Source: Halorussus vallis (lineage in GTDB: Archaea > Halobacteriota > Halobacteria > Halobacteriales > Haladaptataceae). From it: 64,000 nucleotides of DNA. The notes below the pieces were generated by a model. That model saw nothing but the letters and a program-made list of their open reading frames with translations, searched no databases and was not told where the DNA came from. Where the stretch lies: contig NZ_CP100000.1 of NCBI RefSeq assembly GCF_024138165.1, positions 3,844,001 through 3,908,000 on the forward strand. The letters run 5' to 3'. This document shows positions 1-64,000 of the stretch, piece after piece. Position numbers and translations under genes: made by a program. Within the stretch, counting starts at the first letter, position 1. Each line of letters opens with the position of its first letter.

Positions 1-555
1 GCCGACTTCGAGGCGGCCTCGTACCTGTTGCCCCACGCCGACATCGCCACCCTCGAACGGGTCGAGACGCCCTCCATCAGCGCCGACACGTTCGAGACGA
101 TCGCCCGGGCGATTCGGAACCGCCGCCTCGACGGCACGATTCTGGCGACCTGCGTCGGGTCGCTGGCCGACCGCGATGCGCTGGCGCAGGCCGCAGACCG
201 CCTGCTCAACATGGAGGGGGTCACCACCACGCTGGTCTACGGCTTCCGTAACGGCACGGTGTACGTCTCCGCGCGGGCGCGCGGGACCGACATCGACCTC
301 GGCGAGACGCTCCGAGACGCCTTCGGCCAGATCGGAAGCGCCGGCGGGCACGCCGACATGGCGGGCGCCCAGATTCCGCTGGGACTCCTCGGCGAGGTCG
401 AGGACGAACAGGAGGAGTCGCTGGCGTCGGTCATCAGCGAGGTCATCACCGAGCGCTTCTTCGAGACGGTCCGGTCGGTGCCCAACGACGAGAGCGAGTA
501 CGCGGCCGGCGGGTCGGCCTTCGACGTGACGGTCGCGGGCGAACCCGAGGACTGA
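1..555 (+). CDS. DHH/DHHA1-family phosphoesterase, C-terminal part (5' end outside window)
   Basis: The frame is open from base 1, so the gene begins left of the window; 184 residues are visible. The DHHA1 signature GGHADMAGAQIPL lies near residue 115 of the fragment; in this family that glycine-rich loop binds substrate, while the metal-binding DHH domain must lie upstream. Family members include RecJ-like nucleases, nanoRNases and pAp phosphatases, and the visible part cannot tell them apart. The following gene is on the same strand after about 105 bp, so no operon link is shown. Confidence 0.8.
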   Translation, partial: ADFEAASYLLPHADIATLERVETPSISADTFETIARAIRNRRLDGTILATCVGSLADRDALAQAADRLLNMEGVTTTLVYGFRNGTVYVSARARGTDIDLGETLRDAFGQIGSAGGHADMAGAQIPLGLLGEVEDEQEESLASVISEVITERFFETVRSVPNDESEYAAGGSAFDVTVAGEPED

Positions 556-661
556 ACGGTTCATCCAGAACCGACCGACGGCGGCCGAACCGGTCGGACG
601 TATACTCGCTTCGGCCGGCCCGAGCGGGAAACTTTTGGCGCGGGGGCGCGTCGGTGGGTGC

Positions 662-1477
662 ATGGACGTGGCGGCAGTGCCCGACGGCGGCACCGCAGAC
701 GGCAAACCGAAGGTCAAGGACTACATGACCCGCGAGGTGGCGACCGTCTCGCCGGACGACACCGTCGAGGAGGTCGCGCGCCGGATCGTCGAGAGCGACG
801 GACACAACGGCTTTCCGGTCTGCGACGGCCGCCGGGTAGAGGGGTTCATCACCGCCAGGGATCTGCTTTTGGCCGGCGATCAGGAACCCATCTTCAAGGT
901 GATGAGCCAGGACCTCATCGTCGCCCACCCCGAGATGGACGTCAACGACGCCGCCCGGGTCATCCTCCGGTCGGGCATCCAGAAACTCCCGGTCGTCGAC
1001 GACGCGGGCAACCTCGTCGGCATCATCTCGAACACCGACGTCATCCGCTCGCAGATAGAGCGCGCGACCCCCGAGAAGGTCGGCAAACTGATGCGGACCC
1101 TCGAATCCATCCACGACACCGAGGTGACTCAGACCCGCCGCGAGGTGGCGCTGGCCGAACTCACGCCGACCCAGGGGAAGGTGTACGCCGACGAACTGGA
1201 GGGCCGGACCTACGAACTCGAACGCGGCCTCGCCGAACCGCTGGTGGTCATCGACACCGCGGGCGACTTCCTGTTGGCCGACGGCCACCACCGGGCGATG
1301 GCGGGCGACCGGGTCGGCGTCGAGACGATGGACGCCTACGTCATCGTCGTCGACGAGGACGTGGAACTCGGCATGCAGAAGACCGCCGAGAAGGAGGGAC
1401 TGGAGACCATCGACGACATCAAGATCGTCGACTACGCCCGCCACCCGCTGGTCGAGACGACCAAGCGGTTGCAGTGA
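662..1477 (+). CDS. CBS-domain pair fused to ParB/Srx-like nucleotide-binding domain
   Basis: 271 residues. Two CBS motifs fill about residues 18-135 (VKDYMTREVATVSPDDTVEE and VMSQDLIVAHPEMDVNDAAR); such tandem pairs usually sense adenine nucleotides. A ParB/sulfiredoxin-like segment follows, with the sequence LADGHHRAM at about 205-213, matching the phosphate-binding motif of that fold. This CBS-ParB arrangement is conserved in haloarchaea, but its substrate is not known to me. ATG at 662 is preferred over an upstream alternative start at 635 because the CBS domain starts shortly after it. Probably a cytoplasmic regulator or small-molecule kinase/nuclease-like enzyme. Confidence 0.8.
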   Translation: MDVAAVPDGGTADGKPKVKDYMTREVATVSPDDTVEEVARRIVESDGHNGFPVCDGRRVEGFITARDLLLAGDQEPIFKVMSQDLIVAHPEMDVNDAARVILRSGIQKLPVVDDAGNLVGIISNTDVIRSQIERATPEKVGKLMRTLESIHDTEVTQTRREVALAELTPTQGKVYADELEGRTYELERGLAEPLVVIDTAGDFLLADGHHRAMAGDRVGVETMDAYVIVVDEDVELGMQKTAEKEGLETIDDIKIVDYARHPLVETTKRLQ

Positions 1478-1700
1478 GCGCCGGGCGCTCGGGATTCTTC
1501 GACGGCGAGCACGTTCCAGTCACCGTCGAGCGTCAGCGTCAGCGCGTCGCCGTCGAGTTCGACGGCGACGCCCATTCGGAGCGGTTCCAGTAGTTCTCGC
1601 ACGAGACGGTCACTACGAGTAGATCGCCGACGCGATTCAGTCGGTCCCGTGATACGCGTTTCGTATCAGTCGGGTTATCGAAATCGCGTTCTGGAAAGGG

Positions 1701-1708
1701 TTAATAAT
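1701..1708 (+). promoter_or_regulatory. TATA-like box for ABC transporter operon
   Basis: TTAATAAT is centred about 26 bp before the GTG at 1730, the spacing expected for a leaderless haloarchaeal transcript. It decides the start codon of the downstream ATPase. Confidence 0.6.
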
Positions 1709-1729
1709 CCGACGGGAGACGTGCGGAGT

Positions 1730-2782
1730 GTGAACGCCGAAACGACGCCGACGGGGTCGGAGTCGCCGACCGCCGAGACGGACGAAACCGGGACGGACCC
1801 CAGGTTCGAAGACGCCGCCCTCAGGGTTCGCGACCTCCGGAAGACATACGGGAGCGGAGACGACGCGGTGACCGCGGTGGACGGGATTTCGCTCGACGTC
1901 GAGCGCGGGTCGGTCGTCGGACTGCTCGGGCCGAACGGCGCGGGCAAGACCACGACCATCAAGTCGATGCTCGGCCTCGTCGTCCCGACCGAGGGGTCCG
2001 TGCGAATCGCGGGCGTGGACGTCCACGAGTCGCCGAAGGCGGCCTACCGGCGGGTCGGCGCGATGCTGGAGGGCGCCCGAAACGTCTACTGGCGACTCAC
2101 CGTCCGGGAGAACCTCGCGTTCTTCGCGGCGCTGGCGGGCGACCGACCGTCCGACAAGCGCGAGCGCCACGGCGCCCTGCTCGAACAGTTCGGTCTCGCC
2201 GAGAAGGCCGACGTGACCGTCAAGGAACTCTCGCGGGGGATGAAACAGAAGGTGTCGCTGGCGTGCACGCTGGCCCGCGACGCCGACGTGGCCTTCCTCG
2301 ACGAACCGACGTTGGGGCTGGACGTCGAGAGTTCGCTCGAACTCCGCACGGAGTTGCGCGACCTCGCCGAGGAGTCGGGCACGACTATCGTGCTGTCGAG
2401 CCACGACATGGACGTCATCGAGGACCTCTGCGACCGAGTCGTCATCATGAACGAGGGGCGAATCGTCGCCGACGACACCGTCGAGAACCTGCTCGACCTG
2501 TTCCGCACCCAGACCTACGAGGTCCGGGTCGAAGGCGAGATACCGCCCGACGCGCGCCGCCGCCTCGAAGGAGCCTTCGACGCCGCCGAGTTCGAGCGGC
2601 GCTCGGATGTCGAGCGGTTCGTCGTCTCGGTGACCGGCGGGGAGTTCTACGACCTGACCGACGCGCTCCGTGATGCCGGCCTCGCGCTCGCGTCGGTCGA
2701 CGCCGTGGAACCCGACCTCGAAGACGTGTTCCTCGAACTCACCGACGACTCGGGCGACGATTCGGGAGGTGACCGCGCGTGA
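1730..2782 (+). CDS. ABC transporter ATP-binding protein (drug/lipid exporter type)
   Basis: 350 residues from GTG 1730, chosen because a TATA-like box lies 26 bp upstream; a longer reading from 1649 would run through that promoter. Walker A GPNGAGKTTT is near residue 67, the signature is LSRGMKQKV, Walker B is DVAFLDEPTLGLD and the switch histidine is in LSSHD. An acidic stretch of about 25 residues precedes the ATPase domain, and a C-terminal domain of about 80 residues follows it, as in CcmA/NatA-type exporters. The stop overlaps the start of the permease gene (GTGA), so the two form an exporter. The substrate is unknown. Confidence 0.88.
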   Translation: MNAETTPTGSESPTAETDETGTDPRFEDAALRVRDLRKTYGSGDDAVTAVDGISLDVERGSVVGLLGPNGAGKTTTIKSMLGLVVPTEGSVRIAGVDVHESPKAAYRRVGAMLEGARNVYWRLTVRENLAFFAALAGDRPSDKRERHGALLEQFGLAEKADVTVKELSRGMKQKVSLACTLARDADVAFLDEPTLGLDVESSLELRTELRDLAEESGTTIVLSSHDMDVIEDLCDRVVIMNEGRIVADDTVENLLDLFRTQTYEVRVEGEIPPDARRRLEGAFDAAEFERRSDVERFVVSVTGGEFYDLTDALRDAGLALASVDAVEPDLEDVFLELTDDSGDDSGGDRA

Positions 2783-3600
2783 GCCACCGGAGCGCCGACC
2801 GCGACGAGGTCGCCGGGTTCCCGACGCTGCTGCGGTACGTCGTCTACAAGCGGTTCCTGCTGCTGGTCCGATACCCGGCGAACACGCTGGCCCAACTGCT
2901 GTCGGTCTACCTGTTCTTCGCGGTCATCTTCTTCGGCGGGCGGGTGGCCGCCGAGAGCGTCGGGGCGGGCGCGGGCGCGCTGGCGAGCACCTTCGACGGC
3001 CTCATCGTCGGGTGGTTCCTCTGGACGATGTCGCTGACCGCGTACTTCAGCCTCGCGATGAACATCACCCGCGAGTCCCAGTGGGGCACCCTCGAACAGC
3101 TCTACATGTCCGCCTACGGGTTCGGCGCCGTGATGGTCGCCAACGTGGTCGCGCTCCTGGTCGAGAGCGCGCTGTGGGGCGCGGTCATCCTCCCACTGAT
3201 GCTGGTCACGACCGGACGCCCGCTGACGGTGGACCTGCTGACGGTCGGCCCCGTCGCGCTCTTCGCGCTCCTCTCGGTGGTCGGCATCGGCTTCGTCTTC
3301 GGCGGACTGGCGCTGGTGTACAAGCGCATCGAGAACGTCTCGCAGTTGATGCAGTTCGCGCTCATCGGCCTCATCGCGGCTCCTATCGCCGACATTCCGG
3401 CGCTTCGGTACCTCCCGCTCGTCCAGGGGAGCGCCATGCTCCAGCGGGCGATGCAGGGCGGGGTCCGGCTCTGGGAGTTCCCGGTGGCCGACCTGGTGAT
3501 CCTCGCCGGAACCGGCGTCGGCTACGGCCTGGCCGGCTTCTACGTCTTTTCGCGGGCCTCGGACTACGCCCGGAAGAAGGGCGTGATGGGTCACTACTGA
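2779..3600 (+). CDS. ABC-2 type transporter permease
   Basis: 273 residues with about six hydrophobic segments (for example around residues 32-52, 75-95, 115-150, 165-190 and 235-255), the layout of ABC-2 membrane subunits. It starts with GTG overlapping the ATPase stop codon by four bases, so the two are translationally coupled. The sequence gives no clue to the exported compound; NatB-like ion, drug or lipid export are all possible. The operon ends here, followed by a structured repeat element. Confidence 0.85.
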   Translation: MSHRSADRDEVAGFPTLLRYVVYKRFLLLVRYPANTLAQLLSVYLFFAVIFFGGRVAAESVGAGAGALASTFDGLIVGWFLWTMSLTAYFSLAMNITRESQWGTLEQLYMSAYGFGAVMVANVVALLVESALWGAVILPLMLVTTGRPLTVDLLTVGPVALFALLSVVGIGFVFGGLALVYKRIENVSQLMQFALIGLIAAPIADIPALRYLPLVQGSAMLQRAMQGGVRLWEFPVADLVILAGTGVGYGLAGFYVFSRASDYARKKGVMGHY

Positions 3601-3663
3601 CGGCCCACGGTGCAGGACGCGAAGCGCCCGCACTCCGTTTGGGGCGGTAGCTGCACTAGCAGT

Positions 3664-3800
3664 CGAAGATGCGAGCGAGACGGCCGCGCAATGCGCGGCC
3701 GTCTCGCTCGCGTGCCCTTTTTTGGTCCAGCTTTTTTCGAGGAGCGGTGGCTGACGCGCCTGCGGCGCGTCAGCGACCCGACGAAGAAAAAAGGTGGAGG
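3664..3800 (+). repeat. Dispersed two-hairpin repeat, family A, copy 1
   Basis: The order is: CGAAGATGCGA, a 20-bp-arm hairpin (3671-3711), a T tract, GGTCCAG, a second T tract, CGAGGAGCGGTGG, a second hairpin (arms CTGACGCGCC/GGCGCGTCAG at 3751-3773), CGACCCGACGA, and an A-rich end AAAAAAGGTGGAGG. The non-hairpin parts are nearly identical in the copy at 29451, whereas both hairpins differ in sequence but stay fully paired. It ends 8 bp before the TATA-like box of the mutase gene. It also fits a terminator for the preceding permease gene. Confidence 0.75.
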
Positions 3801-3807
3801 TGCGGAA

Positions 3808-3816
3808 TCTTAATGG
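3808..3816 (+). promoter_or_regulatory. TATA-like box for methylmalonyl-CoA mutase gene
   Basis: TCTTAATGG lies about 27 bp before ATG 3840, supporting a leaderless transcript from that ATG rather than from ATG 3813, which lies inside the box. Confidence 0.55.
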
Positions 3817-3839
3817 ACGCCCCGGCAAGTATTACGAGT

Positions 3840-5540
3840 ATGTTCGACGAGGACGACCTCTCCGAGATACGCGAGAGCAAGCAGGAGTGGGAGGACGAGA
3901 CCCTGGAGCCGGTACTGGACGCCTACGGCGAGCGCAAGGACCGGTTCGCCACCGTCTCGAACCTGGAAGTCGACCGGCTCTACACCCCCGAGGACGTGGC
4001 CGACCTCGATTACGAGGAGGACCTGGGCTTCCCCGGCGAGGACCCCTACACGCGGGGCGTCTACCCGACGATGTACCGCGGCCGGACCTGGACGATGCGC
4101 CAGTTCGCCGGCTTCGGCACCGCCGAGGAGACCAACGAACGATTCCACTACCTGACCGAGAACGGCCAGACCGGCCTCTCGACCGCCTTCGACATGCCCT
4201 CGCTGATGGGCAAGGACAGCGACGACCCGCTGTCGGACGGCGAGGTCGGCAAGGAGGGCGTCGCCGTCGACACGCTCCGGGACATGGAGATTCTGTTCGA
4301 CGGCATCGACCTCGGGGAGGTGTCGACCTCGTTCACCATCAACCCCTCCGCGCCGGTCATCTACGCGATGTACATCGCGCTGGCCGACCAGCAGGGCGTC
4401 CCGCGCGACGAGATTCGGGGCACCCTCCAGAACGACATGCTGAAGGAGTTCATCGCCCAGAAGGAGTGGGTGATTCCGCCGGAGCCGAGCCTCGACATCG
4501 TGACCGACACCGTGGAGTTCGCGGCCGAGGAGACGCCCAAGATCAAGCCCATCTCCATCTCGGGCTACCACATCCGCGAGGCCGGGTCGACCGCGATCCA
4601 GGAACTGGCGTTCACGCTGGCCGACGGCTTTGCCTACGTCGAGGACGCGATGGAGCGCGGGCTGGACGTCGACGACTTCGCGCCGCAGCTCTCCTTCTTC
4701 TTCAACTCCCACAACTCCATCTTCGAGGAGGTGGCGAAGTTCCGCGCGGCCCGGCGCATCTACGCCGACGTGATGGAGGAGTGGTACGGCGCGGAGGCCG
4801 AGGCCAGCAAGCGCCTGAAGTTCCACACCCAGACCGCGGGCCAGAGCCTCACGGCCCAACAGCCGCTGAACAACGTGGTCCGGGTGACCATCCAGGCGCT
4901 GGCGGGCGTGTTGGGCGGCACCCAGAGCCTCCACACTAACAGCTTCGACGAGGCGCTCGCGCTGCCCTCCGAGCAGGCAGTCCGGGTCGCGCTCCGCACC
5001 CAGCAGATCATCGCCGAGGAGTCGGGCGCCGCCGACATCGTCGACCCGCTCGGCGGGAGTTTCGCCATCGAGAGCCTGACCGACGAAACCGAGGAGAAGG
5101 CGATGGCCTACATCGAGGAGATAAAGGAGATGGGCGACGGCTCGGTCCGCGACGGCGTCCTCGAAGGCATCGAGCAGGGGTACTTCCACCGCGAGATACA
5201 GGACGCCTCCTACGAGTACCAGGAGCGCGTCGAGGAGGGCGAGGAGACGGTCGTCGGCGTCAACGAGTACCAGATAGAGGAGGACACCAAGCCCGACATC
5301 CTCCACGTCGACGAGACGGTCCAGGAGCGCCAACTCGAACGCCTCGCTTCGGTCAAGGAGGAGCGCGACGACGCGGCCGTCGAGGCCGCGCTGGACGACC
5401 TGCGCGAGGACGTCGAGAACGGCGAGAACGTGATGCCCGCCATCGTTGACGCCGTGAAGGCCTACGCCACGATGGGCGAGATAATGCAGGTGTTCGAGGC
5501 GAAGTACGGTAGCTACCAGGAGAAAGTCGGACTGGCGTAA
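3840..5540 (+). CDS. mcmA: Methylmalonyl-CoA mutase, catalytic (large/alpha) subunit
   Basis: 566 residues. Interconverts (R)-methylmalonyl-CoA and succinyl-CoA in propionate, odd-chain and branched-chain catabolism and in the haloarchaeal methylaspartate pathway. The N-terminal TIM-barrel family is plain from YPTMYRGRTWTMRQFAGFGT, GLSTAFDMPSLMG, ISGYHIREAGSTA and the glutamine/histidine-rich FHTQTAGQSLTAQQPLNN. Length matches mutases whose B12-binding domain is a separate polypeptide; no cobalamin motif (DxHxxG) is present, so the partner lies outside the window. Start chosen at ATG 3840 from the TATA spacing and because the family begins with MFDEDDLSEIR-like sequence; ATG 3813 would add nine residues. 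Confidence 0.95.
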   Translation: MFDEDDLSEIRESKQEWEDETLEPVLDAYGERKDRFATVSNLEVDRLYTPEDVADLDYEEDLGFPGEDPYTRGVYPTMYRGRTWTMRQFAGFGTAEETNERFHYLTENGQTGLSTAFDMPSLMGKDSDDPLSDGEVGKEGVAVDTLRDMEILFDGIDLGEVSTSFTINPSAPVIYAMYIALADQQGVPRDEIRGTLQNDMLKEFIAQKEWVIPPEPSLDIVTDTVEFAAEETPKIKPISISGYHIREAGSTAIQELAFTLADGFAYVEDAMERGLDVDDFAPQLSFFFNSHNSIFEEVAKFRAARRIYADVMEEWYGAEAEASKRLKFHTQTAGQSLTAQQPLNNVVRVTIQALAGVLGGTQSLHTNSFDEALALPSEQAVRVALRTQQIIAEESGAADIVDPLGGSFAIESLTDETEEKAMAYIEEIKEMGDGSVRDGVLEGIEQGYFHREIQDASYEYQERVEEGEETVVGVNEYQIEEDTKPDILHVDETVQERQLERLASVKEERDDAAVEAALDDLREDVENGENVMPAIVDAVKAYATMGEIMQVFEAKYGSYQEKVGLA

Positions 5541-5714
5541 GCGGTCGACGCGGCGACTCCGAAGGCGCGTTTCCTTTTTTCGGGCTACCGTCGAGGTGAG
5601 CGTGACGGTTCGACGATTCCACGGTGGGGAGGACTCCGACCGGCGACCGGTCGACGGTCGACCCCCGACAATTAAGATCACCAACATGTTAATTCATAAA
5701 ATAAAACTAGAAAA

Positions 5715-5724
5715 AATATATTAG
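5715..5724 (+). promoter_or_regulatory. TATA-like box in an AT-rich island before the amidase gene
   Basis: AATATATTAG lies about 25 bp before ATG 5745. It is inside a strongly AT-rich tract (about 5670-5725) that contrasts with the GC-rich surroundings, which may mark acquired DNA or a regulated promoter. Confidence 0.6.
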
Positions 5725-5744
5725 TCAGCCACGCGTTCGAATTC

Positions 5745-6350
5745 ATGCAAATGCATTCCCGACGAAATATACTCAAGAAGTTCGGTGCGGCAAGTACTGC
5801 GAGTCTCGCCGGAGCGGCCGCCCTCACGGGGACCGCGGCGGCGAAACCCTCGGTCGACTGGGAGGCGGCCCACTCGAGCAACTACACGTCCGCCGACCGG
5901 GGCGCGGGCTACATCGACTGGATCGTCATCCACACCGTCCAGGGGTCGGCCCAGAGCGCGGTCAACTGGTTCCAGGACCCCGACGCCGACGTGAGCGCCC
6001 ACTACACCGTCGCCCAGGACGGCTACAGGTACCAGTCGGTCAGCGACATCAACATCGCGTGGCACGCGGGCGGGTCGAACTACAACACGTACTCCGTCGG
6101 CATCGAGCACGGCGGCTACGTCAGCGGTACCTACGAGGACGCCCAGTACCGGGCGTCGGCCAAGCTCGCCAGTTGGCTCTGCGACCAGTACGGTGTCCCG
6201 AAACAGCACCCGTCCAGCGTCCCCTACGACGCCGCGAACCCGGCGAACGGCGGCATCATCGCCCACTCCCAGGTTCCCGAGAGCACCCACACCGACCCCG
6301 GGTCCAACTGGGACTGGGACTACTACATCGACCTCGTCAACTCGTACTGA
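5745..6350 (+). CDS. Tat-exported N-acetylmuramoyl-L-alanine amidase-like (amidase_2/PGRP fold)
   Basis: 201 residues. A twin-arginine signal, SRRNILKKFG at residues 5-14, is followed by an alanine-rich segment ending near residue 33 (TAAAKPS). The rest matches the zinc amidase_2/T7-lysozyme fold: VIHT with likely zinc ligand His63, AHYTVAQDG, IAWHAGG, SVGIEHGG with the catalytic-type Glu121, IIAHSQVP with His174, and HTDPG with Asp184 as third ligand. These enzymes cut the MurNAc-L-Ala bond of bacterial peptidoglycan. Haloarchaea have no peptidoglycan, so a secreted activity against bacteria is the natural inference. The next gene is a second predicted peptidoglycan hydrolase in the same reading frame. 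Confidence 0.88.
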   Translation: MQMHSRRNILKKFGAASTASLAGAAALTGTAAAKPSVDWEAAHSSNYTSADRGAGYIDWIVIHTVQGSAQSAVNWFQDPDADVSAHYTVAQDGYRYQSVSDINIAWHAGGSNYNTYSVGIEHGGYVSGTYEDAQYRASAKLASWLCDQYGVPKQHPSSVPYDAANPANGGIIAHSQVPESTHTDPGSNWDWDYYIDLVNSY

Positions 6351-6374
6351 GAGAAATCCGCGACTCAGCAACTC

Positions 6375-7124
6375 ACGACGCGAAAATTCACCCGACGGAC
6401 GTTCGGCAAAGCACTCGGAACCGCGGCCACCGGTCTGGCCGTTCCCGCGACGCTCAGCGGGAGCGCGAGCGCCTTCAGCGACGGCGAGCGAGTCGAGGCG
6501 ACGACCGACCTCAACACCCGCCACCGACCCGGCCTCGAATCCGAAGTGGTCGGTACGATGGCGCCCGGCACGGTCGGGGAGGTCGTCAACGGTCCCACGA
6601 CCGAGGACGGCTACACCTGGTGGGGAATCCACTGGCTCGAAGCCGACATCTGGGGCTGGTCGGTCGAGCGGTACCTCGCGTCGAGCGGCGGCGGTAGCGG
6701 CGGCGCCGACCTCGTGTGGCCGATGAACGGCTACATCACTTCGCCCTACGGCCAGCGGTCGAGCGGTTTCCACGGCGGCGTGGACATCGGCCACAACGGC
6801 GAGATCGGCACGCCCATCTACGCCGCCCACGGCGGCACCGCCTACACGGCGTACGACTCGGGCGGATACGGCAACTACGTCTACATCGACCACGGGAACG
6901 GCTGGGAGACGGAGTACGGCCACGTCAACAGTTTCGGCGTCTCCGACGGCCAGACCGTCGCCCAGGGCGATTACATCGCCGGCATGGGCAACTCCGGAAA
7001 CTCGACGGGACCGCACCTTCACTTCGGCGTCGAGGTGAACAACGACCCGAAACCCATCCCCGGGAGCGACGGCCAGACCGTCTCCGCCGGCGACGCCATC
7101 CCTCGGGACTACAGCGGGCTGTAA
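6375..7124 (+). CDS. Tat-signal, SH3b-like and M23 (LytM) peptidase protein lacking a normal start codon
   Basis: The frame reads from just after the amidase TGA (6348-6350). It encodes TTRKFTRRTFGKALG, a good Tat motif, then a hydrophobic segment to SASAFS, an SH3b-like domain (GERVEATTDLNTRHRPG through WGWSVERYL), a Gly/Ser linker and an M23 peptidase with zinc motifs HGGVDIG and HLHFGVE. M23 enzymes cut peptidoglycan cross-bridges. No ATG, GTG or TTG occurs in frame between the amidase stop and the Tat motif; the codon where ATG would be expected is CTC (6372) followed by ACG ACG. The first usable start, GTG 6546, would remove the whole signal and half the SH3b domain. It may be a start-codon mutant, use a non-standard start, or need stop-codon readthrough. 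Confidence 0.7.
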   Translation, partial: TTRKFTRRTFGKALGTAATGLAVPATLSGSASAFSDGERVEATTDLNTRHRPGLESEVVGTMAPGTVGEVVNGPTTEDGYTWWGIHWLEADIWGWSVERYLASSGGGSGGADLVWPMNGYITSPYGQRSSGFHGGVDIGHNGEIGTPIYAAHGGTAYTAYDSGGYGNYVYIDHGNGWETEYGHVNSFGVSDGQTVAQGDYIAGMGNSGNSTGPHLHFGVEVNNDPKPIPGSDGQTVSAGDAIPRDYSGL

Positions 7125-7226
7125 TCCCCGAGAAACCGTAACTCCGGGTGGCCGGCGACCGCTTTCGACCCGCCTCGGGCCGGCGCCGACCAAACTTTCT
7201 TCCGGCCGCGGGACGTCGGTTTCGAC

Positions 7227-7445
7227 ATGGAGTACACGGTCCAGTACTACGACCTCGTGCTCGCGGCCATCTTCGCCACGATGGCGCTCGGCGCGGTCGT
7301 CGGTGCGGTCACGTCGCTCGCGCTCCCGACCGCCGTGACCGCGGCCGGCCTGCTCGCGGCACTCGCGGTCGCCCACGCCCTGTTCGTCAACGGACCGGTC
7401 GACGGTCCCGAGGACCTCACCGACGAAGTCGACGCGCTGAACTGA
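7227..7445 (+). CDS. Small membrane protein, function unknown
   Basis: 72 residues with two hydrophobic helices (about 9-32 and 34-53) and an acidic cytoplasmic tail ending DLTDEVDALN. No catalytic motif is visible. Acidic tail and codon use match the host. A strong hairpin lies 11 bp after the stop. It does not overlap its neighbours, so no functional link is shown. Confidence 0.65.
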   Translation: MEYTVQYYDLVLAAIFATMALGAVVGAVTSLALPTAVTAAGLLAALAVAHALFVNGPVDGPEDLTDEVDALN

Positions 7446-7455
7446 GCTCGCGCTC

Positions 7456-7492
7456 GCCGCGGACGGCCGCCGGCCCGGCGGCCGTCCGCGGC
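7456..7492 (+). terminator. Hairpin after the 72-residue membrane protein gene
   Basis: A 17-bp perfect stem (GCCGCGGACGGCCGCCG and its complement) with a three-base loop. No clear T tract follows at once, so termination is inferred from position. Confidence 0.45.
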
Positions 7493-7595
7493 GATTGGTG
7501 ATGCCGAGATTTCTGACACTTCAAGGGGCCGTTTCCGGCAATATTCTCGGCGAACGAGGTGCTTTCTTGCCGTTTTCCGTGATTGTTCGTGGCAA

Positions 7596-7604
7596 TCTTT
7601 ATTG
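7596..7604 (+). promoter_or_regulatory. TATA-like box for acetyl-CoA synthetase gene
   Basis: TCTTTATTG is centred about 34 bp before ATG 7634, which would leave a leader of under ten bases. An upstream motif CGGCAATATTC (7536-7546) recurs before the second binding-protein gene at 15221. Confidence 0.45.
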
Positions 7605-7633
7605 CTCTCCTACGTGAGGATTCATACGAACCT

Positions 7634-9625
7634 ATGCCGGATGATACCGTAGAACTCGAAGCACGGCTCGAAGAACAGGAAGCGTTCGAGCCGCCGGAGG
7701 AGTTCGTCCAGCAGGCGAACGTCTCCGACGAGTCGATCTACGAGGAGTTCGACGAGAACTGGCCGGAGTGCTGGACGCAGGCGGCCGACCTTCTCGACTG
7801 GTACGAGGACTACGACGAGGTGCTCGACGCCTCGAACCCGCCGTTCTACAAGTGGTTCACGGACGGGAAGCTCAACGCCTCGTACAACTGCATCGACCGG
7901 CACCTCGAGGAGCGCGGCGACGAGGCCGCCATCGAGTGGGTCGGCGAACCGGTCGACGAGGAGAACCGCACCTACACCTACGAGGACCTCCACCGCGAGG
8001 TCAACGAGTTCGCGGCCGCGCTCCGGGAGATGGGCGTCGGCGAGGACGACGTCGTGACGATGTACATGCCGATGATTCCGGAGCTTCCCATCGCGATGCT
8101 GGCGTGCGCGCGCATCGGCGCGCCCCACAGCGTCGTCTTCGCCGGCTTCTCGGCCGACGCGCTCGCCACTCGGATGGAGAGCGCCGACTCAGAGTACCTC
8201 GTCACCGCCAACGGCTACTTCCGGCGGGGCGACCCACTCGACCACTTCGAGAAGACCCGCGAGGGCCTCTCGAACGTGGGCCACGAGGTCAGCGACGTGG
8301 TGGTCGTCGACCGACTCGGCGACGAAGCGCACGGCTACGACCTCCAGGACAACGAGAGCTACTACCAGGACCTCGTCGACGAGCAGTCGGGCGCGGAGGT
8401 CGAACCGGTCGAGCGCGACGCCGAGGACATGCTGTTCCTCATGTACACCTCGGGCACCACCGGCCAGCCCAAGGGCGTCAAGCACACCACCGGCGGCTAC
8501 CTGGCGTGGTCGGCCTGGACCTCCCAGTCGGTGCTGGACGTGAAGCCGGATGACACGTACTTCTGCTCGGCCGACATCGGCTGGATTACCGGCCACTCCT
8601 ACATCGTCTACGGCCCGCTGGCGCTCGGCACCACGACCATGATGTACGAGGGGACGCCCGACCACCCCGAACGCGACCGACTCTGGGACATCATCGAGGA
8701 CTACGAGGCGACCCAACTGTACACCGCGCCGACCGCCATCCGGGCGTTCATGAAGTGGGGCAGCGAGTTCCCCGACGAACACGACCTCTCGAGTCTCCGC
8801 CTGCTGGGCACCGTCGGCGAACCCATCAACCCACGGGCCTGGAAGTGGTACTACAAGCACATCGGCGACGAGTCCTGCCCCATCGTCGACACCTGGTGGC
8901 AGACCGAAACCGGCGGCATGATGGTGACGACGTTGCCCGGCGTCAAGACGATGAAGCCCGGCAGCGCGGGTCCGCCGCTGCCGGGGGTCGACGCCCAGAT
9001 TGTCGACACCGAAGGTGAGCAGGTCGAGGCCGGCCGCGCCGGCTACCTCACCGTCCAGAAGCCGTGGCCGGGGATGCTCCGGACCCTCTACAAGAACGAC
9101 GAGCGCTACATCGACGAGTACTGGGCGGAGTACTCCGACACCGACTCCGACGACATGGAGGACTGGGTGTACTTCCCCGAGGACGGCGCGAAGATAGACG
9201 AAGACGGTTACATCACCGTCCTGGGCCGGGTCGACGACGTCATCAACGTCTCGGGCCACCGCCTGGGCACGATGGAGATAGAGAGCGCCATCGTCGGCGT
9301 CGAGGGCGTCGCGGAGGCCGCGGTGGTCGGCGGCAACCACGACGTGAAGGGCGAGGCGGTCTACGCCTACGTCATCACCGAGGAGGGCTACGACGGCGAC
9401 GACGGGATGCGCGACCGAATCATCCAGGGCGTCGAGGACGCCATCGGTCCCATCGCCCGGCCGGAGTCGGTCGTCTTCACCCCCGAACTCCCGAAGACCC
9501 GCTCCGGGAAGATCATGCGTCGCCTGCTCGAGGACATCGCCAACGACGAGGAACTGGGTAACACCTCGACGCTCCGGAACCCCGACGTGGTCGAGGACAT
9601 CCAGCGGAAGGTCGGCGGCGACTGA
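7634..9625 (+). CDS. acs: Acetyl-CoA synthetase (AMP-forming)
   Basis: 663 residues, normal length for the family. Converts acetate, ATP and CoA to acetyl-CoA via acetyl-AMP. Diagnostic motifs: the P-loop YTSGTTGQPKGVKHTTGGY, DTWWQTETGGMM, WVYFPEDGAKIDEDGYITVLGRVDDVINVSG (hinge region, around residues 515-545) and the C-terminal PKTRSGKIMRR containing the lysine that is acetylated in many Acs enzymes. W-T-G-H-Y active-site context (DIGWITGHSYIVYGPL) is that of Acs rather than of longer-chain ligases. Start at ATG 7634 gives the typical N-terminus; the upstream in-frame extension runs through the promoter. Confidence 0.95.
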   Translation: MPDDTVELEARLEEQEAFEPPEEFVQQANVSDESIYEEFDENWPECWTQAADLLDWYEDYDEVLDASNPPFYKWFTDGKLNASYNCIDRHLEERGDEAAIEWVGEPVDEENRTYTYEDLHREVNEFAAALREMGVGEDDVVTMYMPMIPELPIAMLACARIGAPHSVVFAGFSADALATRMESADSEYLVTANGYFRRGDPLDHFEKTREGLSNVGHEVSDVVVVDRLGDEAHGYDLQDNESYYQDLVDEQSGAEVEPVERDAEDMLFLMYTSGTTGQPKGVKHTTGGYLAWSAWTSQSVLDVKPDDTYFCSADIGWITGHSYIVYGPLALGTTTMMYEGTPDHPERDRLWDIIEDYEATQLYTAPTAIRAFMKWGSEFPDEHDLSSLRLLGTVGEPINPRAWKWYYKHIGDESCPIVDTWWQTETGGMMVTTLPGVKTMKPGSAGPPLPGVDAQIVDTEGEQVEAGRAGYLTVQKPWPGMLRTLYKNDERYIDEYWAEYSDTDSDDMEDWVYFPEDGAKIDEDGYITVLGRVDDVINVSGHRLGTMEIESAIVGVEGVAEAAVVGGNHDVKGEAVYAYVITEEGYDGDDGMRDRIIQGVEDAIGPIARPESVVFTPELPKTRSGKIMRRLLEDIANDEELGNTSTLRNPDVVEDIQRKVGGD

Positions 9626-9725
9626 CCGCATCGCGTCGGCGACCGTTTGACCGACTACTTCGACTATCGTTTTTCTTCGAGTTTCGCTCCGCTGAGTGCC
9701 GCGTTCGCACCGTCGGGACTCCGGT

Positions 9726-10028
9726 TCAGGAATTCGACGGCGTCAGCGACTCGGCCGAAACCTCGTGACCGCCGTCGCGACAGATTTCGGCGCCCTTCGC
9801 GCCCACCGCCTCGGCGTCGGGGAGCCGACCCTCCTCGCGAATCTCGGTTTCGATCCACGCCGTCAACTCCTCGGCCGCCTCCTTGCCGGCGACCTCGTTC
9901 ACTCGTTCGATGGTCCGCTCGTAGCGCTCGCGGCGGCCCGCCTCCTGTTTCGACCGGTAGTCCTCGCGGTCGCCCAGCGACTGCTCGACGGCCCGGTCGA
10001 TGCCGAGGATGGCTTCCTTGAGGCTCAT
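9726..10028 (-). CDS. Conserved acidic alpha-helical protein, function unknown
   Basis: 100 residues, predicted almost entirely helical and highly charged (MSLKEAILGIDRAVEQSLGD, then alternating Glu/Arg-rich segments). No membrane segment, metal motif or known catalytic motif. ATG 10028 is chosen because residues upstream in the same frame lose the acidic, helical character. It stands alone on the minus strand, between acs and a ligase gene read the other way. Confidence 0.65.
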   Translation of the reverse strand: MSLKEAILGIDRAVEQSLGDREDYRSKQEAGRRERYERTIERVNEVAGKEAAEELTAWIETEIREEGRLPDAEAVGAKGAEICRDGGHEVSAESLTPSNS

Positions 10029-10095
10029 GTGTTCGGTGACGATATGCCCGGGTGAATAGCTGGTGGGCGACTCGGCGGCCGACGCCGCGACGTAG

Positions 10096-10337
10096 CTGGA
10101 CGTGTCCGAACCGACCGACCTGCCGGACGGCTGCGAGTTCGCCGGCGCGCCACCCGGACCGGACCGACTCCCGAGGGCGGCGAGACGGTCACCGTGAACG
10201 GGTGGGAGTTGGCGGTCAAAAGCTACGGCGAGACGACGTCCGTCACGTGGAACTGCGGCGGGCGACGCTACGCGGTGTCGGGCCAACTGTCGAACGAGAC
10301 GCTGACCGACGTCGCGTCGTCCGTCGCCTGCGAGTAA
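10096..10337 (+). pseudogene. Remnant of a small exported/lipoprotein-type protein, frameshifted
   Basis: Two frames together read like one protein end: LDVSEPTDLPDGCEFAGAPP, then after a shift near 10155-10165 TPEGGETVTVNGWELAVKSY and finally WNCGGRRYAVSGQLSNETLT, with a clean acidic end VASSVACE and TAA. The earlier part follows a TAG (10093) and has no start codon. The C-terminal pattern resembles DUF4367-like or anti-sigma/lipoprotein endings of haloarchaea, which is a guess. Start loss plus frameshift makes this a decayed gene. Confidence 0.5.
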
Positions 10338-10442
10338 CCCGGTCGCACCGCCCTCGAACGTTGACTTCTTTCGACGAGGATTCGTCGCCGGTTTCGCGGT
10401 TTCGCCGACGAACCGTCCCCGAAAAATCGCGTCCACCGGAAC

Positions 10443-10450
10443 GTATATCA
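10443..10450 (+). promoter_or_regulatory. TATA-like box for acyl-CoA ligase gene
   Basis: GTATATCA is about 28 bp before ATG 10475, the spacing of a leaderless transcript. Confidence 0.5.
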
Positions 10451-10474
10451 CGAAAGTCGGTAACATATCTCGGT

Positions 10475-12088
10475 ATGCGCAGACCCTTACTGGTCACGGA
10501 CTTTCTGGACCGGGCGCGCGATTACTACGGCGACGAGGAGGCGGTTGTCGCCACCACGGGCGAGCGGTTCACCTATTCGGAACTCGGCGAGCGCGCCGAC
10601 CGCGTGTCGGCCGCGCTCGCCGAACGGGGGATCGAGAAGGGCGACCGGGTGGCGGTGCTCGACCCCAACACCCACTATCACCTCGAAGCCGCCTACGGTA
10701 TCATGCAGTTGGGCGCGGTCCACACGCCGCTGAACTACCGGCTGACGCCCGACGACTTCGCGTACATTCTCGAAGATGCCGGCGTGAAGGCCGTCGTCGC
10801 CGACTACGAGTACGCCGAGAAGATCGAGGCCGTGCGCGACGAGGTGCCGACCGAGGTGTTCGTCTCGAACGACGCGGCGGCCACCGACGGCGACTGGGAG
10901 GACTTCGACGACATCATCGCCGACGCCGACCTCGGGAGCTACGAGCGCCCGGAGATGGACGAGGACGACGTCATCACCATCAACTACACCTCCGGGACCA
11001 CGGGCGACCCGAAGGGCGTGATGCGGACCCACCGGACCGAAACCTGCCACGCCCACCTCATCACCATCCACCAGGAACTCCGGGACGACGACGTCTACCT
11101 CTGGACGCTTCCGATGTTCCACGTCAACGGTTGGGGCCACCTCTACGCGGTGACCGGGATGGGGGCCAAGCACGTCTGCACCCGGGGCGTCGACGCCGAG
11201 GGTATCTTCGACGCCGTGGTCGCGGAGGACGTCTCGTACCTCTGTGCCGCCCCGACCGTGCTGAACATGCTGATGAACTACTACGAGGATAACGAGGTCG
11301 AAACCCGCGGCGCCAACGACGTCCGGGTGGCGACTGCCGGGTCCGCGCCGCCGGAGGCGACCATCCGGACCGTCGAGGACGACTTCGGCTGGTACCTCAA
11401 ACACGTCTACGGCGCGACCGAGACGGGACCGCTCATCACCACCTCGGACGCCCGTCGCCTGCTCCCCGACGACGAGGAGCGGTTCTCGCTCAAGAAGCGC
11501 CAGGGAATCCCGTTCCTGAGCACCGAGGTCGCCGTGGTCGACGACGACGGCGAGGACGTCCCCCGCGACGACGCCACCATCGGGGAGATCGTCGTCAACG
11601 GCAACCAGGTGATGGAGGGCTACTGGGAGAAACCCGAGGCGACCGAGGAGGCGTTCAACGAGAAGCGCGAGGGCTGGTACCACACCGGCGACCTCGCGGT
11701 GGTCGACGAACACGGCATGGTGTCGATTCAGGACCGCAAGAAGGACATCATCATCTCGGGCGGCGAGAACATCTCCAGCATCGAGATAGAGGACACGCTG
11801 TTCGACCACGAGGCGGTTTCGGACGTGGCGGTCATCCCCGCCCCGAGCGAGCAGTGGGGCGAGACTCCGAAGGCGTTCGTCGTCCCGGCCTCCGGCGACC
11901 CCGACGAACCGGGGGTCACCGCGGAGGAGATTCGGGAGTTCACCAAGGAGAACATGGCCTCCTACAAGGCGGTGGGCGAGGTCGAGTTCGTCGAGGAACT
12001 GCCTGCGACCGCCACCGGGAAGATACAGAAGTACGAACTCCGCGAACGGGAGTGGGACGACGAGGACCGGATGGTCGGACAGGGATAG
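10475..12088 (+). CDS. AMP-dependent fatty-acyl-CoA ligase (medium/long-chain type)
   Basis: 537 residues. ANL-superfamily enzyme activating a carboxylic acid to its CoA thioester. Motifs in order: P-loop INYTSGTTGDPKGVMRTH (about 170-187), FHVNGWG with the ligase-type His-Asn pair, VYGATETGP (A5), GWYHTGDLAVVDEHGMVSIQ (A7), DRKKDIIISGGENISSIEIE (hinge) and the catalytic lysine in PATATGKIQKYELRE. FHVNGW and the short N-terminus fit fatty-acid or dimethylmalonate-type ligases rather than acetyl-CoA synthetase. The chain length used cannot be read from sequence. Confidence 0.9.
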   Translation: MRRPLLVTDFLDRARDYYGDEEAVVATTGERFTYSELGERADRVSAALAERGIEKGDRVAVLDPNTHYHLEAAYGIMQLGAVHTPLNYRLTPDDFAYILEDAGVKAVVADYEYAEKIEAVRDEVPTEVFVSNDAAATDGDWEDFDDIIADADLGSYERPEMDEDDVITINYTSGTTGDPKGVMRTHRTETCHAHLITIHQELRDDDVYLWTLPMFHVNGWGHLYAVTGMGAKHVCTRGVDAEGIFDAVVAEDVSYLCAAPTVLNMLMNYYEDNEVETRGANDVRVATAGSAPPEATIRTVEDDFGWYLKHVYGATETGPLITTSDARRLLPDDEERFSLKKRQGIPFLSTEVAVVDDDGEDVPRDDATIGEIVVNGNQVMEGYWEKPEATEEAFNEKREGWYHTGDLAVVDEHGMVSIQDRKKDIIISGGENISSIEIEDTLFDHEAVSDVAVIPAPSEQWGETPKAFVVPASGDPDEPGVTAEEIREFTKENMASYKAVGEVEFVEELPATATGKIQKYELREREWDDEDRMVGQG

Positions 12089-12213
12089 GGGCGTCGTCTC
12101 TCGGTAGAGTCTGTTTTTCTCGGCTGGTCTGCGGGAGGAACCTCGAGTGACGAGAACTACGGGGGTCGTGTCCACCCGTTCCCGAGAACAGCAACGACGG
12201 ACGACAATCACAG

Positions 12214-12373
12214 CCAGAAAGCCCCCGCCCGCTCGCGGTCGTTGCGAGACATATCTGCGCCACGGCGAACCGCGCCGCAGATAGGGGTCCCGCAGACGAC
12301 CATGGTGAACGCGAGCGGCCGGCCCCTTTCATTCCACCCGACAGCGACAACCACGCCCTCCCCAGCCGACTCC
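12214..12373 (-). repeat. Dispersed intergenic repeat, family B, copy 1 (inverted relative to copy 2)
   Basis: Read on the minus strand it runs GAGTCGGCTGGGGAGGG, a GT-rich stretch, GAAAGGGGCCG, GCTCGCG, a hairpin ATCTGCGGCGCGG/CCGTGGCGCAGAT, then GCGAGCGGGCGGGGGCTTTC. The same order and spacing recur on the plus strand at 12602-12775. It lies in the 805-bp gap between the ligase and HAD genes, which holds no credible gene. Confidence 0.7.
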
Positions 12374-12539
12374 TTCGCGCCCTCCGGGCGCTCAGTCATC
12401 CACCGGAGGACAAACCGCGTCCTCCGAGCCTGCACTCGCTTCGCTCGCGCAGACCTCGCACGGGGAAGACGCGGCATGAAGCTGCGTCAGCGCGCGCCGT
12501 ATCGGAAGTGAAGATACGCGCGACCGAATTCAAGTCGCG

Positions 12540-12578
12540 GCGCGCGCTGGCACGACCTCGTGTCGCGCCAGCGCGCGC
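12540..12578. repeat. Hairpin between the two family B repeats
   Basis: A 12-bp stem (GCGCGCGCTGGC and its complement) with a 15-base loop that is itself partly self-complementary (ACGA/TCGT). It sits in the spacer between the inverted family B copies. No coding potential is seen in 12374-12601. Confidence 0.5.
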
Positions 12579-12601
12579 GAGGGATGAGCGAACGCAGTGA
12601 G

Positions 12602-12775
12602 CGAATCGATTGGGGAGGCATGTGGTGCGGTGTTGTTGCGGTATGGGTGGATGAAAGGGGCCGCCTGCTCGCGCCCGCAGGGCGTGGTCGCCTCCGACGG
12701 GCCACTATCTCGGCGCGGCGTTGCCGCGCCGAGATAGCCCGCGGAGCGACCGCGAGCGGGCGGGGGCTTTCGGGG
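12602..12775 (+). repeat. Dispersed intergenic repeat, family B, copy 2
   Basis: Runs CGAATCGATTGGGGAGGC, a GT-rich stretch, GATGAAAGGGGCCGCC, GCTCGCG, a perfect hairpin (15-bp stem CTATCTCGGCGCGGC, loop GTT), then GCGAGCGGGCGGGGGCTTTC. The flanks match copy 1 closely, but the hairpin arms differ and still pair. About 120 bp before the HAD gene start. Confidence 0.7.
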
Positions 12776-12893
12776 AGTTCTCCTTTACCGTCGTCGTTGC
12801 TATCCGCAGAGAACGCCCGGTCGGCACTCCTCCGCGAATATCTCTTCGGGAGCCCAAGACCCAAGGTACCTCCAATAGAGACACGTGATACCA

Positions 12894-13577
12894 ATGGCCG
12901 AAGAAGACGAGGCGCTCTGTTTCGACATGTACGGGACGCTCTGTGACACCGGCAGCGTCACCGCGACGCTGGGCGAGGAACTCGGGGTCACCGACAAGGT
13001 GGTCGGGGCCGTCGACGAACTCTGGCGCCAGAAGCAACTCCAGTACGCGACCGAGGTCGCGCTGATGGAGTCCTACGAGACGTTCTGGAGCGTGACCGAG
13101 CGCGCCCTGGAGTACGCCCTGGCGTTCTACGACCTCGACGCCGACGAAGCGGCCCAGGACCGGATAATCGAGTCCTACGAGCACCTCGACCCCTATCCGG
13201 ACGCCGTCGACGCCCTGGAGCACCTCGGCGAGTCGCGCACGGTCGTCGTGCTGTCGAACGGCAATCCCGAGATGCTGGCGACGCTCGCGGAGAACGCCGG
13301 CCTCGCGCCCCACCTCGACGACGTGATCAGCGCCCACGAGGTCGAGACGTTCAAGCCCGCGCCGGCGGTCTACCGGAACGCGGCCGACCGTCTCGACCGG
13401 GATTTGGGGTCGTGTCGGCTCGTCTCCTCGAACGCGTGGGACGTGGCCGGAGCCTCCGACGCCGGCATGCAGACGGCGTGGGTCAACCGCGCCCGCGAAC
13501 CGGCCGAGCGCATCGGCGGCGACGCCGACCTGACCGTCGGGTCGCTGTCGGCGCTCGCCGAACGTATCGGCGAGTAG
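12894..13577 (+). CDS. HAD-superfamily hydrolase, haloacid dehalogenase type II-like
   Basis: 227 residues, the usual length of L-2-haloacid dehalogenase-like proteins. HAD motif I is FDMYGTLCDTG (nucleophile Asp near residue 10), motif II VVVLSNGNPEM, motif III lysine in ETFKPAPAVY and motif IV VSSNAWDVAGASDAGM, with the SSNAWD form characteristic of haloacid dehalogenases (where phosphatases usually have GD). A four-helix cap lies between motifs I and II. It may remove halide from 2-haloacids, but many relatives are phosphatases, so the substrate is not settled. ATG 12894 follows an out-of-context GTG nine bases upstream. Confidence 0.85.
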   Translation: MAEEDEALCFDMYGTLCDTGSVTATLGEELGVTDKVVGAVDELWRQKQLQYATEVALMESYETFWSVTERALEYALAFYDLDADEAAQDRIIESYEHLDPYPDAVDALEHLGESRTVVVLSNGNPEMLATLAENAGLAPHLDDVISAHEVETFKPAPAVYRNAADRLDRDLGSCRLVSSNAWDVAGASDAGMQTAWVNRAREPAERIGGDADLTVGSLSALAERIGE

Positions 13578-13785
13578 GCGGATTCGCCGGGCGAACGCGG
13601 AGACTTGCCGTACCCGTTCGTCAGCCGAGTCGTCCAATTTCCGAGCGGAACGGCGGTTCCGGTCCTAGTTTAGTGGACGAATACGCGACTCTCGCGGGCG
13701 GAGCCGTGACGGTAATCCGGCCGCGTCGCTCCACTAAGCGCCCACGTCCGGGATTTTTTACATCTCCGACCCCGGAATCTTCCCG

Positions 13786-13799
13786 TATAATTATTAATG
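13786..13799 (+). promoter_or_regulatory. AT-rich promoter of first binding-protein gene
   Basis: TATAATTATTAATG ends 21 bp before ATG 13821, consistent with a TATA element of a leaderless or nearly leaderless transcript. Confidence 0.6.
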
Positions 13800-13820
13800 A
13801 TGTTGTAGTCGTGTGATACG

Positions 13821-15146
13821 ATGTCACGGGGAAATGACAATGACGTGACGCGCAGAGATGTCGTGAAGATGGCCGGAGCGTCCGGTCTGGCGGGGGTTGC
13901 CGGGATAGCAGGGAGCGCGAGTGCACAGCAGAATCCGCCCATCGGGAACTTCCCGATTCAGGGCCAACCGACGTTCGGGTTCACCGTTCCGCAGTCGGGA
14001 CCGTACTCTTCGGAGGGGCAGGACGAGCTTCGAGCCTACCGGCTGGCGGTCGAACACCTCAACAACGGCGGGGGCTGGATCGACAACTGGAGCGACCTCT
14101 CGGGCGACGGCGTGCTCGGCGAACAGATTCAGTTCGTCTCGGGCGACACGGCGACCGACGCCGACACCGCCCGCCAGACGGCCCGGCGGATGATCCAGCG
14201 CGACAAGGCCATCATGCTCTCGGGCGGATCGTCGAGCGCGGTCGCCATCGCCATCCAGGAACTGTGCCAGCGCGAGAAGGTCCAGTACATGTGCTGTCTG
14301 ACCCACTCGAACGAAACCACGGGAACGAACTGCGTCCGGTACTCCTTCCGGGAGATGTTCAATGCCTACATGAGCGCGCAGGCGCTGGTGCCGCCGGTCA
14401 CCAACGAGTACGGCCAGAACAACAACTTCTACCAGCTGTACGCCGACTACACGTGGGGCCAGACGGTGCAGGAATCGATGAAGCGCTTCTTCACCGAGGC
14501 CGGTTGGTCGCAGATCAACAGCGTCGCAACGCCGCTGGGGACCAAGGACTTCTCGTCGTACCTCTCGCAGGTGCCGCGCCAGCGGACCGACGTGCTGTTC
14601 CTCGACCACTACGGGCTGGACGGCGCGAACTCGCTCAGCCAGGCCAAGGACATGGGACTGCACAACGACATGGAGATCGTCGTCCCGCTTTACAACCGCC
14701 CGATGGCCCAGGCCGCCGGCGGTGCCATCGAGGGCGTCTACGGGACGGTCGCCTGGGACTCCCAGATCGACAACACGCCGTCGAACCAGTTCACGCAGGC
14801 GTTCCAGAACAAGTACGCGCGCATCCCGTCCGGACCGGCGCAACTGGCGTACGCCCAGACGCTCCAGTACGCCGCGGCGGTCGAGCGCGCCGGGACGTTC
14901 TATCCGCCCGAGGTCATCAAGCAACTGGAGGGCTTCCAGTACAACAACATCGGCATGGGTCAGGAGACGATGCGCAAGTGCGACCACCAGGCCCAGCGGG
15001 CCGTTCCCGTCGTGAAGGGACTGCCGCAGAGCCAGCAGAAGCAGGGTCAGTTCTTCGAGATCGTCAACCTCACGCCGCGGGATACGCTCGGCTACTCCTG
15101 TAGCCAGGGCCCCGCGGCCGAGTGCGACCTCGGACCCTACCAGTAA
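13821..15146 (+). CDS. Tat-exported ABC substrate-binding protein (Liv/amide type), soluble form
   Basis: 441 residues. Tat motif TRRDVVKMAG near residue 11, hydrophobic core and a cleavage-type end SASAQQ with no lipobox cysteine. The mature part is a type I periplasmic-binding fold for amino acids or amides (Peripla_BP_6): FGFTVPQSGPYSSEG, SGGSSSAVAIAIQELCQ, YGLDGANSLSQAKDMG, RPMAQAAGGAIEGVYGTVAW. A close paralogue follows (about three quarters identical by eye) that carries a lipobox. Both precede livHMGF genes, so they likely deliver substrates to that transporter; whether this one is released or held by another anchor is open. Confidence 0.88.
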   Translation: MSRGNDNDVTRRDVVKMAGASGLAGVAGIAGSASAQQNPPIGNFPIQGQPTFGFTVPQSGPYSSEGQDELRAYRLAVEHLNNGGGWIDNWSDLSGDGVLGEQIQFVSGDTATDADTARQTARRMIQRDKAIMLSGGSSSAVAIAIQELCQREKVQYMCCLTHSNETTGTNCVRYSFREMFNAYMSAQALVPPVTNEYGQNNNFYQLYADYTWGQTVQESMKRFFTEAGWSQINSVATPLGTKDFSSYLSQVPRQRTDVLFLDHYGLDGANSLSQAKDMGLHNDMEIVVPLYNRPMAQAAGGAIEGVYGTVAWDSQIDNTPSNQFTQAFQNKYARIPSGPAQLAYAQTLQYAAAVERAGTFYPPEVIKQLEGFQYNNIGMGQETMRKCDHQAQRAVPVVKGLPQSQQKQGQFFEIVNLTPRDTLGYSCSQGPAAECDLGPYQ

Positions 15147-15270
15147 CGAGCCTATCCAGTAACGAGCTGATACCGAACCCGCATTTTTCCGGTAATTCTT
15201 GACAGCGACCCGATTACTTTCGGCAATATTCGCGTGAACTCGCGGATGTCAGCTATGGAAACACAGTAAC

Positions 15271-15279
15271 AATTATTAC
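15271..15279 (+). promoter_or_regulatory. TATA-like box of second binding-protein gene
   Basis: AATTATTAC is about 27 bp before ATG 15302. An upstream CGGCAATATTC (15221-15231) matches the region before acs and may be a shared operator. Confidence 0.55.
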
Positions 15280-15301
15280 CTACCGGTTGCTCCACGACAC
15301 C

Positions 15302-16705
15302 ATGCCACAATCTAACAGTGGCCCAACGCGACGCGACGTCGTAAAGGCAGCAGGCGCGACTGGCGCGGCGAGCATCGCTTCGCTCGCCGGATGTATCGGC
15401 GGCGGTGGCGACGGTAGTGGCGGCGGTGGCGGCGGTGATGGCGGCGGAGACGGCGGCGGAGGCGGTGGCGGCGGTTCGCAAGACTATCCGCCGCTCGGCA
15501 ACTTCCCGGTCGAGGGCGACACGGTAAAACTGGGGTTCAACGTCCCGCAGTCCGGCCCCTACTCCTCCGAGGGGAAGGACGAACTTCGAGCCTACAAGCT
15601 CGCGGTGAAACACCTCAACAACGGCGGCGGCTGGGTCGACAACTGGAGCGACCTCTCGGGCGACGGCGTGCTCGGCAAGAAGGTCGACTACGTGACCGGC
15701 GACACGGCGACCGACGCCGACACCGCTCGCCAGTCGGCCCGGCGGATGATAAACCGGGACAACGTGATGATGGTTTCCGGCGGGTCGTCGAGCGCGGTCG
15801 CCATCGCGGTCCAGGGGCTGTGCCAGAAGGAGAAGGTGCTGTTCATGGCGTGTCTCACCCACTCGAACGACACCACGGGTAAGGACTGCGCCCGGTACGG
15901 CTTCCGGGAGATGTTCAACGCGTACATGACCGGCCAGGCGCTCGCGCCGGTCGTCACCGAGGAATACGGGAACGACCTCAAGTTCTATCAGCTGTACGCC
16001 GACTACAGTTGGGGCAAGACCCAGCAGGCCTCGATGAAGAAGTTCTTCGAGGAGGCGGGCTGGTCGGAGATCGACAGCGTCCCGACGCCTCTCGGCACGA
16101 AGGACTTCCAGTCGTACCTCTCGGAGGCCGAAAGCTCCGGCGCGGAGGCCATCTTCCTCAACCACTACGGCCTCGACGGCGCGAACTCGCTCAGTCAGGC
16201 CATCGAGATGGGACTGGACAAGAAGATGGAGATCGTGATGCCGCTGTACAACCGACCGATGGCCCAGGCCGCCGGTGGCGCCATCGAGGGCATCTACGGC
16301 ACCGTGGCGTGGGACGCCCAGATCGACAACGGACCGTCGAACTCGTTCGCGAAGGCGTTCGGAGACGAGTACAACGGCCGCGTCCCGTCCGGACCGGCCC
16401 AGTTGGCGTACGCCCAGACGCTCCAGTACGCCGCGGCGGCCGAGCGCGCCGGGACGTTCTACCCGCCCGAGGTCATCAAACAACTGGAAGGTCGGAAGTA
16501 CAACAACCTCGGCATGGGCGAGGAGACGATGCGCAAGTGCGACCACCAGGCCCAGCGCGCGGTCCCGGTCGTGAAGGGACTGCCGGGGTCCAAGCAGGGT
16601 TCGGGGAGGTTCTTCGAACTGGTCAACCTCACCTCCAAGGACAAACTCGGCTACAAGTGCGGCGAGGGACCGGCGGCGGAGTGCGAACTCGGTTCGTACG
16701 AATAG
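15302..16705 (+). CDS. ABC substrate-binding lipoprotein (Liv/amide type)
   Basis: 467 residues from ATG 15302; an upstream alternative at 15287 would lie too close to the promoter. Tat motif TRRDVVKAAG, then lipobox LAGC (cysteine near residue 36) followed by a long Gly/Asp/Ser linker of about 28 residues before PPLGNFPVEG. The mature domain parallels the preceding gene almost residue for residue, including KAGT/ERAGTFYPPEVIKQLEG and CDHQAQRAVPVVKGLP. It has its own promoter. The glycine linker and lipid anchor suggest a membrane-tethered receptor for the LivHMGF complex downstream; the ligand (branched-chain amino acid, urea or amide) is not evident. Confidence 0.9.
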   Translation: MPQSNSGPTRRDVVKAAGATGAASIASLAGCIGGGGDGSGGGGGGDGGGDGGGGGGGGSQDYPPLGNFPVEGDTVKLGFNVPQSGPYSSEGKDELRAYKLAVKHLNNGGGWVDNWSDLSGDGVLGKKVDYVTGDTATDADTARQSARRMINRDNVMMVSGGSSSAVAIAVQGLCQKEKVLFMACLTHSNDTTGKDCARYGFREMFNAYMTGQALAPVVTEEYGNDLKFYQLYADYSWGKTQQASMKKFFEEAGWSEIDSVPTPLGTKDFQSYLSEAESSGAEAIFLNHYGLDGANSLSQAIEMGLDKKMEIVMPLYNRPMAQAAGGAIEGIYGTVAWDAQIDNGPSNSFAKAFGDEYNGRVPSGPAQLAYAQTLQYAAAAERAGTFYPPEVIKQLEGRKYNNLGMGEETMRKCDHQAQRAVPVVKGLPGSKQGSGRFFELVNLTSKDKLGYKCGEGPAAECELGSYE

Positions 16706-16731
16706 GTCCCCGGCGCAGTTATTCACTAACG

Positions 16732-16740
16732 TTTATAATC
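16732..16740 (+). promoter_or_regulatory. TATA-like box of the liv permease operon
   Basis: TTTATAATC is centred 24 bp before ATG 16760, not before the livH GTG at 16825. This implies that a leaderless transcript begins with the 22-codon ORF. Confidence 0.6.
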
Positions 16741-16759
16741 GATAGAGGATACCAACCAC

Positions 16760-16828
16760 ATGGTAGAATTTCGCATGGACAGTAGTAGTCACGAAGAACG
16801 GAGACAACGCTCGAGGGGACAGACGTGA
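16760..16828 (+). CDS. 22-residue leader ORF overlapping livH
   Basis: ATG 16760 lies at leaderless distance from a TATA-like box, and the ORF ends in a TGA that overlaps the livH GTG (GTGA). The peptide is hydrophilic (MVEFRMDSSSHEERRQRSRG, then QT). Its position predicts that ribosomes load at the 5' end, translate it and re-initiate on livH. It has no Leu/Ile/Val codon run of an attenuator type, so coupling is more likely than amino-acid sensing. Being short, it could also be non-functional. Confidence 0.5.
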   Translation: MVEFRMDSSSHEERRQRSRGQT

Positions 16829-17760
16829 GTCTCGTTTCCGAAGTAGCTACGGTGCTGATAAACGGGCTCCAGCAGGGAGCCATCTACGTGCTGGTCGCCA
16901 TCGGACTGTCGATCATCCTCGGGACGCTGAAGTTCGTCAACTTCGCCCACGGGGCGCTGTATCTGGTAGGCACGTACGCCGGCCTCTTCATCACGCTCAA
17001 CGTCCAGTTGACGGGCGGGAAACTGATGGACTGGGGCTACAGCGAACTCGGACTCGGGTGGGGCTTTCTGCCCGCACTCGTGCTCGTCCCGATTATCGTA
17101 TTCGTCGTCGGCGTCCTGATGGAACGATTCGTGGCCAGACCGTTCTACGACAGGCCCGACACCGACCAGATTCTGTTGACGTTCGGACTGGCCATCGTCG
17201 TCCAGGAACTGTTCAAAATCCTGTTCGGCGGTCAGAGCTACAACTTCGCGCGCCCGGCGTGGGCCAGCGGGCCGGTGTCGCTGCCGCTCATCGGTAGCTT
17301 CCCGCAATGGCGCCTCTACGTGCTCGGCATCACCGCGGCGCTGGTCATCGGCGTCTACTTGCTCATCGAGTACACCGACTTCGGCCTCGTGGTGCGCGCG
17401 GGCACTCGCGACGCCGAGATGGTCCAACTGCTCGGCATCAAGATCACCCGGCCGTACCTCATGGTGTTCGGCGTCGGCGCGGCGCTCGCGGGCGTCGCGG
17501 GCGTCGTCGGCGGCCCGCTGTACGCGGTCAATCCCAACATCGGCACCGAGGTGCTGGTGCCGGCGTTCCTCGTCGTCGTCATCGGCGGGGTCGGCTCCAT
17601 CACCGGCGCGGTGCTCGGGGGCATCCTCATCGGCGAGACGCTGGCCATCCTGGTCGCGGTCGCGCCCCAGTGGTCGCAGGTCGGCATCTACGTGCTAGCG
17701 GCCGTCGTGCTGCTCGTGCGGCCCCAGGGACTGCTCGGCGTCGAGGAGGTGACGCCGTGA
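16825..17760 (+). CDS. livH: Branched-chain amino acid/amide ABC transporter permease LivH
   Basis: 311 residues, eight or so membrane helices. LivH-type signatures: INGLQQGAIYVLVAIGLSII, LKFVNFAHGALYLVGTY near residue 33-50, and the cytoplasmic coupling loop LLGIKITRPYLMVFGVGAAL. GTG start overlaps the leader ORF stop. Forms the membrane channel with LivM and is powered by LivG/LivF. Overlaps the following livM gene by four bases, so the four transporter genes are coupled. Confidence 0.92.
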   Translation: MSLVSEVATVLINGLQQGAIYVLVAIGLSIILGTLKFVNFAHGALYLVGTYAGLFITLNVQLTGGKLMDWGYSELGLGWGFLPALVLVPIIVFVVGVLMERFVARPFYDRPDTDQILLTFGLAIVVQELFKILFGGQSYNFARPAWASGPVSLPLIGSFPQWRLYVLGITAALVIGVYLLIEYTDFGLVVRAGTRDAEMVQLLGIKITRPYLMVFGVGAALAGVAGVVGGPLYAVNPNIGTEVLVPAFLVVVIGGVGSITGAVLGGILIGETLAILVAVAPQWSQVGIYVLAAVVLLVRPQGLLGVEEVTP

Positions 17761-18953
17761 CGGACGAAGGAACCGAGCGCGCCGACGCGCCCGCCGACGC
17801 CACCGACGACGGGACCGTCGTCGGGGCGGCCGAGCGCGAACTGTTCGACTGGCAGTCGCTCAAGGAGAGCGAACTGTTCGTCGTCGCCGCGACCACACTG
17901 TTCGTCGCGGTGTTCCCGTGGCTGTTCGCCGACGCGCCAGTCATCAGCGGCTTCTTCAACGGCTACCGGGACCTCGCGACGCTGATGCTCATCTGGGGCA
18001 TCTTCGCGATGGGGTTCAACCTCCTGCTGGGCTACACCGGCCTGCTGTCGTTCGGCCACGCGGCCTTCTGGGGCGGGGCGGCCTACGCCGCGGGCATCTT
18101 CAGCCACACGGTCTCCTCGAGTCCGATACTCATCATCGTCGCCGGGACGCTGTTCGCGGCCGTGCTGGCGTGGGTGCTCGGATTCATCTCGCTCCGCCGC
18201 GGCGGTATCTACTTCTCCATCCTCACGCTCGCGTTTGGCCAGATGGCCTACTACCTCGCGCTGTCGCCACTCTCGCAGTACACCAACGGCGAGAACGGCT
18301 ACACCAGCGTCGAGATCGGCCAACTGCTGGGCACGTTCTACCTCCGGTACCCGGTGCCGGGTCTGGAGTGGCTGCTGGGGACGTGGAAGTACGTGCTGGT
18401 CGGGACGGTGACCGTGCTGTCGGTCGCCGCCGCCTACCGCATCCTCCACTCGCCCTACGGGATGGTGTTCCGCGCCATCCGCCAGAACGAACAGCGCGCG
18501 GAGTTCGTCGGACTCAACGTCTGGCGCTACAAGCTGATGGCGTTCATCATCTCCGGGTCGTTCGCGGGAATCGCCGGGAGCCTGTTCACCATCCACGGCG
18601 CGTACGTCCCGCTCCAGTCGCTGTACTGGACGACCAGCGGCGAGGTCGTCATCATGGCGGTGCTGGGCGGCGTCGGGTCGCTGTTCGGCCCCATCGTCGG
18701 CGCGGGCGTCTACCTCTACGTCGAGAACATCATCAGCGGCGTCCAGAAGCTCACCGTGCCGTTCACGGGGCCCGCCGAGTGGCTCACGCTGGTTCAAGAG
18801 CCCGTGGTCCTGCTGGAGGGCTTCGGCGCGTACTGGCACCTCATCCTCGGACTCGTGTTCGTGCTGGTCATCGCGCTGTTCCCGCGTGGCATCTGGGGGC
18901 TGTTCGAAGACCTCGGCGCTTCGCTGCGCCGCCTCTCGGGAGGTGACCGGTAG
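17757..18953 (+). CDS. livM: Branched-chain amino acid/amide ABC transporter permease LivM
   Basis: 398 residues from GTG 17757 (GTGA overlap with livH). An acidic cytoplasmic N-terminus of about 45 residues precedes the membrane part, an addition common in haloarchaeal LivM. Family motifs: FNLLLGYTGLLSFGHAAFWG, SLRRGGIYFSILTLAFGQMA and the coupling region FRAIRQNEQRAEFVGLNVWR. The reading frame is open far upstream inside livH but only the part after GTG 17757 has membrane-protein character. Ends directly against livG. Confidence 0.92.
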   Translation: MTDEGTERADAPADATDDGTVVGAAERELFDWQSLKESELFVVAATTLFVAVFPWLFADAPVISGFFNGYRDLATLMLIWGIFAMGFNLLLGYTGLLSFGHAAFWGGAAYAAGIFSHTVSSSPILIIVAGTLFAAVLAWVLGFISLRRGGIYFSILTLAFGQMAYYLALSPLSQYTNGENGYTSVEIGQLLGTFYLRYPVPGLEWLLGTWKYVLVGTVTVLSVAAAYRILHSPYGMVFRAIRQNEQRAEFVGLNVWRYKLMAFIISGSFAGIAGSLFTIHGAYVPLQSLYWTTSGEVVIMAVLGGVGSLFGPIVGAGVYLYVENIISGVQKLTVPFTGPAEWLTLVQEPVVLLEGFGAYWHLILGLVFVLVIALFPRGIWGLFEDLGASLRRLSGGDR

Positions 18954-19712
18954 ATGGCGCTGCTCGAAACCGACGGCCTCACCAAGTCGTTCGGTGGCCT
19001 CACGGCGGTCGACGACGTGACCCTCGGCATCGAGGAGGGCGAGAGCGTCAGCGTCATCGGCCCCAACGGCGCGGGCAAGTCGACGCTCATCAACCTCATC
19101 ACCCGGATGCTCGACGTCACCGACGGCGACATCCGGTTCAAGGGCGACTCCATCGTCCGGGCGGAACCCCACGAGGTCGTCCAGAAGGGCGTGAGCCGGT
19201 CGTTCCAGACCGCCTCCATCTTCCCGGAGCTGACCGTCGAGGAGAACGCCCAGATCGCGGCGCTGGCCGCCGAGAAGGGTTCGTTCAGGTTCGACTTCCT
19301 GCGCCACCGCAACAAGTACGGCGAGGTCGACGCGCTGGCCACCGAGATGCTCGACGCGGTCGGACTGCTCGGCCAGCGGAGCGTCACCGCCACCGACCTG
19401 CCCTACGGCGACAAGCGCAGGCTCGAAATCGGCATCGCGCTCGCGAGCGAACCCGACCTCCTGCTGATGGACGAACCCACCGCGGGGATGTCGCCCGAGG
19501 AGACGGCCGCCACGGTCGAACTCGTCGAGGAAGTCAAGGAGGAACTCGGCCTGACCATCATGCTGGTCGAACACGACATGGAGATCGTGTTCAACGTCTC
19601 GGACCGCATCGTCGTGCTCAACCGCGGGAGCGTCATCGCGGAGGGCACGCCCGAGGAGGTCCGGGGCGACCCCGACGTCCAGGAGGCGTACCTCGGAGGT
19701 GTCGAGGTGTGA
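18954..19712 (+). CDS. livG: Branched-chain amino acid/amide ABC transporter ATPase LivG
   Basis: 252 residues. Walker A GPNGAGKST near residue 37, signature region LPYGDKRRLEIGIALASEPD (LivG has the modified YGDKR form), Walker B LLLMDEPTAGMSPEE, switch VEHDM. The insertion ITRMLDVTDGDIRFKGDSIV and the long spacer AAEKGSFRFDFLRHRNKYGE are typical of LivG. ATG follows the livM stop without a gap, and the gene overlaps livF by four bases. Confidence 0.93.
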   Translation: MALLETDGLTKSFGGLTAVDDVTLGIEEGESVSVIGPNGAGKSTLINLITRMLDVTDGDIRFKGDSIVRAEPHEVVQKGVSRSFQTASIFPELTVEENAQIAALAAEKGSFRFDFLRHRNKYGEVDALATEMLDAVGLLGQRSVTATDLPYGDKRRLEIGIALASEPDLLLMDEPTAGMSPEETAATVELVEEVKEELGLTIMLVEHDMEIVFNVSDRIVVLNRGSVIAEGTPEEVRGDPDVQEAYLGGVEV

Positions 19713-20455
19713 GCCTGCTGGAACTCTCCGCGGTCGACTCCTACTACGGCCAGAGCCACATCCTCCGGGACGTGACGATGAGCGTCGAGGAGGGCGAGAT
19801 TTGCTCGCTACTCGGCCGGAACGGCGCGGGAAAGACCACGACGTTGCGGTCCATCTCGGGGGCGCGACCCCCGGAGGTCCGTGACGGCAGCGTCACGTTC
19901 AAGGGCGAAAACATCACCGACCTCGCCCCCGAGGACATCTCCTCGCGGGGAATCTCGCTCGTCCCCGAGGAACGGCGGGTCTTCCCGAACCTCACGGTCG
20001 CGGAGAACCTCCACCTCGCGGAGGTGACCAACAACAAGTCCAACACCGTCGGCCGTCAGATTCCCGAGATAAAACACGCGGGCATGACGACCGCCGACGT
20101 CTACGAGGAGTTCCCGCGCCTCGACGAGCGCCGGGACCAGCAGGCCGGCACGCTGTCGGGCGGCGAACAGCAGATGCTCGCCATCGCGCGGGCGCTCAAG
20201 CAGAGCACCGACTTGCTGTTGCTCGACGAACCGTACGAGGGGCTGGCGCCCCAGATCATCGCGGACGTCGAGGACGCCATCGAGCGCATCAGCGAGTCTG
20301 GCACCACCATCCTGCTGGTCGAGCAGAACGCGGTCGCCGCGATGGACATCGCCGACCGCTGTTACGTCATCGACCAGGGGAGCATCGTCTTCGAAGGCGC
20401 CGCGGAGGAACTACGCGAAGATGGAGAAACCAGGGAACGATACCTCGGCGTCTGA
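19709..20455 (+). CDS. livF: Branched-chain amino acid/amide ABC transporter ATPase LivF
   Basis: 248 residues from GTG overlapping livG. Walker A GRNGAGKTTTLRSISG (residues about 36-51), signature LSGGEQQMLAIARAL, Walker B LLLLDEPYEGLAPQI, switch VEQNAVAAM, all in the LivF form. It pairs with LivG on the cytoplasmic side of the transporter. Its 3' end overlaps the next gene by 35 bases in another frame. Confidence 0.93.
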   Translation: MSLLELSAVDSYYGQSHILRDVTMSVEEGEICSLLGRNGAGKTTTLRSISGARPPEVRDGSVTFKGENITDLAPEDISSRGISLVPEERRVFPNLTVAENLHLAEVTNNKSNTVGRQIPEIKHAGMTTADVYEEFPRLDERRDQQAGTLSGGEQQMLAIARALKQSTDLLLLDEPYEGLAPQIIADVEDAIERISESGTTILLVEQNAVAAMDIADRCYVIDQGSIVFEGAAEELREDGETRERYLGV

Positions 20456-21158
20456 GGCCCCGGAGGAGGGGTCGCCGTCGCCGACCGACGACGCAACCGA
20501 CCCCGACCCGGACGCGCTGTTCGACCGACTGGTCGCGGAGGGCGTCCTCCGTGAGGACGACAACGGCGTGACCACGACCCAGGAGTTCGACGACGACCAC
20601 GCGGTGTACTACGACTCGTACGTCGGCGTCGGCGACGAGGAGTTCCACCGGTCGGTCGCCGAGACGTTCGGCCTGCCGGACGCCGACGCGGCCGCCGCCG
20701 TGGTCGCCGAGCAGGGAATCGAGCGCACCGACCTCGCGCGCTACCTCGCGCTCCGCTCCCACCTCCCCGACGACGTGTCGGCCGCCGACCTCGGCGTGAT
20801 GGACGGGATGGTCGCCGAGGTCACCCCCGACACGCCGGTGCCCGACTCGGTGCCGGACGTGACTGACGACCCCGCGTCGTTCGTCGCCGAGCACGACCGG
20901 GCGGTCGTGACCGTCTGGAAGCGCTTCTGCGAACCGTGCGAGCGGATGGCCGCCGAGTTGCCCGACGCGATGGCGGCCGCTCCCGAAGCGATGGCGTTCG
21001 CCGGCATCGACGGCGAAGTCGCGACGGAGTTCTGCGCGGCCCACGAGGTCGACGCCGCGCCGGCGTTCGTCGCCTTCGAGGCGGGCGAGCGCCGCGACAC
21101 CGTCACCGGCCGCGCGGTCGAGGACCTCCGCGAGACGCTCGAACGGTTCTACGACTGA
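20421..21158 (+). CDS. Thioredoxin-fold protein with acidic N-terminal domain
   Basis: 245 residues. The last 100 residues form a thioredoxin fold with redox motif WKRFCEPCERM (CEPC) near residue 170 and a cis-proline-type AAPAFVAFEAGE. The first 140 residues are very acidic and match no domain I can name. The gene starts inside the end of livF, so it is probably co-transcribed with the transporter genes; a thiol-redox or chaperone role is inferred but no direct link to transport is known. Confidence 0.78.
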   Translation: MEKPGNDTSASEAPEEGSPSPTDDATDPDPDALFDRLVAEGVLREDDNGVTTTQEFDDDHAVYYDSYVGVGDEEFHRSVAETFGLPDADAAAAVVAEQGIERTDLARYLALRSHLPDDVSAADLGVMDGMVAEVTPDTPVPDSVPDVTDDPASFVAEHDRAVVTVWKRFCEPCERMAAELPDAMAAAPEAMAFAGIDGEVATEFCAAHEVDAAPAFVAFEAGERRDTVTGRAVEDLRETLERFYD

Positions 21159-21255
21159 CCCCGCCGCTTCTTCTCGGTCTTCCGTCGTTCAGCGGTCGCG
21201 TCGTCTCCGGAGGCCCAACCGGTAGCGTATTTCGAAACCGTCGAGATTCGACCGT

Positions 21256-21450
21256 ATGACGACGACCGAGGAGGCCATCCTCGTAGAACTGTTCGCGCTC
21301 CTGCTGGTGGCGTTCGCCGGGGTCGACGAACTGACCGGCACGTACGTTCTCGCCGACTAGGACGTCATCGGGACCACGGAGTTCTGGCTGGTGGCCGGTT
21401 TCCTGGTCGGCGGCTACGGTTTCGTCGCCGGACTGCGTTCGGAGGCGTAG
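21256..21450 (+). pseudogene. Small membrane protein interrupted by an in-frame TAG
   Basis: From ATG 21256 the frame encodes 34 residues, one hydrophobic helix and an acidic turn (MTTTEEAILVELFALLLVAF through TYVLAD), then TAG at 21358-21360, then 29 more coherent residues (DVIGTTEFWLVAGFLVGGYG and on) to a second TAG. Both halves look like one two-helix protein. The intact version probably had a sense codon, such as TAC, at the first TAG. Amber decoding is an alternative, but haloarchaea generally lack pyrrolysine genes. Confidence 0.55.
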
Positions 21451-21537
21451 CCAGCGCTCGCCGGGAGCGCGGTCGAAGAATCGGACGGGCCGGTGGGGCG
21501 CCGACGCCGTCGGCGCCCACCGGCGGACGGGTTCGGA

Positions 21538-21942
21538 CTACTCGACGCCTTCCAGTCCGCCGGTCACCAGCACCGGGCGGTCGGCCTGGAGGATGACGGA
21601 CTGGGACGTGCTGCCGAAGATGGCCTTGCCCGCGGGCGACCGGCGTCGCCCGCCGACGCAGATGAGGTCGGCGTCCTCGTCCTGGGCGAAGTCGAGGACG
21701 ACGGCCGCGGGTTCGCCGCTGCGCTCCTCGATGGTGGTTTCGACGCCCGCGGATTCGAGCACCTCGCCGGCGCGCTTGACCGACGCGATCTGGGCGGCCG
21801 ACGCGCCGCCGGGGTTGTCGGTGAACACGTGTAGGAGCGTCGCCCGCACTTCGTCGGCGGCGTGCGGGAGATCGGCGACGTCCTCGGCCTGTCTCCGTGC
21901 GCGCTCTTCGTCTTCGTCCACGGCCACGACGACGTGGTACAT
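21538..21942 (-). CDS. Universal stress protein (UspA family)
   Basis: 134 residues, a single Usp domain. Starts MYHVVVAVDEDEERARRQAE with the first beta strand, and the ATP-binding pattern of the family appears as VGGRRRSPAGKAIFGSTSQS (G-2x-G-9x-G-S/T type) near residues 97-116. Likely a cytoplasmic nucleotide-binding dimer with an unspecified stress role. It stands alone between two short genes. Confidence 0.88.
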   Translation of the reverse strand: MYHVVVAVDEDEERARRQAEDVADLPHAADEVRATLLHVFTDNPGGASAAQIASVKRAGEVLESAGVETTIEERSGEPAAVVLDFAQDEDADLICVGGRRRSPAGKAIFGSTSQSVILQADRPVLVTGGLEGVE

Positions 21943-21985
21943 GCTCGGACCTACGAAGGTGACCGCCTTAGCTATTCCCCCGAAT

Positions 21986-22306
21986 TCAGCCCTCTCGGCG
22001 CGAGTCGTGTGCGTCGGCGGCGTCGGCCCGTTGGGAGACGAAGGCGACCAGCGCCAGGGGGACGCCCAGAATCAGTCCGACCGTCACCATCCCGTACACC
22101 GCGAGGCCGAGCGGCGTGGGCTGGAGTTCGATGAAACCGAGGAGCGGAACCGACGTGAGGTCGTCCGGACCGGCGACGCCGAGCGCGACGCCGGCGGCTC
22201 CCGCGAACGCCACGAAGAAGGCGTAGAGACCCACGACGAACGAACGACCGCGGAACGTCTCGGACACGTTCGACGGTTGGGCCACCGGAAGGATTAGCCT
22301 TTTCAT
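21986..22306 (-). CDS. Small three-helix membrane protein, haloarchaeal conserved type
   Basis: 106 residues from ATG 22306. Three hydrophobic segments (about 22-45, 50-63 and 66-92) and a charged C-terminus ADAHDSRREG. No functional motif. It is divergent from a 28-residue membrane peptide gene only 22 bp away, so the two may share a promoter region. Proteins of this shape often sit near respiratory genes in haloarchaea; the cytochrome oxidase gene lies 0.4 kb to the right. Confidence 0.65.
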   Translation of the reverse strand: MKRLILPVAQPSNVSETFRGRSFVVGLYAFFVAFAGAAGVALGVAGPDDLTSVPLLGFIELQPTPLGLAVYGMVTVGLILGVPLALVAFVSQRADAADAHDSRREG

Positions 22307-22328
22307 CCGGTCGGTCCGTAGGTCGGGT

Positions 22329-22415
22329 ATGTCCGAAAAAGACATGCTGGCGTACCTCCTGGGGGGTATCGCGTTGCTCATGTTCTCGATGGGTATCATC
22401 CTCGCGGTGACGTAG
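22329..22415 (+). CDS. 28-residue single-helix membrane peptide
   Basis: ATG 22329 to TAG 22415 encodes MSEKDMLAYLLGGIALLMFS followed by MGIILAVT: a short charged N-terminus and one membrane helix. Such very small hydrophobic proteins are conserved near haloarchaeal oxidase genes and may be assembly or accessory subunits; that role is inference. The rest of the gap to 22703 (about 287 bp) holds only a strong hairpin. Confidence 0.5.
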   Translation: MSEKDMLAYLLGGIALLMFSMGIILAVT

Positions 22416-22623
22416 AGGCCGCCCGCGCGGACGTCCGGACCCCGAGTCGGCCCGCGAGCGAGTCCCCGAGCAGGCCGAGTGCATCGCGAGCGGTTTCCCG
22501 AAGCCAGAAACCGACGGGGTCGCGGTGGCCACGTCGACCCCCCTTCCCCGACGAGGTTCACCGCACGTACTTCGCGCGCGACACTCCACTCGTCCCGTCC
22601 TTTCGTCTCGGCAGGCAGTGGGC

Positions 22624-22662
22624 GCCGCCGGCCACGTCGACGGCTTCGACGTGGCCGGCGGC
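22624..22662. terminator. Hairpin downstream of coxA
   Basis: Perfect 17-bp stem (GCCGCCGGCCACGTCGA and complement) with a five-base loop. It lies about 40 bp after the coxA stop; T-rich bases on the coxA transcript lie between stop and hairpin rather than after it. It could serve both flanking strands. Confidence 0.45.
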
Positions 22663-22702
22663 TCTCCGGCGAAAATACGAGAAAACGAAAACCGGCCGCG
22701 TG

Positions 22703-24448
22703 TTACTCTTCGTGCGCTTCGTCCGGTTCACCGCCGTCGGTGGCGATGGCGGTTTCGCGCTTGCTCTCGAACCACTCCCACTCCTTGGTGAGCAGGCCGT
22801 CGTCCTCGAGGCTCCAGGGGTCGTGGCTCTCGACGCGCGGGCCTTCGAGCCACGAGGTCACGATGTTCCAGACGAAGATGAGCTGGCCGAAGCCCATGAT
22901 GAACGCCCCGACCGTCGCGATGAGGTGGAGGTCGGTGAACTGCGGCAGGTAGGTGGCGTAGCGGCGAGGCATCCCGCCGTAGCCCAGCAGCAACATCGCA
23001 AAGAACGTGACGTTGCTACCGATCATGGTGGTCCAGAAGTGCCAGTGGGCGAGGCGCTTCTGGTACATCCGGCCGGTGTACATCGGGAACCAGTAGTAGA
23101 TGCCGGCGAAGCCGGCGACCGCGATGGCACCCATCACGATGAAGTGGAAGTGTCCGACCACGTAGTAGGTGTCGTGGAGCACCAGGTCGACCGGAATCGA
23201 CGCGAGGAACACGCCGGTGACCCCGCCGATGATGAAGTTCTGGACGAACCCGATGCAGAACAGCATCGGCGCCGTCATCCGGAGTCTGCCGTTCCACATG
23301 GTGGTGATCCAGTTGAACACCTTGACGGCGCTCGGAATCGCGATAGCGAGCGAGACGGCCATGAAGCTGGCGCGGATGCGGGGGTCGATGCCGGTCGCGA
23401 ACATGTGGTGGGCCCAGACGCCGAAGGAGAGGACGCCGATGGCCAGCGTCGAGTAGACGACGAACTTGAACCCGAACAGCTTCCGGCCCGCGAACCGCGG
23501 CAGGATGAGACTGACGAGTCCCATCGGCGGCAGCACCAGGATGTACACTTCGGGGTGACCGAAGAACCAGAAGAGGTGCTGCCAGAGGATGGGACCGCCG
23601 CCCTCCGTGGTGAAGAACGTCGTCCCGAAGTTACGGTCGAGCAGCAGCATCACGAGGGCGCTGCCGAGCAGGGGGAACGAGAAGAGGATGAGTCCCGACT
23701 GGGTGAGCATCGTCCAGGAGAAGATGTCGAGGCGCTCCCAGCCGACCTCCTCGCCGCGCTCGGTGAAGATGGTCGCGATGAAGTTGATCGCACCCATCGT
23801 CGCCGACACACCCGAGAGGTGCAGGCCTAATAGCATCAGGTCGACGCCCGGATTGGTCTGCTCGGCCGACAGCGGCGTGTACATCGTCCACGCCGTCTGG
23901 GCGGGCTGGATGTCGCCGCCGGTCAGCGTCGCCAGCGGGAAGCCCAGCCAGATGAGGATGGCCGCGGGCGGGAGCAACCAGAAGGCGATGGCGTTGATGC
24001 GGGGGAACGCCATGTCGTCGGCGCCGATGAGCAACGGGATGAAGTAGTTCCCGAAGGCGGCGATGATGGGCGTCCCGAACAGGAACAGCATCGTGATGCC
24101 GTGGGTGGTCAACAGCGAGTTGTAAAAGTTGGCCCCCATGAAGTTCTCCGCGGGCGCGGCCAGTTCCGCGCGCATGAGCAGGACGGCGATGCCGCCCCAC
24201 GCGAACGCGGTCAGGCCGTAGACGCCGTACAGCATCCCGATGTCCTTGTGGTCGACGGTCGTCAGCCACCGAATGATTCCGGCAGGCTTCTCGTGGTGGG
24301 CCTGCCCGGTCTGTTCGCCGACGTAGCCTCCGCCGCTCGTCAAGGGAGTGTACGACCGCCAGTCCTCGAAGCGCGAGAGGAACGCGGCGACCGCCAGGAG
24401 GAAGACTCCCATCACGACGGTGAGTGCTATTTGCCCGGCTTCTACCAT
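22703..24448 (-). CDS. coxA: Cytochrome c oxidase (heme-copper) subunit I
   Basis: 581 residues with 12 or more helices. Heme and copper ligands are clear: the low-spin heme His in LLTTHGITMLF, CuB His/Tyr pair in FWFFGHPEVYILVLP, the two CuB histidines in FGVWAHHMFATG, and the heme His pair in DTYYVVGHFHFIVMG. The His-Tyr cross-link motif and GHPEVYI put it in the type A family. It terminates oxygen respiration in the cytoplasmic membrane. Subunit II is not in the window; several small membrane-protein genes lie upstream on the same strand. Confidence 0.95.
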   Translation of the reverse strand: MVEAGQIALTVVMGVFLLAVAAFLSRFEDWRSYTPLTSGGGYVGEQTGQAHHEKPAGIIRWLTTVDHKDIGMLYGVYGLTAFAWGGIAVLLMRAELAAPAENFMGANFYNSLLTTHGITMLFLFGTPIIAAFGNYFIPLLIGADDMAFPRINAIAFWLLPPAAILIWLGFPLATLTGGDIQPAQTAWTMYTPLSAEQTNPGVDLMLLGLHLSGVSATMGAINFIATIFTERGEEVGWERLDIFSWTMLTQSGLILFSFPLLGSALVMLLLDRNFGTTFFTTEGGGPILWQHLFWFFGHPEVYILVLPPMGLVSLILPRFAGRKLFGFKFVVYSTLAIGVLSFGVWAHHMFATGIDPRIRASFMAVSLAIAIPSAVKVFNWITTMWNGRLRMTAPMLFCIGFVQNFIIGGVTGVFLASIPVDLVLHDTYYVVGHFHFIVMGAIAVAGFAGIYYWFPMYTGRMYQKRLAHWHFWTTMIGSNVTFFAMLLLGYGGMPRRYATYLPQFTDLHLIATVGAFIMGFGQLIFVWNIVTSWLEGPRVESHDPWSLEDDGLLTKEWEWFESKRETAIATDGGEPDEAHEE

Positions 24449-24617
24449 ACCAGAAGCTTGGACCCGAGGGTTATGAAAGGTTAGGATACGACTCCGGCCC
24501 TCTCTTGCGATTGGCCCGAATCGCGAAAGCTCGCAGCGAGCGGAGGCGTCACCGACGGTTCGGAAAGTCCTCCGAGAAGCGGACGGACTTCGGCGTTCCG
24601 GGGGAGATTCCGGCGGT

Positions 24618-24827
24618 TCAGATGTACTGGGCGGCGAGGTAGGTGAGGCCGGCCAGCCCGAGGAACGGGACCACGAGGAGGGCGTAGCCGACGACCGAGG
24701 TCAGCCCCTCGATCGGCCACGGCGAGGCGACCGTGAACAGCGCCAGGAAGAAGGTGATGATGCAGATGGGGATGAGGTTGACCGTGATGTCCAGCCAGGT
24801 TTCCCTGTCGAAGATGGGGGTTGCCAT
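24618..24827 (-). CDS. Small two-helix membrane protein near coxA
   Basis: 69 residues from ATG 24827 (MATPIFDRETWLDITVNLIP). Two long hydrophobic helices, about 15-36 and 44-67. This is a haloarchaeal family (DUF6684-like) that I recall mostly beside coxA genes, so an accessory role in the oxidase is plausible but not shown. The gap of 169 bp to coxA has no other gene. Confidence 0.7.
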   Translation of the reverse strand: MATPIFDRETWLDITVNLIPICIITFFLALFTVASPWPIEGLTSVVGYALLVVPFLGLAGLTYLAAQYI

Positions 24828-24888
24828 GGTCGGCGGTATTCGCGGAGGAACCAAATAGGTTGTCGATTCGTCTGGGCGAGGTCGGCGC

Positions 24889-25248
24889 TCAGACCCCTCG
24901 GGGCTGGTAGAACGACCCGAACACGCCGCCGAGGAGGCAGACGACGCCGCCGGTGACGATGGCGATGCCCCGCAGGCGGATGCTCCCGGTGGTCAGGAGC
25001 GCGATGGCCCCGCCCACGCCCACCGAGAGGACCGCGGCCGTAATCAGGCCCTTCCACGGGTCGTCGATGTACTCCGACTCACGGAGGATGCCGACGACGC
25101 TCCCGACGAACAGCAGCATGCCGCCGACCGCGACGGGAAACAGCGGCCAGACGATGCCGACCTCGAAGATGGCGAGACCGAACGCGACGAACAGCGGCCA
25201 CGGACTCGCTTTTCTATATTCGTCGCTCAGTCCCGGTTGTTCGTCCAT
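24889..25248 (-). CDS. Four-helix membrane protein of the oxidase neighbourhood
   Basis: 119 residues from ATG 25248 (MDEQPGLSDEYRKASPWPLF). Four hydrophobic helices separated by one charged loop, RESEYIDDPWKG. Similar in shape to DUF7541-type haloarchaeal proteins. The upstream sequence in the same frame is Arg-rich and not part of the protein. Its position in a same-strand run from 27157 down to coxA suggests co-function with the oxidase. Confidence 0.7.
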   Translation of the reverse strand: MDEQPGLSDEYRKASPWPLFVAFGLAIFEVGIVWPLFPVAVGGMLLFVGSVVGILRESEYIDDPWKGLITAAVLSVGVGGAIALLTTGSIRLRGIAIVTGGVVCLLGGVFGSFYQPRGV

Positions 25249-25373
25249 ACCGACAGTCGGGGTGGCGCGGACTAAAGGGCACCGAATGTCGGTCCGACGG
25301 AGGGAGGCCTGGCGCGCCGCGAGTCGGCACGCTCGCCGGTCGGCCGACCGCCGTCGCCGTACGGTCGTCACCG

Positions 25374-25766
25374 TCACGCCCTGTCGCGGGCCGGAATCCA
25401 CCCGACGACGAAGAGGCTCGCGCTCAGCGGGTCGTCGGTGAAGTACGAGTAGACGAAGAGGAACGCGAAGTAGAGCAACACCAGCAACCCCAGCATCTTC
25501 AACCGGAACAGTCGGAGGTCCTCGTTCTCGCTCCGGTAGGCGTCCCGGAACGCCTCGCGCTCGCCGTCGTCGAGTCGCTCCCAGTGGTCGAGGCCGCGGT
25601 GGAGGACCAACCGTTCGCGGTCCCGGAGCGGGCGACCGCAGTCGGGGCACTCGACGACCGACGCGTCTGCCGGGACCGACGTCTCGTAGGCGGTCCCCTC
25701 CTCGGCCCTCTCGAAGGCGGTGTTCTCGGCGCTCGACGTCTCGGTGGCGGGTGTTTCGGAGTTCAT
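25374..25766 (-). CDS. C2H2-type zinc finger and membrane-helix protein
   Basis: 130 residues from ATG 25766. An acidic N-terminus is followed by CPDCGRPLRDRERLVLHRGL with the final His two residues on, a Cys2-His2 pattern at about residues 41-62, then a charged segment and one membrane helix (about 95-112). The start overlaps the stop of the upstream membrane-protein gene (ATGA), so the two are coupled. Function unknown; a membrane-anchored metal-binding or assembly factor would fit. Confidence 0.72.
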   Translation of the reverse strand: MNSETPATETSSAENTAFERAEEGTAYETSVPADASVVECPDCGRPLRDRERLVLHRGLDHWERLDDGEREAFRDAYRSENEDLRLFRLKMLGLLVLLYFAFLFVYSYFTDDPLSASLFVVGWIPARDRA

Positions 25767-27157
25767 ACGTACGGTGGGACGACGTTCGGTGCGGAGACGA
25801 TCCAGAGACTGCTCATGGTGTAGAGGACCATCACCACGACGAGCGGGTACTGACTCCGGACTGCCTGCAGGCGGCCGGGGAACGCGTCGTAGGCGCTGGC
25901 GTGGGCGACCCAGACCGCGAGCAGGTGGCCCAACAGGACCGCCGCGACGGAGACGCCGCCGAACCAGCCCGGAAGCACGATGACGACCGGATTCGCCGGC
26001 GGCGAGAGCGGATTCGTCAGGACGCCGACCAGCACGGGCGACAGCGACACGAAGTAGCCCAGGAAGTGCGCGAGGTGGTAGCCGGCCGCGATGGGCAACA
26101 GCGACCCGGCGAACCGCCGGGCGAGCGCCGCGGACGTGAGGTACGTCTCGGCGGTGTCGCGGGCGTACCGGGCCGCTAGTCGGTACGCGCCGAGGAAGAC
26201 GCCGAAGCCCAGGAGCATCGCCGCGGGGTAGAGCAGTTCGGCCGGGACGCCCGCGCCGACCACCGCGCGGGCCAGGTCGCGCCACACCGGCGTCCCGACG
26301 AAGCCGTCGTAGGTCGTCACCCACAGCAGGGCGACGACGAACGCCACCTCGTCGCGACCGTCGACGAGGTCGGGGTCGGTCAGCGCCGACCCGGGCAGGC
26401 GCAACTGGAGGCCGTCCTCGTCCCGGTGAATCGGTGCGACCGCCCCGTAGTAGCGGAAGACGCGCGCGATGGGGTCGACCCGGTCGAACCACGTCTCCGA
26501 CCCGAAGACGAACGCGCCCGCGAGCGTGACCGCCGTGTAGCCCAGCACGACCAGCGCCAGCAAATACGGCTGGTCGGCCAGCGGGCTGACGACCTCCAGC
26601 CAGACCAGCGCCAGGAGGCCGACGACGCTCGGCCACGCGCCGAGGTCGTCGGGGTAGGGCCGCTCCAGCGAGGGAAGCCAGTCGGCGAGCGCACGCCAGG
26701 GGTTCAGCGCGGGCCAACTGTTGCCGACGAGGTAGACCGTCGCGACGTAGCCCGCCCACCAGCCGACCCACACCACCAGCACGGCGGCGTTCTGGAGCGG
26801 GTTGGCGAGAGTCGGTATCACACGACCGGCCAGCCCGATAGCGATTACGCCCGCCAGGGCGACCACCGACAGCGCTCGGGTCGCCGACGTCAGCGCGTCG
26901 AGCGCGCCGACGTCGGCGACGCGCCGCCAGTCGTGGACCGCGCGGACGAACGCCCGGTCGGTGACGAAACTCGCCAGCAGGAACGACGCGCCGACCGCGC
27001 CGCCGCCCGTGAGCAGGAACAGCCACGTCGGAACCGACAGCGTCCCGGCGGCGGCCCGTAGGGCGCCGCCGTGGGCGCTCGCGCGCCCGGCCAGCGCGAG
27101 CGCGCCGGCGAGGCCGACGAGGAGTCCCGCTCGGATTCGTCGCGTTTCGTCGCTCAT
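25763..27157 (-). CDS. Large polytopic membrane protein, function unknown
   Basis: 464 residues from ATG 27157. The first helix looks like a signal-type segment (GLLVGLAGALALAGRASAHG), followed by about ten more helices. Notable conserved-looking parts are HDWRRVADVGALDAL, VGNSWPALNPWRALADWLP and FYxF-like FRYYGAVAPIHRDEDG. No transporter or oxidase signature was recognised. It leads the run that ends with coxA, so a role in oxidase assembly or metal/heme handling is possible. Sequence upstream of ATG 27157 in this frame is repeat DNA. Confidence 0.75.
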   Translation of the reverse strand: MSDETRRIRAGLLVGLAGALALAGRASAHGGALRAAAGTLSVPTWLFLLTGGGAVGASFLLASFVTDRAFVRAVHDWRRVADVGALDALTSATRALSVVALAGVIAIGLAGRVIPTLANPLQNAAVLVVWVGWWAGYVATVYLVGNSWPALNPWRALADWLPSLERPYPDDLGAWPSVVGLLALVWLEVVSPLADQPYLLALVVLGYTAVTLAGAFVFGSETWFDRVDPIARVFRYYGAVAPIHRDEDGLQLRLPGSALTDPDLVDGRDEVAFVVALLWVTTYDGFVGTPVWRDLARAVVGAGVPAELLYPAAMLLGFGVFLGAYRLAARYARDTAETYLTSAALARRFAGSLLPIAAGYHLAHFLGYFVSLSPVLVGVLTNPLSPPANPVVIVLPGWFGGVSVAAVLLGHLLAVWVAHASAYDAFPGRLQAVRSQYPLVVVMVLYTMSSLWIVSAPNVVPPYV

Positions 27158-27195
27158 CGTATGACGTTGGGAGGGTCCGGTCTTTTGGCTTACGA

Positions 27196-27315
27196 ACCAC
27201 CTTTTGCTGCAGTCGGAATCGCGGCTGAAGCCGCGATCCTCCCTTGCAAAACCTGGACCAAAAGCCTTCGTCACCCCCTCGGAAGCGGCCCTCGGCCGCT
27301 CCTTCGAGGGTTCCT
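27196..27315 (-). repeat. Dispersed two-hairpin repeat, family A, copy 3 (diverged, minus strand)
   Basis: On the minus strand: a hairpin AGCGGCC-GAG-GGCCGCT, then GACGAAGGCTTTTGGTCCAGG, TTTTGC, GGGAGG, a second hairpin ATCGCGGCT/AGCCGCGAT, and AGCAAAAGGTGG. The order hairpin, T tract, GGTCCAG, T tract, hairpin, A tract, GGTGG is that of copies 1 and 2. It begins some 40 bp upstream of the 464-residue membrane protein gene. The remaining gap to 27510 holds no gene but has a TATA-like GAATTATT at 27445-27452. Confidence 0.6.
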
Positions 27316-27510
27316 CGGCCCGCTCGCTCACTTCGTTCGCTCGCGGCAAGGAGGCTGGTGCGCGACCGCAGGACCGCCCTGGACCACAACCGTGGAACCG
27401 CCAACGCAACCGCAAGACGGGGCCGGTGCTCTCCGGATTTGGGGAATTATTCGACCCGAGCGCCAGCACAGTTTTGTAGGATGCTGGTGTACCGCAGGCG
27501 GGGAGACTTC

Positions 27511-27774
27511 ATGGAACGACAAGGTACACCGACCGGACCCGGAGAGCGCGAGATGGGAGGAGAGCCGACGCAGGCGTCGCAGCCGGACGACATCGCCGAG
27601 ATGGACATCACCGAGCCGACGGTGACGTGGCTGGAGGTGTCTCACCCCCAGCAGCCAATTCCCATCGGCGAGAAAGACCGCGTGCTCGACAGCCACTTCA
27701 ACGAGCAGTACGACGTCTGGGAGGTCCTGCTGGTGGCGCTCCCGGACGAGGAAGAGGAAGAAGACGACGAGTAA
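27511..27774 (+). CDS. Small acidic protein, function unknown
   Basis: 87 residues from ATG 27511 (MERQGTPTGPGEREMGGEPT). An in-frame ATG at 27481 would add ten basic residues and is closer to the TATA-like box at 27445, so the true start is uncertain. The core VTWLEVSHPQQPIPIGEKDR and a run of Asp/Glu at the end are typical haloarchaeal features. No known domain. Its stop abuts the convergent MTH865-like gene. Confidence 0.6.
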   Translation: MERQGTPTGPGEREMGGEPTQASQPDDIAEMDITEPTVTWLEVSHPQQPIPIGEKDRVLDSHFNEQYDVWEVLLVALPDEEEEEDDE

Positions 27775-28038
27775 TCAGATCATATCCTTCTGTTCGAGTC
27801 CCGCGATGAGGTCGTCAACGAGGCTGTCGACGTTCTCGTAGGGGAAGTCCTGGGTGTCCGAGAGCTTCGTCGACAGCTCCATCGCGGTGAAGCTAACGTC
27901 GCCCGCCTCGAAGCGCGTGCCCGGGCCGTTCGGGAGCGCGGGGACGAGGTCCATCGGGTTGCTGACCGGGTAGTCTGCGCCTTCGAACGCCTCGGTGAAC
28001 TGCTCGCGGAGTTCGGCCTTGGTTTCTTCGTCTGCCAT
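27775..28038 (-). CDS. MTH865-like family protein
   Basis: 87 residues. Matches the small EF-hand-like helical family MTH865: ELREQFTEAFEGADYPVSNP, then LVPALPNGPGTRFEAGDVSF and a helical end VDSLVDDLIAGLEQK. The biochemical role of the family is unknown to me. It is convergent with the acidic protein gene, with no spacer. Confidence 0.8.
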   Translation of the reverse strand: MADEETKAELREQFTEAFEGADYPVSNPMDLVPALPNGPGTRFEAGDVSFTAMELSTKLSDTQDFPYENVDSLVDDLIAGLEQKDMI

Positions 28039-28157
28039 GAACGGGACGTGTATCGAAGCGTGCAAAAACGTTCCGGAACCACTGAAAACTCGTTGTGCGT
28101 TGATTCGCCGGCGAGCGGAGTGGCGAAGTTTATGTCGGCGGCATCGATACCACGGCC

Positions 28158-29201
28158 ATGGACTACGACTTCGAGTTGCTCCGGGAACTGACCGAAACCA
28201 GCGGCGTCCCCGGATACGAGGACCGCGTTCGGGAACTCGTCTGCCGGGAGTTCGAAGGCGCGGTCGATTCAGTCGAAACCGACGCGATGGGGAACGTCGT
28301 CGGGACAATCGAAGGCGAGAGCGATTACTCGGTGGCGGTCGCCGCTCACATGGACGAGATCGGCTTCATGGTGCGTCACGTCACTGAGGACGGCTTCCTC
28401 GCCGTCGACCCCCTCGGCGGGTGGGACCCCGAGGTGCTCCGCGCTCAGCGAGTGACCGTCCACGCCGCCGAGGAGGACCTGACTGGCGTCATCGGTTCGA
28501 TTCCGACCCACGTCCAGGACGACGACGAGGGCGGCCTCTCGGTTGAGGACGTGACCGTCGACCTCGGTCTCCCCGTCGAGGAAGTCGAGGAGCGCGTCGC
28601 GGTCGGCGACCTCGTGAGCATGGACCAGACGACCGAACTGATGGGTGACGCCGTCACTGGAAAGGCGCTCGACGACCGTGTCTGCCTGTTCGCGATGCTC
28701 GAAGCCGCCGGGCGAATCGAGAACCCGGACGTGACGGTCCACTTCTGCGCAACGGTCCAGGAGGAACTGGGCGTCCGGGGCGCGCCCGCGGTCAGCGTCG
28801 ACGTCGACCCGGACCTCGCCGTCGCGCTCGACGTGACCGTCGCCAACGACATCCCCGCCGTGGAAGACGAGGCGGACTACGTGACCGAACTCGGCGGGGG
28901 CGCGGCGATAAAGCTCAAAGACTCCAGCGTCGTCACCACGCCGAAGGTCCACCGCCGGATGCGCGCGGTGGCCGAGGACCGCGACATCCCCCACCAGACC
29001 GAGATTCTGCCCTCGGGTGCGACCGACACCGCGGGCTTCCAGAACACCCACGGCGCGAAACCGGTGGGTGCCATCTCGGTGCCGACCCGTTACCTCCACA
29101 CCGTGACCGAGACGGTCCACCGCGAGGACCTCGCGGCGACTATCGACCTCCTGACGGCGTTCCTGGAAACCGAAACCGGCGAGCACGACTACGCGCTGTA
29201 G
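28158..29201 (+). CDS. M42-family metallopeptidase (glutamyl aminopeptidase/deblocking type)
   Basis: 347 residues, the usual length. Two-zinc aminopeptidase forming large tetrahedral complexes in relatives. Visible ligands: VAAHMDEIGFMV (His and catalytic Asp), KALDDRVC (bridging Asp), VQEELGVRGAP (Glu-Glu, catalytic base and ligand), VALDVTVAND (Asp) and VPTRYLHTVTE with the final His. Acts in the cytoplasm on peptides released by the proteasome. Starts at ATG 28158 after a short divergent spacer from the MTH865-like gene. Confidence 0.93.
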   Translation: MDYDFELLRELTETSGVPGYEDRVRELVCREFEGAVDSVETDAMGNVVGTIEGESDYSVAVAAHMDEIGFMVRHVTEDGFLAVDPLGGWDPEVLRAQRVTVHAAEEDLTGVIGSIPTHVQDDDEGGLSVEDVTVDLGLPVEEVEERVAVGDLVSMDQTTELMGDAVTGKALDDRVCLFAMLEAAGRIENPDVTVHFCATVQEELGVRGAPAVSVDVDPDLAVALDVTVANDIPAVEDEADYVTELGGGAAIKLKDSSVVTTPKVHRRMRAVAEDRDIPHQTEILPSGATDTAGFQNTHGAKPVGAISVPTRYLHTVTETVHREDLAATIDLLTAFLETETGEHDYAL

Positions 29202-29279
29202 GTTTGTTCTGGGGGAGTTCGATCAGCACGACCCCTATTTGGCCCCGTTTTGGTACTTGAAGCTTCGTGGTGGACGGAC

Positions 29280-29330
29280 TCGGAATCGGCTGGGGAGGCG
29301 CGTAGGCGGTGGCGGTGCGGTCGTCAGGGC
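29280..29330 (+). repeat. Partial copy of family B repeat
   Basis: GGAATCGGCTGGGGAGGCG followed by a GGCGGTGGCGGTGCGG stretch matches the left end of the family B elements at 12214-12373 and 12602-12775, but the hairpin part is missing. It lies in a 429-bp gap (29202-29630) that otherwise holds the family A copy and no gene. Confidence 0.5.
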
Positions 29331-29450
29331 GCGAAGTCTCCGTGAGCGAAGCAAACGGAGGCTCGGAAGTCACAGCGCGCGCAGCGAAGCGGGCACGACC
29401 GTCTTCCGGTGCGCCCGTACCAGTTCGAGGGCGGAAGTCGCACCACGTTC

Positions 29451-29589
29451 CGAAGATGCGATGAAGCCGAGTCGCCACAGCGACTCGGCTTCATCGCATG
29501 CCGTTTTTTGGTCCAGCTTTTTTCGAGGAGCGGTGGCCACGCGGCGCGACGCGCCGCGTGGCGACCCGACGACGAAAAAAGGTGGAGGG
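29451..29589 (+). repeat. Dispersed two-hairpin repeat, family A, copy 2
   Basis: Same order as copy 1: CGAAGATGCGA, hairpin (arms TGCGATGAAGCCGAGTCGC and complement, loop CACA), TTTTTTGGTCCAGCTTTTTT, CGAGGAGCGGTGG, hairpin (arms CCACGCGGCGCG and complement), CGACCCGACGA and AAAAAAGGTGGAGG. The linkers are almost identical to copy 1, while both hairpin stems have a different sequence and are still fully paired. About 40 bp before the halocyanin start. Confidence 0.75.
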
Positions 29590-29630
29590 GAAGCGAAAGA
29601 ATTCAGTACCCGCCACCGTAACCCTCTGGT

Positions 29631-30197
29631 ATGACAGACGCGGAAGGCAGCCAGACGGTGTCGCGGCGCGGATTCATGCGCGCCGCCGCGGGCGGGGCGG
29701 CGGCCGCGGGCGCCGCCGGGACCGCCGCGGCGCAGGAAACCAGCGGCGGTGGTGGCGGGACGAAGACCGTGGTGGTCGGCCCCGGCGGGAGCCTGAAGTT
29801 CGAACCCGCGGACCTGACCATCGCACCCGGTACCACCGTCAAATGGACCTGGGAGTCCGACAACCACAACGTGGTGCCCGAGAGCGTCCCCGACGGCGCT
29901 AGCTGGGAGGGGACGAAGGGTGCGCCGAGCAAGACGTACAACACCGGCCACACCTACACGCACACGTTCGACAGCACGGGGACCTACGAGTACTTCTGCC
30001 AGCCCCACAAGACCGCCGGCATGACCGGTTCCATCACCGTCCAGGAAGGCGGTGCGAGCAGCGGGAGCAGCCAACCCGCCATCCCCTCCAGCGCGAAGAC
30101 GCTCGGCATCGCGACCACGACCGCGCTCGTGTTCACGCTCGGTCTGGCCTACTTCTTCCTGAAGTACGGCGGCGACTACGGCGAAGTCAACGAGTAA
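29631..30197 (+). CDS. Halocyanin-type blue copper protein
   Basis: 188 residues. Tat motif SRRGFMRAAAGG, Ala-rich region ending AAAQE, a Gly linker, then a cupredoxin domain (about 45-135). Copper ligands are visible: His in SDNHNVVPE, Cys and His in YEYFCQPHKTAG and Met in GMTGSI. A Gly/Ser stretch and one C-terminal membrane helix (TTTALVFTLGLAYFFLKYGG) anchor it outside the cell. It probably carries electrons to a terminal oxidase. The region before the start is occupied by a family A repeat. Confidence 0.92.
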   Translation: MTDAEGSQTVSRRGFMRAAAGGAAAAGAAGTAAAQETSGGGGGTKTVVVGPGGSLKFEPADLTIAPGTTVKWTWESDNHNVVPESVPDGASWEGTKGAPSKTYNTGHTYTHTFDSTGTYEYFCQPHKTAGMTGSITVQEGGASSGSSQPAIPSSAKTLGIATTTALVFTLGLAYFFLKYGGDYGEVNE

Positions 30198-30290
30198 TCG
30201 CCGCAAAATCGACGTTCGACTCCCGTTTTCGTCGACCGGAAGCAACCGAGAGCGGTTCGTCTCCCCGGGCCGCGGCTGCGAGTCGCCGGC

Positions 30291-30821
30291 TCAGATGGTG
30301 TCCGGCGAGTCGTGCACCGTCAGGTCCACCGGGCGGCGCTCGCCTTCGAGGTCCTCGACGATGCGCGCGACCACGCGCTCTGCCTCCTCCAGCACCAGGG
30401 GTTCGACCTTCTTGACGACCCAGCCGAGCGAGACGAGTTTGGGGAGGTCGAGCATGTCGGCGCTCGCCGAGTCGGCGTCGAAACGGATAACCAGTCGAAC
30501 CCGCGAGGCTGTTTCGCGGTCCTCAGGCGCCTCCTCGGGGGCGTGTTCGACCAGCCAACTCCCGTGGGCGTCGAGGTCCTTGACTAGCTTCCAGTCGATG
30601 CGGTCGGGCGGGTCGAGGTCGACCACCTCCGAGCGGACGGTGTAGTTCAATTTCCACCACTGGAGGTGGAGGTCGTACTCGGTTCCCGCTTCGCCGTCGC
30701 CGTGGCGCTCGACGCCGGTGAGGTACTTCGAGTACTTCGCGTAGCCGGGGAAGTCGACGAGGAACTCGTAGGCCTCCTCGGGCGGCACGTAGACGACCGT
30801 ACTGACTTCGACGCTGTCCAC
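30291..30821 (-). CDS. SRPBCC (START/polyketide-cyclase) family protein
   Basis: 176 residues. Starts with the first strand MDSVEVSTVVYVPPEEAYEF and the characteristic FLVDFPGYAKYSKYLTGVER of COQ10/ribosome-association-like SRPBCC proteins, ending in the long helix EEAERVVARIVEDLEGERRP. These folds bind hydrophobic ligands; the ligand here is unknown. It stands alone, convergent with halocyanin. Confidence 0.85.
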   Translation of the reverse strand: MDSVEVSTVVYVPPEEAYEFLVDFPGYAKYSKYLTGVERHGDGEAGTEYDLHLQWWKLNYTVRSEVVDLDPPDRIDWKLVKDLDAHGSWLVEHAPEEAPEDRETASRVRLVIRFDADSASADMLDLPKLVSLGWVVKKVEPLVLEEAERVVARIVEDLEGERRPVDLTVHDSPDTI

Positions 30822-30967
30822 GCCGGGGATTTCGGCCGAGCAAATCGTAAATCTTCCGGCAGGTCGGGCGACGCCGCGTCGCCCGACCGCGGGCGGTCCG
30901 GACCCGTGGTGACCAGGGTCGACTCAGAACCGGGGCGCTTGTATCGGGCGAGTGCCTACCGGCGCGC

Positions 30968-31744
30968 ATGGCAGACGAAGTTCCAGCGTACGACGTCGTC
31001 GTCGTCGGCGGCGGCGTCGCCGGCCTGTCGGCGGGCGTGTTCACCGCCCGCGCCGACCTCGACACGCTCGTTCTGAATCACGGAGTCTCCATCCTCCAGC
31101 GAAACGCCCACCTCGAGAACTACCTGGGCTTCCCGCTCGGCGTCGACTCTCGACTGTTCGGCCTGCTCGCGGAAGAGCAGGCGGAGGAGGCCGGGTGCGA
31201 ACTCCGAGAAGAGAAGGTCACGTCCGTCGTCCGCGCGGACGACGTACCCGCTGACGACGCTGACGACGGAGGCTTTCGCGTAGAAACCGAAGCGGGCGAG
31301 TCGTTCGCGGCCCGGCGCGTGGTCGCCGCCTCGTGGAAGGACGCCGACTATCTCGCCGAACTCGGCGTAGAGCGCGTCGAGGACGGAAGTAAGCAGTACG
31401 TAACCGTCGACGAAGCGGGCCGAACGAACGTCGAGGGACTCTACGCTGCGGGCCGACTGGCCGAGCAGTACCACCAGGCCATCGTCGCGGCGGGCCACGG
31501 CGCGCAGGTGGGTATCACGCTGGTCGGCGACGCCGACCCCGAGTTCTACCACGACTGGGTGGTCCCGGAGGGGTACTTCACCCGGCGGGACCGCGACGTG
31601 CCGAAGGGGTGCGAGGAGATAAGCGAGGACGAGCGCAAGCGTCGGGCCGAGCGGTCCCACGCCCGTCTCGCGGAGTATCTCGACGAGTGGGACGACCGGA
31701 CGCCCGTCCCGCATCCGAGTTTCCGCGACGACGTCTCCGAGTGA
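30968..31744 (+). CDS. FAD-dependent thioredoxin-reductase-like protein without redox cysteines
   Basis: 258 residues. FAD-binding GGGVAGLSAGVFTARAD near residue 14 and the second FAD motif VEGLYAAGRLAEQYHQAIVA near residue 156. The NADPH domain and the CxxC disulfide of thioredoxin reductase are absent and the protein is about 60 residues shorter than that enzyme. The AEQYHQAIVAAGHGAQVG segment is typical of the haloarchaeal branch. It may be a flavin-dependent oxidoreductase with another partner. The reaction is not predictable. Confidence 0.8.
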   Translation: MADEVPAYDVVVVGGGVAGLSAGVFTARADLDTLVLNHGVSILQRNAHLENYLGFPLGVDSRLFGLLAEEQAEEAGCELREEKVTSVVRADDVPADDADDGGFRVETEAGESFAARRVVAASWKDADYLAELGVERVEDGSKQYVTVDEAGRTNVEGLYAAGRLAEQYHQAIVAAGHGAQVGITLVGDADPEFYHDWVVPEGYFTRRDRDVPKGCEEISEDERKRRAERSHARLAEYLDEWDDRTPVPHPSFRDDVSE

Positions 31745-31753
31745 GGGTTCGCC

Positions 31754-32146
31754 TCAGTCGCCGGTTTCGCGCACCCACTTCGGAGCGTGCGAGACGCCGA
31801 TTCTCGGGAGCAACGGGTCGCGCTCGCGCGTACACCGCAGTAGCGGTTCGAGTTCGGCCGTCTTCTCGGTCGCCTCCACCACGCCGGACTCGTGGTCGTA
31901 CGTCACCACGCCGGCGTCGGCAAGTTTCGGCAGGTGGGAGTGGACGAGCATCGTCCGGATGTCGTCGACGGTCGACGTCTTGCCGTCGTCGGCCTCCCAG
32001 CGCGAGAGGCGCGCCGCCAGCGTGTCGACGTTCGTCCGCTCGTTCCGGTCGAGCGCGTAGAGGACGCCGCGGCGCCGGGCCTCGCTCAGCAGGTCGAAAG
32101 CCGAGTCCACGTCGAGCGGTCGGTCGAGGGAGGTTGCTTCGGTCAT
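31754..32146 (-). CDS. Winged-helix DNA-binding protein (DUF7344/ArsR-like)
   Basis: 130 residues. SAFDLLSEARRRGVLYALDR and VDDIRTMLVHSHLPKLADAG form a winged-helix core, followed by VVTYDHESGVVEATEKTAEL as the wing. This is the pattern of haloarchaeal DUF7344 regulators, often linked to stress or surface genes. Converges on the FAD protein gene. Its target is unknown; it does not overlap a clear operon partner. Confidence 0.8.
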   Translation of the reverse strand: MTEATSLDRPLDVDSAFDLLSEARRRGVLYALDRNERTNVDTLAARLSRWEADDGKTSTVDDIRTMLVHSHLPKLADAGVVTYDHESGVVEATEKTAELEPLLRCTRERDPLLPRIGVSHAPKWVRETGD

Positions 32147-32330
32147 CTACTACCACCCTGCCACTCCGGGGTTATCAAGCGGTAACTCGTTCCCGACTGG
32201 TTCGACCGGTCCCTCCCAACCGTTGCAACTGTTTCAATGCAATATTACTACTTTTTAACTGTGCCTGGGGTCCCGCGGATCGCTTCGTCACGGCGCGGGA
32301 TTTCGACGGACCCGCTCGGAACCCGTACCT

Positions 32331-32339
32331 CTTTAATCT
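32331..32339 (+). promoter_or_regulatory. TATA-like box for coaBC
   Basis: CTTTAATCT is about 27 bp before ATG 32362, so the long upstream in-frame reading is not used. The preceding 190 bp are AT-richer than the surroundings and contain no gene. Confidence 0.55.
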
Positions 32340-32361
32340 ATCACGCGCCGAATACTCGACA

Positions 32362-33558
32362 ATGCTCTCGGGAGTGAACGTGGCGCTGGGCGTGACCGGC
32401 AGTATCGCGGCGGTGAAGGTAGTCGAACTGGCCCACGAACTGCGACGCCGCGGGGCGTCCGTCAGGGCCGTGATGACCGAGAGCGCTCGGGGCATCCTCC
32501 ACCCCTGGGCGGTCGAGTTCGCGACCGGTAATCCGGTCGTAACCGAGATCACCGGCCGGGTCGAGCACGTCGAACTGTGCGGTCGGGACGGGTGGGCCGA
32601 CGTCTTCCTGCTCGCGCCCGCCACGGCGAACACCGTCGGGAAGATCGCGGCCGCCGTCGACGACACGCCGGTCACCACCACGGCGACGACCGCGCTCGGC
32701 GCGGGCGTTCCGGTCGTCGTCGCGCCCGCGATGCACGAACCGATGTACGACCACCCCGGCGTGCTGGACGCCATCGACCGCGTCGAGTCGTGGGGCGTCT
32801 CGTTCGTCGACCCCCGAATCGAGGAGGGCAAGGCCAAGATCGCGACCGAGGACGCCATCGCGCTCGAAGTCGCGCGCGCGACCTCGCCCGACCCGTTCGC
32901 GGGCGCGAACGTCGTCGTCACCAGCGGCGCGACCGCCGAACCGATAGACCCCGTGCGCGTGCTGACGAATCGCTCGTCGGGCAATACCGGCCGCGCGGTC
33001 GCGCGCGCCTGCTACGTCCTGGGCGCCGACGTGACGCTGGTCCACGGTGTCGTCGGCCCCCACTCGGTCGGCCGCGGCGACGCCGCGGCCGACGAAGTGC
33101 CGTACGCGGAACTCGTGGACGTCGAAACCGCCGAGGAGATGCTCGACGCGGTGCTCGACCGCGCGTCGGCGGGGGCCGCCGACGCGCTGGTTTCGGTGGC
33201 GGCCGTCGGCGACTACACCGTCGAGGCGGCCGACGAGAAGATCCGCTCGGGCCAGGACCTCTCGCTCGACCTGACGCCGACGCCGAAACTCATCGACCGC
33301 GTCCGGGAGGTTTCGGATGTCCCCATCGTGGGCTTCAAGGCCGAGACGAGCGGCGACGACGAGGCGATGGTCGCACGCGCCCGCGAGACGCTCCGACGGG
33401 CCGACCTCTCGTTCGTCGTCGCCAACGACGCTGGCGTGATGGGCGAGAACCGCACACGGGCGCTGTTCGTCCGCGAGAACACCGTCAGGGAACACACCGG
33501 GACCAAAGCGGAACTCGGACGCCGAGTCGCCGAGTCGCTGGCCGCGGAACTCGACTGA
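32362..33558 (+). CDS. coaBC: Bifunctional phosphopantothenoylcysteine decarboxylase/phosphopantothenate-cysteine ligase
   Basis: 398 residues, standard bifunctional length. The N-terminal CoaC half binds FMN: LGVTGSIAAVKVVELAHEL, the catalytic His region VEHVELCGRDG and substrate-clamp APAMHEPMYDHP (His in place of the bacterial Asn of PAMN). The C-terminal CoaB half (from about residue 185) has VVVTSGATAEPIDPVRVLTN, AAVGDYTVEAADEKIRSGQD and VGFKAET. Makes 4'-phosphopantetheine in coenzyme A synthesis in the cytoplasm. Single-gene transcription unit. Confidence 0.94.
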   Translation: MLSGVNVALGVTGSIAAVKVVELAHELRRRGASVRAVMTESARGILHPWAVEFATGNPVVTEITGRVEHVELCGRDGWADVFLLAPATANTVGKIAAAVDDTPVTTTATTALGAGVPVVVAPAMHEPMYDHPGVLDAIDRVESWGVSFVDPRIEEGKAKIATEDAIALEVARATSPDPFAGANVVVTSGATAEPIDPVRVLTNRSSGNTGRAVARACYVLGADVTLVHGVVGPHSVGRGDAAADEVPYAELVDVETAEEMLDAVLDRASAGAADALVSVAAVGDYTVEAADEKIRSGQDLSLDLTPTPKLIDRVREVSDVPIVGFKAETSGDDEAMVARARETLRRADLSFVVANDAGVMGENRTRALFVRENTVREHTGTKAELGRRVAESLAAELD

Positions 33559-33609
33559 GAGCAAGCCCACGTGCAAATCCGAAAGAACTCGGACTTGCAC
33601 CCTGCGAGT

Positions 33610-34713
33610 TCAGTTCTGACCGCCGCCTCCGGTCGCGCCTCCGCCGCCCTGTCCGCCTCCACTTCCGCCGCCACCGTTCCCGCCGCCCTGTCCGCCACCG
33701 CCACCGTTTCCGCCGCCACCGCCTCCGCCACCCTGTCCACCACCGTTTCCACCGCCCTGTTCGCCGCCGCCTCCGCCCTGCCCGCCGCCGCCATCGCCGC
33801 CTTGCCCGCCTTCTCCGCCGCCGCGGTTCGACCCCGGTCCGACGATGCTGAGTTGGCCGAGCGAGCGGTTGGTGACGATGTAGTTCTCGCCGACGTCGTC
33901 GTTGAGTTCCTCGGAGTGAATCTCGTTGCTCCGGACGAGGTTGTACTTCGGCCGGGGCTCCCGGTTCGACACGCGGAGGACCCGGTCGTACAGCGTCGTG
34001 TCCCAGACCATCCCCCTGAGCGTGTTGTAGTTGCCGAGTTGCAGGTCCCAGAGGTACCGCGAGTACGTCTCGGGTTGCGTCTGGAAGAATTCGAAGGTGT
34101 TGCCGTCTATCTGGCCGGTGCCCCGGGTTCGGATGCAGGTCCGGAACATCCAGTGACACCCCGAGAAGTAGTTGCCGTTTATCCACCACGGCTCCTCGCG
34201 GACGTGGAGGTCGGCGACCGTCTCCATGAAGTAGCTGTCGTGGTGGACGCACTGAATCCACGCCATGGCGGCGTTGGTCTGCTGGCCGCGGTTGTGGAGG
34301 TAGTAGAGACGCGCGTTGCCGGGCTTGTCCTCGACGTCGACGCCCCGGGTGTAGCCGCCGAACACGCCCGCGCCGTAGTACCGGTACGACCCCAGGTTCC
34401 ACTCGGGATGGTAGATTCCCCACTCGGTGTCGAACGTGAACACCGTCGAGGACCAGTCCCGCGAGATGAGGTGAATCCGCGGCTCGACGACGAAGGCGCC
34501 GGGATGGACGTGCATCACGTCGCTGTCGGTCGCGGGGACGATTATCGACCCGTTACAGTCGAGGACGACGCCGGGTCGGATCGTCCACGTCTGGTTCGGG
34601 TCGTACAGTTCTCTCGGATCGAGAATTACCTTCCCGCCACCCCGTACGTGAACTCGATCTATCGCGTCTTGTACCTCTCCCGGAGGGACCGCCGTGAGGT
34701 TCGTCGGAGGCAT
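33610..34713 (-). CDS. Beta-helix (pectate-lyase-fold) protein with long Gly-rich C-terminal tail
   Basis: 367 residues. Residues about 8-280 show parallel beta-helix repeats: VQDAIDRVHVRGGGKVILDP, an Asn-rich ladder (GNYFSGCHWMFRTCIRTRGT, IDGNTFEFFQT), and a family opening like GH28-related proteins. The last about 75 residues are almost only Gly, Gln and Asn, with units such as GGGGQGG. No Tat, Sec or lipobox signal is visible at MPPTNLTAVPPGE, so export is unclear. Such folds occur in polysaccharide-acting enzymes and viral spikes. It stands alone, convergent with coaBC and in line with the antiporter genes but with a 67-bp gap. Function unknown. Confidence 0.75.
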   Translation of the reverse strand: MPPTNLTAVPPGEVQDAIDRVHVRGGGKVILDPRELYDPNQTWTIRPGVVLDCNGSIIVPATDSDVMHVHPGAFVVEPRIHLISRDWSSTVFTFDTEWGIYHPEWNLGSYRYYGAGVFGGYTRGVDVEDKPGNARLYYLHNRGQQTNAAMAWIQCVHHDSYFMETVADLHVREEPWWINGNYFSGCHWMFRTCIRTRGTGQIDGNTFEFFQTQPETYSRYLWDLQLGNYNTLRGMVWDTTLYDRVLRVSNREPRPKYNLVRSNEIHSEELNDDVGENYIVTNRSLGQLSIVGPGSNRGGGEGGQGGDGGGGQGGGGGEQGGGNGGGQGGGGGGGGNGGGGGQGGGNGGGGSGGGQGGGGATGGGGQN

Positions 34714-34780
34714 TCTGTACGCACTGCGACGTTCCGGCGGAAATAGTTCTGCTACGGCTTCAACGCGGACGAAATTTGAT

Positions 34781-35134
34781 TTAATCCCCGTTGGATGCGT
34801 CGTATTCGTCGTTGTCGCCGGGCCAGGTCACCTGATCGCCGAAGAACGGGATGCCCATCTTCTCGGCCGACCGGGAGATGAGGTGGGCGCCGGTCGGCGC
34901 GGTGATGAACAGAAAGAGGATGCCGACCAGCGAGGTCAGCCCCGCGTTCTCCGGGCCGTAGTAGACGAATCCGGCGAGGAAGATGGACGCCGCCCCGAGG
35001 GTGGTCGCCTTGCTGGTGGCGTGCATCCGGTTGTACACGTCGGGGAGTCGGAGCAGGCCGATGGTGCCGACCAGCAGGAAGAAACTCCCGACGACGACGA
35101 GCGCCGCGACGACCGCTTGCTGTATCACGTTCAT
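34781..35134 (-). CDS. mnhG: Monovalent cation/H+ antiporter subunit G
   Basis: 117 residues, three helices. Family pattern GTIGLLRLPDVYNRMHATSK is the hallmark of MnhG/MrpG. Last gene of the A-G operon on the minus strand, overlapping mnhF by four bases. Part of the Na+(K+)/proton antiporter complex in the cell membrane, important for salt and pH balance. Confidence 0.92.
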   Translation of the reverse strand: MNVIQQAVVAALVVVGSFFLLVGTIGLLRLPDVYNRMHATSKATTLGAASIFLAGFVYYGPENAGLTSLVGILFLFITAPTGAHLISRSAEKMGIPFFGDQVTWPGDNDEYDASNGD

Positions 35135-35421
35135 TCGATGATGTCTCCTTCGACGACGTACTGGCTGACCGCGATGGTGCTGATGAACCCGATGATGGCG
35201 AGGACCAGGCTCACCGTGACGAACAGTCCCCGTCCGCGCTGGAGCGCGAACAGGACGGCGATGGCGACCACGTTGGTCGCGATGGTGTCGAGCGCGACCA
35301 CCCGGTCGGGGACCGTCGGTCCCTTGATGACCCGATAGCCAGCGAGCAGGGTGAGCGCGCTGACGAGGACGAGCGCGACGTTGATGACCGCCGCGGGGAC
35401 GCCGGCCAGTTCACTCGCCAT
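35131..35421 (-). CDS. mnhF: Monovalent cation/H+ antiporter subunit F
   Basis: 96 residues from ATG 35421, three helices; VIKGPTVPDRVVALDTIATN is the MnhF signature. An upstream in-frame alternative would lie inside mnhE and has no membrane character. Overlaps both neighbours. Confidence 0.92.
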   Translation of the reverse strand: MASELAGVPAAVINVALVLVSALTLLAGYRVIKGPTVPDRVVALDTIATNVVAIAVLFALQRGRGLFVTVSLVLAIIGFISTIAVSQYVVEGDIIE

Positions 35422-36031
35422 CGGACTCACCTCCTTCACGGTCGACCTGCGGGCCACCGTCGGCCCGACCCTCCTCCGGCGAGGCGAGGGGCGTCTCGGG
35501 GACGGGGTCGCCGGGCTTGCGCTCCTCGTCGAAGATGACGAGGGCGTAGTCTTCCCACGCCCGAATCGGTTCGAGAATCGCCTCGCGGTTGCGGCCGGTG
35601 ATGCCGTGCACGTACAGCGTGTTGGTTTCTTCGTCGTAGTCCATGGTGAGCGTGCCGGGGGTCAGGGTGATGCTGTTGGCGATGGTAGTGATTGCCGCGT
35701 CGGTCTGGACCCGGAGCGGGACCGCCACCACGTCGGGTTCGATGGGCATGCTCGGCGCGAGCACGCGGTACGCCACGTCGAGGTTCGCGGTCAACAGTTC
35801 CTTGAGGAACACCCCGACGTAGAGCGCGGCGTAGGGCGCGGCCCGGAAATTGCGCGAGAGCGCCCACTGATCGGCGTAGAACCGCCGGAAGGCGAACGCG
35901 ATGGGAAAGCCGAACGCCAGGCCGATGAGGAACTCCGCGAGCACGCGGTCGGCGGCGAGTTCGACCCCGCGGACGAACAGCCAGAGCACCGCCAGCAGGA
36001 CGCCGATGACCGGCCACTTCCGGGTCGTCAC
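35411..36031 (-). CDS. mnhE: Monovalent cation/H+ antiporter subunit E
   Basis: 206 residues, GTG start overlapping the mnhD stop. Two N-terminal helices then ELLTANLDVAYRVLAPSMPI and ITLTPGTLTMDYDEETNTLY VHG, the MnhE core. A C-terminal acidic tail of about 45 residues extends beyond bacterial versions and overlaps the start of mnhF. Confidence 0.92.
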   Translation of the reverse strand: MTTRKWPVIGVLLAVLWLFVRGVELAADRVLAEFLIGLAFGFPIAFAFRRFYADQWALSRNFRAAPYAALYVGVFLKELLTANLDVAYRVLAPSMPIEPDVVAVPLRVQTDAAITTIANSITLTPGTLTMDYDEETNTLYVHGITGRNREAILEPIRAWEDYALVIFDEERKPGDPVPETPLASPEEGRADGGPQVDREGGESDGE

Positions 36032-37632
36032 GCGTGCTCACCTCCCTGGGCGCTCTGGGCGCTCTGCAACACGGCGTCGATGTACGCCTGCCTGTCGAGG
36101 GCGGCGTGGGCGCCCGACTCGGCCGCCCGCATCACCACGTCGAAGCCGATACCGAACGCGACGATTGCGACCGCGAGGACGGCCACGGCGACGACCAGCG
36201 ACGCCGTCGACTCGCCGTGCTGGACCAGCAGGCTGGGTTCGCCCCAGAAGCCCCGGTTCCAGGCGCGCGAGAAGTACGCGATGGTGAGGATAGCACCCGC
36301 CAGCGCGACGGCGAGCGCGAGCGTCGACCCGGCGCTGGCCGCCGCGTCGAACACCAGCAGTTTCCCGAAGAAGCCCGACAGCGGCGGGATGCCGATGAGC
36401 GCGAGCGCGCCGACGAAGAAACTCGCCGACAGCACCGGCGCGGTTTCGGCCAGACCGCCCAGGTCGGGGAACTCGGTGGTGCCGACGGTGTCGTACACCG
36501 CGCCGCTGGCGAGGAACAGCAGTCCCTTCGCGAAGCCGTGGTTGAGCGCGTAGACGAGCGCCGCGGCGACGCCGAGCGCCCGGACCTCCGGCGAAGTCGC
36601 CGTCGCGGCGATGGCCAGCGGCAGGACGATGAACCCGACCTGACCGATGGAGGAGTACGCGAGCAGGCCGTCGATGTCGTCGCGGCCGATCGCACCGAGG
36701 CCGCCGACGAAGATGCTCGCGGTCGCCATGACGAACAGTATCGGCCCGTAGAACGCCAGCAGCGAGGAGCCGTCGGCCGGAACGGAGAGGCCGGGCAGCG
36801 AGAGGCCGCCGAGGCTCGCGCCCGCGAAGACGGTGAAGTAGAGTCGGACGATGGCGTAGACGCCGACCTTCTTGACGACGCCGGCGAGCATCGCCGAGAC
36901 GGGCGCGGGCGCGGCGCGGTAGGCCGCGGGCACCCAGAACTGGAACGGCGCGAGGCCGGCCTTCAGTGCGAACACCGCGAACAGCAGGGCCGACAGGCCC
37001 AGCACCGGCGCGGGCGCGACCTGCGCGGTCTGGAGTCGCCGGGCGAGGTCGGCCATGTTGAGCGTGCCGGTCGTCGAGTAGAGGCCGCCGATGGCCAGCA
37101 GCATCACGGCGCTTCCGACGAGGTTCAACACCACGTACTGGAGCGCCGCGCGGGTGTGCTGGGGGCCGCTGTAGAAGACGACCAGGACGTAACTCGACAT
37201 CAGCATCACCTCGAACCAGACGAAGAGGTTGAAGATGTCGCCGGTGAGGAACGACCCGGTGACCCCGACCATCATGAAGTGGAACAGCGGGTGGTAGGAA
37301 ACCCGCTGGCCGAAGGTGTCGACGTACTTCACCGAGAACGCGAGCGCGACGACGGCGAGCACCGCCGAGAACGACAGCATGAACGCCGACAGCGGGTCGG
37401 CGACCAGCGTGATGCCGAACGGCGCGCGCCAGTCCGAAAGCTGGTAACCGACGACGCGACTCGCGCCCAGCGGGTCGACCTCCGAGACGAGCCACGCGAC
37501 CGCGCCGAGGTAGCCCAGGCCGCCGAGCAGACTCACGGTCGATTGCACTCTCCCGAACCGCCGGGTGAGCAGGGTGGCGATGGCAGTCGCGAGCGCCACC
37601 AGCAGCGGCGCGATGACGAACTGCTCGCTCAC
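36028..37632 (-). CDS. mnhD: Monovalent cation/H+ antiporter subunit D (complex I NuoN/M-like)
   Basis: 534 residues, about 14 helices. Proton-channel subunit related to complex I antiporter-like subunits: FVWFEVMLMSSYVLVVFYSG with the key Glu of TM5, FALKAGLAPFQFWVPAAYRA with the Lys of TM7, and LNHGFAKGLLFLASG with the second Lys. GTG start overlaps mnhC. Confidence 0.93.
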   Translation of the reverse strand: MSEQFVIAPLLVALATAIATLLTRRFGRVQSTVSLLGGLGYLGAVAWLVSEVDPLGASRVVGYQLSDWRAPFGITLVADPLSAFMLSFSAVLAVVALAFSVKYVDTFGQRVSYHPLFHFMMVGVTGSFLTGDIFNLFVWFEVMLMSSYVLVVFYSGPQHTRAALQYVVLNLVGSAVMLLAIGGLYSTTGTLNMADLARRLQTAQVAPAPVLGLSALLFAVFALKAGLAPFQFWVPAAYRAAPAPVSAMLAGVVKKVGVYAIVRLYFTVFAGASLGGLSLPGLSVPADGSSLLAFYGPILFVMATASIFVGGLGAIGRDDIDGLLAYSSIGQVGFIVLPLAIAATATSPEVRALGVAAALVYALNHGFAKGLLFLASGAVYDTVGTTEFPDLGGLAETAPVLSASFFVGALALIGIPPLSGFFGKLLVFDAAASAGSTLALAVALAGAILTIAYFSRAWNRGFWGEPSLLVQHGESTASLVVAVAVLAVAIVAFGIGFDVVMRAAESGAHAALDRQAYIDAVLQSAQSAQGGEHA

Positions 37633-37988
37633 GCCTTCTCACCCAGTTCCAGCAGGTCGATGGTGCCGTGCTCCTGGTACACCCGGTAGGTGAGCACGAG
37701 CGCGAACGCGGTCGTGCCGAAACCGATGACGATGGCGGTCAGTACGAGCGCCTGGACCAGGGGGTCGGTCACGGCGGCGTGTTCGCCGCCCCCGCCGCCG
37801 TGGCCGAGGAACGGGACGCCGCCCGAGAAGCCGCCCATCGTCACCAGGTAGACGTTCGCCGACTGGCTGATGATGGTGACGCCCCAGACGACCCGGACGA
37901 TGTCACGCCGGAGGACGAGGAACGTCCCGAGCGCGAACAGGAAGCCGAGCGTGACCGCCAGCACGAACTGCGGGTTCTCGGCGCTCAT
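37629..37988 (-). CDS. mnhC: Monovalent cation/H+ antiporter subunit C (NuoK-like)
   Basis: 119 residues from ATG 37988, three helices. VVWGVTIISQSANVYLVTMG matches the MnhC/NuoK core, and VQALVLTAIVIGFGTTAFAL the third helix, which carries the typical DPLVQALVLTAIVIG pattern. Overlaps both neighbours by four bases. Confidence 0.92.
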   Translation of the reverse strand: MSAENPQFVLAVTLGFLFALGTFLVLRRDIVRVVWGVTIISQSANVYLVTMGGFSGGVPFLGHGGGGGEHAAVTDPLVQALVLTAIVIGFGTTAFALVLTYRVYQEHGTIDLLELGEKA

Positions 37989-38449
37989 TCGCTTCCCACC
38001 ACCGCGAGGATCGTGAGCAGGGCACCGACGACGACGCAGTAGACGCCGAGGTCGAACGCCAGCGCGCTGGCGACGTGGAGTTCGCCGTAAATCGGCAGGT
38101 GGTGGAGCACCCAGTACGTCTGGTAGAGGAAGTTGTGCCCGAACAGGATGGGCACCAGTCCCGCGACGGCGGCCAGCGCCAGGCCGACGCCGAACGCGAT
38201 CTGGTAGTTCTCGACGATGCCGTGGCGCATCGACTCCAGCAGGGGTTCGCGGAACTGGTGGAGCAGTTCCTCCTCCAGGTAGTCCAGCCCGTAGATGATG
38301 TATATCAGCGCGAACGCCGTCGTCGTCAGCACCCCGGCGATGAAGCCGCCGCCGGGGAGGTTGTGGCCCTGCAACAGCAGGGCGACGGCGGTCACGAGGA
38401 TTATCGGTACCACTGTCCGCGTGACGGTTCGTGCGATGACGGTACTCAT
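37985..38449 (-). CDS. mnhB: Monovalent cation/H+ antiporter subunit B
   Basis: 154 residues, four helices. LLQGHNLPGGGFIAGVLTTT is the MnhB signature; the C-terminal LAFDLGVYCVVVGALLTILA also fits. Overlaps mnhA stop and mnhC start. Confidence 0.92.
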   Translation of the reverse strand: MSTVIARTVTRTVVPIILVTAVALLLQGHNLPGGGFIAGVLTTTAFALIYIIYGLDYLEEELLHQFREPLLESMRHGIVENYQIAFGVGLALAAVAGLVPILFGHNFLYQTYWVLHHLPIYGELHVASALAFDLGVYCVVVGALLTILAVVGSE

Positions 38450-40845
38450 TGCGTTTCACCTCGTTCGCGCATGGCGATCAGCGTCAACACCGAGAGGGCG
38501 GCCATGGCGACGACCGAAATCTCGCCCATGGTGTCGAACGCCCGGAAGTCGACCAGGATGACGTTCACGATGTTGTGCCCGCCGGCCTTCTCGACGGTCA
38601 CCGCGGGGTTCGTGAAGAAGTCGGTGATGGGGTTGGCGGGACTCGTGTCGGTCGTGACCAACACCGTGACGAAGACGGTCGCGCCGACCGCAACCGAGAG
38701 CATCCCGTCGCGTATCATCCGCGACCGACTCGCCGTGCCGTAGAACGCCGGTAACTTGTCCAGCACCAGCAGGAAGATGACCAGCGAGAGCGTCTCGACG
38801 ACCAACTGGGTCAGCGCGAGGTCGGGGGCGTCGGCCAGCACGTAGAACACCGCGACCATGAACCCCAGAATCGAGAGGGTCAGCACGCCCGAGACGTGCG
38901 AGGGCGCGATGCTCACCGCGACGGCGCCGACGACGGCGACCAGCAGGACGAGCAACAGCGCCGGCGAGAGGCCGAGGCCCTCGAACGCCGGAATCGAGAT
39001 TCCCGCCGCGACGTAGCCCGACAGCGCGAGCGCCGAGACGGTGGCGAACGTCCACGTCGCGTAGGTCCGGAGCAGTCCGTTCTGGACCAGCGGTGTGACT
39101 CGGTCGCTCAGGCCGTTCGCGCCGAACACCGCGCCGTCGTAGTACCAGTTCGCCCGTAGGGGGTCGACGTCGAGCAGGCGATTGATTCCGTCGTGGAGTC
39201 GGCCGTAGAAGGGGTAGGCGGCCGCGCCGACACCGATGGTGACGGCGCTCATCACCGCGGCCGGACTGACGTGCTTGGGCAGGTGGTAGCCGAAGTGGAC
39301 GCCCTCCGCTTCCGCCGGCGGGAGGACGCTGGCGAACACCTCGCCGACGAAGTGGTTGAGCGGCGTGATGGGAACGCCGAACGTCGCGGTGACCCCGCCG
39401 AGGCCGATGATGCCGGCCGCGGTGGCCAGGATCAGCGGCGGGACGAGCATCGTCTTCGGCGGGGTGTGGACCGTGTGGAGGCCGGTCGGCTTCTCGCCGA
39501 AGAACAGCATCAGGAAGCGAATCGAGTAGAGGAAGGTGAACACGCTCCCGAACACCGCGACGACCGGGAAGAGCCACGCCAGGCCGCCCGAGTGGGCGGC
39601 GGCGTGGTAGGCCGCCTCGAACAGGAACTCCTTGGAGTAGAAGCCGTTGAACGGCGGCACGCCCGCCATCCCGAGCGAGGCGACCGCGGCGATGGCCGCG
39701 GTTATCGGCAGGTCCTCCTTCAACCCGCCGAGGCCCTGGATGCGCCTGGTTCCGGCCTCGTGGGCGATGATGCCCGCGACGAGGAAGAGCGCGGCCTTGA
39801 ACATCGCGTGGTTCAGGATGTGGAACGCCCCCGTCTCGCCGCCCAGTTCCGAGACGAAGCCGAACCCGGCGACGATGAGGCCCAGGTGGGAGGCGGTCGA
39901 GTACGCCAGCAGTTCCTTGATGTCGGTGGCCGCCACCGCCAGCACCGCGGCGACGGTCATCGTCGTCAGGCCGAGCGCGACCAGCAGGAGTTCCCACTCG
40001 TGGCTCACCAGGACGGGGCGGAACCGCCCGAGGAGGTAGACGCCCGCCTTGACCATCGTCGCGGAGTGGAGGAACGCCGAAACCGGCGTGGGCGCCTCCA
40101 TCGCGTTCGGCAGCCAGATGTGGGCGGGCACCTGGGCCGACTTGGTGGCCGCGCCGACGACGAGCAGGCCAAGGACCGGGACGAACAGGCCCGCTGCGCG
40201 GAGTTCCTCCTGGACCGCCTCGGCGTGTTCGAGCATGTAGACGATGCTGAAGGCGTTGGCGTCGGTCGCCATTTCCGCGACGACCTCGTGGAGCAACAGG
40301 AACCCCACGAGCATGAACAGGCCGCCGGAGACGGTGATGAGCATCGACTTCCGGGCGGCGTACCGCGAGTCGTCGGTCCGCTGGTAGTGGCCGATGAGCA
40401 CGAACGACGAGAGGCTGGTGAGTTCCCAGAAGACGAACAGCGCGATGAGGTCGGCCGCGAACGCGACGCCGAGCATCGACCCCATGAACGCCAGCAGCGC
40501 GGCGTAGTACTTCGGCTTCCCCGGTTCGTCGTGCATGTATCCGCCCGAGTAGGTGAGGATGAGCACGCCCACGCCGCTCGCCAGGAAGCCGACGAGCAGC
40601 GAGAGACCGTCGACGTAGAAGCGCAGCGAGACGCCGAGTGAGTCGATCCACGGTACGACGACCTGACCGTGGGTGCCGTACTGGCTGGCGACGAGCGAGA
40701 AACACGCCAGCGCGACCGCGGCCGCGTAGTAAGCGGTGCGCTCGCCGAGAACGCGATAGACGAGCGGCACCAGCGCGGCGGCCGCGAACGGCACGAACAC
40801 GACGGCCAGCACCGCCGCCGCTGTCGGGTCCGTTGTCGGTTGCAC
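38446..40845 (-). CDS. mnhA: Monovalent cation/H+ antiporter subunit A (NuoL-like with MbhD/E-type C-terminus)
   Basis: 799 residues from GTG 40845, chosen because a TATA-like box sits 28 bp upstream; earlier codons in frame run through it. The N-terminal 500 residues are NuoL-like: FFWELTSLSSFVLIGHYQRT (TM5 Glu), KSAQVPAHIWLPNAMEAPTP (TM7 Lys) and FHILNHAMFKAALFLVAGII. The C-terminal part contains the MbhD/E-like DAPDLALTQLVVETLSLVIF and VDFRAFDTMGEISVVAMAAL. Largest subunit of the Mrp complex and first gene of the A-G operon. Confidence 0.94.
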   Translation of the reverse strand: MQPTTDPTAAAVLAVVFVPFAAAALVPLVYRVLGERTAYYAAAVALACFSLVASQYGTHGQVVVPWIDSLGVSLRFYVDGLSLLVGFLASGVGVLILTYSGGYMHDEPGKPKYYAALLAFMGSMLGVAFAADLIALFVFWELTSLSSFVLIGHYQRTDDSRYAARKSMLITVSGGLFMLVGFLLLHEVVAEMATDANAFSIVYMLEHAEAVQEELRAAGLFVPVLGLLVVGAATKSAQVPAHIWLPNAMEAPTPVSAFLHSATMVKAGVYLLGRFRPVLVSHEWELLLVALGLTTMTVAAVLAVAATDIKELLAYSTASHLGLIVAGFGFVSELGGETGAFHILNHAMFKAALFLVAGIIAHEAGTRRIQGLGGLKEDLPITAAIAAVASLGMAGVPPFNGFYSKEFLFEAAYHAAAHSGGLAWLFPVVAVFGSVFTFLYSIRFLMLFFGEKPTGLHTVHTPPKTMLVPPLILATAAGIIGLGGVTATFGVPITPLNHFVGEVFASVLPPAEAEGVHFGYHLPKHVSPAAVMSAVTIGVGAAAYPFYGRLHDGINRLLDVDPLRANWYYDGAVFGANGLSDRVTPLVQNGLLRTYATWTFATVSALALSGYVAAGISIPAFEGLGLSPALLLVLLVAVVGAVAVSIAPSHVSGVLTLSILGFMVAVFYVLADAPDLALTQLVVETLSLVIFLLVLDKLPAFYGTASRSRMIRDGMLSVAVGATVFVTVLVTTDTSPANPITDFFTNPAVTVEKAGGHNIVNVILVDFRAFDTMGEISVVAMAALSVLTLIAMRERGETQ

Positions 40846-40868
40846 GTGCGAGACTCGCTCCGGACCGG

Positions 40869-40877
40869 ACTTAACAG
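40869..40877 (-). promoter_or_regulatory. TATA-like box of the mnhABCDEFG operon
   Basis: On the minus strand CTGTTAAGT is about 28 bp before the GTG at 40845, as for a leaderless transcript; the six downstream genes overlap and need no further promoter. Confidence 0.55.
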
Positions 40878-41026
40878 TTCTCAAACGTCGCAGGCTCGCC
40901 GCGTTTTCGGGTGGTTCGCGCGCGTGAGAAAGTGAGAATCTGCCGACGGAGCGTTCGGTCGTGAGACGCTCTCGGTCCGGCACTCACGGCAGTCCGGCAC
41001 CCTTGGTGGTTCGGTACACTCGGCAG

Positions 41027-41068
41027 TCCGGCGCCCTCCGGCGGTAACTGCCGCCGGAGGGCGCCGGA
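41027..41068 (-). terminator. Strong hairpin after the repeat-protein gene
   Basis: Perfect 18-bp stem (TCCGGCGCCCTCCGGCGG and complement) with loop TAACTG, 14 bp past the end of the gene that stops at 41083. The adjacent 40985-41036 contains two copies of GGCAGTCCGGC. No T tract follows. Confidence 0.5.
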
Positions 41069-41082
41069 CCACCGAGGCCGCG

Positions 41083-41907
41083 TCAGGACTCCACCGACTC
41101 CCCGCGCGTCCTATCGGACGACTCCCCCTCGCGCGAGGAGTCACCGCCAGACGGCGACTCCGTGTCGAGCGCGCGCTCTCGCGCCGCCGACAGCGAGCCG
41201 AACCGCTCGTAGTAAATCTGGAGCGAGTACCGGCCGTGTTCGTCGACGACCTCGGCGGTCGGCCCGCCGCCGTGCTCGGCGGCGAGCCGGCGCAGTTCCT
41301 CGAGCAGGGCCTGCTCGGTGATCTCCTTTAGTTGGGCGTGGGGGTCGCGGTTGAACTCGGTCGCGTCGAGCGCCGCGCGCCAGCTTCCGAACCGGCGGTG
41401 GTAGGTCACGGGCGCGTACTCGCCGAGTTCCGCCATCTCGGTCGACTTCGGCGGCCGGCCGAGTTCGTCGGCCAGCCGTTCGAGTTCGCGCACCAGGTCC
41501 TTCTCGGAAATCTCGTTGGTCGAGAGCATCGCCTGCTGGATGGCGTCGTTCCAGCTACCGAAGCGCGTCTGGTAGGTCCGGGTCGAGTACCGGCCCTCCT
41601 CGGCCATGTCGCGCTGGGTCGGCGTGTGGCCGAGTTGCTGTTCGAGTCGCTGTAGCTCCGCCAGTAGTTCGCGGTCGGGAATTCGCTTGCCCATCTCCCC
41701 GGGGTCGAGGCCCGCGGCCTCCAGCGCGGCGTCCCAGCTCCCGAACGCCGACTGGTACTCCTCGGGCGCGAACTCGCCCTGCTCGTGCATCTCGACCACG
41801 GTCGGCGTCTTGCCGAGACGCGCGGCCAGCGACTGGAGGGCCGCCCGAAGCGCGGCTTCCTCGTCGACCGCCCGCGCGTCGGCGTTCCCGTCGGAGGGCC
41901 GGCTCAT
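41083..41907 (-). CDS. Protein of four homing-endonuclease-associated repeats
   Basis: 274 residues. Four tandem units of about 60 residues, each with a helix, a GKTPT/GHTPT/GRPPK/GGGPT turn, a Glu-rich stretch, a Tyr-rich strand and the invariant FGSWDAAL, FGSWNDAI, FGSWRAAL or FGSLSAAR. This matches the homing-endonuclease-associated (HNH_repeat) DNA-binding module. No nuclease domain is present, so it is probably a DNA-binding protein. TATA-like box at leaderless distance. Acidic Ser/Glu-rich tail. Confidence 0.82.
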   Translation of the reverse strand: MSRPSDGNADARAVDEEAALRAALQSLAARLGKTPTVVEMHEQGEFAPEEYQSAFGSWDAALEAAGLDPGEMGKRIPDRELLAELQRLEQQLGHTPTQRDMAEEGRYSTRTYQTRFGSWNDAIQQAMLSTNEISEKDLVRELERLADELGRPPKSTEMAELGEYAPVTYHRRFGSWRAALDATEFNRDPHAQLKEITEQALLEELRRLAAEHGGGPTAEVVDEHGRYSLQIYYERFGSLSAARERALDTESPSGGDSSREGESSDRTRGESVES

Positions 41908-41929
41908 CTACGGCTAACTTTCGTCGGAC

Positions 41930-41939
41930 ATTTTATAAA
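41930..41939 (-). promoter_or_regulatory. TATA-like box of the repeat-protein gene
   Basis: On the minus strand TTTATAAAA is about 27 bp upstream of ATG 41907. Confidence 0.6.
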
Positions 41940-42043
41940 GATGTACGGTAGAAGGTGTAACTCGTCCCACTACATGGACTGAGGTGACATGACTATCGCC
42001 CCGGAACTATCGGATTTTATAATTCTATTTTCAGGTAAGCAAG

Positions 42044-42053
42044 TATTTATATA
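42044..42053 (+). promoter_or_regulatory. Strong TATA box upstream of the pilin gene
   Basis: TATTTATATA predicts a start of transcription near 42075, about 145 bases before ATG 42221. The pilin transcript would then have a long leader, unusual here. The flanking region 41908-42220 is AT-rich and holds no other gene. Confidence 0.6.
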
Positions 42054-42220
42054 GGATGGGTGTCAACGCGGAAGGTAAGCACGCTCAACGCGAGAAAACG
42101 CCGGGCTGGGGCGGCATTACAGACCCCCGCCGACGATTGAACCCTACGGGATCCGTCGTAAAAAGCGTACGGCCAATTCTCGGGTATGAGAACGTGCTCG
42201 CAAACGGAGACAACAAAACC

Positions 42221-42697
42221 ATGACACTGAAAGGAAAGCTGAAGTCGAGGATGTCTGACGCGAGAGCTGTAAGCCCTGTGATTGGAGTAATTTTGATGGT
42301 TGCAATTACTGTAATTCTAGCTGCAGTGATTGGGACCTTTGTACTGGGCCTCGGGCAGGAGATGAACAAGAACGCGCCGACTGCGCAGATTAGCTTCGAC
42401 CAATCTGCGGCAAATAATCCCGGAACAGTGACTATCAGTCACGATGGCGGAGACCAACTGAAAAAAGGTGAGGTTTCCATCATATTTGAGCCGGGCGACA
42501 GTGATAGTTTGACCGGAAGTTCTGATGTGACGAACTGGGCAGATGGAAGTAATCCGTCTGATACGGTCACTGCTGGCGAAAGCGTTGATTTGGGAACTGA
42601 TGGTGACGGCTTCCAGACTGGTGATGTCGTAAAGGTTGTCTGGACCTCTGAAGATGGCGGTACGTCGCAGGTCCTGCAAGAGTACACCGTCAACTAA
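42221..42697 (+). CDS. Type IV pilin/adhesin precursor (archaeal, class III signal)
   Basis: 158 residues from ATG 42221; a second ATG at 42251 would also work. The class III signal [20 protein letters not shown] is followed by a hydrophobic helix; cleavage by the prepilin peptidase is expected just before VSPVIG. The mature part is beta-rich, Ser/Thr/Gly/Asp-rich with no cysteines. Surface pilus or adhesin subunit. GC content and codon use (AGT, GAT, TTG, TAA) are clearly lower in GC than neighbours, suggesting transfer or diversifying exchange. An in-frame ATG at 42056 would bury the signal 60 residues inside and is rejected. Confidence 0.85.
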
Positions 42698-42820
42698 CGC
42701 GCATCGCTTCTCTCTTTATCGCAGACTCTCCAGCTATGCCTCTCTTACTTCTACTGATGAAATAGCCACTGCCACCATCACCCATACCAAAACCACACGA
42801 ACGCGGCAGATACCGTCACC

Positions 42821-42828
42821 TTTTATTG
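42821..42828 (+). promoter_or_regulatory. TATA-like box of hpt
   Basis: TTTTATTG is about 25 bp before ATG 42849, giving a leaderless transcript. Confidence 0.55.
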
Positions 42829-42848
42829 GCACGTCGAGTACCCCCAAC

Positions 42849-43415
42849 ATGGATAAACTGAAGCGGTCGCTGCTCGAGGCGCCCATCATCGAGAAAGACG
42901 GCTACCACTACTTCGTCCACCCCATCAGCGACGGCATCCCGGTGCTGGAACCGGGCCTCCTCCGCGAAATCGTCATCCGAATCATTCGGAAGGCCGAACT
43001 CGAAGACGTCGACAAGATCGTCACCCCCGCGGCGATGGGCATCCACATCTCGACCGCAGTTTCGCTGATGACCGACATCCCGCTGGTGGTCATCCGCAAG
43101 CGCGAGTACGGACTCGAAGGCGAGGTCGCGCTCTCTCAGCAGACCGGCTACTCCGAGAACGAGATGTACATCAACAACGTCCACGAGGGCGACCGCGTAC
43201 TGTTGCTCGACGACGTGCTCAGCACCGGCGGGACGATGAAGGCCGTCACCGAGGCGCTCGAACACATCGGCGCCGACATCGCCGACGTGCTCGCGGTCAT
43301 CAAGAAGGAAGGGCCGAACGAACTCGACGAAACCGACTACCGAATCAAGACGCTGGTCAACGTCGACGTGCAGGACGGCAAGGTCGTCATCGTCGACGAG
43401 GAAGGCGACGGATAG
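42849..43415 (+). CDS. hpt: Hypoxanthine/guanine phosphoribosyltransferase-like protein
   Basis: 188 residues, the usual haloarchaeal size. PRPP-binding motif [20 protein letters not shown] near residue 118 and the purine-salvage family pattern [20 protein letters not shown]. Converts hypoxanthine or guanine with PRPP to the nucleotide in purine salvage, though archaeal members may act as regulators or adenine enzymes. ATG 42849 is fixed by the TATA-like box; the frame is open upstream but through the pilin 3' region. Confidence 0.9.
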
Positions 43416-43493
43416 CGGAATCGCAAACAGGCAAGCGAGCGAAGTTCTCGTCGCTTCGGGACTCCTTTTTACCGTCGTTGGAATCCGCGCCGC

Positions 43494-44114
43494 TCAGCGT
43501 CGCGAGCGAAGCCACTCGGCGACGTCGTCGACCGCCTCGGCGGCGATGCGGTGTCCGACGGGGTACGACCGGAAGGTAACGTCGAGTTCGGCGTCGGCGA
43601 GGAAGTCGGCGCTATCCTCGCCGTGGTCGGGCGAGATGACGGCGTCGTCCTCGCCGACGCCGACGAACACGGACCTCTCCCGCGCCCGCGCGACGCGCTC
43701 GCGGTCGGCGTACTCCCGCGGGAGGTAGCCGTTCATCGCCACGGCCCACCGGTACAGTTGGGGGTCGGTCACCAGCGCCGCGAGCGCCGCTTTCGCGCCC
43801 TGGCTGAAACCGAATAGACCGACGCGATGGGGGTCAACGTCGTACGCGTCCGGGACGCGCTCGGCGAACTCGCCCAGCAGTTCCACGCTCCGGCCGAAGA
43901 GGTCCCGTCCGGACGCCATCCACGCGTACTCGTTCTCGCCTGCCGGGTGCGGCCCGCGAACGCTCAGGACGTGCAGGTCGCTCGGGAGGTAGTCTGCGTG
44001 GGAAAGCAAGTCGGCCTCGTCGGCGCCGTAGCCGTGAAGTAACAGCACCGCGGGAGCGTCGGTCGTCGGTTCCTCGGGCGGCCGACTCACGTAGGAGAGG
44101 GGAAACTCGACCAC
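43494..44114 (-). CDS. Alpha/beta hydrolase (phospholipase/carboxylesterase or dienelactone-hydrolase type)
   Basis: 206 residues, GTG start. Oxyanion region VLLLHGYGADEADLL, nucleophile elbow VGLFGFSQGAKAALA (Ser near residue 105), Asp in GEDDAVISPDHGE and the final His in YPVGHRIAAEAVDDVAEWL complete the triad in the right order and spacing. Probably a cytoplasmic esterase; the substrate is not predictable. Stands alone before the tRNA region. Confidence 0.88.
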   Translation of the reverse strand: MVEFPLSYVSRPPEEPTTDAPAVLLLHGYGADEADLLSHADYLPSDLHVLSVRGPHPAGENEYAWMASGRDLFGRSVELLGEFAERVPDAYDVDPHRVGLFGFSQGAKAALAALVTDPQLYRWAVAMNGYLPREYADRERVARARERSVFVGVGEDDAVISPDHGEDSADFLADAELDVTFRSYPVGHRIAAEAVDDVAEWLRSRR

Positions 44115-44186
44115 GCGCGCCGTTGGGGTCCAAGCGGGTTCAGGGTGATGGTGGGCGGGGTTAGAAGTGCCCGACTTCCCAGAAGT

Positions 44187-44371
44187 GGGCGTGACGGGAC
44201 CGAGCGAATGCGGTTTGTTCGCGAGGGGCGTGACGGGATTCGAACTGGAGCCAAACGGTCGCTCACTTCGTTCGTGCTGCGACCGACAGGGCTCGACTCC
44301 CCCGGCTAGCTTCCATCGCCGACCAAAACGGGCGTGACGGGACCGAGCGAATGCGGTTTATTCGCGAGGGT
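44187..44371. repeat. Partial copies of the tRNA-Arg 3' end and a 41-bp direct repeat
   Basis: GGGCGTGACGGGATTCGAAC at 44226-44245 is a 20-bp exact match to the 3' end of tRNA-Arg (44406-44425). Shorter copies GGGCGTGACGGGA occur at 44187 and 44330, each followed by the same CCGAGCGAATGCGGTTT and TTCGCGAGGG, giving a 41-bp direct repeat with one mismatch. Fragments of a tRNA 3' end beyond the intact gene are the usual footprint of integration. No gene is seen in 44115-44405. Confidence 0.65.
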
Positions 44372-44415
44372 CGTCACGCCCGTATTCGTCGCGCGCGACG
44401 AATACGGGCGTGACG
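44372..44415. repeat. Perfect 44-bp palindrome overlapping the tRNA-Arg 3' end
   Basis: Two 22-bp arms with no spacer; the arm is CGTCACGCCCGTATTCGTCG plus CG. The right arm contains the last ten bases of the tRNA gene. In the precursor transcript the trailer could pair with the tRNA 3' strand. Confidence 0.8.
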
Positions 44416-44477
44416 GGATTCGAACCCGCGATCAGAAGGTTAGGAACCTCCTGCCCTATCCACTAGGCCACACGCCC
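44406..44477 (-). tRNA. tRNA-Arg (anticodon CCU)
   Basis: 72 nt on the minus strand. Acceptor stem GGGCGTG/CACGCCC, D arm GCCTAGTGGATAGGGC, anticodon stem GGAGG/CCTTC with loop TTCCTAA (anticodon CCT, reads AGG), and T arm GCGGGTTCGAATCCCGT. No encoded CCA and no intron. Eleven bp downstream of tatA on the same strand. Confidence 0.97.
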
Positions 44478-44488
44478 AAAAGAGTCGA

Positions 44489-44758
44489 TTAGTTGTCGGT
44501 CGTCTCGGTTTCCGTCTCGGTCGTCGTCGTGGTGTCGTTGACCGGTTCGGGGTCCGAGTTGACGTCGGGGTTCGACATCTCCTGCAGTTCCTCTTCGACT
44601 TCCTGGCGACCTTTCTTGAACTCGCCCATCGCCTCGCCGGTCGAACGCGCGAGCTTCGGGATCTTGTTCGCGCCGAACAGCAGAACGGCGATGAGGAGAA
44701 TGACCATCATCTCCATCCCGCCGGGCACGGGTCCGAACAGTGGGATCATCTGTACCAT
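44489..44758 (-). CDS. tatA: Sec-independent protein translocase TatA/E
   Basis: 89 residues. Short N-terminal membrane helix (MEMMVILLIAVLLFGANKIP), the FGxxKxP hinge, amphipathic helix KLARSTGEAMGEFKKGRQEV, and an acidic Thr-rich tail. Forms the Tat pore that exports folded proteins; this window encodes at least five predicted Tat substrates. Transcribed toward tRNA-Arg, possibly together with it. Confidence 0.92.
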   Translation of the reverse strand: MVQMIPLFGPVPGGMEMMVILLIAVLLFGANKIPKLARSTGEAMGEFKKGRQEVEEELQEMSNPDVNSDPEPVNDTTTTTETETETTDN

Positions 44759-44927
44759 CTCTACCTGTTGGTAGCTGTCTCGAAACTATAGGCTTTTTGC
44801 CTTGCGCGATTACGCAAAAGACCACTCATCTCGAGGGCTGGCGCGCCCAAAACCACCTACCTCGACTCGCCAGTGAATTCTTCTCGCCGAGTGCATCAAA
44901 GTCTTCCGGCCACCGGGGGTGTCCGGC

Positions 44928-46652
44928 ATGACCCACCAGGTCGTCGGCTGCTCAACCTGCAGTGGACACTGGATCGCCGAGGACCTCCACGGCCAGGAGA
45001 CTACGGAGTGTCCGCTCTGCTTCACCCAGCACCAGACGGACCACCTCAACGTCCTGTTCTCCCACGACGACTTCGACGTCGCCGCCGAAATCCGCTCGAA
45101 GATCCTCGCCGAGAAGGCCGGCCATCGCGACCGGTACGAAGCCGAGGACGACTACGGCGAGCTCGCCGACCGCGTCGACGAACTCCACCGGCGCCGCGAA
45201 GACGTCCTCGAAGCCGAGGCCGAGCAGTGCTTCGAACAGTTCGACACCGCGTTCGCGGATGAAGTTGAGGCGTCCCTCGACGCCCACCGGGCGCGCGGCG
45301 AGTTCCTCGAAGCAGAGGCATGGGCTGTCTTCGAAGACTGGCACGCCGCCATCGCGACCGAGGAAGAAGCGCTGGGAGCGTTTGCACACTTCACTAACGC
45401 GTTCGGCGAAGAGCGAGAAGCGTACGAAGAGCGTCGCTCGCCCCGCTGGACGGACGAAGAGCTTCCCGAGATAGGCGAGGGCGGTGACCTCGTCCCGACC
45501 CAGCAGGTGCCGGCTAGCTCAGCCGGTATTCTCTCGCTTGATGAATCGATAGCTGGTTTATCCAAGTCGTCGGTGCGCGCTATCGGAGACGCTATCGTCG
45601 AGGGACTCCAGGAGACCGCGAAATCGCATGGTCTCGACGTGCTCCACGACCTCCTGGTCGAGGCGAGCGTGGACATCGAGGACGCGGACATCGTATCGCT
45701 CGCCGTCCAGACCGCCAAAGGGTCCACGAACGCCGAGGGCCGACTCCGGCGTGCGCTCTGGCATGCGAGCGCTGGCCGACGGACGACCGCCGATGCGTTC
45801 GTCGTTCCCCAGCTCCTCTCGGTCGTCGAGGCGACGCCAACGGTCCCCGTCCACGTCGACGATGAGTTCTTCGACCTCCGCCGCGAGCAGCGCGAAGACG
45901 TCGCTCGCTACCTCGCCGCGCTCGCCGTCGGGTGCGAAGTCCGGCTCATCGCGACCGGCCGCGTCCACTGGGAGCTCTGGCAGGACCAGCGCGAGCTCCT
46001 CCCCGTTAGTCGCGACGACATCAGACCCATCGCTGAAGCACGTCTCGACGAGGCCCGATCTCGACTCGGCCCCGACTCACCCGAAGTCCAGATCCTACGC
46101 TGGCTCAGCGAGGAAGACGCCGAGACGTTGTCGTACAGCGCGCTCGACAGCAAACTCGCCGTCTCGACGAGCCGGCGCAGCCAGCTCCTCCACGATGACG
46201 AGCGCGGTCTCGTCACGCTCGGCCTCGCCAACGACTTCTCGACGGGGTCGAGCAAGTCCGTCGAACTCCTGCCAGCGGGAACCCGGTTCTTGGAGTGGCT
46301 CGACGCCGAATTCGGCACCCAGTCCGAACTCGATGACTGCGTTAGCGATGTGTGCAAGTCGTCCGACGATAGCCGTGTAACCCCGCGCCCGCACACGTGG
46401 GGAGGGAGGGCCGCCCGGACCGCATCCGCCTACCGCGCCACCACCAGGTCACACCGCTCCCCCGGTGGGACGCGGTCGCGACGACCGCCTCGACGCCGGA
46501 GAACGGCGTCTCGGTGGTCAACTACCCCCTGCAGGAGCAGGACGACCGCGGAAGCCCCCGGTGGTACTACGACTACAACGCCGACCGGCTGGTCGTCGGT
46601 GCGGAGTTCACGAACCCGATGCAGTACTGGGTGTGTGTTGCCAGAGCGTTAG
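44928..46652 (+). CDS. DUF5817-like zinc-ribbon protein at the provirus left part (3' end uncertain)
   Basis: N-terminus MTHQVVGCSTCSGHWIAEDL with a second pair CPLCFTQHQTDHL forms a zinc ribbon as in haloarchaeal DUF5817 proteins. An alpha-helical region follows, with DRVDELHRRREDVLEAEAEQ, then a region of about 250 residues that looks like two winged-helix domains (IAEARLDEARSRLGPDSPEV and beyond). After about codon 485 the translation turns Arg/Thr-rich and is only the shadow of the next gene, which overlaps by 256 bp in another frame; the natural end was probably near 46370-46400. DNA-binding viral or provirus protein; role unknown. Confidence 0.6.
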   Translation: MTHQVVGCSTCSGHWIAEDLHGQETTECPLCFTQHQTDHLNVLFSHDDFDVAAEIRSKILAEKAGHRDRYEAEDDYGELADRVDELHRRREDVLEAEAEQCFEQFDTAFADEVEASLDAHRARGEFLEAEAWAVFEDWHAAIATEEEALGAFAHFTNAFGEEREAYEERRSPRWTDEELPEIGEGGDLVPTQQVPASSAGILSLDESIAGLSKSSVRAIGDAIVEGLQETAKSHGLDVLHDLLVEASVDIEDADIVSLAVQTAKGSTNAEGRLRRALWHASAGRRTTADAFVVPQLLSVVEATPTVPVHVDDEFFDLRREQREDVARYLAALAVGCEVRLIATGRVHWELWQDQRELLPVSRDDIRPIAEARLDEARSRLGPDSPEVQILRWLSEEDAETLSYSALDSKLAVSTSRRSQLLHDDERGLVTLGLANDFSTGSSKSVELLPAGTRFLEWLDAEFGTQSELDDCVSDVCKSSDDSRVTPRPHTWGGRAARTASAYRATTRSHRSPGGTRSRRPPRRRRTASRWSTTPCRSRTTAEAPGGTTTTTPTGWSSVRSSRTRCSTGCVLPER

Positions 46653-48097
46653 CGAGTCCGGCGACCTTCCGCCGTGTCCTGGACGATGGTGACCGTCTCG
46701 ACGACACTGACGAGATCGCCGCGTTCCTCACTGAGCACAAGCACATCCTCCGGGACTCGCGGTGCCTCGGCTACCTCCCCGACGCCGTCGAGGACGGCGC
46801 CGACTACCTCGACGAACTCGAGGAGGCCGAGGAGCACCTGTGCGAACTGACGAAACGCTGGTATTCGGGGGACTACGACTGTGGTGACGCCGAGTTCCGG
46901 TCGGTCGTCACTCGGGAAGCGCTCGGCCTCGCCGGGACGATGGTCCACCTCCTGGACCTCGTCGACGTCGACGTCGTCCGGCAGGTGCGCCTCCCCCGCC
47001 AGAACGGTGGGCGTTCTGACGTACTTAAGAAGGAACAGCGGCTTACCCTTGTCAAATCCCTCGTTACCGGCGTCTCCATCCAGTCGACGTACCGTCACTC
47101 GGCAGTCTACCGCCAGCTGTTCGAGCCCCGTGACGACAAGCACGACGCGGCGATCGTCCCGACCGTCGACGCCGAGGACCCGTTCGGTCGGCTCATCGGT
47201 CGCGTCTGCATCGTCGGCGACCTCGGCCAAGAGGAGGACGCGCTCGTCGAGGATCTCCGCGACCGCCTCGGTTCGCCCGCCGAACTCCGAGAGGACGCGC
47301 CCGACATCCGAGTCCGAGTTCCAGTCGAAGCAACGGGGGACCTCACTCGGCCGCGGTTCGCGAGCGCCGTCGAACGGATGTGCTCGGCCCGCGGTCTCAA
47401 CGTGACCCGGGAGACCGTCTCGACGCTCCGGCTCTTCGTCGAGACGCCGTTCGATGCGGCGAAAGCAGTGTTCGCCTTAGAAGAGGAGGACGAGCAGCGG
47501 GACATCCGGCTGTCGGAAGTCCGGTACGGCCTCTCTGAACTGGATGTCACACGGGTTCTGCCGTGGGAGACGCCGGGCGTCCGGTCGCTTGTCGCGACGC
47601 TCCTGGAGGCGAGGGGTCCGCTTGCGGTGTCGGAGCTCGTCGAGCGCGCCGACGTCTCGCGTCGGACGTGGCAGAACCACCGCGACTGGCTCGTCGGCAT
47701 GGGCCTCCTGGAGGAGACGCCCGGCGGCTACCGGCTCGTCCTCTCCTTCAAGAACGACGAGGAGCGGTACTGGGACATCCGACCGTGGTTCGTTCGCGTC
47801 GACGGCGAGGACGAGCTGCCGTTCGAGGTCGCGGTGCGAAGTCTCGCGACCGAGTTAGCGGTCGGCCTTCCCGACGGTGAGCGAGGTGAGGCCCTCCGCC
47901 GGGTCCAGGGCTGGCCGATGGATCTCGACGCTGTTCGCGAGCACTGGCCGCGCATCGAGTCGTGGCTTCGAGTCCTCCGAGCGGTGACCGCGGCGCCGGG
48001 AAGCCGTGAGGTCGAGACTCCGGAACCGGTGGTGTTCGGATCGTCGTCCGGCCAAGTGAGTCTCCAGCAGTCGGTCGAGGGAGGTGCGTCGGCGTGA
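46397..48097 (+). CDS. Provirus protein with winged-helix domain, function unknown
   Basis: 566 residues if GTG 46397 is the start. The first 30 residues are Arg-rich and uncertain; a clear core begins VVNYPLQEQDDRGSPRWYYD. Near residues 395-450 a winged helix is visible: LVATLLEARGPLAVSELVER ADVSRRTWQNHRDWLVGMGL in sequence. The middle has VCIVGDLGQEEDALVEDLRD. Possibly a replication or transcription regulator of the provirus. Read in the -1 frame relative to the preceding gene and overlapping its end. Confidence 0.65.
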   Translation: MGREGRPDRIRLPRHHQVTPLPRWDAVATTASTPENGVSVVNYPLQEQDDRGSPRWYYDYNADRLVVGAEFTNPMQYWVCVARALASPATFRRVLDDGDRLDDTDEIAAFLTEHKHILRDSRCLGYLPDAVEDGADYLDELEEAEEHLCELTKRWYSGDYDCGDAEFRSVVTREALGLAGTMVHLLDLVDVDVVRQVRLPRQNGGRSDVLKKEQRLTLVKSLVTGVSIQSTYRHSAVYRQLFEPRDDKHDAAIVPTVDAEDPFGRLIGRVCIVGDLGQEEDALVEDLRDRLGSPAELREDAPDIRVRVPVEATGDLTRPRFASAVERMCSARGLNVTRETVSTLRLFVETPFDAAKAVFALEEEDEQRDIRLSEVRYGLSELDVTRVLPWETPGVRSLVATLLEARGPLAVSELVERADVSRRTWQNHRDWLVGMGLLEETPGGYRLVLSFKNDEERYWDIRPWFVRVDGEDELPFEVAVRSLATELAVGLPDGERGEALRRVQGWPMDLDAVREHWPRIESWLRVLRAVTAAPGSREVETPEPVVFGSSSGQVSLQQSVEGGASA

Positions 48098-48498
48098 CTC
48101 TCGAGGGACGGGTCTGGCCGTCGACAGTAGTCAAGTCGGTGTGCTATGAGCTCGGCGCAGCAGACCGAGAACACCCAACGGAACTCGCGGTTGCCCGAGA
48201 GTTCTGCAAGTCGGAGGAGGCGGACTTCGAGTCGTTGGAACCGAAGGACTGGCTGCTTGCGGTGTTCGCGAGCGGCGGGGAGATCTGCCTTCGAATCGAC
48301 GAGATCCCTGAGGTCGCGTACATCGGGTACGAGGACCAGACGCTGACCGCGTCGGTCTACAACAACGTGTTCCTCCGGCGGAGGACGACAACGCTGGACA
48401 GCGAGGAGGCAAAGGAGTTGATTGAGCGGTTCACGCCACAACTCACCCTTCGGCGGAGCACTCCCTTCGGTGATGGTGAAGGTGGTGAGTCGGCGTGA
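48094..48498 (+). CDS. Hypothetical provirus protein
   Basis: 134 residues, GTG start overlapping the preceding stop (GTGA). Core KSEEADFESLEPKDWLLAVF and YIGYEDQTLTASVYNNVFLR, acidic overall. No domain I recognise. Overlaps the next gene by four bases, so it is part of one coupled operon. Confidence 0.65.
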   Translation: MTLEGRVWPSTVVKSVCYELGAADREHPTELAVAREFCKSEEADFESLEPKDWLLAVFASGGEICLRIDEIPEVAYIGYEDQTLTASVYNNVFLRRRTTTLDSEEAKELIERFTPQLTLRRSTPFGDGEGGESA

Positions 48499-48977
48499 GG
48501 CCGGATTCGAACGCGCAGGCGTTCCGAAAGCTGAAGGACGATATCGGGGAGAACCCGGCTCAGTTCCTCGACCGGCCACTCCGCAGTGATGGCGAGCTCC
48601 CGCTGATGATTCGGGACCGTATCAAGGGCATCGACCGGTTGGCGGTCCTCCACGCCTACCGCGCGGTCGAACGGAAACTCCAGCGGGGGAAGGATATCCA
48701 GAACCTGCCGGACTCCGTCGACCCCGACGCGCTCGACTTCTACGAGCACGACATCGAACCGGGACGCCAGCGAGTGTTGGACGCGCTCGACGCTCGCCAG
48801 CAGTACCTCGAAGAGCACGGCGAGCGCAACCTCCCCGACTGGACTGCGGAGGAGCGCCGGGAGCGCGCTGTCAAGTTGTACGAGGGGTCGGGGAAGAACG
48901 AGCGGAGTACTGAGGAGGAGTCGTTGTCGGCGTCGCAGAAGCTGGCGCGGATGCGGTCGGAGCGAGGTGAAGCCTGA
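48495..48977 (+). CDS. Hypothetical helical provirus protein
   Basis: 160 residues, GTG start inside the previous gene's end. Strongly helical and charged, with IRDRIKGIDRLAVLHAYRAV and LDARQQYLEEHGERNLPDWT. No recognised domain. It closes the first coupled block; the next 220 bp hold a promoter and a structured leader. Confidence 0.65.
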   Translation: MRPDSNAQAFRKLKDDIGENPAQFLDRPLRSDGELPLMIRDRIKGIDRLAVLHAYRAVERKLQRGKDIQNLPDSVDPDALDFYEHDIEPGRQRVLDALDARQQYLEEHGERNLPDWTAEERRERAVKLYEGSGKNERSTEEESLSASQKLARMRSERGEA

Positions 48978-49048
48978 CCATGGCGTTTCGCCCAGTGAAA
49001 GCTATTCGTGGTAATCTGGCTGACAACGTAAGCAAATTATCGAGAAAA

Positions 49049-49057
49049 CTTATAATG
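49049..49057 (+). promoter_or_regulatory. TATA-like box inside the provirus
   Basis: CTTATAATG in a locally AT-rich stretch, predicting transcription from about 49080 into the structured leader and the next gene block. Confidence 0.5.
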
Positions 49058-49115
49058 TTACGACCGCCACGAGTTATCTGTACCAGCCACCTACCACAAC
49101 ACCGAGACAAAGCCA

Positions 49116-49177
49116 CCCTCGCGGGACGCCCCACAACGGGGCGGATGACCCCGAGGGAGACAGCCTGCGGTTTCTCC
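49116..49177 (+). promoter_or_regulatory. Structured leader upstream of the late gene block
   Basis: Two stacked elements: CCCTCG (49116-49121) pairs with CGAGGG (49152-49157) enclosing CGCCCC/GGGGCG with a short loop, then GGAGA pairs with TCTCC. They lie between the TATA-like box and ATG 49198. A 73-codon ORF reads through but is basic and unlike the neighbours. Confidence 0.35.
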
Positions 49178-49197
49178 TCCTTCGACGGTGACATACG

Positions 49198-49731
49198 ATG
49201 AAGGGCCAGGATGCAATCTGTCCGGAGAGCGGCGCCCGTCTCTCGGAAGACCGACATCCGGACGAGCGCCGTCGCCCCTATCGAGCACCCGAGGACGAGA
49301 GTGGACTGCTCACGACCGGCGAACACTGCTCGTCGAGAGGCGCGCTCATCACGTTCTTCCGACGCACCCACCGCGGCATGCACGACGGCGACCTCGACCG
49401 CAACCTGCTCCGGCGAGCCGCGCTCCACCTCTACCAGCTCAAGCGAGCAAGCGACGCTCGCGACGAATGGATTTGGTACGCGCTCTGCGAGCGCCTCCAC
49501 CGCGACGGCTACGACGTCGCCTGGATGCGCGCCGTGGTCGACCCCGTCTGCCCGCACTGCGGGAGTGAGCTCACCGCCGAACTCGCCCCACGCGATGAGG
49601 TTCTCCCGAAGTGCGGCGCCAGCTGCAGAGGAGACCAATTCCTCGCGGGCGATATCGCCAACGCCATCCGCAGGACGTTCAACCAGGCGTTCGACAAGCA
49701 CGTCGAACGCGGCCACCTCAAGATCGCGTAA
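49198..49731 (+). CDS. Hypothetical provirus protein with zinc-binding cysteines
   Basis: 177 residues from ATG. A Cys motif CPHCGSEL with CGASC farther on (residues about 122-145) and a second N-terminal Cys pair suggest a zinc ribbon; the middle RRAALHLYQLKRASDARDEW is helical. Probably a DNA- or RNA-binding provirus protein. First gene after the internal promoter. Confidence 0.6.
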   Translation: MKGQDAICPESGARLSEDRHPDERRRPYRAPEDESGLLTTGEHCSSRGALITFFRRTHRGMHDGDLDRNLLRRAALHLYQLKRASDARDEWIWYALCERLHRDGYDVAWMRAVVDPVCPHCGSELTAELAPRDEVLPKCGASCRGDQFLAGDIANAIRRTFNQAFDKHVERGHLKIA

Positions 49732-49742
49732 CCTTCTCAGCG

Positions 49743-50117
49743 ATGTCCACCGACACGCCCACCCCCGAGGTTCCACGAGAGCCGAGTGCGTTCCACCCGT
49801 CAATCCACTTCGGCCAGCAGACGACGGACGCCGGCACCGACCGGAAGCGCCACCTCGACGGCGAGATCATCGACGGCTGCATCGAACGCGGTGACCGTCG
49901 AAAGCGAACCGACAGCATCTACTGGCTACGAGAGACGTTCGACGCCGTCACCTATCGACTCGTCGTCAACATCGACGACAACGAGGTGATTACGGGCTAC
50001 CCCATCGGCATCGACCCGAACGCTGCTAAACAACTTGGAAGCCGTTGGACGGACGACCAAGTCGAGGATATTCTCCACTTCATTCGGACCGACCCACGGA
50101 CTGAAACAGACCAGTAG
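49743..50117 (+). CDS. Hypothetical provirus protein (DUF4258-like pattern)
   Basis: 124 residues. The central part, DGEIIDGCIERGDRRKRTDS followed by IYWLRETFDAVTYRLVVNID and DNEVITGYPIGID, has the strand-helix-strand pattern of small DUF4258/RelE-like folds, but no catalytic residue can be assigned. Follows the previous gene after 11 bp. Confidence 0.6.
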   Translation: MSTDTPTPEVPREPSAFHPSIHFGQQTTDAGTDRKRHLDGEIIDGCIERGDRRKRTDSIYWLRETFDAVTYRLVVNIDDNEVITGYPIGIDPNAAKQLGSRWTDDQVEDILHFIRTDPRTETDQ

Positions 50118-50220
50118 TCCCGATGATGCGCGCGGCCAGTCTGTCATCCACCCCTATCCAACTCAGTTCGTCCTCGCGACGCCGTGTGCTGAGGGACTCT
50201 TTCGATACACGAACCCAGTC

Positions 50221-50352
50221 ATGCAACGCCAGCCACCGATCGAACTCGCGCTCGGAGCACCACTCCAAGTCCGCGAGGAAGGCGACGTCACTGTCGTCGG
50301 CATCCGCGACTCGACCGGGTGCTGGTGTGAACTGAAACGGATTCACGAGTAG
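50221..50352 (+). CDS. Short hypothetical provirus protein
   Basis: 43 residues from ATG 50221 (MQRQPPIELALGAPLQVREE), ending CWCELKRIHE. Beta-rich, like small viral structural or regulatory proteins. The frame is open farther upstream, so a longer form cannot be excluded; an opposite-strand reading here is less likely because all neighbours are on the plus strand. Confidence 0.4.
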   Translation: MQRQPPIELALGAPLQVREEGDVTVVGIRDSTGCWCELKRIHE

Positions 50353-50372
50353 ACCCCAGCATCGAACCCATC

Positions 50373-50708
50373 ATGAGTACGAAACAACCCGTCTGGTTCT
50401 GCCCGACGGAAGTCATCGACCACAACTGCGAAATCGCCAGACACATGGACATCCGCGCATGGAAAGCCCTTAAAGCAGCGTTCATCTCCACCCTTATCCT
50501 CGGCCTCGCCGGCTACGCGATCCACCGAGGAGCCGACCCGACCAGCATCGCACTCGCCGCGCTCGCGATTACCGCGCTGCTCAACGGCGTTGAACTCCGA
50601 GAACTGGCCGCTGTCAAGGGCATCCAGGTCGTCCGCGAAGGCGACCCGGCCAACAAGACCGAGACCGACGAGAAGACGGACACCCAGCGATCGGAGTCGA
50701 AGCGATGA
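50373..50708 (+). CDS. Two-helix membrane protein of the provirus (holin-like size)
   Basis: 111 residues. An N-terminal cysteine pair (FCPTEVIDHNC), then helices at about 31-52 and 57-75 (AAFISTLILGLAGYAIHRGA, SIALAALAITALLNGVELRE) and a Lys/Glu/Asp tail. Size and layout fit a holin-like or envelope protein, but position before the terminase genes is equally compatible with another role. Overlaps the next gene by four bases. Confidence 0.6.
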   Translation: MSTKQPVWFCPTEVIDHNCEIARHMDIRAWKALKAAFISTLILGLAGYAIHRGADPTSIALAALAITALLNGVELRELAAVKGIQVVREGDPANKTETDEKTDTQRSESKR

Positions 50709-51253
50709 ACGTCGACCACGTCCTCACCCTCGCCAACTCCCCGCTCGCCCAAGCGGTCGCGGCGCTGCTCGTCGGACTCCTCGGCACCGTCCACCGCTAC
50801 CGACAGACCGGTAAAGTTCCGCTCGCCGGCGTTCCGTGGCGAGCCCTCCGCCGAGTGATCTACGCCGGTCGCCGGCGTTGGTTCACCGTCGAGCGTCCGA
50901 CGGTCGACGCAGCGCTCCGCCTCGTCGACAGGCCCGTCGAGGACGTCCGCGCGACGCTCGCCGAGCAGTCCTACAACCCCGGTTGGTTGCTCTCTTACCA
51001 CTACTACGGCGAGGACCTCAACGCCAGACGGTACTTCTACGACCCGACGCGGCCACACCCGCACCGTCAGCTCCACATCCGGGGCTTCAAAACCGGCGAG
51101 GGCGTCGAGCTCGTCGCCCACGAAGAGCCGGCGCCGGAGCATCACCCGCGAGCGCACCTGAAGGAGGTCGACATGCACGACGCGACCACGTGGGTCCACG
51201 AGAACTGGGATTCGAAGAACCTCGACCCCCGCGGCTTCGAACGACACACCTGA
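50705..51253 (+). CDS. Hypothetical provirus protein with N-terminal helix
   Basis: 182 residues. A hydrophobic helix near residues 12-27 (SPLAQAVAALLVGLLGTVHR) is followed by a basic segment and a globular part with SYNPGWLLSYHYYGEDLNAR and RQLHIRGFKTGEGVELVAHE. No recognised domain. Recurrent size and neighbourhood (just before HNH and terminase) suggest a conserved haloviral gene. Confidence 0.6.
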   Translation: MNVDHVLTLANSPLAQAVAALLVGLLGTVHRYRQTGKVPLAGVPWRALRRVIYAGRRRWFTVERPTVDAALRLVDRPVEDVRATLAEQSYNPGWLLSYHYYGEDLNARRYFYDPTRPHPHRQLHIRGFKTGEGVELVAHEEPAPEHHPRAHLKEVDMHDATTWVHENWDSKNLDPRGFERHT

Positions 51254-51256
51254 CCG

Positions 51257-51451
51257 ATGACGTACATCTACGAGTGCGACGGCTTCTGCGACGAAGGACC
51301 CCAGGACCGGCCAGCGCTCACCGCGGAGTTCAGCGAGCAGTGGTTCAAAACAACCACGTACGGCGACCACCTCAAAGAGCACGGGTACGAGCCCGGAGAC
51401 CTCGTCACCCTCTGTGGCGAATGCACCCGCCAACTCCTCCTCGACTTCTGA
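51257..51451 (+). CDS. Small Cys-containing provirus protein
   Basis: 64 residues with four cysteines in CDGFCDEGPQD and LCGECTRQLL, a likely zinc-binding pair of CxxxC and CxxC. Its stop overlaps the HNH start (TGATG). Confidence 0.6.
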   Translation: MTYIYECDGFCDEGPQDRPALTAEFSEQWFKTTTYGDHLKEHGYEPGDLVTLCGECTRQLLLDF

Positions 51452-51726
51452 TGACCTCCGACCCTGAGTTCCGCGACCGCCACCGCCGTCGACTCCACGC
51501 CGATCGCGCTGGCGAACAGTGCCCTCGCTGCGGACGCTCGCTCGACACCGCCGACCGCGTCGACGACCACCACCACGACGGCGACCCCACGAACGGCCAC
51601 CCGAGCAACCTCCGGAAGCGCTGCAAGAACTGCCACCTCGGCGGCGAGCACGACCGCGACGTCGAGACGAAACAACCCCGCGGTCCACGCTCGGGCCCAC
51701 GACGTCCCCGCACGTCGCCGCGGTGA
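51451..51726 (+). CDS. HNH endonuclease, terminase-associated
   Basis: 91 residues from ATG 51451. CPRCGRSLDTADRVDDHHHD with GHPSNLRKRCKNCHL gives the HNH/zinc pattern: two Cys pairs, the DHH-type core and an Asn-His end. Small HNH proteins next to terminase genes assist cleavage and packaging of DNA in many tailed viruses. The basic Arg/Pro tail may bind DNA. Confidence 0.8.
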   Translation: MTSDPEFRDRHRRRLHADRAGEQCPRCGRSLDTADRVDDHHHDGDPTNGHPSNLRKRCKNCHLGGEHDRDVETKQPRGPRSGPRRPRTSPR

Positions 51727-51782
51727 CCCCATGGACCCCCACCAACTGACGGATACCCCATGGACCCCCTCGGAGGACTCAA

Positions 51783-52268
51783 ATGACTGACCGAAACTAC
51801 GGCGAGCACGGGCGCTGCGAAGCGACCGCGAAGTCCACCGGCGAGCGCTGCAAGAAGTCAGCGATCGGCCCGCACGGGAAGTGCGACTCCCACGGCGGGA
51901 AGTCGAAGAAAGGCGCCGACCACCCGAACTACAAGCACGGTGCGTTCAGCAAGTACTTCCGGTCGGACCTCAGCGAGCGCGAAGAGGACGCGCTCGCCGA
52001 CATGCTCGACGCAGTCGACGACCCCGAGCAGATCAAGGACGTCCTCGCAGAGGTCGCGTTCGAGCACCTCGTGAAGGGCAAACGCTCGGGCGACCCGCGG
52101 TTCACGCGAGAGGCCCGCCAGCTGCTCGCAGAGTTCAACATCGTCGACAACACCGACCAGCTCGAAGTCGACGCGAACGTCGACGCCGACCACTCGCTCG
52201 ACGAGGGCACGAAGGACATCATGCGGGAGGTCCTCCGACGCCGTCGTGAGGATGGTGATTCTGAATGA
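51783..52268 (+). CDS. Terminase small subunit-like protein
   Basis: 161 residues. N-terminal zinc-type motif CEATAKSTGERCKKSAIGPH with GKCDSHGGKSKKG and DHPNYKHGAF, as in haloviral small terminases, then a helical oligomerisation region (SEREEDALADMLDAVDDPEQ) and an acidic, Arg-rich end. It starts just after a short non-coding gap and overlaps the large subunit gene by four bases, the usual order. Confidence 0.8.
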   Translation: MTDRNYGEHGRCEATAKSTGERCKKSAIGPHGKCDSHGGKSKKGADHPNYKHGAFSKYFRSDLSEREEDALADMLDAVDDPEQIKDVLAEVAFEHLVKGKRSGDPRFTREARQLLAEFNIVDNTDQLEVDANVDADHSLDEGTKDIMREVLRRRREDGDSE

Positions 52269-53878
52269 GCATCGACCCGAACAGTGCGCTCGCCGAGTTG
52301 GACCCGGACCAGCAGGCCGAGCAGATCTGGCGTGACCTCGAAGAGCCCGAGCGGCGCCGGGAGGTTCTCAACCCGTTCGAGGATTGCCCGTGGGAGGAGT
52401 TCCTCAACGAGCTCACGTACGGGTACATGCAGGGCGAGCGCGACGACTGGATCCCGGTCGCCGACGTCCACCTCGACTGGGTCGAGCGCTTCCGGTCGGA
52501 CAAGGACGTCGGCCTCCTCGCCCACCGTGACAGCCTGAAGACTACGGCCACGCTCGGCATCGTCATCGCTCACCTGGAGTACATCGACGGGTTTCGCGCG
52601 CACTGGATTACGAACACCCAGGGCCAGGCGCACAAGAAGGCCGACACCGAGTTCTGGAAGCTGGTCGAGCGGAACTCCTGGCTGACGAACCTGAACAGCC
52701 AGCCGGTCCAGGACACCAAGGAGGTCAAGGAGTTCCAGAACGGCTCGGTGCTCCACGCCGGTTGGCTGTTCGGCGCTATCGAGGGCGACCGGTCGCACCT
52801 GCTGATTCTCGACGACCTGATCAAGGAGCACGGCGACGGTGAGACGGACAACGTCCTCACGTGGATCGAGGGCGTCACCGTCCCGATGGTCAAGGACTCG
52901 GGGAAGACCGCCATCATCGGCACCCGCAAGCGCCCGGACGACATCTACAGCCACATCGCCGACCGCGAGGCGTACGACTTCACCGAGTACCCAGCCATTC
53001 TCGACGTCTGGGACCAAGAGTTCGGGGACGACGACAACTGGGAGGAGCGCCGGCCACCCGAGGACCTCTACACGGAGGTCGACAACCCGCTCTCCGAGGG
53101 CGGGGACACCGTCCGCGTCCTGTGGCCGGAGGCACGGGGGCCGCAGTACTTGGCGGACAAGTACGCCCAGATGAGCCCGCACCTGTTCTGGCGGGAGTTC
53201 TGCATGGTCATCATGGGCGCGAGCGGGAACCTCATCGAGAAAACCGACGTCGACCAGCTCGTCGACGACGGCGGCTGCTCCATTCGGAACCAAGTCCCGC
53301 CTATCAAGATGACGCCCGGCGCCGGCGAGGCGACCGTCGTCGCACACGACCCCGCGCAGTCGTCGACCGGCGACAACGCGGCGTTCGTCGTGTTCCACGT
53401 CGGTCGCGACGGTCGACGTCGTCTCCTGGACGCGCACGCCGAGACGGGGATGAAGCCCAGCGCGATCCGGGCGAAGCTCCTCGACCTCGACGACCGGTAC
53501 GACCCGGCGATGGTCGTCATCGAGTCGAACGGGATGCAGCAGTACGTCGCGAACGACGCCATCGAGTTCAGTGCGTCGCTGCGGTCGAAGGTCACGGGCA
53601 TCCCAACTACGGGCAAGAAGCACTCGTGGGAGAACGGCATCCCGCGGCTCCGGACGCTCGTCGGGAACGGCGGCATCCAGTTCTACCGCGGCCACGGTCC
53701 GACGGAGGACTTCATCCAGGCCGCGCTCTCGCTCAAGCTCAAGGATGGGAAGCTCTCGGGCCACACGCCGGACCTGATTGCGGCGTGGTACATGGCCGAG
53801 CAGGGCATCCGCCGGTTGGAGGGCATGGGCGCGCTCGCCGGCGACGACGATGACACTTCAGGAATTTCATACCTATGA
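52265..53878 (+). CDS. Terminase large subunit
   Basis: 537 residues. ATPase domain with a degenerate Walker A AHRDSLKTT (residues 86-94), Walker B LLILDD (179-184) and coupling motif TAIIGTRKRPDD. C-terminal RNase H-like nuclease with VVAHDPAQSSTGD (Asp362, Asp370) and MVVIESNG (Glu420). It cuts concatemers and pumps DNA into proheads. Full length, with no stop inside, so the packaging module looks intact. Confidence 0.93.
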   Translation: MSIDPNSALAELDPDQQAEQIWRDLEEPERRREVLNPFEDCPWEEFLNELTYGYMQGERDDWIPVADVHLDWVERFRSDKDVGLLAHRDSLKTTATLGIVIAHLEYIDGFRAHWITNTQGQAHKKADTEFWKLVERNSWLTNLNSQPVQDTKEVKEFQNGSVLHAGWLFGAIEGDRSHLLILDDLIKEHGDGETDNVLTWIEGVTVPMVKDSGKTAIIGTRKRPDDIYSHIADREAYDFTEYPAILDVWDQEFGDDDNWEERRPPEDLYTEVDNPLSEGGDTVRVLWPEARGPQYLADKYAQMSPHLFWREFCMVIMGASGNLIEKTDVDQLVDDGGCSIRNQVPPIKMTPGAGEATVVAHDPAQSSTGDNAAFVVFHVGRDGRRRLLDAHAETGMKPSAIRAKLLDLDDRYDPAMVVIESNGMQQYVANDAIEFSASLRSKVTGIPTTGKKHSWENGIPRLRTLVGNGGIQFYRGHGPTEDFIQAALSLKLKDGKLSGHTPDLIAAWYMAEQGIRRLEGMGALAGDDDDTSGISYL

Positions 53879-55782
53879 GTAAGAACGAATCCGACAGCGA
53901 TGGCTCGAAGGTGTCGCTGAACGTCGAGGGTATCGGGTCAAACCAGACCGCTTCGAAGGCCGAGAACAGCACCCAGCTCGCCGAGCGCCGCATCCGTACG
54001 CTCGGCATCGGCATCAAGCCACCGTACAACCCCGACCGGCTCGCCGCGTTCCTCGAACTGAACGAGACGCACGCCACGTCGGTCCGCAAGAAGGCGCGCT
54101 ACGAGGTCGGGTTCGGCTTCGACATCGTCCCGCACGAGGACGTCGACCCGGACGACGCGAGCGAGGACGAGCGCGAGACGGTCACCGACTTCTGGCGTAG
54201 CCGGGACTCCCGGTGGCTCACCGGCCCCCATCGGTCGGCGGAGCCGACGACGCCCGAGGAGGTGAAGGAACTCGCCCGCCAGGACTACCACTCGATTGGC
54301 TGGGCGTGTCTGGAGATCCTGGCGAACGCGGAGGGAGAACCGGTCGGGCTCGCGCACGTCCCGGCGAACACTGTCCGGGTCCGGAAGCCCCGGGCCAGCG
54401 AGGACGACGAGCGAGCGATCGGCCATGACGCGCCGAACGACGACCTTCGAGCCCGCGGGTACGTCCAAGTCCGGAACGGCCGCCGGCGTTTCTTCGGCGT
54501 CGCCGGCGACCGGTACCGCGGCCAAGGGGACGACGACCGCGAGCCCATCTTCGTCGACAAAGAGAACGGCGACGTCGCGAAGGGGAGCGCGGAAGCGCTC
54601 GACAACGGGCCGGCGAACGAACTCATCTTCATCCGCAACCCGAGTCCCCTGGAGCAGGACTATGGCATCCCCGACTGGGTGTCCGCTATCCGGACGATCT
54701 CCGCGGACGAGGCGGCGAAGGACTACAACCGCGAGTTCTTCGACAACGACACCATTCCCCGCCTGGTCATCAAGGTGACTGGCGGAGAGCTCTCCGAGGA
54801 GTCCAAGCGCGACCTCCGCCAGATGCTCTACGGCCTTCGCGAGGAGTCTCATCGAACGGTCGTTCTCGAGGTCGAGAAGTTCCAGTCCCACCTGGACGAG
54901 GACGTCGAGATAGAACTCGAACCGCTCGGCCAGGGTATCAGCGAGGAGATGGACTTCCGGCAGTTCCGCGAGAAGAACGAACACGAGATCGCGAAGGTTC
55001 ACGAGGTCCCGCCCATCCTCATCGGTGTGACCGAGACGTCGAACCGGGCGAACTCGAAGGAGCAGGTCCACGACTTCGCGACGAACATCATCGCGCCGGA
55101 GCAGCACAAGTTCGCCGAGCGGCTCTACCAGATCATCCACCAGAAGGCGTTCGGCGTCTCGGACTGGACCATCGAGTACGAGCTCCGCGGCGCCGACCAG
55201 CCGAAGGAAGAGGCCGAGGTCGCTCGCCGGAAGATCCAGGCGGTTCGGGGGGCGATTCCGGTCAACCGGGCGCTGGAGATGGTCGGCGAGGACCCGCTCC
55301 CCGAGGACCATCCCGTCGACGGCCAGACGCTCGTCGCGGACGTCGGCAGCGACACCCAGCCAGTCGGTAGCGGGACACCGTCGGGAGGACCCGAGCAGGT
55401 GCGCGCCGCAGCGGCGCCGCCCGAGCACAACAAGATCGGCGAGCGCGACTGGGCCGACGTCAAGGCCGACCTGGTCAGCAAGGACCCGATCGAGCAGACG
55501 AAGTTCAACAGCTCGAACCTCGACGAGGGCCTCTACGACTTCGGCGAGCAGGAGCTCTTCCTCTCGTTCAAGCGCGAGGAGGGACAGAACTCGCTGTACG
55601 CGTACGTGAACGTCCCGACGACGGAGTGGGCGGGCCTCGTGAACGCCTCCAGCCACGGGAGCTACCACTACGACTCCATCCGACTGGAGTACCCCTACGT
55701 GGAGATCACGAACTTCCACGACCGACTGCCCGAGGGCCCGGCGCCGGACTCGGAGGACGTCCCGGACGACATTCCTGCATAG
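53875..55782 (+). CDS. Portal protein with C-terminal KTSC domain
   Basis: 635 residues. The first 500 residues match phage portal proteins (PBSX/HK97-like): NPDRLAAFLELNETHATSVR, DYHSIGWACLEILANAEGEP, ELIFIRNPSPLEQDYGIPDW and VPPILIGVTETSNRANSKEQ. After a Gly/Ser linker, residues about 545-620 (SSNLDEGLYDFGEQELFLSF to EYPYVEITNF) match the KTSC domain, a small fold named for its conserved residues and found in many phage and bacterial proteins. Overlaps the terminase by four bases. The portal ring is the DNA gateway of the capsid; the KTSC role is unknown. Confidence 0.9.
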   Translation: MSKNESDSDGSKVSLNVEGIGSNQTASKAENSTQLAERRIRTLGIGIKPPYNPDRLAAFLELNETHATSVRKKARYEVGFGFDIVPHEDVDPDDASEDERETVTDFWRSRDSRWLTGPHRSAEPTTPEEVKELARQDYHSIGWACLEILANAEGEPVGLAHVPANTVRVRKPRASEDDERAIGHDAPNDDLRARGYVQVRNGRRRFFGVAGDRYRGQGDDDREPIFVDKENGDVAKGSAEALDNGPANELIFIRNPSPLEQDYGIPDWVSAIRTISADEAAKDYNREFFDNDTIPRLVIKVTGGELSEESKRDLRQMLYGLREESHRTVVLEVEKFQSHLDEDVEIELEPLGQGISEEMDFRQFREKNEHEIAKVHEVPPILIGVTETSNRANSKEQVHDFATNIIAPEQHKFAERLYQIIHQKAFGVSDWTIEYELRGADQPKEEAEVARRKIQAVRGAIPVNRALEMVGEDPLPEDHPVDGQTLVADVGSDTQPVGSGTPSGGPEQVRAAAAPPEHNKIGERDWADVKADLVSKDPIEQTKFNSSNLDEGLYDFGEQELFLSFKREEGQNSLYAYVNVPTTEWAGLVNASSHGSYHYDSIRLEYPYVEITNFHDRLPEGPAPDSEDVPDDIPA

Positions 55783-55826
55783 GTTTCATCAATGTAAAGA
55801 CCTCGACCGTCTGGTGCCGACACGGG

Positions 55827-56054
55827 TCACCACAGTTCACTATTCTGGAGCTGTTCCCAGAGCAAGTTGATTGCTCGCAAGATCTGTTCAAAGGGTATCT
55901 CGGAGGATAAGAACTCCCAAATCAGGCGGATTACGATTTGTTGAACCAGATCCTCCAAGGATGGTAATACATCTAAGAATCTGCTAAAGGCATCAGCAGC
56001 TTCACTCGGTGTTGATATTCCGTAATTCGACCCGTAGTTCTGCCCATAACCCAT
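55827..56054 (-). CDS. AT-rich antisense gene (moron-like) between portal and protease
   Basis: 75 residues from ATG 56054 on the minus strand; a TATA-like box 28 bp upstream favours this start over ATG 56096, which would add 14 residues. The N-terminal MGYGQNYGSNYGISTPSEAA is Gly/Tyr/Asn-rich, the rest is helical with hydrophobic faces (VQQIVIRLIWEFLSSEIPFE). GC is much lower than in the neighbours. Being single, opposite in direction and with its own promoter it looks like a cargo gene expressed from the resident provirus. No homologue recognised; the gap 55783-56170 has no other gene. Confidence 0.55.
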   Translation of the reverse strand: MGYGQNYGSNYGISTPSEAADAFSRFLDVLPSLEDLVQQIVIRLIWEFLSSEIPFEQILRAINLLWEQLQNSELW

Positions 56055-56080
56055 ATGAAGTGTAGCTATTCTGTAACCAC

Positions 56081-56090
56081 TTAACATATC
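56081..56090 (-). promoter_or_regulatory. TATA-like box of the antisense gene
   Basis: On the minus strand GATATGTTAA is about 28 bp before ATG 56054. Confidence 0.45.
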
Positions 56091-56170
56091 GCCCAACTGC
56101 CGATGATCCAGGGAGCGACCCGACTCCCCTGTGTGAGGTTCGACCGGGCTGAACTGACTTTTCGACCACC

Positions 56171-56293
56171 ATGACGGAAAAAGACATAGCGCGCGGCGAG
56201 AAGCGCGGCGTCCTCTCGACCGGTCGAGCCCAAAAGCTCGGGAAGACCAAGGACGCCGACGCAGACGCCGACGACGAAGATGAGGAGGGCTGA
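56171..56293 (+). CDS. 40-residue basic/acidic provirus peptide
   Basis: ATG 56171 to TGA 56293. A basic half (MTEKDIARGEKRGVLSTGRA) and a very acidic end (DADADADDEDEEG). Three bp before the protease gene, so part of the head operon. It could be an assembly factor; no family is recognised. Confidence 0.5.
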   Translation: MTEKDIARGEKRGVLSTGRAQKLGKTKDADADADDEDEEG

Positions 56294-56296
56294 AAC

Positions 56297-58020
56297 ATGC
56301 CCCCCGTGAATAAGTCCGACAAGTCGACCCTCCGGAAGGACGTCGACTTCGTCGCGAAGGACGACCAGGAGCAGATCGCCACCGGAATCGTGATGGTGCC
56401 CTGGGCGGTCGACCTCCAGGGCGACTGGGAGCGACCGGAGACGATCGCCCAGTTCGCCGAGCAGTTCGAGAACTTCGAGGCGGTCGGCGAAGCCGGCGGC
56501 GGCGTCATGCACGCCGTGTTCCCCGACGAACACGCCTCGCTCGAACGCAACGAGGTCCTCGACGAAGCCACGGACATCGGTGGCACGACCGCCCCCGAAG
56601 GTGCGTGGGTTCAGAGTTGGAAGTTCGAGGACGAGGAGCTCTGGAGCCTCGTCGACGACGGCATCCTCGAAGGCTACTCGATCGGCGCCATCAACGTCTC
56701 GTGGGATGGCCCGATGGAGCAGGACGAACTCCCCGACGAGGTCTCCCTCCCTGACGACGCTCCCGAGGACGCCCTCGTATGGGAGCTCGTCGACGGCATC
56801 ATCCGCGAGGTCTCGGCCGTCGACATCCCGGCGGTACCAGACGCTCAGATTCTGGAGACGAAGGCCGACGCCGAGAAGCGACTCGCCGACCACCTCGGCA
56901 ACCGCGACGGCTTCATCGAGGAAGCCCAGCAGCGCGGTCACTCCGATGACGAGGCCGAGCGCCTCTGGGAGTACCTCAACCGCGCGGTCGACGTCGAGGG
57001 CGCGGGCGAGCCCGGCTCGAAGGGCCTGCTCGCGTCTGCAGGAAAGGCGTTCCTCAGAGTACTCTCCGGGACCGATGACGACAAGGCGGTGTCCGAGGCC
57101 CCGGACCGCGGTCGCGAGAAAGACGCGGGCGGCTTCGAGGCGGACATCTTCCGCGTTGTCGCCCCAGAGGACAAGGCCGAGAACTACGAGGACGAGGTCC
57201 TCGGAATCGGGGTCGACTTCCCGAACAGCGACGTGTACGTCGACTGGCGAAACGAGGTGTTCCCGGACGAGCTGGACGAGCCGCACGTCAGCATCTACGG
57301 GAGTACCAGTGACCTCGAACAGGCGACCGGCAACACCACTGAGCAGATGGACACGCTGAACGCGAAGGCAGCGAAGACGCTGTTCGGCGCATCCGGCCTG
57401 CAGGTGGACCCGATCGACAAGGAGGGCCGCACGCTCTCGACGGCGAACCGCCACCGCCTGTATGCCACCATCGACGCCAGTCTGGATGTCCTCCAGGACG
57501 CCGGCGTCGACCACGGCATGACACGATTCACCGATCGCGAGGACACGACCTTCGATCTCTCCGAGCACAGCGCCCGGACGTGGGCCGACGACGGCGACGA
57601 AGACGAGGACGACGAGAACGAGGACGAGGAGGTAGAGAACGACAAGAACGCCGCCGGCGGCGACACGCCGGACGACGAGAGCGGCACGGAGACCGCTGAC
57701 GACATGACCAACGAGAACGACACCGAGCCCCCGAGTGGGCCAAGGAACTCCAGGAACAGCTCACCGAACAGTCCAAGCGCATCGACGACCTCGCCGACAC
57801 CGACGGCGACGAGGGCGAGAAGGATGCCAGCGACGACGTCGACCCGATGGAGGACGCGCCCGAGTGGGCGAAGTCCCTAAAGTCGGACATCGACGAGCAG
57901 GCCGAGCGCATCGACACCATCAGCCAGCAGTCCGGCTACAGCGACCAGCTGGAAGCCTCGGCTGAAACGGACGAGAACGACGAAGACGGCCTCACCGCGA
58001 TCGGGAAGGCGCTGTCCTAA
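56297..58020 (+). CDS. XkdF-like prohead protease plus scaffold, joined by a -1 frameshift
   Basis: The 0 frame (ATG 56297, 527 codons, stop 57878-57880) opens with an XkdF-like serine-protease region (about residues 20-180: IATGIVMVPWAVDLQGDWER, GILEGYSIGAINVSWDG). A middle domain and an acidic linker follow. At 57728-57732 a CCCCC run (GAG CCC CCG) lies where the coding signal moves to the -1 frame: there two 20-residue coiled-coil repeats, EWAKELQEQLTEQSKRIDDL and EWAKSLKSDIDEQAERIDTI, follow and end at TAA 58018-58020. The 0-frame tail is Arg/Thr/Ser-rich nonsense. The fused product would be 574 residues. Whether this is programmed slippage or a single-base deletion is unresolved. Confidence 0.8.
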
Positions 58021-58035
58021 CGGAGCGATTTCTAC

Positions 58036-59082
58036 ATGGGAACGAACACCACTATCGACGCAGTACGGCAGCAGAACCAGCAGGCGACTCTCTCGCAGAA
58101 GGACATCGGGCTGACGGAACTCGACGGCTTCCAGCTTCCGAGCGCAGTCACCGAGGAGTTCCTCGACCGGATGCAGAAGGAGGTCAACATCCTCGGCATG
58201 GCGGACACCATGACGCTGGCTCGCCTCGAGCAGGAAGTCCCGCAGTTCGGTGTCCCGCGACTCTCCGGCCACGCTCGTGCCGAGGAGGCCTCTCGGACGA
58301 CGAACTCCGCGGCGGAGTCGGGCGAAGTCAAGTTCAACGCGACGGACCAGTCGTACTACATCCTCGTCGAGCCCAAGCGCGACGCGCTGAAGAACACGCA
58401 CTACGGGCCCGACCAGTTCGGCGACTACATCATCGACCAGTTCGTCCAGCGCTGGGGCAACGACATCGGCCTCATCGGCATCCGCGCCGGTGCATCTAGC
58501 GGCAACCTCCAGTCCATCGGCGGTGCGGCCGAACTCGACACCACGTGGAACGGCTGGCTCGCCATCGCAGAAGGAAGCGACTCGGCGTCGGACCGCATCG
58601 GCCTTGAGGACACGGCCGACGCGGAAACCAGCACGATGCCGCAGGTCGATATGGCTGGCGCGTCGGTCGACACGCAGATGTTCGACGACACAATCACGAC
58701 GCTCGACTCGCGGTTCCGCGACCCCGACCGTGTCAAGTTCCTCTGCAACCCCGACCAGGTCCAGGCCTACACCATGAGCCTGACCGAGCGCGAAGACCCG
58801 CTCGGCTCGGCGGTCATCTTCGGCGACTCCGACATCACGCCGTTCAGCTACGACGTCGTTGGCGTGAACGGCTGGCCGACCAGCTACGCGATGCTCACGG
58901 ACCCCGAGAACCTTGCGTTCGGGCTCTTCGAGCAGATGGAGCTCGACCAGACGACGGACACCGACAAGGTCCACGAGAACCGGCTGCACTCCCGGAATTG
59001 GCTGGAGGGCCAGTTCGACTTCCAGATCAAGCGGATGCAGGCCGGCGTGCTCGTGAAGAACATCGCGGACCCGGCGGCCTAA
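58036..59082 (+). CDS. Major capsid protein (HK97-fold type)
   Basis: 348 residues, 15 bp after the scaffold end. Helical N-arm (QQATLSQKDIGLTELDGFQL), then VEPKRDALKNTHYGPDQFGD, FVQRWGNDIGLIGIRAGASS, FRDPDRVKFLCNPDQVQAYT and a last domain ending NWLEGQFDFQIKRMQAGVLV. The order and size are those of haloviral MCPs next to an XkdF-type protease. Main shell protein of the virion. Confidence 0.88.
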   Translation: MGTNTTIDAVRQQNQQATLSQKDIGLTELDGFQLPSAVTEEFLDRMQKEVNILGMADTMTLARLEQEVPQFGVPRLSGHARAEEASRTTNSAAESGEVKFNATDQSYYILVEPKRDALKNTHYGPDQFGDYIIDQFVQRWGNDIGLIGIRAGASSGNLQSIGGAAELDTTWNGWLAIAEGSDSASDRIGLEDTADAETSTMPQVDMAGASVDTQMFDDTITTLDSRFRDPDRVKFLCNPDQVQAYTMSLTEREDPLGSAVIFGDSDITPFSYDVVGVNGWPTSYAMLTDPENLAFGLFEQMELDQTTDTDKVHENRLHSRNWLEGQFDFQIKRMQAGVLVKNIADPAA

Positions 59083-59096
59083 CGGAGTAATCTGAG

Positions 59097-59426
59097 ATGA
59101 CACTCTACACCGAGACTGACGAGCACGGTACCGAGTACCTTGTCAGCACCAACGGAAACGCCGAGCACCGGCTCCGTCTCGACGACCACGAACGCCAGGA
59201 GATCCGTCGAATCGCAGACGACCTCGACGACGACGATGGACCTGAAAAGGGCGACCTCGGGACGTTCGTCGACACAGACGGGGCAGAGCACAATGCAGTC
59301 GTGACCAAGGTCTGGGACTCGAACACCGTCAACCTGGCCTACACCGTCGACGGTGGCGGAATGACCGAAGCGACCAGCGTCACGCTCGACTCGGAGACGT
59401 ACGCGTTCGAACCCGGAGGCTGGTAA
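59097..59426 (+). CDS. Hypothetical head-region protein
   Basis: 109 residues, beta-rich with an acidic middle (ADDLDDDDGPEKGDLGTFVD). GDLGTFVDTDGAEHNAVVTK and TKVWDSNTVNLAYTVDGGGM suggest an SH3-like small barrel. Position after the capsid gene is typical of decoration or head-completion proteins. Confidence 0.65.
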   Translation: MTLYTETDEHGTEYLVSTNGNAEHRLRLDDHERQEIRRIADDLDDDDGPEKGDLGTFVDTDGAEHNAVVTKVWDSNTVNLAYTVDGGGMTEATSVTLDSETYAFEPGGW

Positions 59427-59429
59427 CCG

Positions 59430-59807
59430 ATGGCTGGACCAACCACCAACGCAGAGATCCGTGAGCGCTACGAGAACGGCAAGCATCTCGCCGATGGTGC
59501 GGTGGGCAACGTGGTCACCGACAGTCCGGCGAACGCCGCAGACACGGTGGTCGGCGCCGACACGGACGTTCACGTCGTCACTGCGGACGGGACGAACACG
59601 GTCGACCTCAGCGGCGCCGCGGAGGCTGGCCGTGTGGTCACCGTCGTCCACAACGGCGGCGCGGCTACGCCGACGCTGTCGTTCACCGATGCGGACTTCG
59701 TCGGGACGGGCCCGGCGAACATCACGAGCGCGGGCGCGACTGCGACCGTCTGCAACGTCGACGGAACCGCCAGCGGCTGGGTCGTCATCGCGACCGGGAG
59801 TGCCTGA
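59430..59807 (+). CDS. Hypothetical beta-rich head decoration-like protein
   Basis: 125 residues. A short helix (NAEIRERYENGKHLADGAVG), then Gly/Ala/Thr-rich beta strands ending TASGWVVIATGSA, a pattern of outer decoration or fibre proteins. No cysteine cluster or enzyme motif. Directly follows the previous gene. Confidence 0.6.
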   Translation: MAGPTTNAEIRERYENGKHLADGAVGNVVTDSPANAADTVVGADTDVHVVTADGTNTVDLSGAAEAGRVVTVVHNGGAATPTLSFTDADFVGTGPANITSAGATATVCNVDGTASGWVVIATGSA

Positions 59808-59809
59808 CC

Positions 59810-60130
59810 ATGCCACGAGTTGAGAAAACCGACGGTGGCCTGGTGTACCTCCGGCCGCTCGACCGCCGATTCGAGATCGGAGATCAGGTGGACGTCGACG
59901 AGGAGATGGCCGCGTACCTCTGCGAGGAGCGCGGCGACTTCGAGTACGTCCGCGACATCGAGGCACGCGCCGCCGAGGTCAAGGAGTCGCTGGTTGATGA
60001 ACCAGCGTCCGACGAGGAGGAGACCACCGAAGGCGAAGACGGATCCAACACCTGCGACGTCGTCAAGTCCGACGGAGAGGTGTGTGGTCGAGACCTTCCC
60101 TGCGCGTACCACTCCGACGAGGAGGCCTAA
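59810..60130 (+). CDS. Small provirus protein with C-terminal zinc-type motif
   Basis: 106 residues. MPRVEKTDGGLVYLRPLDRR and VDVDEEMAAYLCEERGDFEY form a compact start; the end CDVVKSDGEVCGRDLPCAYH has three Cys and a His fitting a zinc site. Likely a head-tail or decoration accessory. Confidence 0.6.
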   Translation: MPRVEKTDGGLVYLRPLDRRFEIGDQVDVDEEMAAYLCEERGDFEYVRDIEARAAEVKESLVDEPASDEEETTEGEDGSNTCDVVKSDGEVCGRDLPCAYHSDEEA

Positions 60131-60133
60131 TCC

Positions 60134-60442
60134 ATGCCGGCGTGGGACGCCAGCACCGTCCTCGCGACCTCGAAGACGTTCGGTGCGTCCGAGACAGTGT
60201 CCGCCTCGGTCGACGGCTACCACACGCCCGCGGTCTGCGTCGCGCTGGAGGGACTCAACGGGAACGCCGACGACACGATCACCATCGAGATCGTCGGCGA
60301 CGCGGGGACGTACGATGTCGACAGTCGGACGCTCAACGCGACCGGGTCCTACGTCGTCGACGTCCCACAAGCCGACACCGTCCAGCTGACGAGTGCGAAC
60401 GGCACGACCATCAGCGCCGAAGTGCGGAACAACCCGAGGTAG
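60134..60442 (+). CDS. Hypothetical beta-sandwich provirus protein
   Basis: 102 residues, predicted almost all beta strand (SETVSASVDGYHTPAVCVAL, DTITIEIVGDAGTYDVDSRT). Similar in style to head fibre or decoration proteins. No family assigned; lies between two head genes. Confidence 0.6.
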   Translation: MPAWDASTVLATSKTFGASETVSASVDGYHTPAVCVALEGLNGNADDTITIEIVGDAGTYDVDSRTLNATGSYVVDVPQADTVQLTSANGTTISAEVRNNPR

Positions 60443-60448
60443 TGAGTC

Positions 60449-61315
60449 ATGCCAACTGGGTACTGTACCGTCGAGGATGTCCGCCGAGCGCTGCGAGAAG
60501 CATCACTCCCGGGTGACGTCGAGCAGGACCGCAACATCGTACTCGACGCGATCACGTCGCAGACCGAGTGGCTGGAAAAGACCATCAGCCGGCACTGGTA
60601 CATCCCAGGTGGTATCAGCGAGGACTCGGACAACCTCATCCCGACAGGCCCGAACTCTCGCGACGACGAGCACGACATCCCCACGCACGGGGCGCTCGTC
60701 GACGGTGCGAGCGAGCGCGAACGCTTCCGGTACAGCCGGAACAGCGACGCACTACTCGAAGCCGGCCCTCGCCACGACCGCCAGCGCTGGCAAGACCTCC
60801 GCCGCGAGCCGAAACAAGAAATCCGGCTCTCGACCGGCAACATCTACGAGGAGGACATCCCGGCCTACACTCGGATTCGGCTCGCACGGAAGGACGTCAA
60901 GGCGATCACCGAACTCTCGGTCGTCAACAAGAAGGGCGGGTACGACGACTGGGTCGCCTCCAGCGACTACACCGGCGGTGTCGGCAACCAGCACCGAGGT
61001 AAGGACTACTGGGTGCGCATCAACAACGGCGGCGTCTCCGAGCTCTATCTGAACGTCCACTCGATAGACGACGATATCCCGTCGCTGTCGAACGCCGTGT
61101 ACGCCGCGCTCGATTACGGCCACGAGGGCATCCCCCGGAACGTCCGGCGAGCGGTCGCATTCTTGGCCGGGTCTGATCTGGTCGAGGAGGCCGTCGTGGA
61201 GATTCCGCAGAACGCGACGGTGTACAACATCGAGACGAAGGCTGACGAGATGCGGTCGAAGGCCGAGGAACTGCTCGATGTCTACCACGAAGGCAACCTG
61301 GGAATCAACCAATGA
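60449..61315 (+). CDS. Head-tail connector/adaptor protein
   Basis: 288 residues. The start YCTVEDVRRALREASLPGDV and ITSQTEWLEKTISRHWYIPG is that of the gp6-like head-tail adaptor family (DNA-packaging connector), extended by a beta-rich insert and a helical end (AVAFLAGSDLVEEAVVEIPQ). Overlaps the next neck gene by four bases. Confidence 0.75.
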   Translation: MPTGYCTVEDVRRALREASLPGDVEQDRNIVLDAITSQTEWLEKTISRHWYIPGGISEDSDNLIPTGPNSRDDEHDIPTHGALVDGASERERFRYSRNSDALLEAGPRHDRQRWQDLRREPKQEIRLSTGNIYEEDIPAYTRIRLARKDVKAITELSVVNKKGGYDDWVASSDYTGGVGNQHRGKDYWVRINNGGVSELYLNVHSIDDDIPSLSNAVYAALDYGHEGIPRNVRRAVAFLAGSDLVEEAVVEIPQNATVYNIETKADEMRSKAEELLDVYHEGNLGINQ

Positions 61316-61785
61316 AGCTCGACAGTAGCTTCGAGGACGATCTCCGCGAGGCCGTCTTGGACGAGGCTGAACACGAACTCATAGGGAAGCAAGGTAACCT
61401 CGTTCACGAAGCCGTCCAGTTCACCCACGACCGCCTCCGCGAGTACGGACGGGAGTTTGACTACCGAGTCGACTCCATCATCGACAGCTTCGGCGGTGTC
61501 GAGGTAGATCGGTCCGCCAACCGGCTCACCATTCGGTGGGGCTGGACGCACGAAGCGATGGTCTATCTCGAGTTCGGCACGAGCGACCACACCATCGAGG
61601 GTGACCCCGTGCTCTCGTTCGTCTGGGAAGAGCGCCACAATCCACCGGAGTGGGTTCGTGAAGAGTTCGACCAGGAGGGCAACGGCTACCGCGTGTTCCT
61701 GCCAGAGGTCGAGGTCGCTGGCGTGAAGGAGACGCGAGCAGCCCGGGACGCATTGAACTGGCTTCGTCGGGAGGTCCAGTCATGA
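61312..61785 (+). CDS. Neck/tail protein, HK97 gp10-like
   Basis: 157 residues. An initial helical stretch, then VYLEFGTSDHTIEGDPVLSF with the EFGT-H core characteristic of HK97 gp10-type proteins, and a basic end. Probably joins the neck to the tail. Overlaps both neighbours. Confidence 0.8.
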   Translation: MKLDSSFEDDLREAVLDEAEHELIGKQGNLVHEAVQFTHDRLREYGREFDYRVDSIIDSFGGVEVDRSANRLTIRWGWTHEAMVYLEFGTSDHTIEGDPVLSFVWEERHNPPEWVREEFDQEGNGYRVFLPEVEVAGVKETRAARDALNWLRREVQS

Positions 61786-62279
61786 GCGCTCCGGAAGTCG
61801 AGTGGGTACTCACCCAACTCGGTTCCGTCGTTGGCTCGCTCACCACGCCCCTGAAGCGAGTCGACCGCGACGAGAGCAAGATCCTCGATGGAAGTATTCG
61901 GTCGCGGACGGCCGAGTTGGAGAAGGCGAATTACGTCGGTGCGACGCTCTCGGATGTTACGAGTCAGCCGATCGGGACGGAGTACGACCACTCGCGGGAG
62001 GCCGTCGTCGGTGTTCGCATTGAAGGCCTCACGCACCGCGAGTTCGGGTACGTCGACCCGAACGGCAGTAGCGGCATTCCGTTCGACAACGACGGCGGGC
62101 TCGTCTCCCGTGTCCGGGATGCACTGCTCGTCGAACGGACGTATCCGAACGCGGGCGGGGCGAACGTGACGTACACCGACTTACGGATTACGAACGAGGC
62201 GCCGCAGTCGAGCAACTACGCGGATTACTATCGCACCGACTTCGACGTCGTGTTCAACGGTTACGAAGACCTACCATGA
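61782..62279 (+). CDS. Tail terminator/completion-like protein
   Basis: 165 residues. Core YDHSREAVVGVRIEGLTHRE and the strand-rich TYTDLRITNEAPQSSNYADY YRTDFDVVFNGYE fit the gpU-like tail completion fold, in the right place between neck and tail tube genes. Assignment rests mainly on order. Confidence 0.6.
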   Translation: MSAPEVEWVLTQLGSVVGSLTTPLKRVDRDESKILDGSIRSRTAELEKANYVGATLSDVTSQPIGTEYDHSREAVVGVRIEGLTHREFGYVDPNGSSGIPFDNDGGLVSRVRDALLVERTYPNAGGANVTYTDLRITNEAPQSSNYADYYRTDFDVVFNGYEDLP

Positions 62280-62319
62280 CCAGAACCAGCAGTACCCCAC
62301 CTGACGGAGGCACAGCACG

Positions 62320-63225
62320 ATGACCGGCGCCGGAACCAGCACGGTCGCGTACGGCATCGAATCGAGTTTCATGGGGTCGGTGGTGGACGACGACACCGAC
62401 TCCTCGCCGGACTACTACCTGCCAGGCAAGAACGTCACCATCGAGGAGATCGAGCTGTCGAACCAGCTCCAGCGCATCCGCGACCCCGATAGCGTCGAGT
62501 CGGTCGAGAGCATCGAGGGCAACCTCGAAGGCGCGTTCTCGGCGTCGTGGATCGCGAAACACTGGAACCATCACAACTTCATCTTTAACGACGCCGGAAC
62601 CGGGTTTGCACCGGGGCTCGCCGCGTCGTCACGGTGGTATCTCGGTATCGACTACCTCACCGGGACCGCGGAGCGCGAACTCATCGGTGTCGTACCCACG
62701 CAGTACCAGATTCGGTACGAGCAGGGTGGTCCGGTACGCGTCAGCGTGACCTGCATCTACGCCGACGAGAAGCTCGCGACGAGCATCACCCCGTCGACCA
62801 TCGAGGACCCCGGAACGGTCTACCAGTGGCACGGCACGTCGCTCGACGTGAATACGACGACGCAGGCGAAGCTTCAGTCCTCGACGCTCCAAATTAGCAA
62901 TATCGCCCGCTTCCAGCGTGGGTCCGGCCGAAAGCCCATCGACGCGGTCATCGCGGCGCCGGAGGCATCGCTGTCGGCGGACACGACCATGACCGAGACG
63001 GACCAACTCGCGCTCGCGTACGGTGCGGCCGGCTCGACCGCGCCCCAGGACTCCGTCGGCGGTGTGTCCGCTTCGTTCGCGGTGACGAACGGCGGCGGGA
63101 CGACGAAGACGTTCAACCTCTCGGAGGTCACGCCAGACACGTACAACTGGAGCGACCTCGTCAGCGCGGAGAACGACATGAACGAGAATCTCGACTACCA
63201 GGTCAACGGGGTGACGGTCGCGTAA
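62320..63225 (+). CDS. Major tail (tube) protein
   Basis: 301 residues. Two similar beta-rich halves, with the family-like opening TSTVAYGIESSFMGSVVDDD and KNVTIEEIELSNQLQRIRDP, then GNLEGAFSASWIAKHWNHHN. Position just before the chaperone pair supports tail tube. Acidic, no cysteine except one. TAATG overlap with the next gene. Confidence 0.75.
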   Translation: MTGAGTSTVAYGIESSFMGSVVDDDTDSSPDYYLPGKNVTIEEIELSNQLQRIRDPDSVESVESIEGNLEGAFSASWIAKHWNHHNFIFNDAGTGFAPGLAASSRWYLGIDYLTGTAERELIGVVPTQYQIRYEQGGPVRVSVTCIYADEKLATSITPSTIEDPGTVYQWHGTSLDVNTTTQAKLQSSTLQISNIARFQRGSGRKPIDAVIAAPEASLSADTTMTETDQLALAYGAAGSTAPQDSVGGVSASFAVTNGGGTTKTFNLSEVTPDTYNWSDLVSAENDMNENLDYQVNGVTVA

Positions 63226-63782
63226 TGCCGCTTCGAACTGAAACCATCGAGTTCGCCGAGGAGATCCAGCGACTCGAAGACGAACGCGAAGAACTCGCCG
63301 AGCAGCTCGCCGACCTCGACGACGACAACCCAGTCGTTCCCGAGCTCGCGCAGCGCGGCCACGAAATCGACACTCACCTGAAGGGGCTTCGATGGGCGCG
63401 CGACGAAGCACACACCGACACCGTCATCTCGAACTGGACGACGCCTGCAGAGCACGTGACTCTCGCTGGCCTCACCGGCGGTGAGTTCGGCGCCGTCGAG
63501 GACACGCTCGTCTCGGAGGCCGCTGCTCGCGGGCAGAGTAGCCCCGGAGATGGTGCGACGCGCGTCCATCTCGTCGCCAAGGGCACGGTGGACGCCCCAT
63601 ACCTCCCGGACGAGGATGACGAGAAGAAGACGGTCGCGGCGGTTGCGCAACTCCCGATTCCGTTCTTGAAGTGGGCGGAGGCTCGCGTCGACGAGCTCAC
63701 GTCGGTCGGGGAAGAGGAGGGAAACTCCTTCGGGCGATTAGTAGCGGAGAAGCGAGCGAAGAAGACGTCGACCGACAAGTAG
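63225..63782 (+). CDS. Tail assembly chaperone, short (G-type) product
   Basis: 185 residues. A coiled-coil start (EEIQRLEDEREELAEQLADL) and an acidic end. At 63719-63725 lies GGGAAAC, in frame as G GGA AAC (X XXY YYZ), the standard -1 slippery heptamer, close to the end of the gene (about 19 codons left). A -1 shift enters the overlapping downstream frame. This matches the conserved G/GT arrangement of long-tailed viruses, where the fusion is needed in small amounts to assemble the tail. Confidence 0.85.
   Translation: MPLRTETIEFAEEIQRLEDEREELAEQLADLDDDNPVVPELAQRGHEIDTHLKGLRWARDEAHTDTVISNWTTPAEHVTLAGLTGGEFGAVEDTLVSEAAARGQSSPGDGATRVHLVAKGTVDAPYLPDEDDEKKTVAAVAQLPIPFLKWAEARVDELTSVGEEEGNSFGRLVAEKRAKKTSTDK
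63719..63725 (+). promoter_or_regulatory. -1 programmed frameshift slippery heptamer GGGAAAC
   Basis: In the 0 frame the bases read GAG GGA AAC. After slipping, reading continues CTC CTT CGG in the -1 frame. No clear stimulatory hairpin is obvious directly downstream. Confidence 0.8.
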
Positions 63783-63934
63783 CTCTCGACTACGTGAAGG
63801 CGCTGGCCTTTCATCGTGGTCTTGATCCGCGCATCGTCGAGGAGCTTCCGTGGCGAACCATCGAGTGTTACCTCGTCGTCCACGACCTCCTTAACGCTCA
63901 GGAGGTGTTCGCGGCGTTCGGAGAGGGTAAATGA
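63725..63934 (+). CDS. Tail assembly chaperone, T-type extension (made as G-T fusion)
   Basis: 69 residues read in the -1 frame after slippage, beginning LLRAISSGEASEEDVDRQVA and ending EVFAAFGEGK, with the helical core YVKALAFHRGLDPRIVEELP. The G-T fusion would be about 236 residues. A separate GTG/ATG start in this frame lies at 63671 but gives an Arg/Gly-rich N-terminus and is less likely. Confidence 0.8.
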   Translation, partial: LLRAISSGEASEEDVDRQVALDYVKALAFHRGLDPRIVEELPWRTIECYLVVHDLLNAQEVFAAFGEGK

Positions 63935-63941
63935 TTAAACC
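63933..63941 (+). promoter_or_regulatory. TATA-like box near the right edge
   Basis: GATTAAACC about 28 bp before ATG 63965, suggesting a new leaderless transcription unit within the tail region. Confidence 0.4.
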
Positions 63942-63964
63942 ATCGGGAAATCAAACACGTCCCA

Positions 63965-64000
63965 ATGGATATAGAAACCGCTCGCTCGGTTAAATTAGAC
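63965..64000 (+). CDS. Start of a gene running past the right edge
   Basis: ATG 63965 opens MDIETARSVKLD and is not closed inside the window. The local AT content is higher than in the tail genes. Too little is visible to name it; the tape-measure gene expected here is not recognisable. Confidence 0.35.
   Translation, partial: MDIETARSVKLD

Follow-up and report, generated by a model that had tools for sequence, protein, structure and literature searches.

A chimeric Tat-signalled amidase, an inserted M23 peptidase gene lacking a standard start codon and a putative peptidoglycan-utilisation locus in the haloarchaeal genus Halorussus

Two consecutive genes of Halorussus vallis resemble enzymes that cut bacterial cell walls, and raise the question of what such enzymes would do in an archaeon devoid of peptidoglycan. 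They occupy positions 5745 to 7124 of the window, i.e., the whole 64,000-nucleotide stretch of chromosome analysed here, taken from a near-complete genome (NZ_CP100000.1, positions 3,844,001 to 3,908,000). A first-pass annotation had placed this DNA in an archaeon and proposed a pair of secreted wall-cutting enzymes. The host is indeed haloarchaeal and belongs to the genus Halorussus, with same-genus relatives including H. limi and H. aquaticus, and the proposal draws support from homology as well as from published killing by haloarchaeal enzymes of this kind: a 2025 study described archaeal peptidoglycan hydrolases able to kill bacteria, and Halogranum salarium B-1 has the peptidoglycan hydrolases Woldo and Danwoldo (PMC12352652). 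The distribution of archaeal hydrolases is patchy, with an enrichment on plasmids; scavenging was proposed as an alternative to killing, and the choice between killing and feeding was left open (PMC12352652).

The reading that we favour, with moderate confidence, combines a functional Tat-secreted amidase, the plasmid derivation of its catalytic part, a putative utilisation locus and a recently inserted M23 gene that is probably silent or weakly expressed. The window genes belong to an already published kind, one of them being probably broken, and the plasmid locus is the newer lead.

A Tat-signalled amidase with an intact active site

The first gene and its upstream region comprise the following features:

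5707..5724, + strand: promoter-like element CTAGAAAAAATATATTAG of the chromosomal-type amidase
5745..6350, + strand: N-acetylmuramoyl-L-alanine amidase, Amidase_2/AmpD-like, 201 aa
5745..5843, + strand: Tat signal of the amidase, assigned to the chromosomal type by its identity to chromosomal orthologues

The ORF starts with ATG and encodes a single-domain protein that matches Pfam Amidase_2 (E 7.6e-31; 107.6 bits against a curated cut-off of 26), with AmpD (1j3g, E 1.3e-7) as the nearest solved structure and a twin-arginine (Tat) signal, MQMHSRRNILKKFG, at its N-terminus. Residues H63, E121, H174 and D184 are invariant in an alignment with 24 homologues, in agreement with the initial description of an amidase_2/PGRP-type enzyme with intact His63, His174 and Asp184. 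The window amidase shares the positions of the zinc ligands and the catalytic glutamate with AmpD-type Amidase_2 enzymes but differs from AmpD in two respects: AmpD is cytosolic whereas the window protein carries an export signal, and the position of the AmpD lysine is taken by His182. The mature amidase and the product of the M23 frame that follows it are acidic (pI 4.6 and 4.4, respectively), as expected for secreted proteins of haloarchaea. Median dN/dS values of 0.25 among the chromosomal amidase orthologues and 0.15 in the plasmid amidase clade point to purifying selection. The AT-rich promoter island initially noticed ahead of the pair is borne out by the recurrence of CTAGAAAAAATATATTAG in the orthologues G008, G017, G015, G011, G020, G023 and G024, where it lies at about -38 to -46; the element is absent upstream of the plasmid-type amidase genes. 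We propose that the amidase is secreted through the Tat pathway and would act outside the cell by stripping stem peptides off bacterial walls; peptides and sugars would thereby be set free and bacteria possibly lysed.

The amidase gene is chimeric: a chromosomal-type signal and promoter precede a mature part of the plasmid type.

5832..6350, + strand: converted tract, the mature part resembling the plasmid copy

This tract is 98.3% identical over 519 bp, up to the stop codon, to a paralogue on a plasmid of the same genome (G000:C3:200817-201335), and the mature codons of the two genes differ by seven synonymous and one nonsynonymous change. Identity between the two genes falls off at both ends of the tract. 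The signal stretch 5745-5804 is 70-81% identical to chromosomal orthologues but only about 50% identical to the genome's own plasmid copy. Such sharp boundaries fit gene conversion of the chromosomal amidase by the plasmid gene, and the catalytic part would thus have been copied from a paralogue that belongs to a putative peptidoglycan-utilisation locus. A source of the signal was also sought elsewhere in the genome and no significant match was found; the signal belongs instead to the chromosomal amidase lineage. The amidase of G010 (L059) likewise bears a chromosomal-type signal, with a mature part nearer the plasmid type in places, which suggests a second, independent conversion event.

An inserted M23 peptidase gene

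Downstream of the amidase, the following features were delineated, residues being numbered according to the alignment of the M23 frame with its orthologues:

6362..7182, + strand: inserted segment with the M23 gene (ends approximate); in orthologous loci the small ORF follows the amidase with no such segment between them
6375..7124, + strand: M23 peptidase frame without a standard start codon (Tat-like signal, SH3-like region, M23 domain)
6375..6377, + strand: ACG at the position of the M23 start ATG of relatives, from alignments
6477..6686, + strand: SH3-like region (sub-threshold), from alignment to orthologues with weak SH3_3 matches
6546..6548, + strand: GTG, the earliest standard start codon in the frame, inside the SH3-like region
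6768..7049, + strand: M23 catalytic domain with HxxxD (H141, D145), H191 and HxH (H222, H224), from Pfam and PDB 9gy1
7227..7445, + strand: small conserved ORF, directly after the amidase in relatives according to orthologous loci

Seven relatives share the gene order mcm-amidase-small ORF-acs with the window but lack the M23 gene. In L070, the counterparts of window positions 6364 and 7183 (2123 and 2139, respectively) are 16 bases apart. In the window, the open M23 frame spans 6351-7124 and the gene sits 24 nt behind the amidase. Its DNA is 80-81% identical to Haladaptatus versus about 76% to other Halorussus, whose M23 genes adjoin an unrelated gene. The M23-free loci of relatives and the affinity with Haladaptatus show that the gene entered the locus immediately downstream of the amidase, with loss of its native promoter; direct or inverted repeats of at least 7 bases were sought at the insertion ends and not found. 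Acquisition by transfer, suspected from the outset for the pair, is therefore upheld for the M23 gene. The pair is recent, and its adjacency is unique to the window among the Halorussus genomes examined. Neither this pair-creating insertion nor the chimeric amidase and its plasmid copy had been part of the first-pass description.

The M23 domain is well supported (Pfam E 8.5e-28; 96.8 bits against a cut-off of 28.7; PDB 9gy1, E 2.8e-26), and the zinc motifs HGGVD and HLH are intact. Domain score and HxxxD and HxH motifs are those of LytM/lysostaphin-type M23 peptidases, from which the window copy differs by the want of a usable start codon. In the 18 other relatives inspected (Halorussus, Haladaptatus and beyond), an ATG opens the M23 signal; the window differs from them by a T-to-C change, giving ACG, and by one extra base directly upstream. 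No ATG, GTG or TTG occurs in the frame between the amidase stop codon (6348-6350) and the GTG at 6546, such that the M23 gene is not complete with a standard start codon, and a product initiated at that GTG would lack the signal and retain only part of the SH3-like region. Consequently, a second Tat-exported protein is doubtful: of the Tat signals first assigned to both products, that of the amidase stands while the M23 frame is no ordinary Tat-exported ORF. Similarly, of the predicted SH3b-M23 architecture, the M23 domain and its motifs hold while the SH3b part stays below threshold, the window frame having no Pfam SH3b match at E 0.1 and the orthologues matching SH3_3 only below cut-off (E 1.9e-4 to 0.014). 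An AlphaFold2 model of the frame, built from six sequences, had a mean pLDDT of 36 and no conclusion was drawn from it.

The missing start could reflect a recent loss, initiation at ACG or an error in the base, and we consider a silent gene the likeliest case. We propose that a gene related to that of Haladaptatus was recently inserted and lost its ATG, the change to ACG leaving it probably silent or weakly translated. The frame is otherwise intact, with a dN/dS of 0.18 against Haladaptatus; together with the intact motifs, this value implies that the protein may still be made. Relative-rate tests with four outgroups (G014 was left out for its wrongly trimmed sequence) counted 22-26 amino-acid changes in the window lineage versus 10-14 in the Haladaptatus lineage (chi-square 2.6-6.4). 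The synergy once envisaged for the two enzymes finds no support in this strain, where the M23 gene has no usable start and where the adjacency sets it apart from the other Halorussus examined. The window illustrates the turnover of such enzymes: plasmid and chromosome exchange catalytic parts by copying, and genes arrive by transfer and are lost again.

The genome has a second match to the M23 domain, a distant one, at G000:C1:3176722-3177009, inside a 686-codon open frame; similar matches, covering profile positions of about 12-89, occur commonly in Halobacteriales.

Genomic context of the plasmid amidase paralogue

The plasmid copy of the amidase is surrounded by genes for NagZ, NamZ, a serine hydrolase, AnmK, a HAD phosphatase, GNAT and SDR proteins, an Opp-type transporter with a Tat lipoprotein-like binding protein, a creatininase-family protein and two Tat-signalled GH18 proteins. 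NagZ (NF003740, E 1.6e-69), NamZ (NamZ_N, E 3.7e-80), AnmK (NF007148, E 5e-136, above its cut-off) and the serine hydrolase (E 2e-58) were recognised by domain matches. Plasmids of H. limi and H. aquaticus exhibit the same gene order, including the ABC transporter and the two GH18 genes.

Bacteria salvage MurNAc with NagZ, NamZ, AnmK and MurQ, a route known from Bacillus and from Gram-negative recycling. NagZ, NamZ and the muramic-acid kinase AnmK are clustered with a transporter on the plasmid as they are in bacteria, here together with an amidase. Unlike in the bacterial systems, the host is an archaeon, a signal peptide is not evident in NagZ and NamZ, and no MurQ was found, the four genomes tested yielding no match over the family cut-off and only weak matches to long open frames. 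Since NamZ and AnmK act on muramic acid, the locus points to bacterial walls rather than to chitin, which the GH18 enzymes could also take. The scavenging of walls, which the first-pass annotation had offered as an alternative to an antibacterial function, gains support from this locus. The pathway would start with the secreted amidase and the GH18 enzymes and proceed with uptake via the Opp-type transporter; the glycan would then be split by NagZ and NamZ and the muramic acid phosphorylated by AnmK. Nutrition may be the main purpose of such a system. A literature search on muramic-acid catabolism in haloarchaea returned nothing, which is not proof of its being unpublished.

Related, putatively mobile loci, mostly on smaller replicons or contigs, comprise an IclR regulator, NagZ, NamZ, a putative glycoside hydrolase, a serine hydrolase, AnmK and an Opp-type transporter. 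We see an even chance that this locus, present in about 8% of the sampled haloarchaeal species, is mobile and lets an archaeon feed on peptidoglycan, with Tat-signalled amidases and M23 enzymes cutting outside the cell and a new route replacing MurQ at the muramic-acid step. The most constant companion of NamZ and AnmK (20/20 loci) is the putative glycoside hydrolase, a candidate for the missing muramic-acid step; its representative at L020:6946-8100 (- strand) has no Pfam or NCBIfam match. L020 (G000:C3:191400-210900) and L092 also hold a PIG-L deacetylase, an enolase-superfamily protein and a SelA-like enzyme, which look like functions of amino-sugar catabolism.

Distribution across Halobacteriales

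Of 293 Halobacteriales genomes, 24 encode NamZ, and precisely these 24 also encode AnmK; the two genes are separated by 2.7-16 kb in 23 of the genomes, and this core recurs in several families. Amidase_2 proteins are encoded in 19 of these 24 genomes versus 49 of the 293 overall and, outside the family of Halorussus, in 4 of 9 NamZ/AnmK genomes (p 0.007). The amidase lies inside the NamZ/AnmK locus in only 4 of the 24. Of the nine Halorussus genomes that have the amidase locus on the chromosome, five lack both NamZ and AnmK; hence the amidase is independent of the utilisation locus, and killing and scavenging are inseparable for the window amidase. The occurrence of a conserved archaeal locus of muramic-acid enzymes beside a secreted amidase nonetheless makes the feeding hypothesis directly testable.

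The stronger M23 type occurs in 29 of the 293 genomes, 24 of which also encode Amidase_2. In 4 of the 293 genomes an amidase gene adjoins an M23 gene, versus 0.26 expected. Such counts are inflated by the relatedness of the genomes; outside the family, six genomes share Amidase_2 (26 genomes) and M23 (10 genomes; p 8e-5). Halocatena marina (G282), which also has a NamZ/AnmK locus, carries three adjacent secreted genes with SLT (transglycosylase), M23 and Amidase_2 domains.

Weapon, food or neither

Woldo, a secreted haloarchaeal hydrolase with an M23 domain and a Tat signal, is of the same kind as the window genes but possesses two PG-binding-1 domains, whereas the window amidase has a single domain (PMC12352652). 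The window M23 frame has only the SH3-like region before its catalytic domain and, unlike Woldo, no start codon. The published definition of these hydrolases as modular, i.e., a catalytic plus a cell-wall-binding domain (PMC12352652), does not cover the single-domain amidase, nor the M23 protein with its sub-threshold SH3-like region.

That both genes are expressed as a secreted antibacterial weapon, the M23 protein initiating at ACG within an amidase-M23 operon, agrees with the open frame, the intact motifs, the excess of neighbouring pairs, the Halocatena marina tandem and the killing by other haloarchaeal hydrolases (PMC12352652). We nevertheless deem it unlikely: all other relatives inspected keep the ATG, the M23 gene has lost its own promoter and its lineage has accumulated about twice as many amino-acid changes as that of Haladaptatus. 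A normal M23 gene whose start was erased by a sequencing or assembly error is more doubtful still; although only one substitution and one extra base separate the window from its relatives at this point, the changed base has no bearing on the insertion or on the gene's loss of its native promoter. A single stop separates the two in-phase frames, and reading through the TGA at 6348-6350 would produce a single amidase-M23 fusion. Such a fusion would bury the second signal peptide, and the TGA is an ordinary end of the amidase in orthologues, which makes read-through extremely improbable.

An archaeal or algal substrate instead of peptidoglycan would be compatible with H182 at the usual lysine position of AmpD. 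We give this view little credence, as the zinc ligands and the glutamate are conserved and the amidase paralogue is placed among enzymes specific for muramic acid.

Haloarchaeal Tat-signalled proteins sharing one SH3-like module, the same as that of the window M23 frame, were also observed (L005, L006, L007 and L008). They are often encoded in tandem, and the module is joined to transglycosylase, M23, amidase or glucosaminidase domains.
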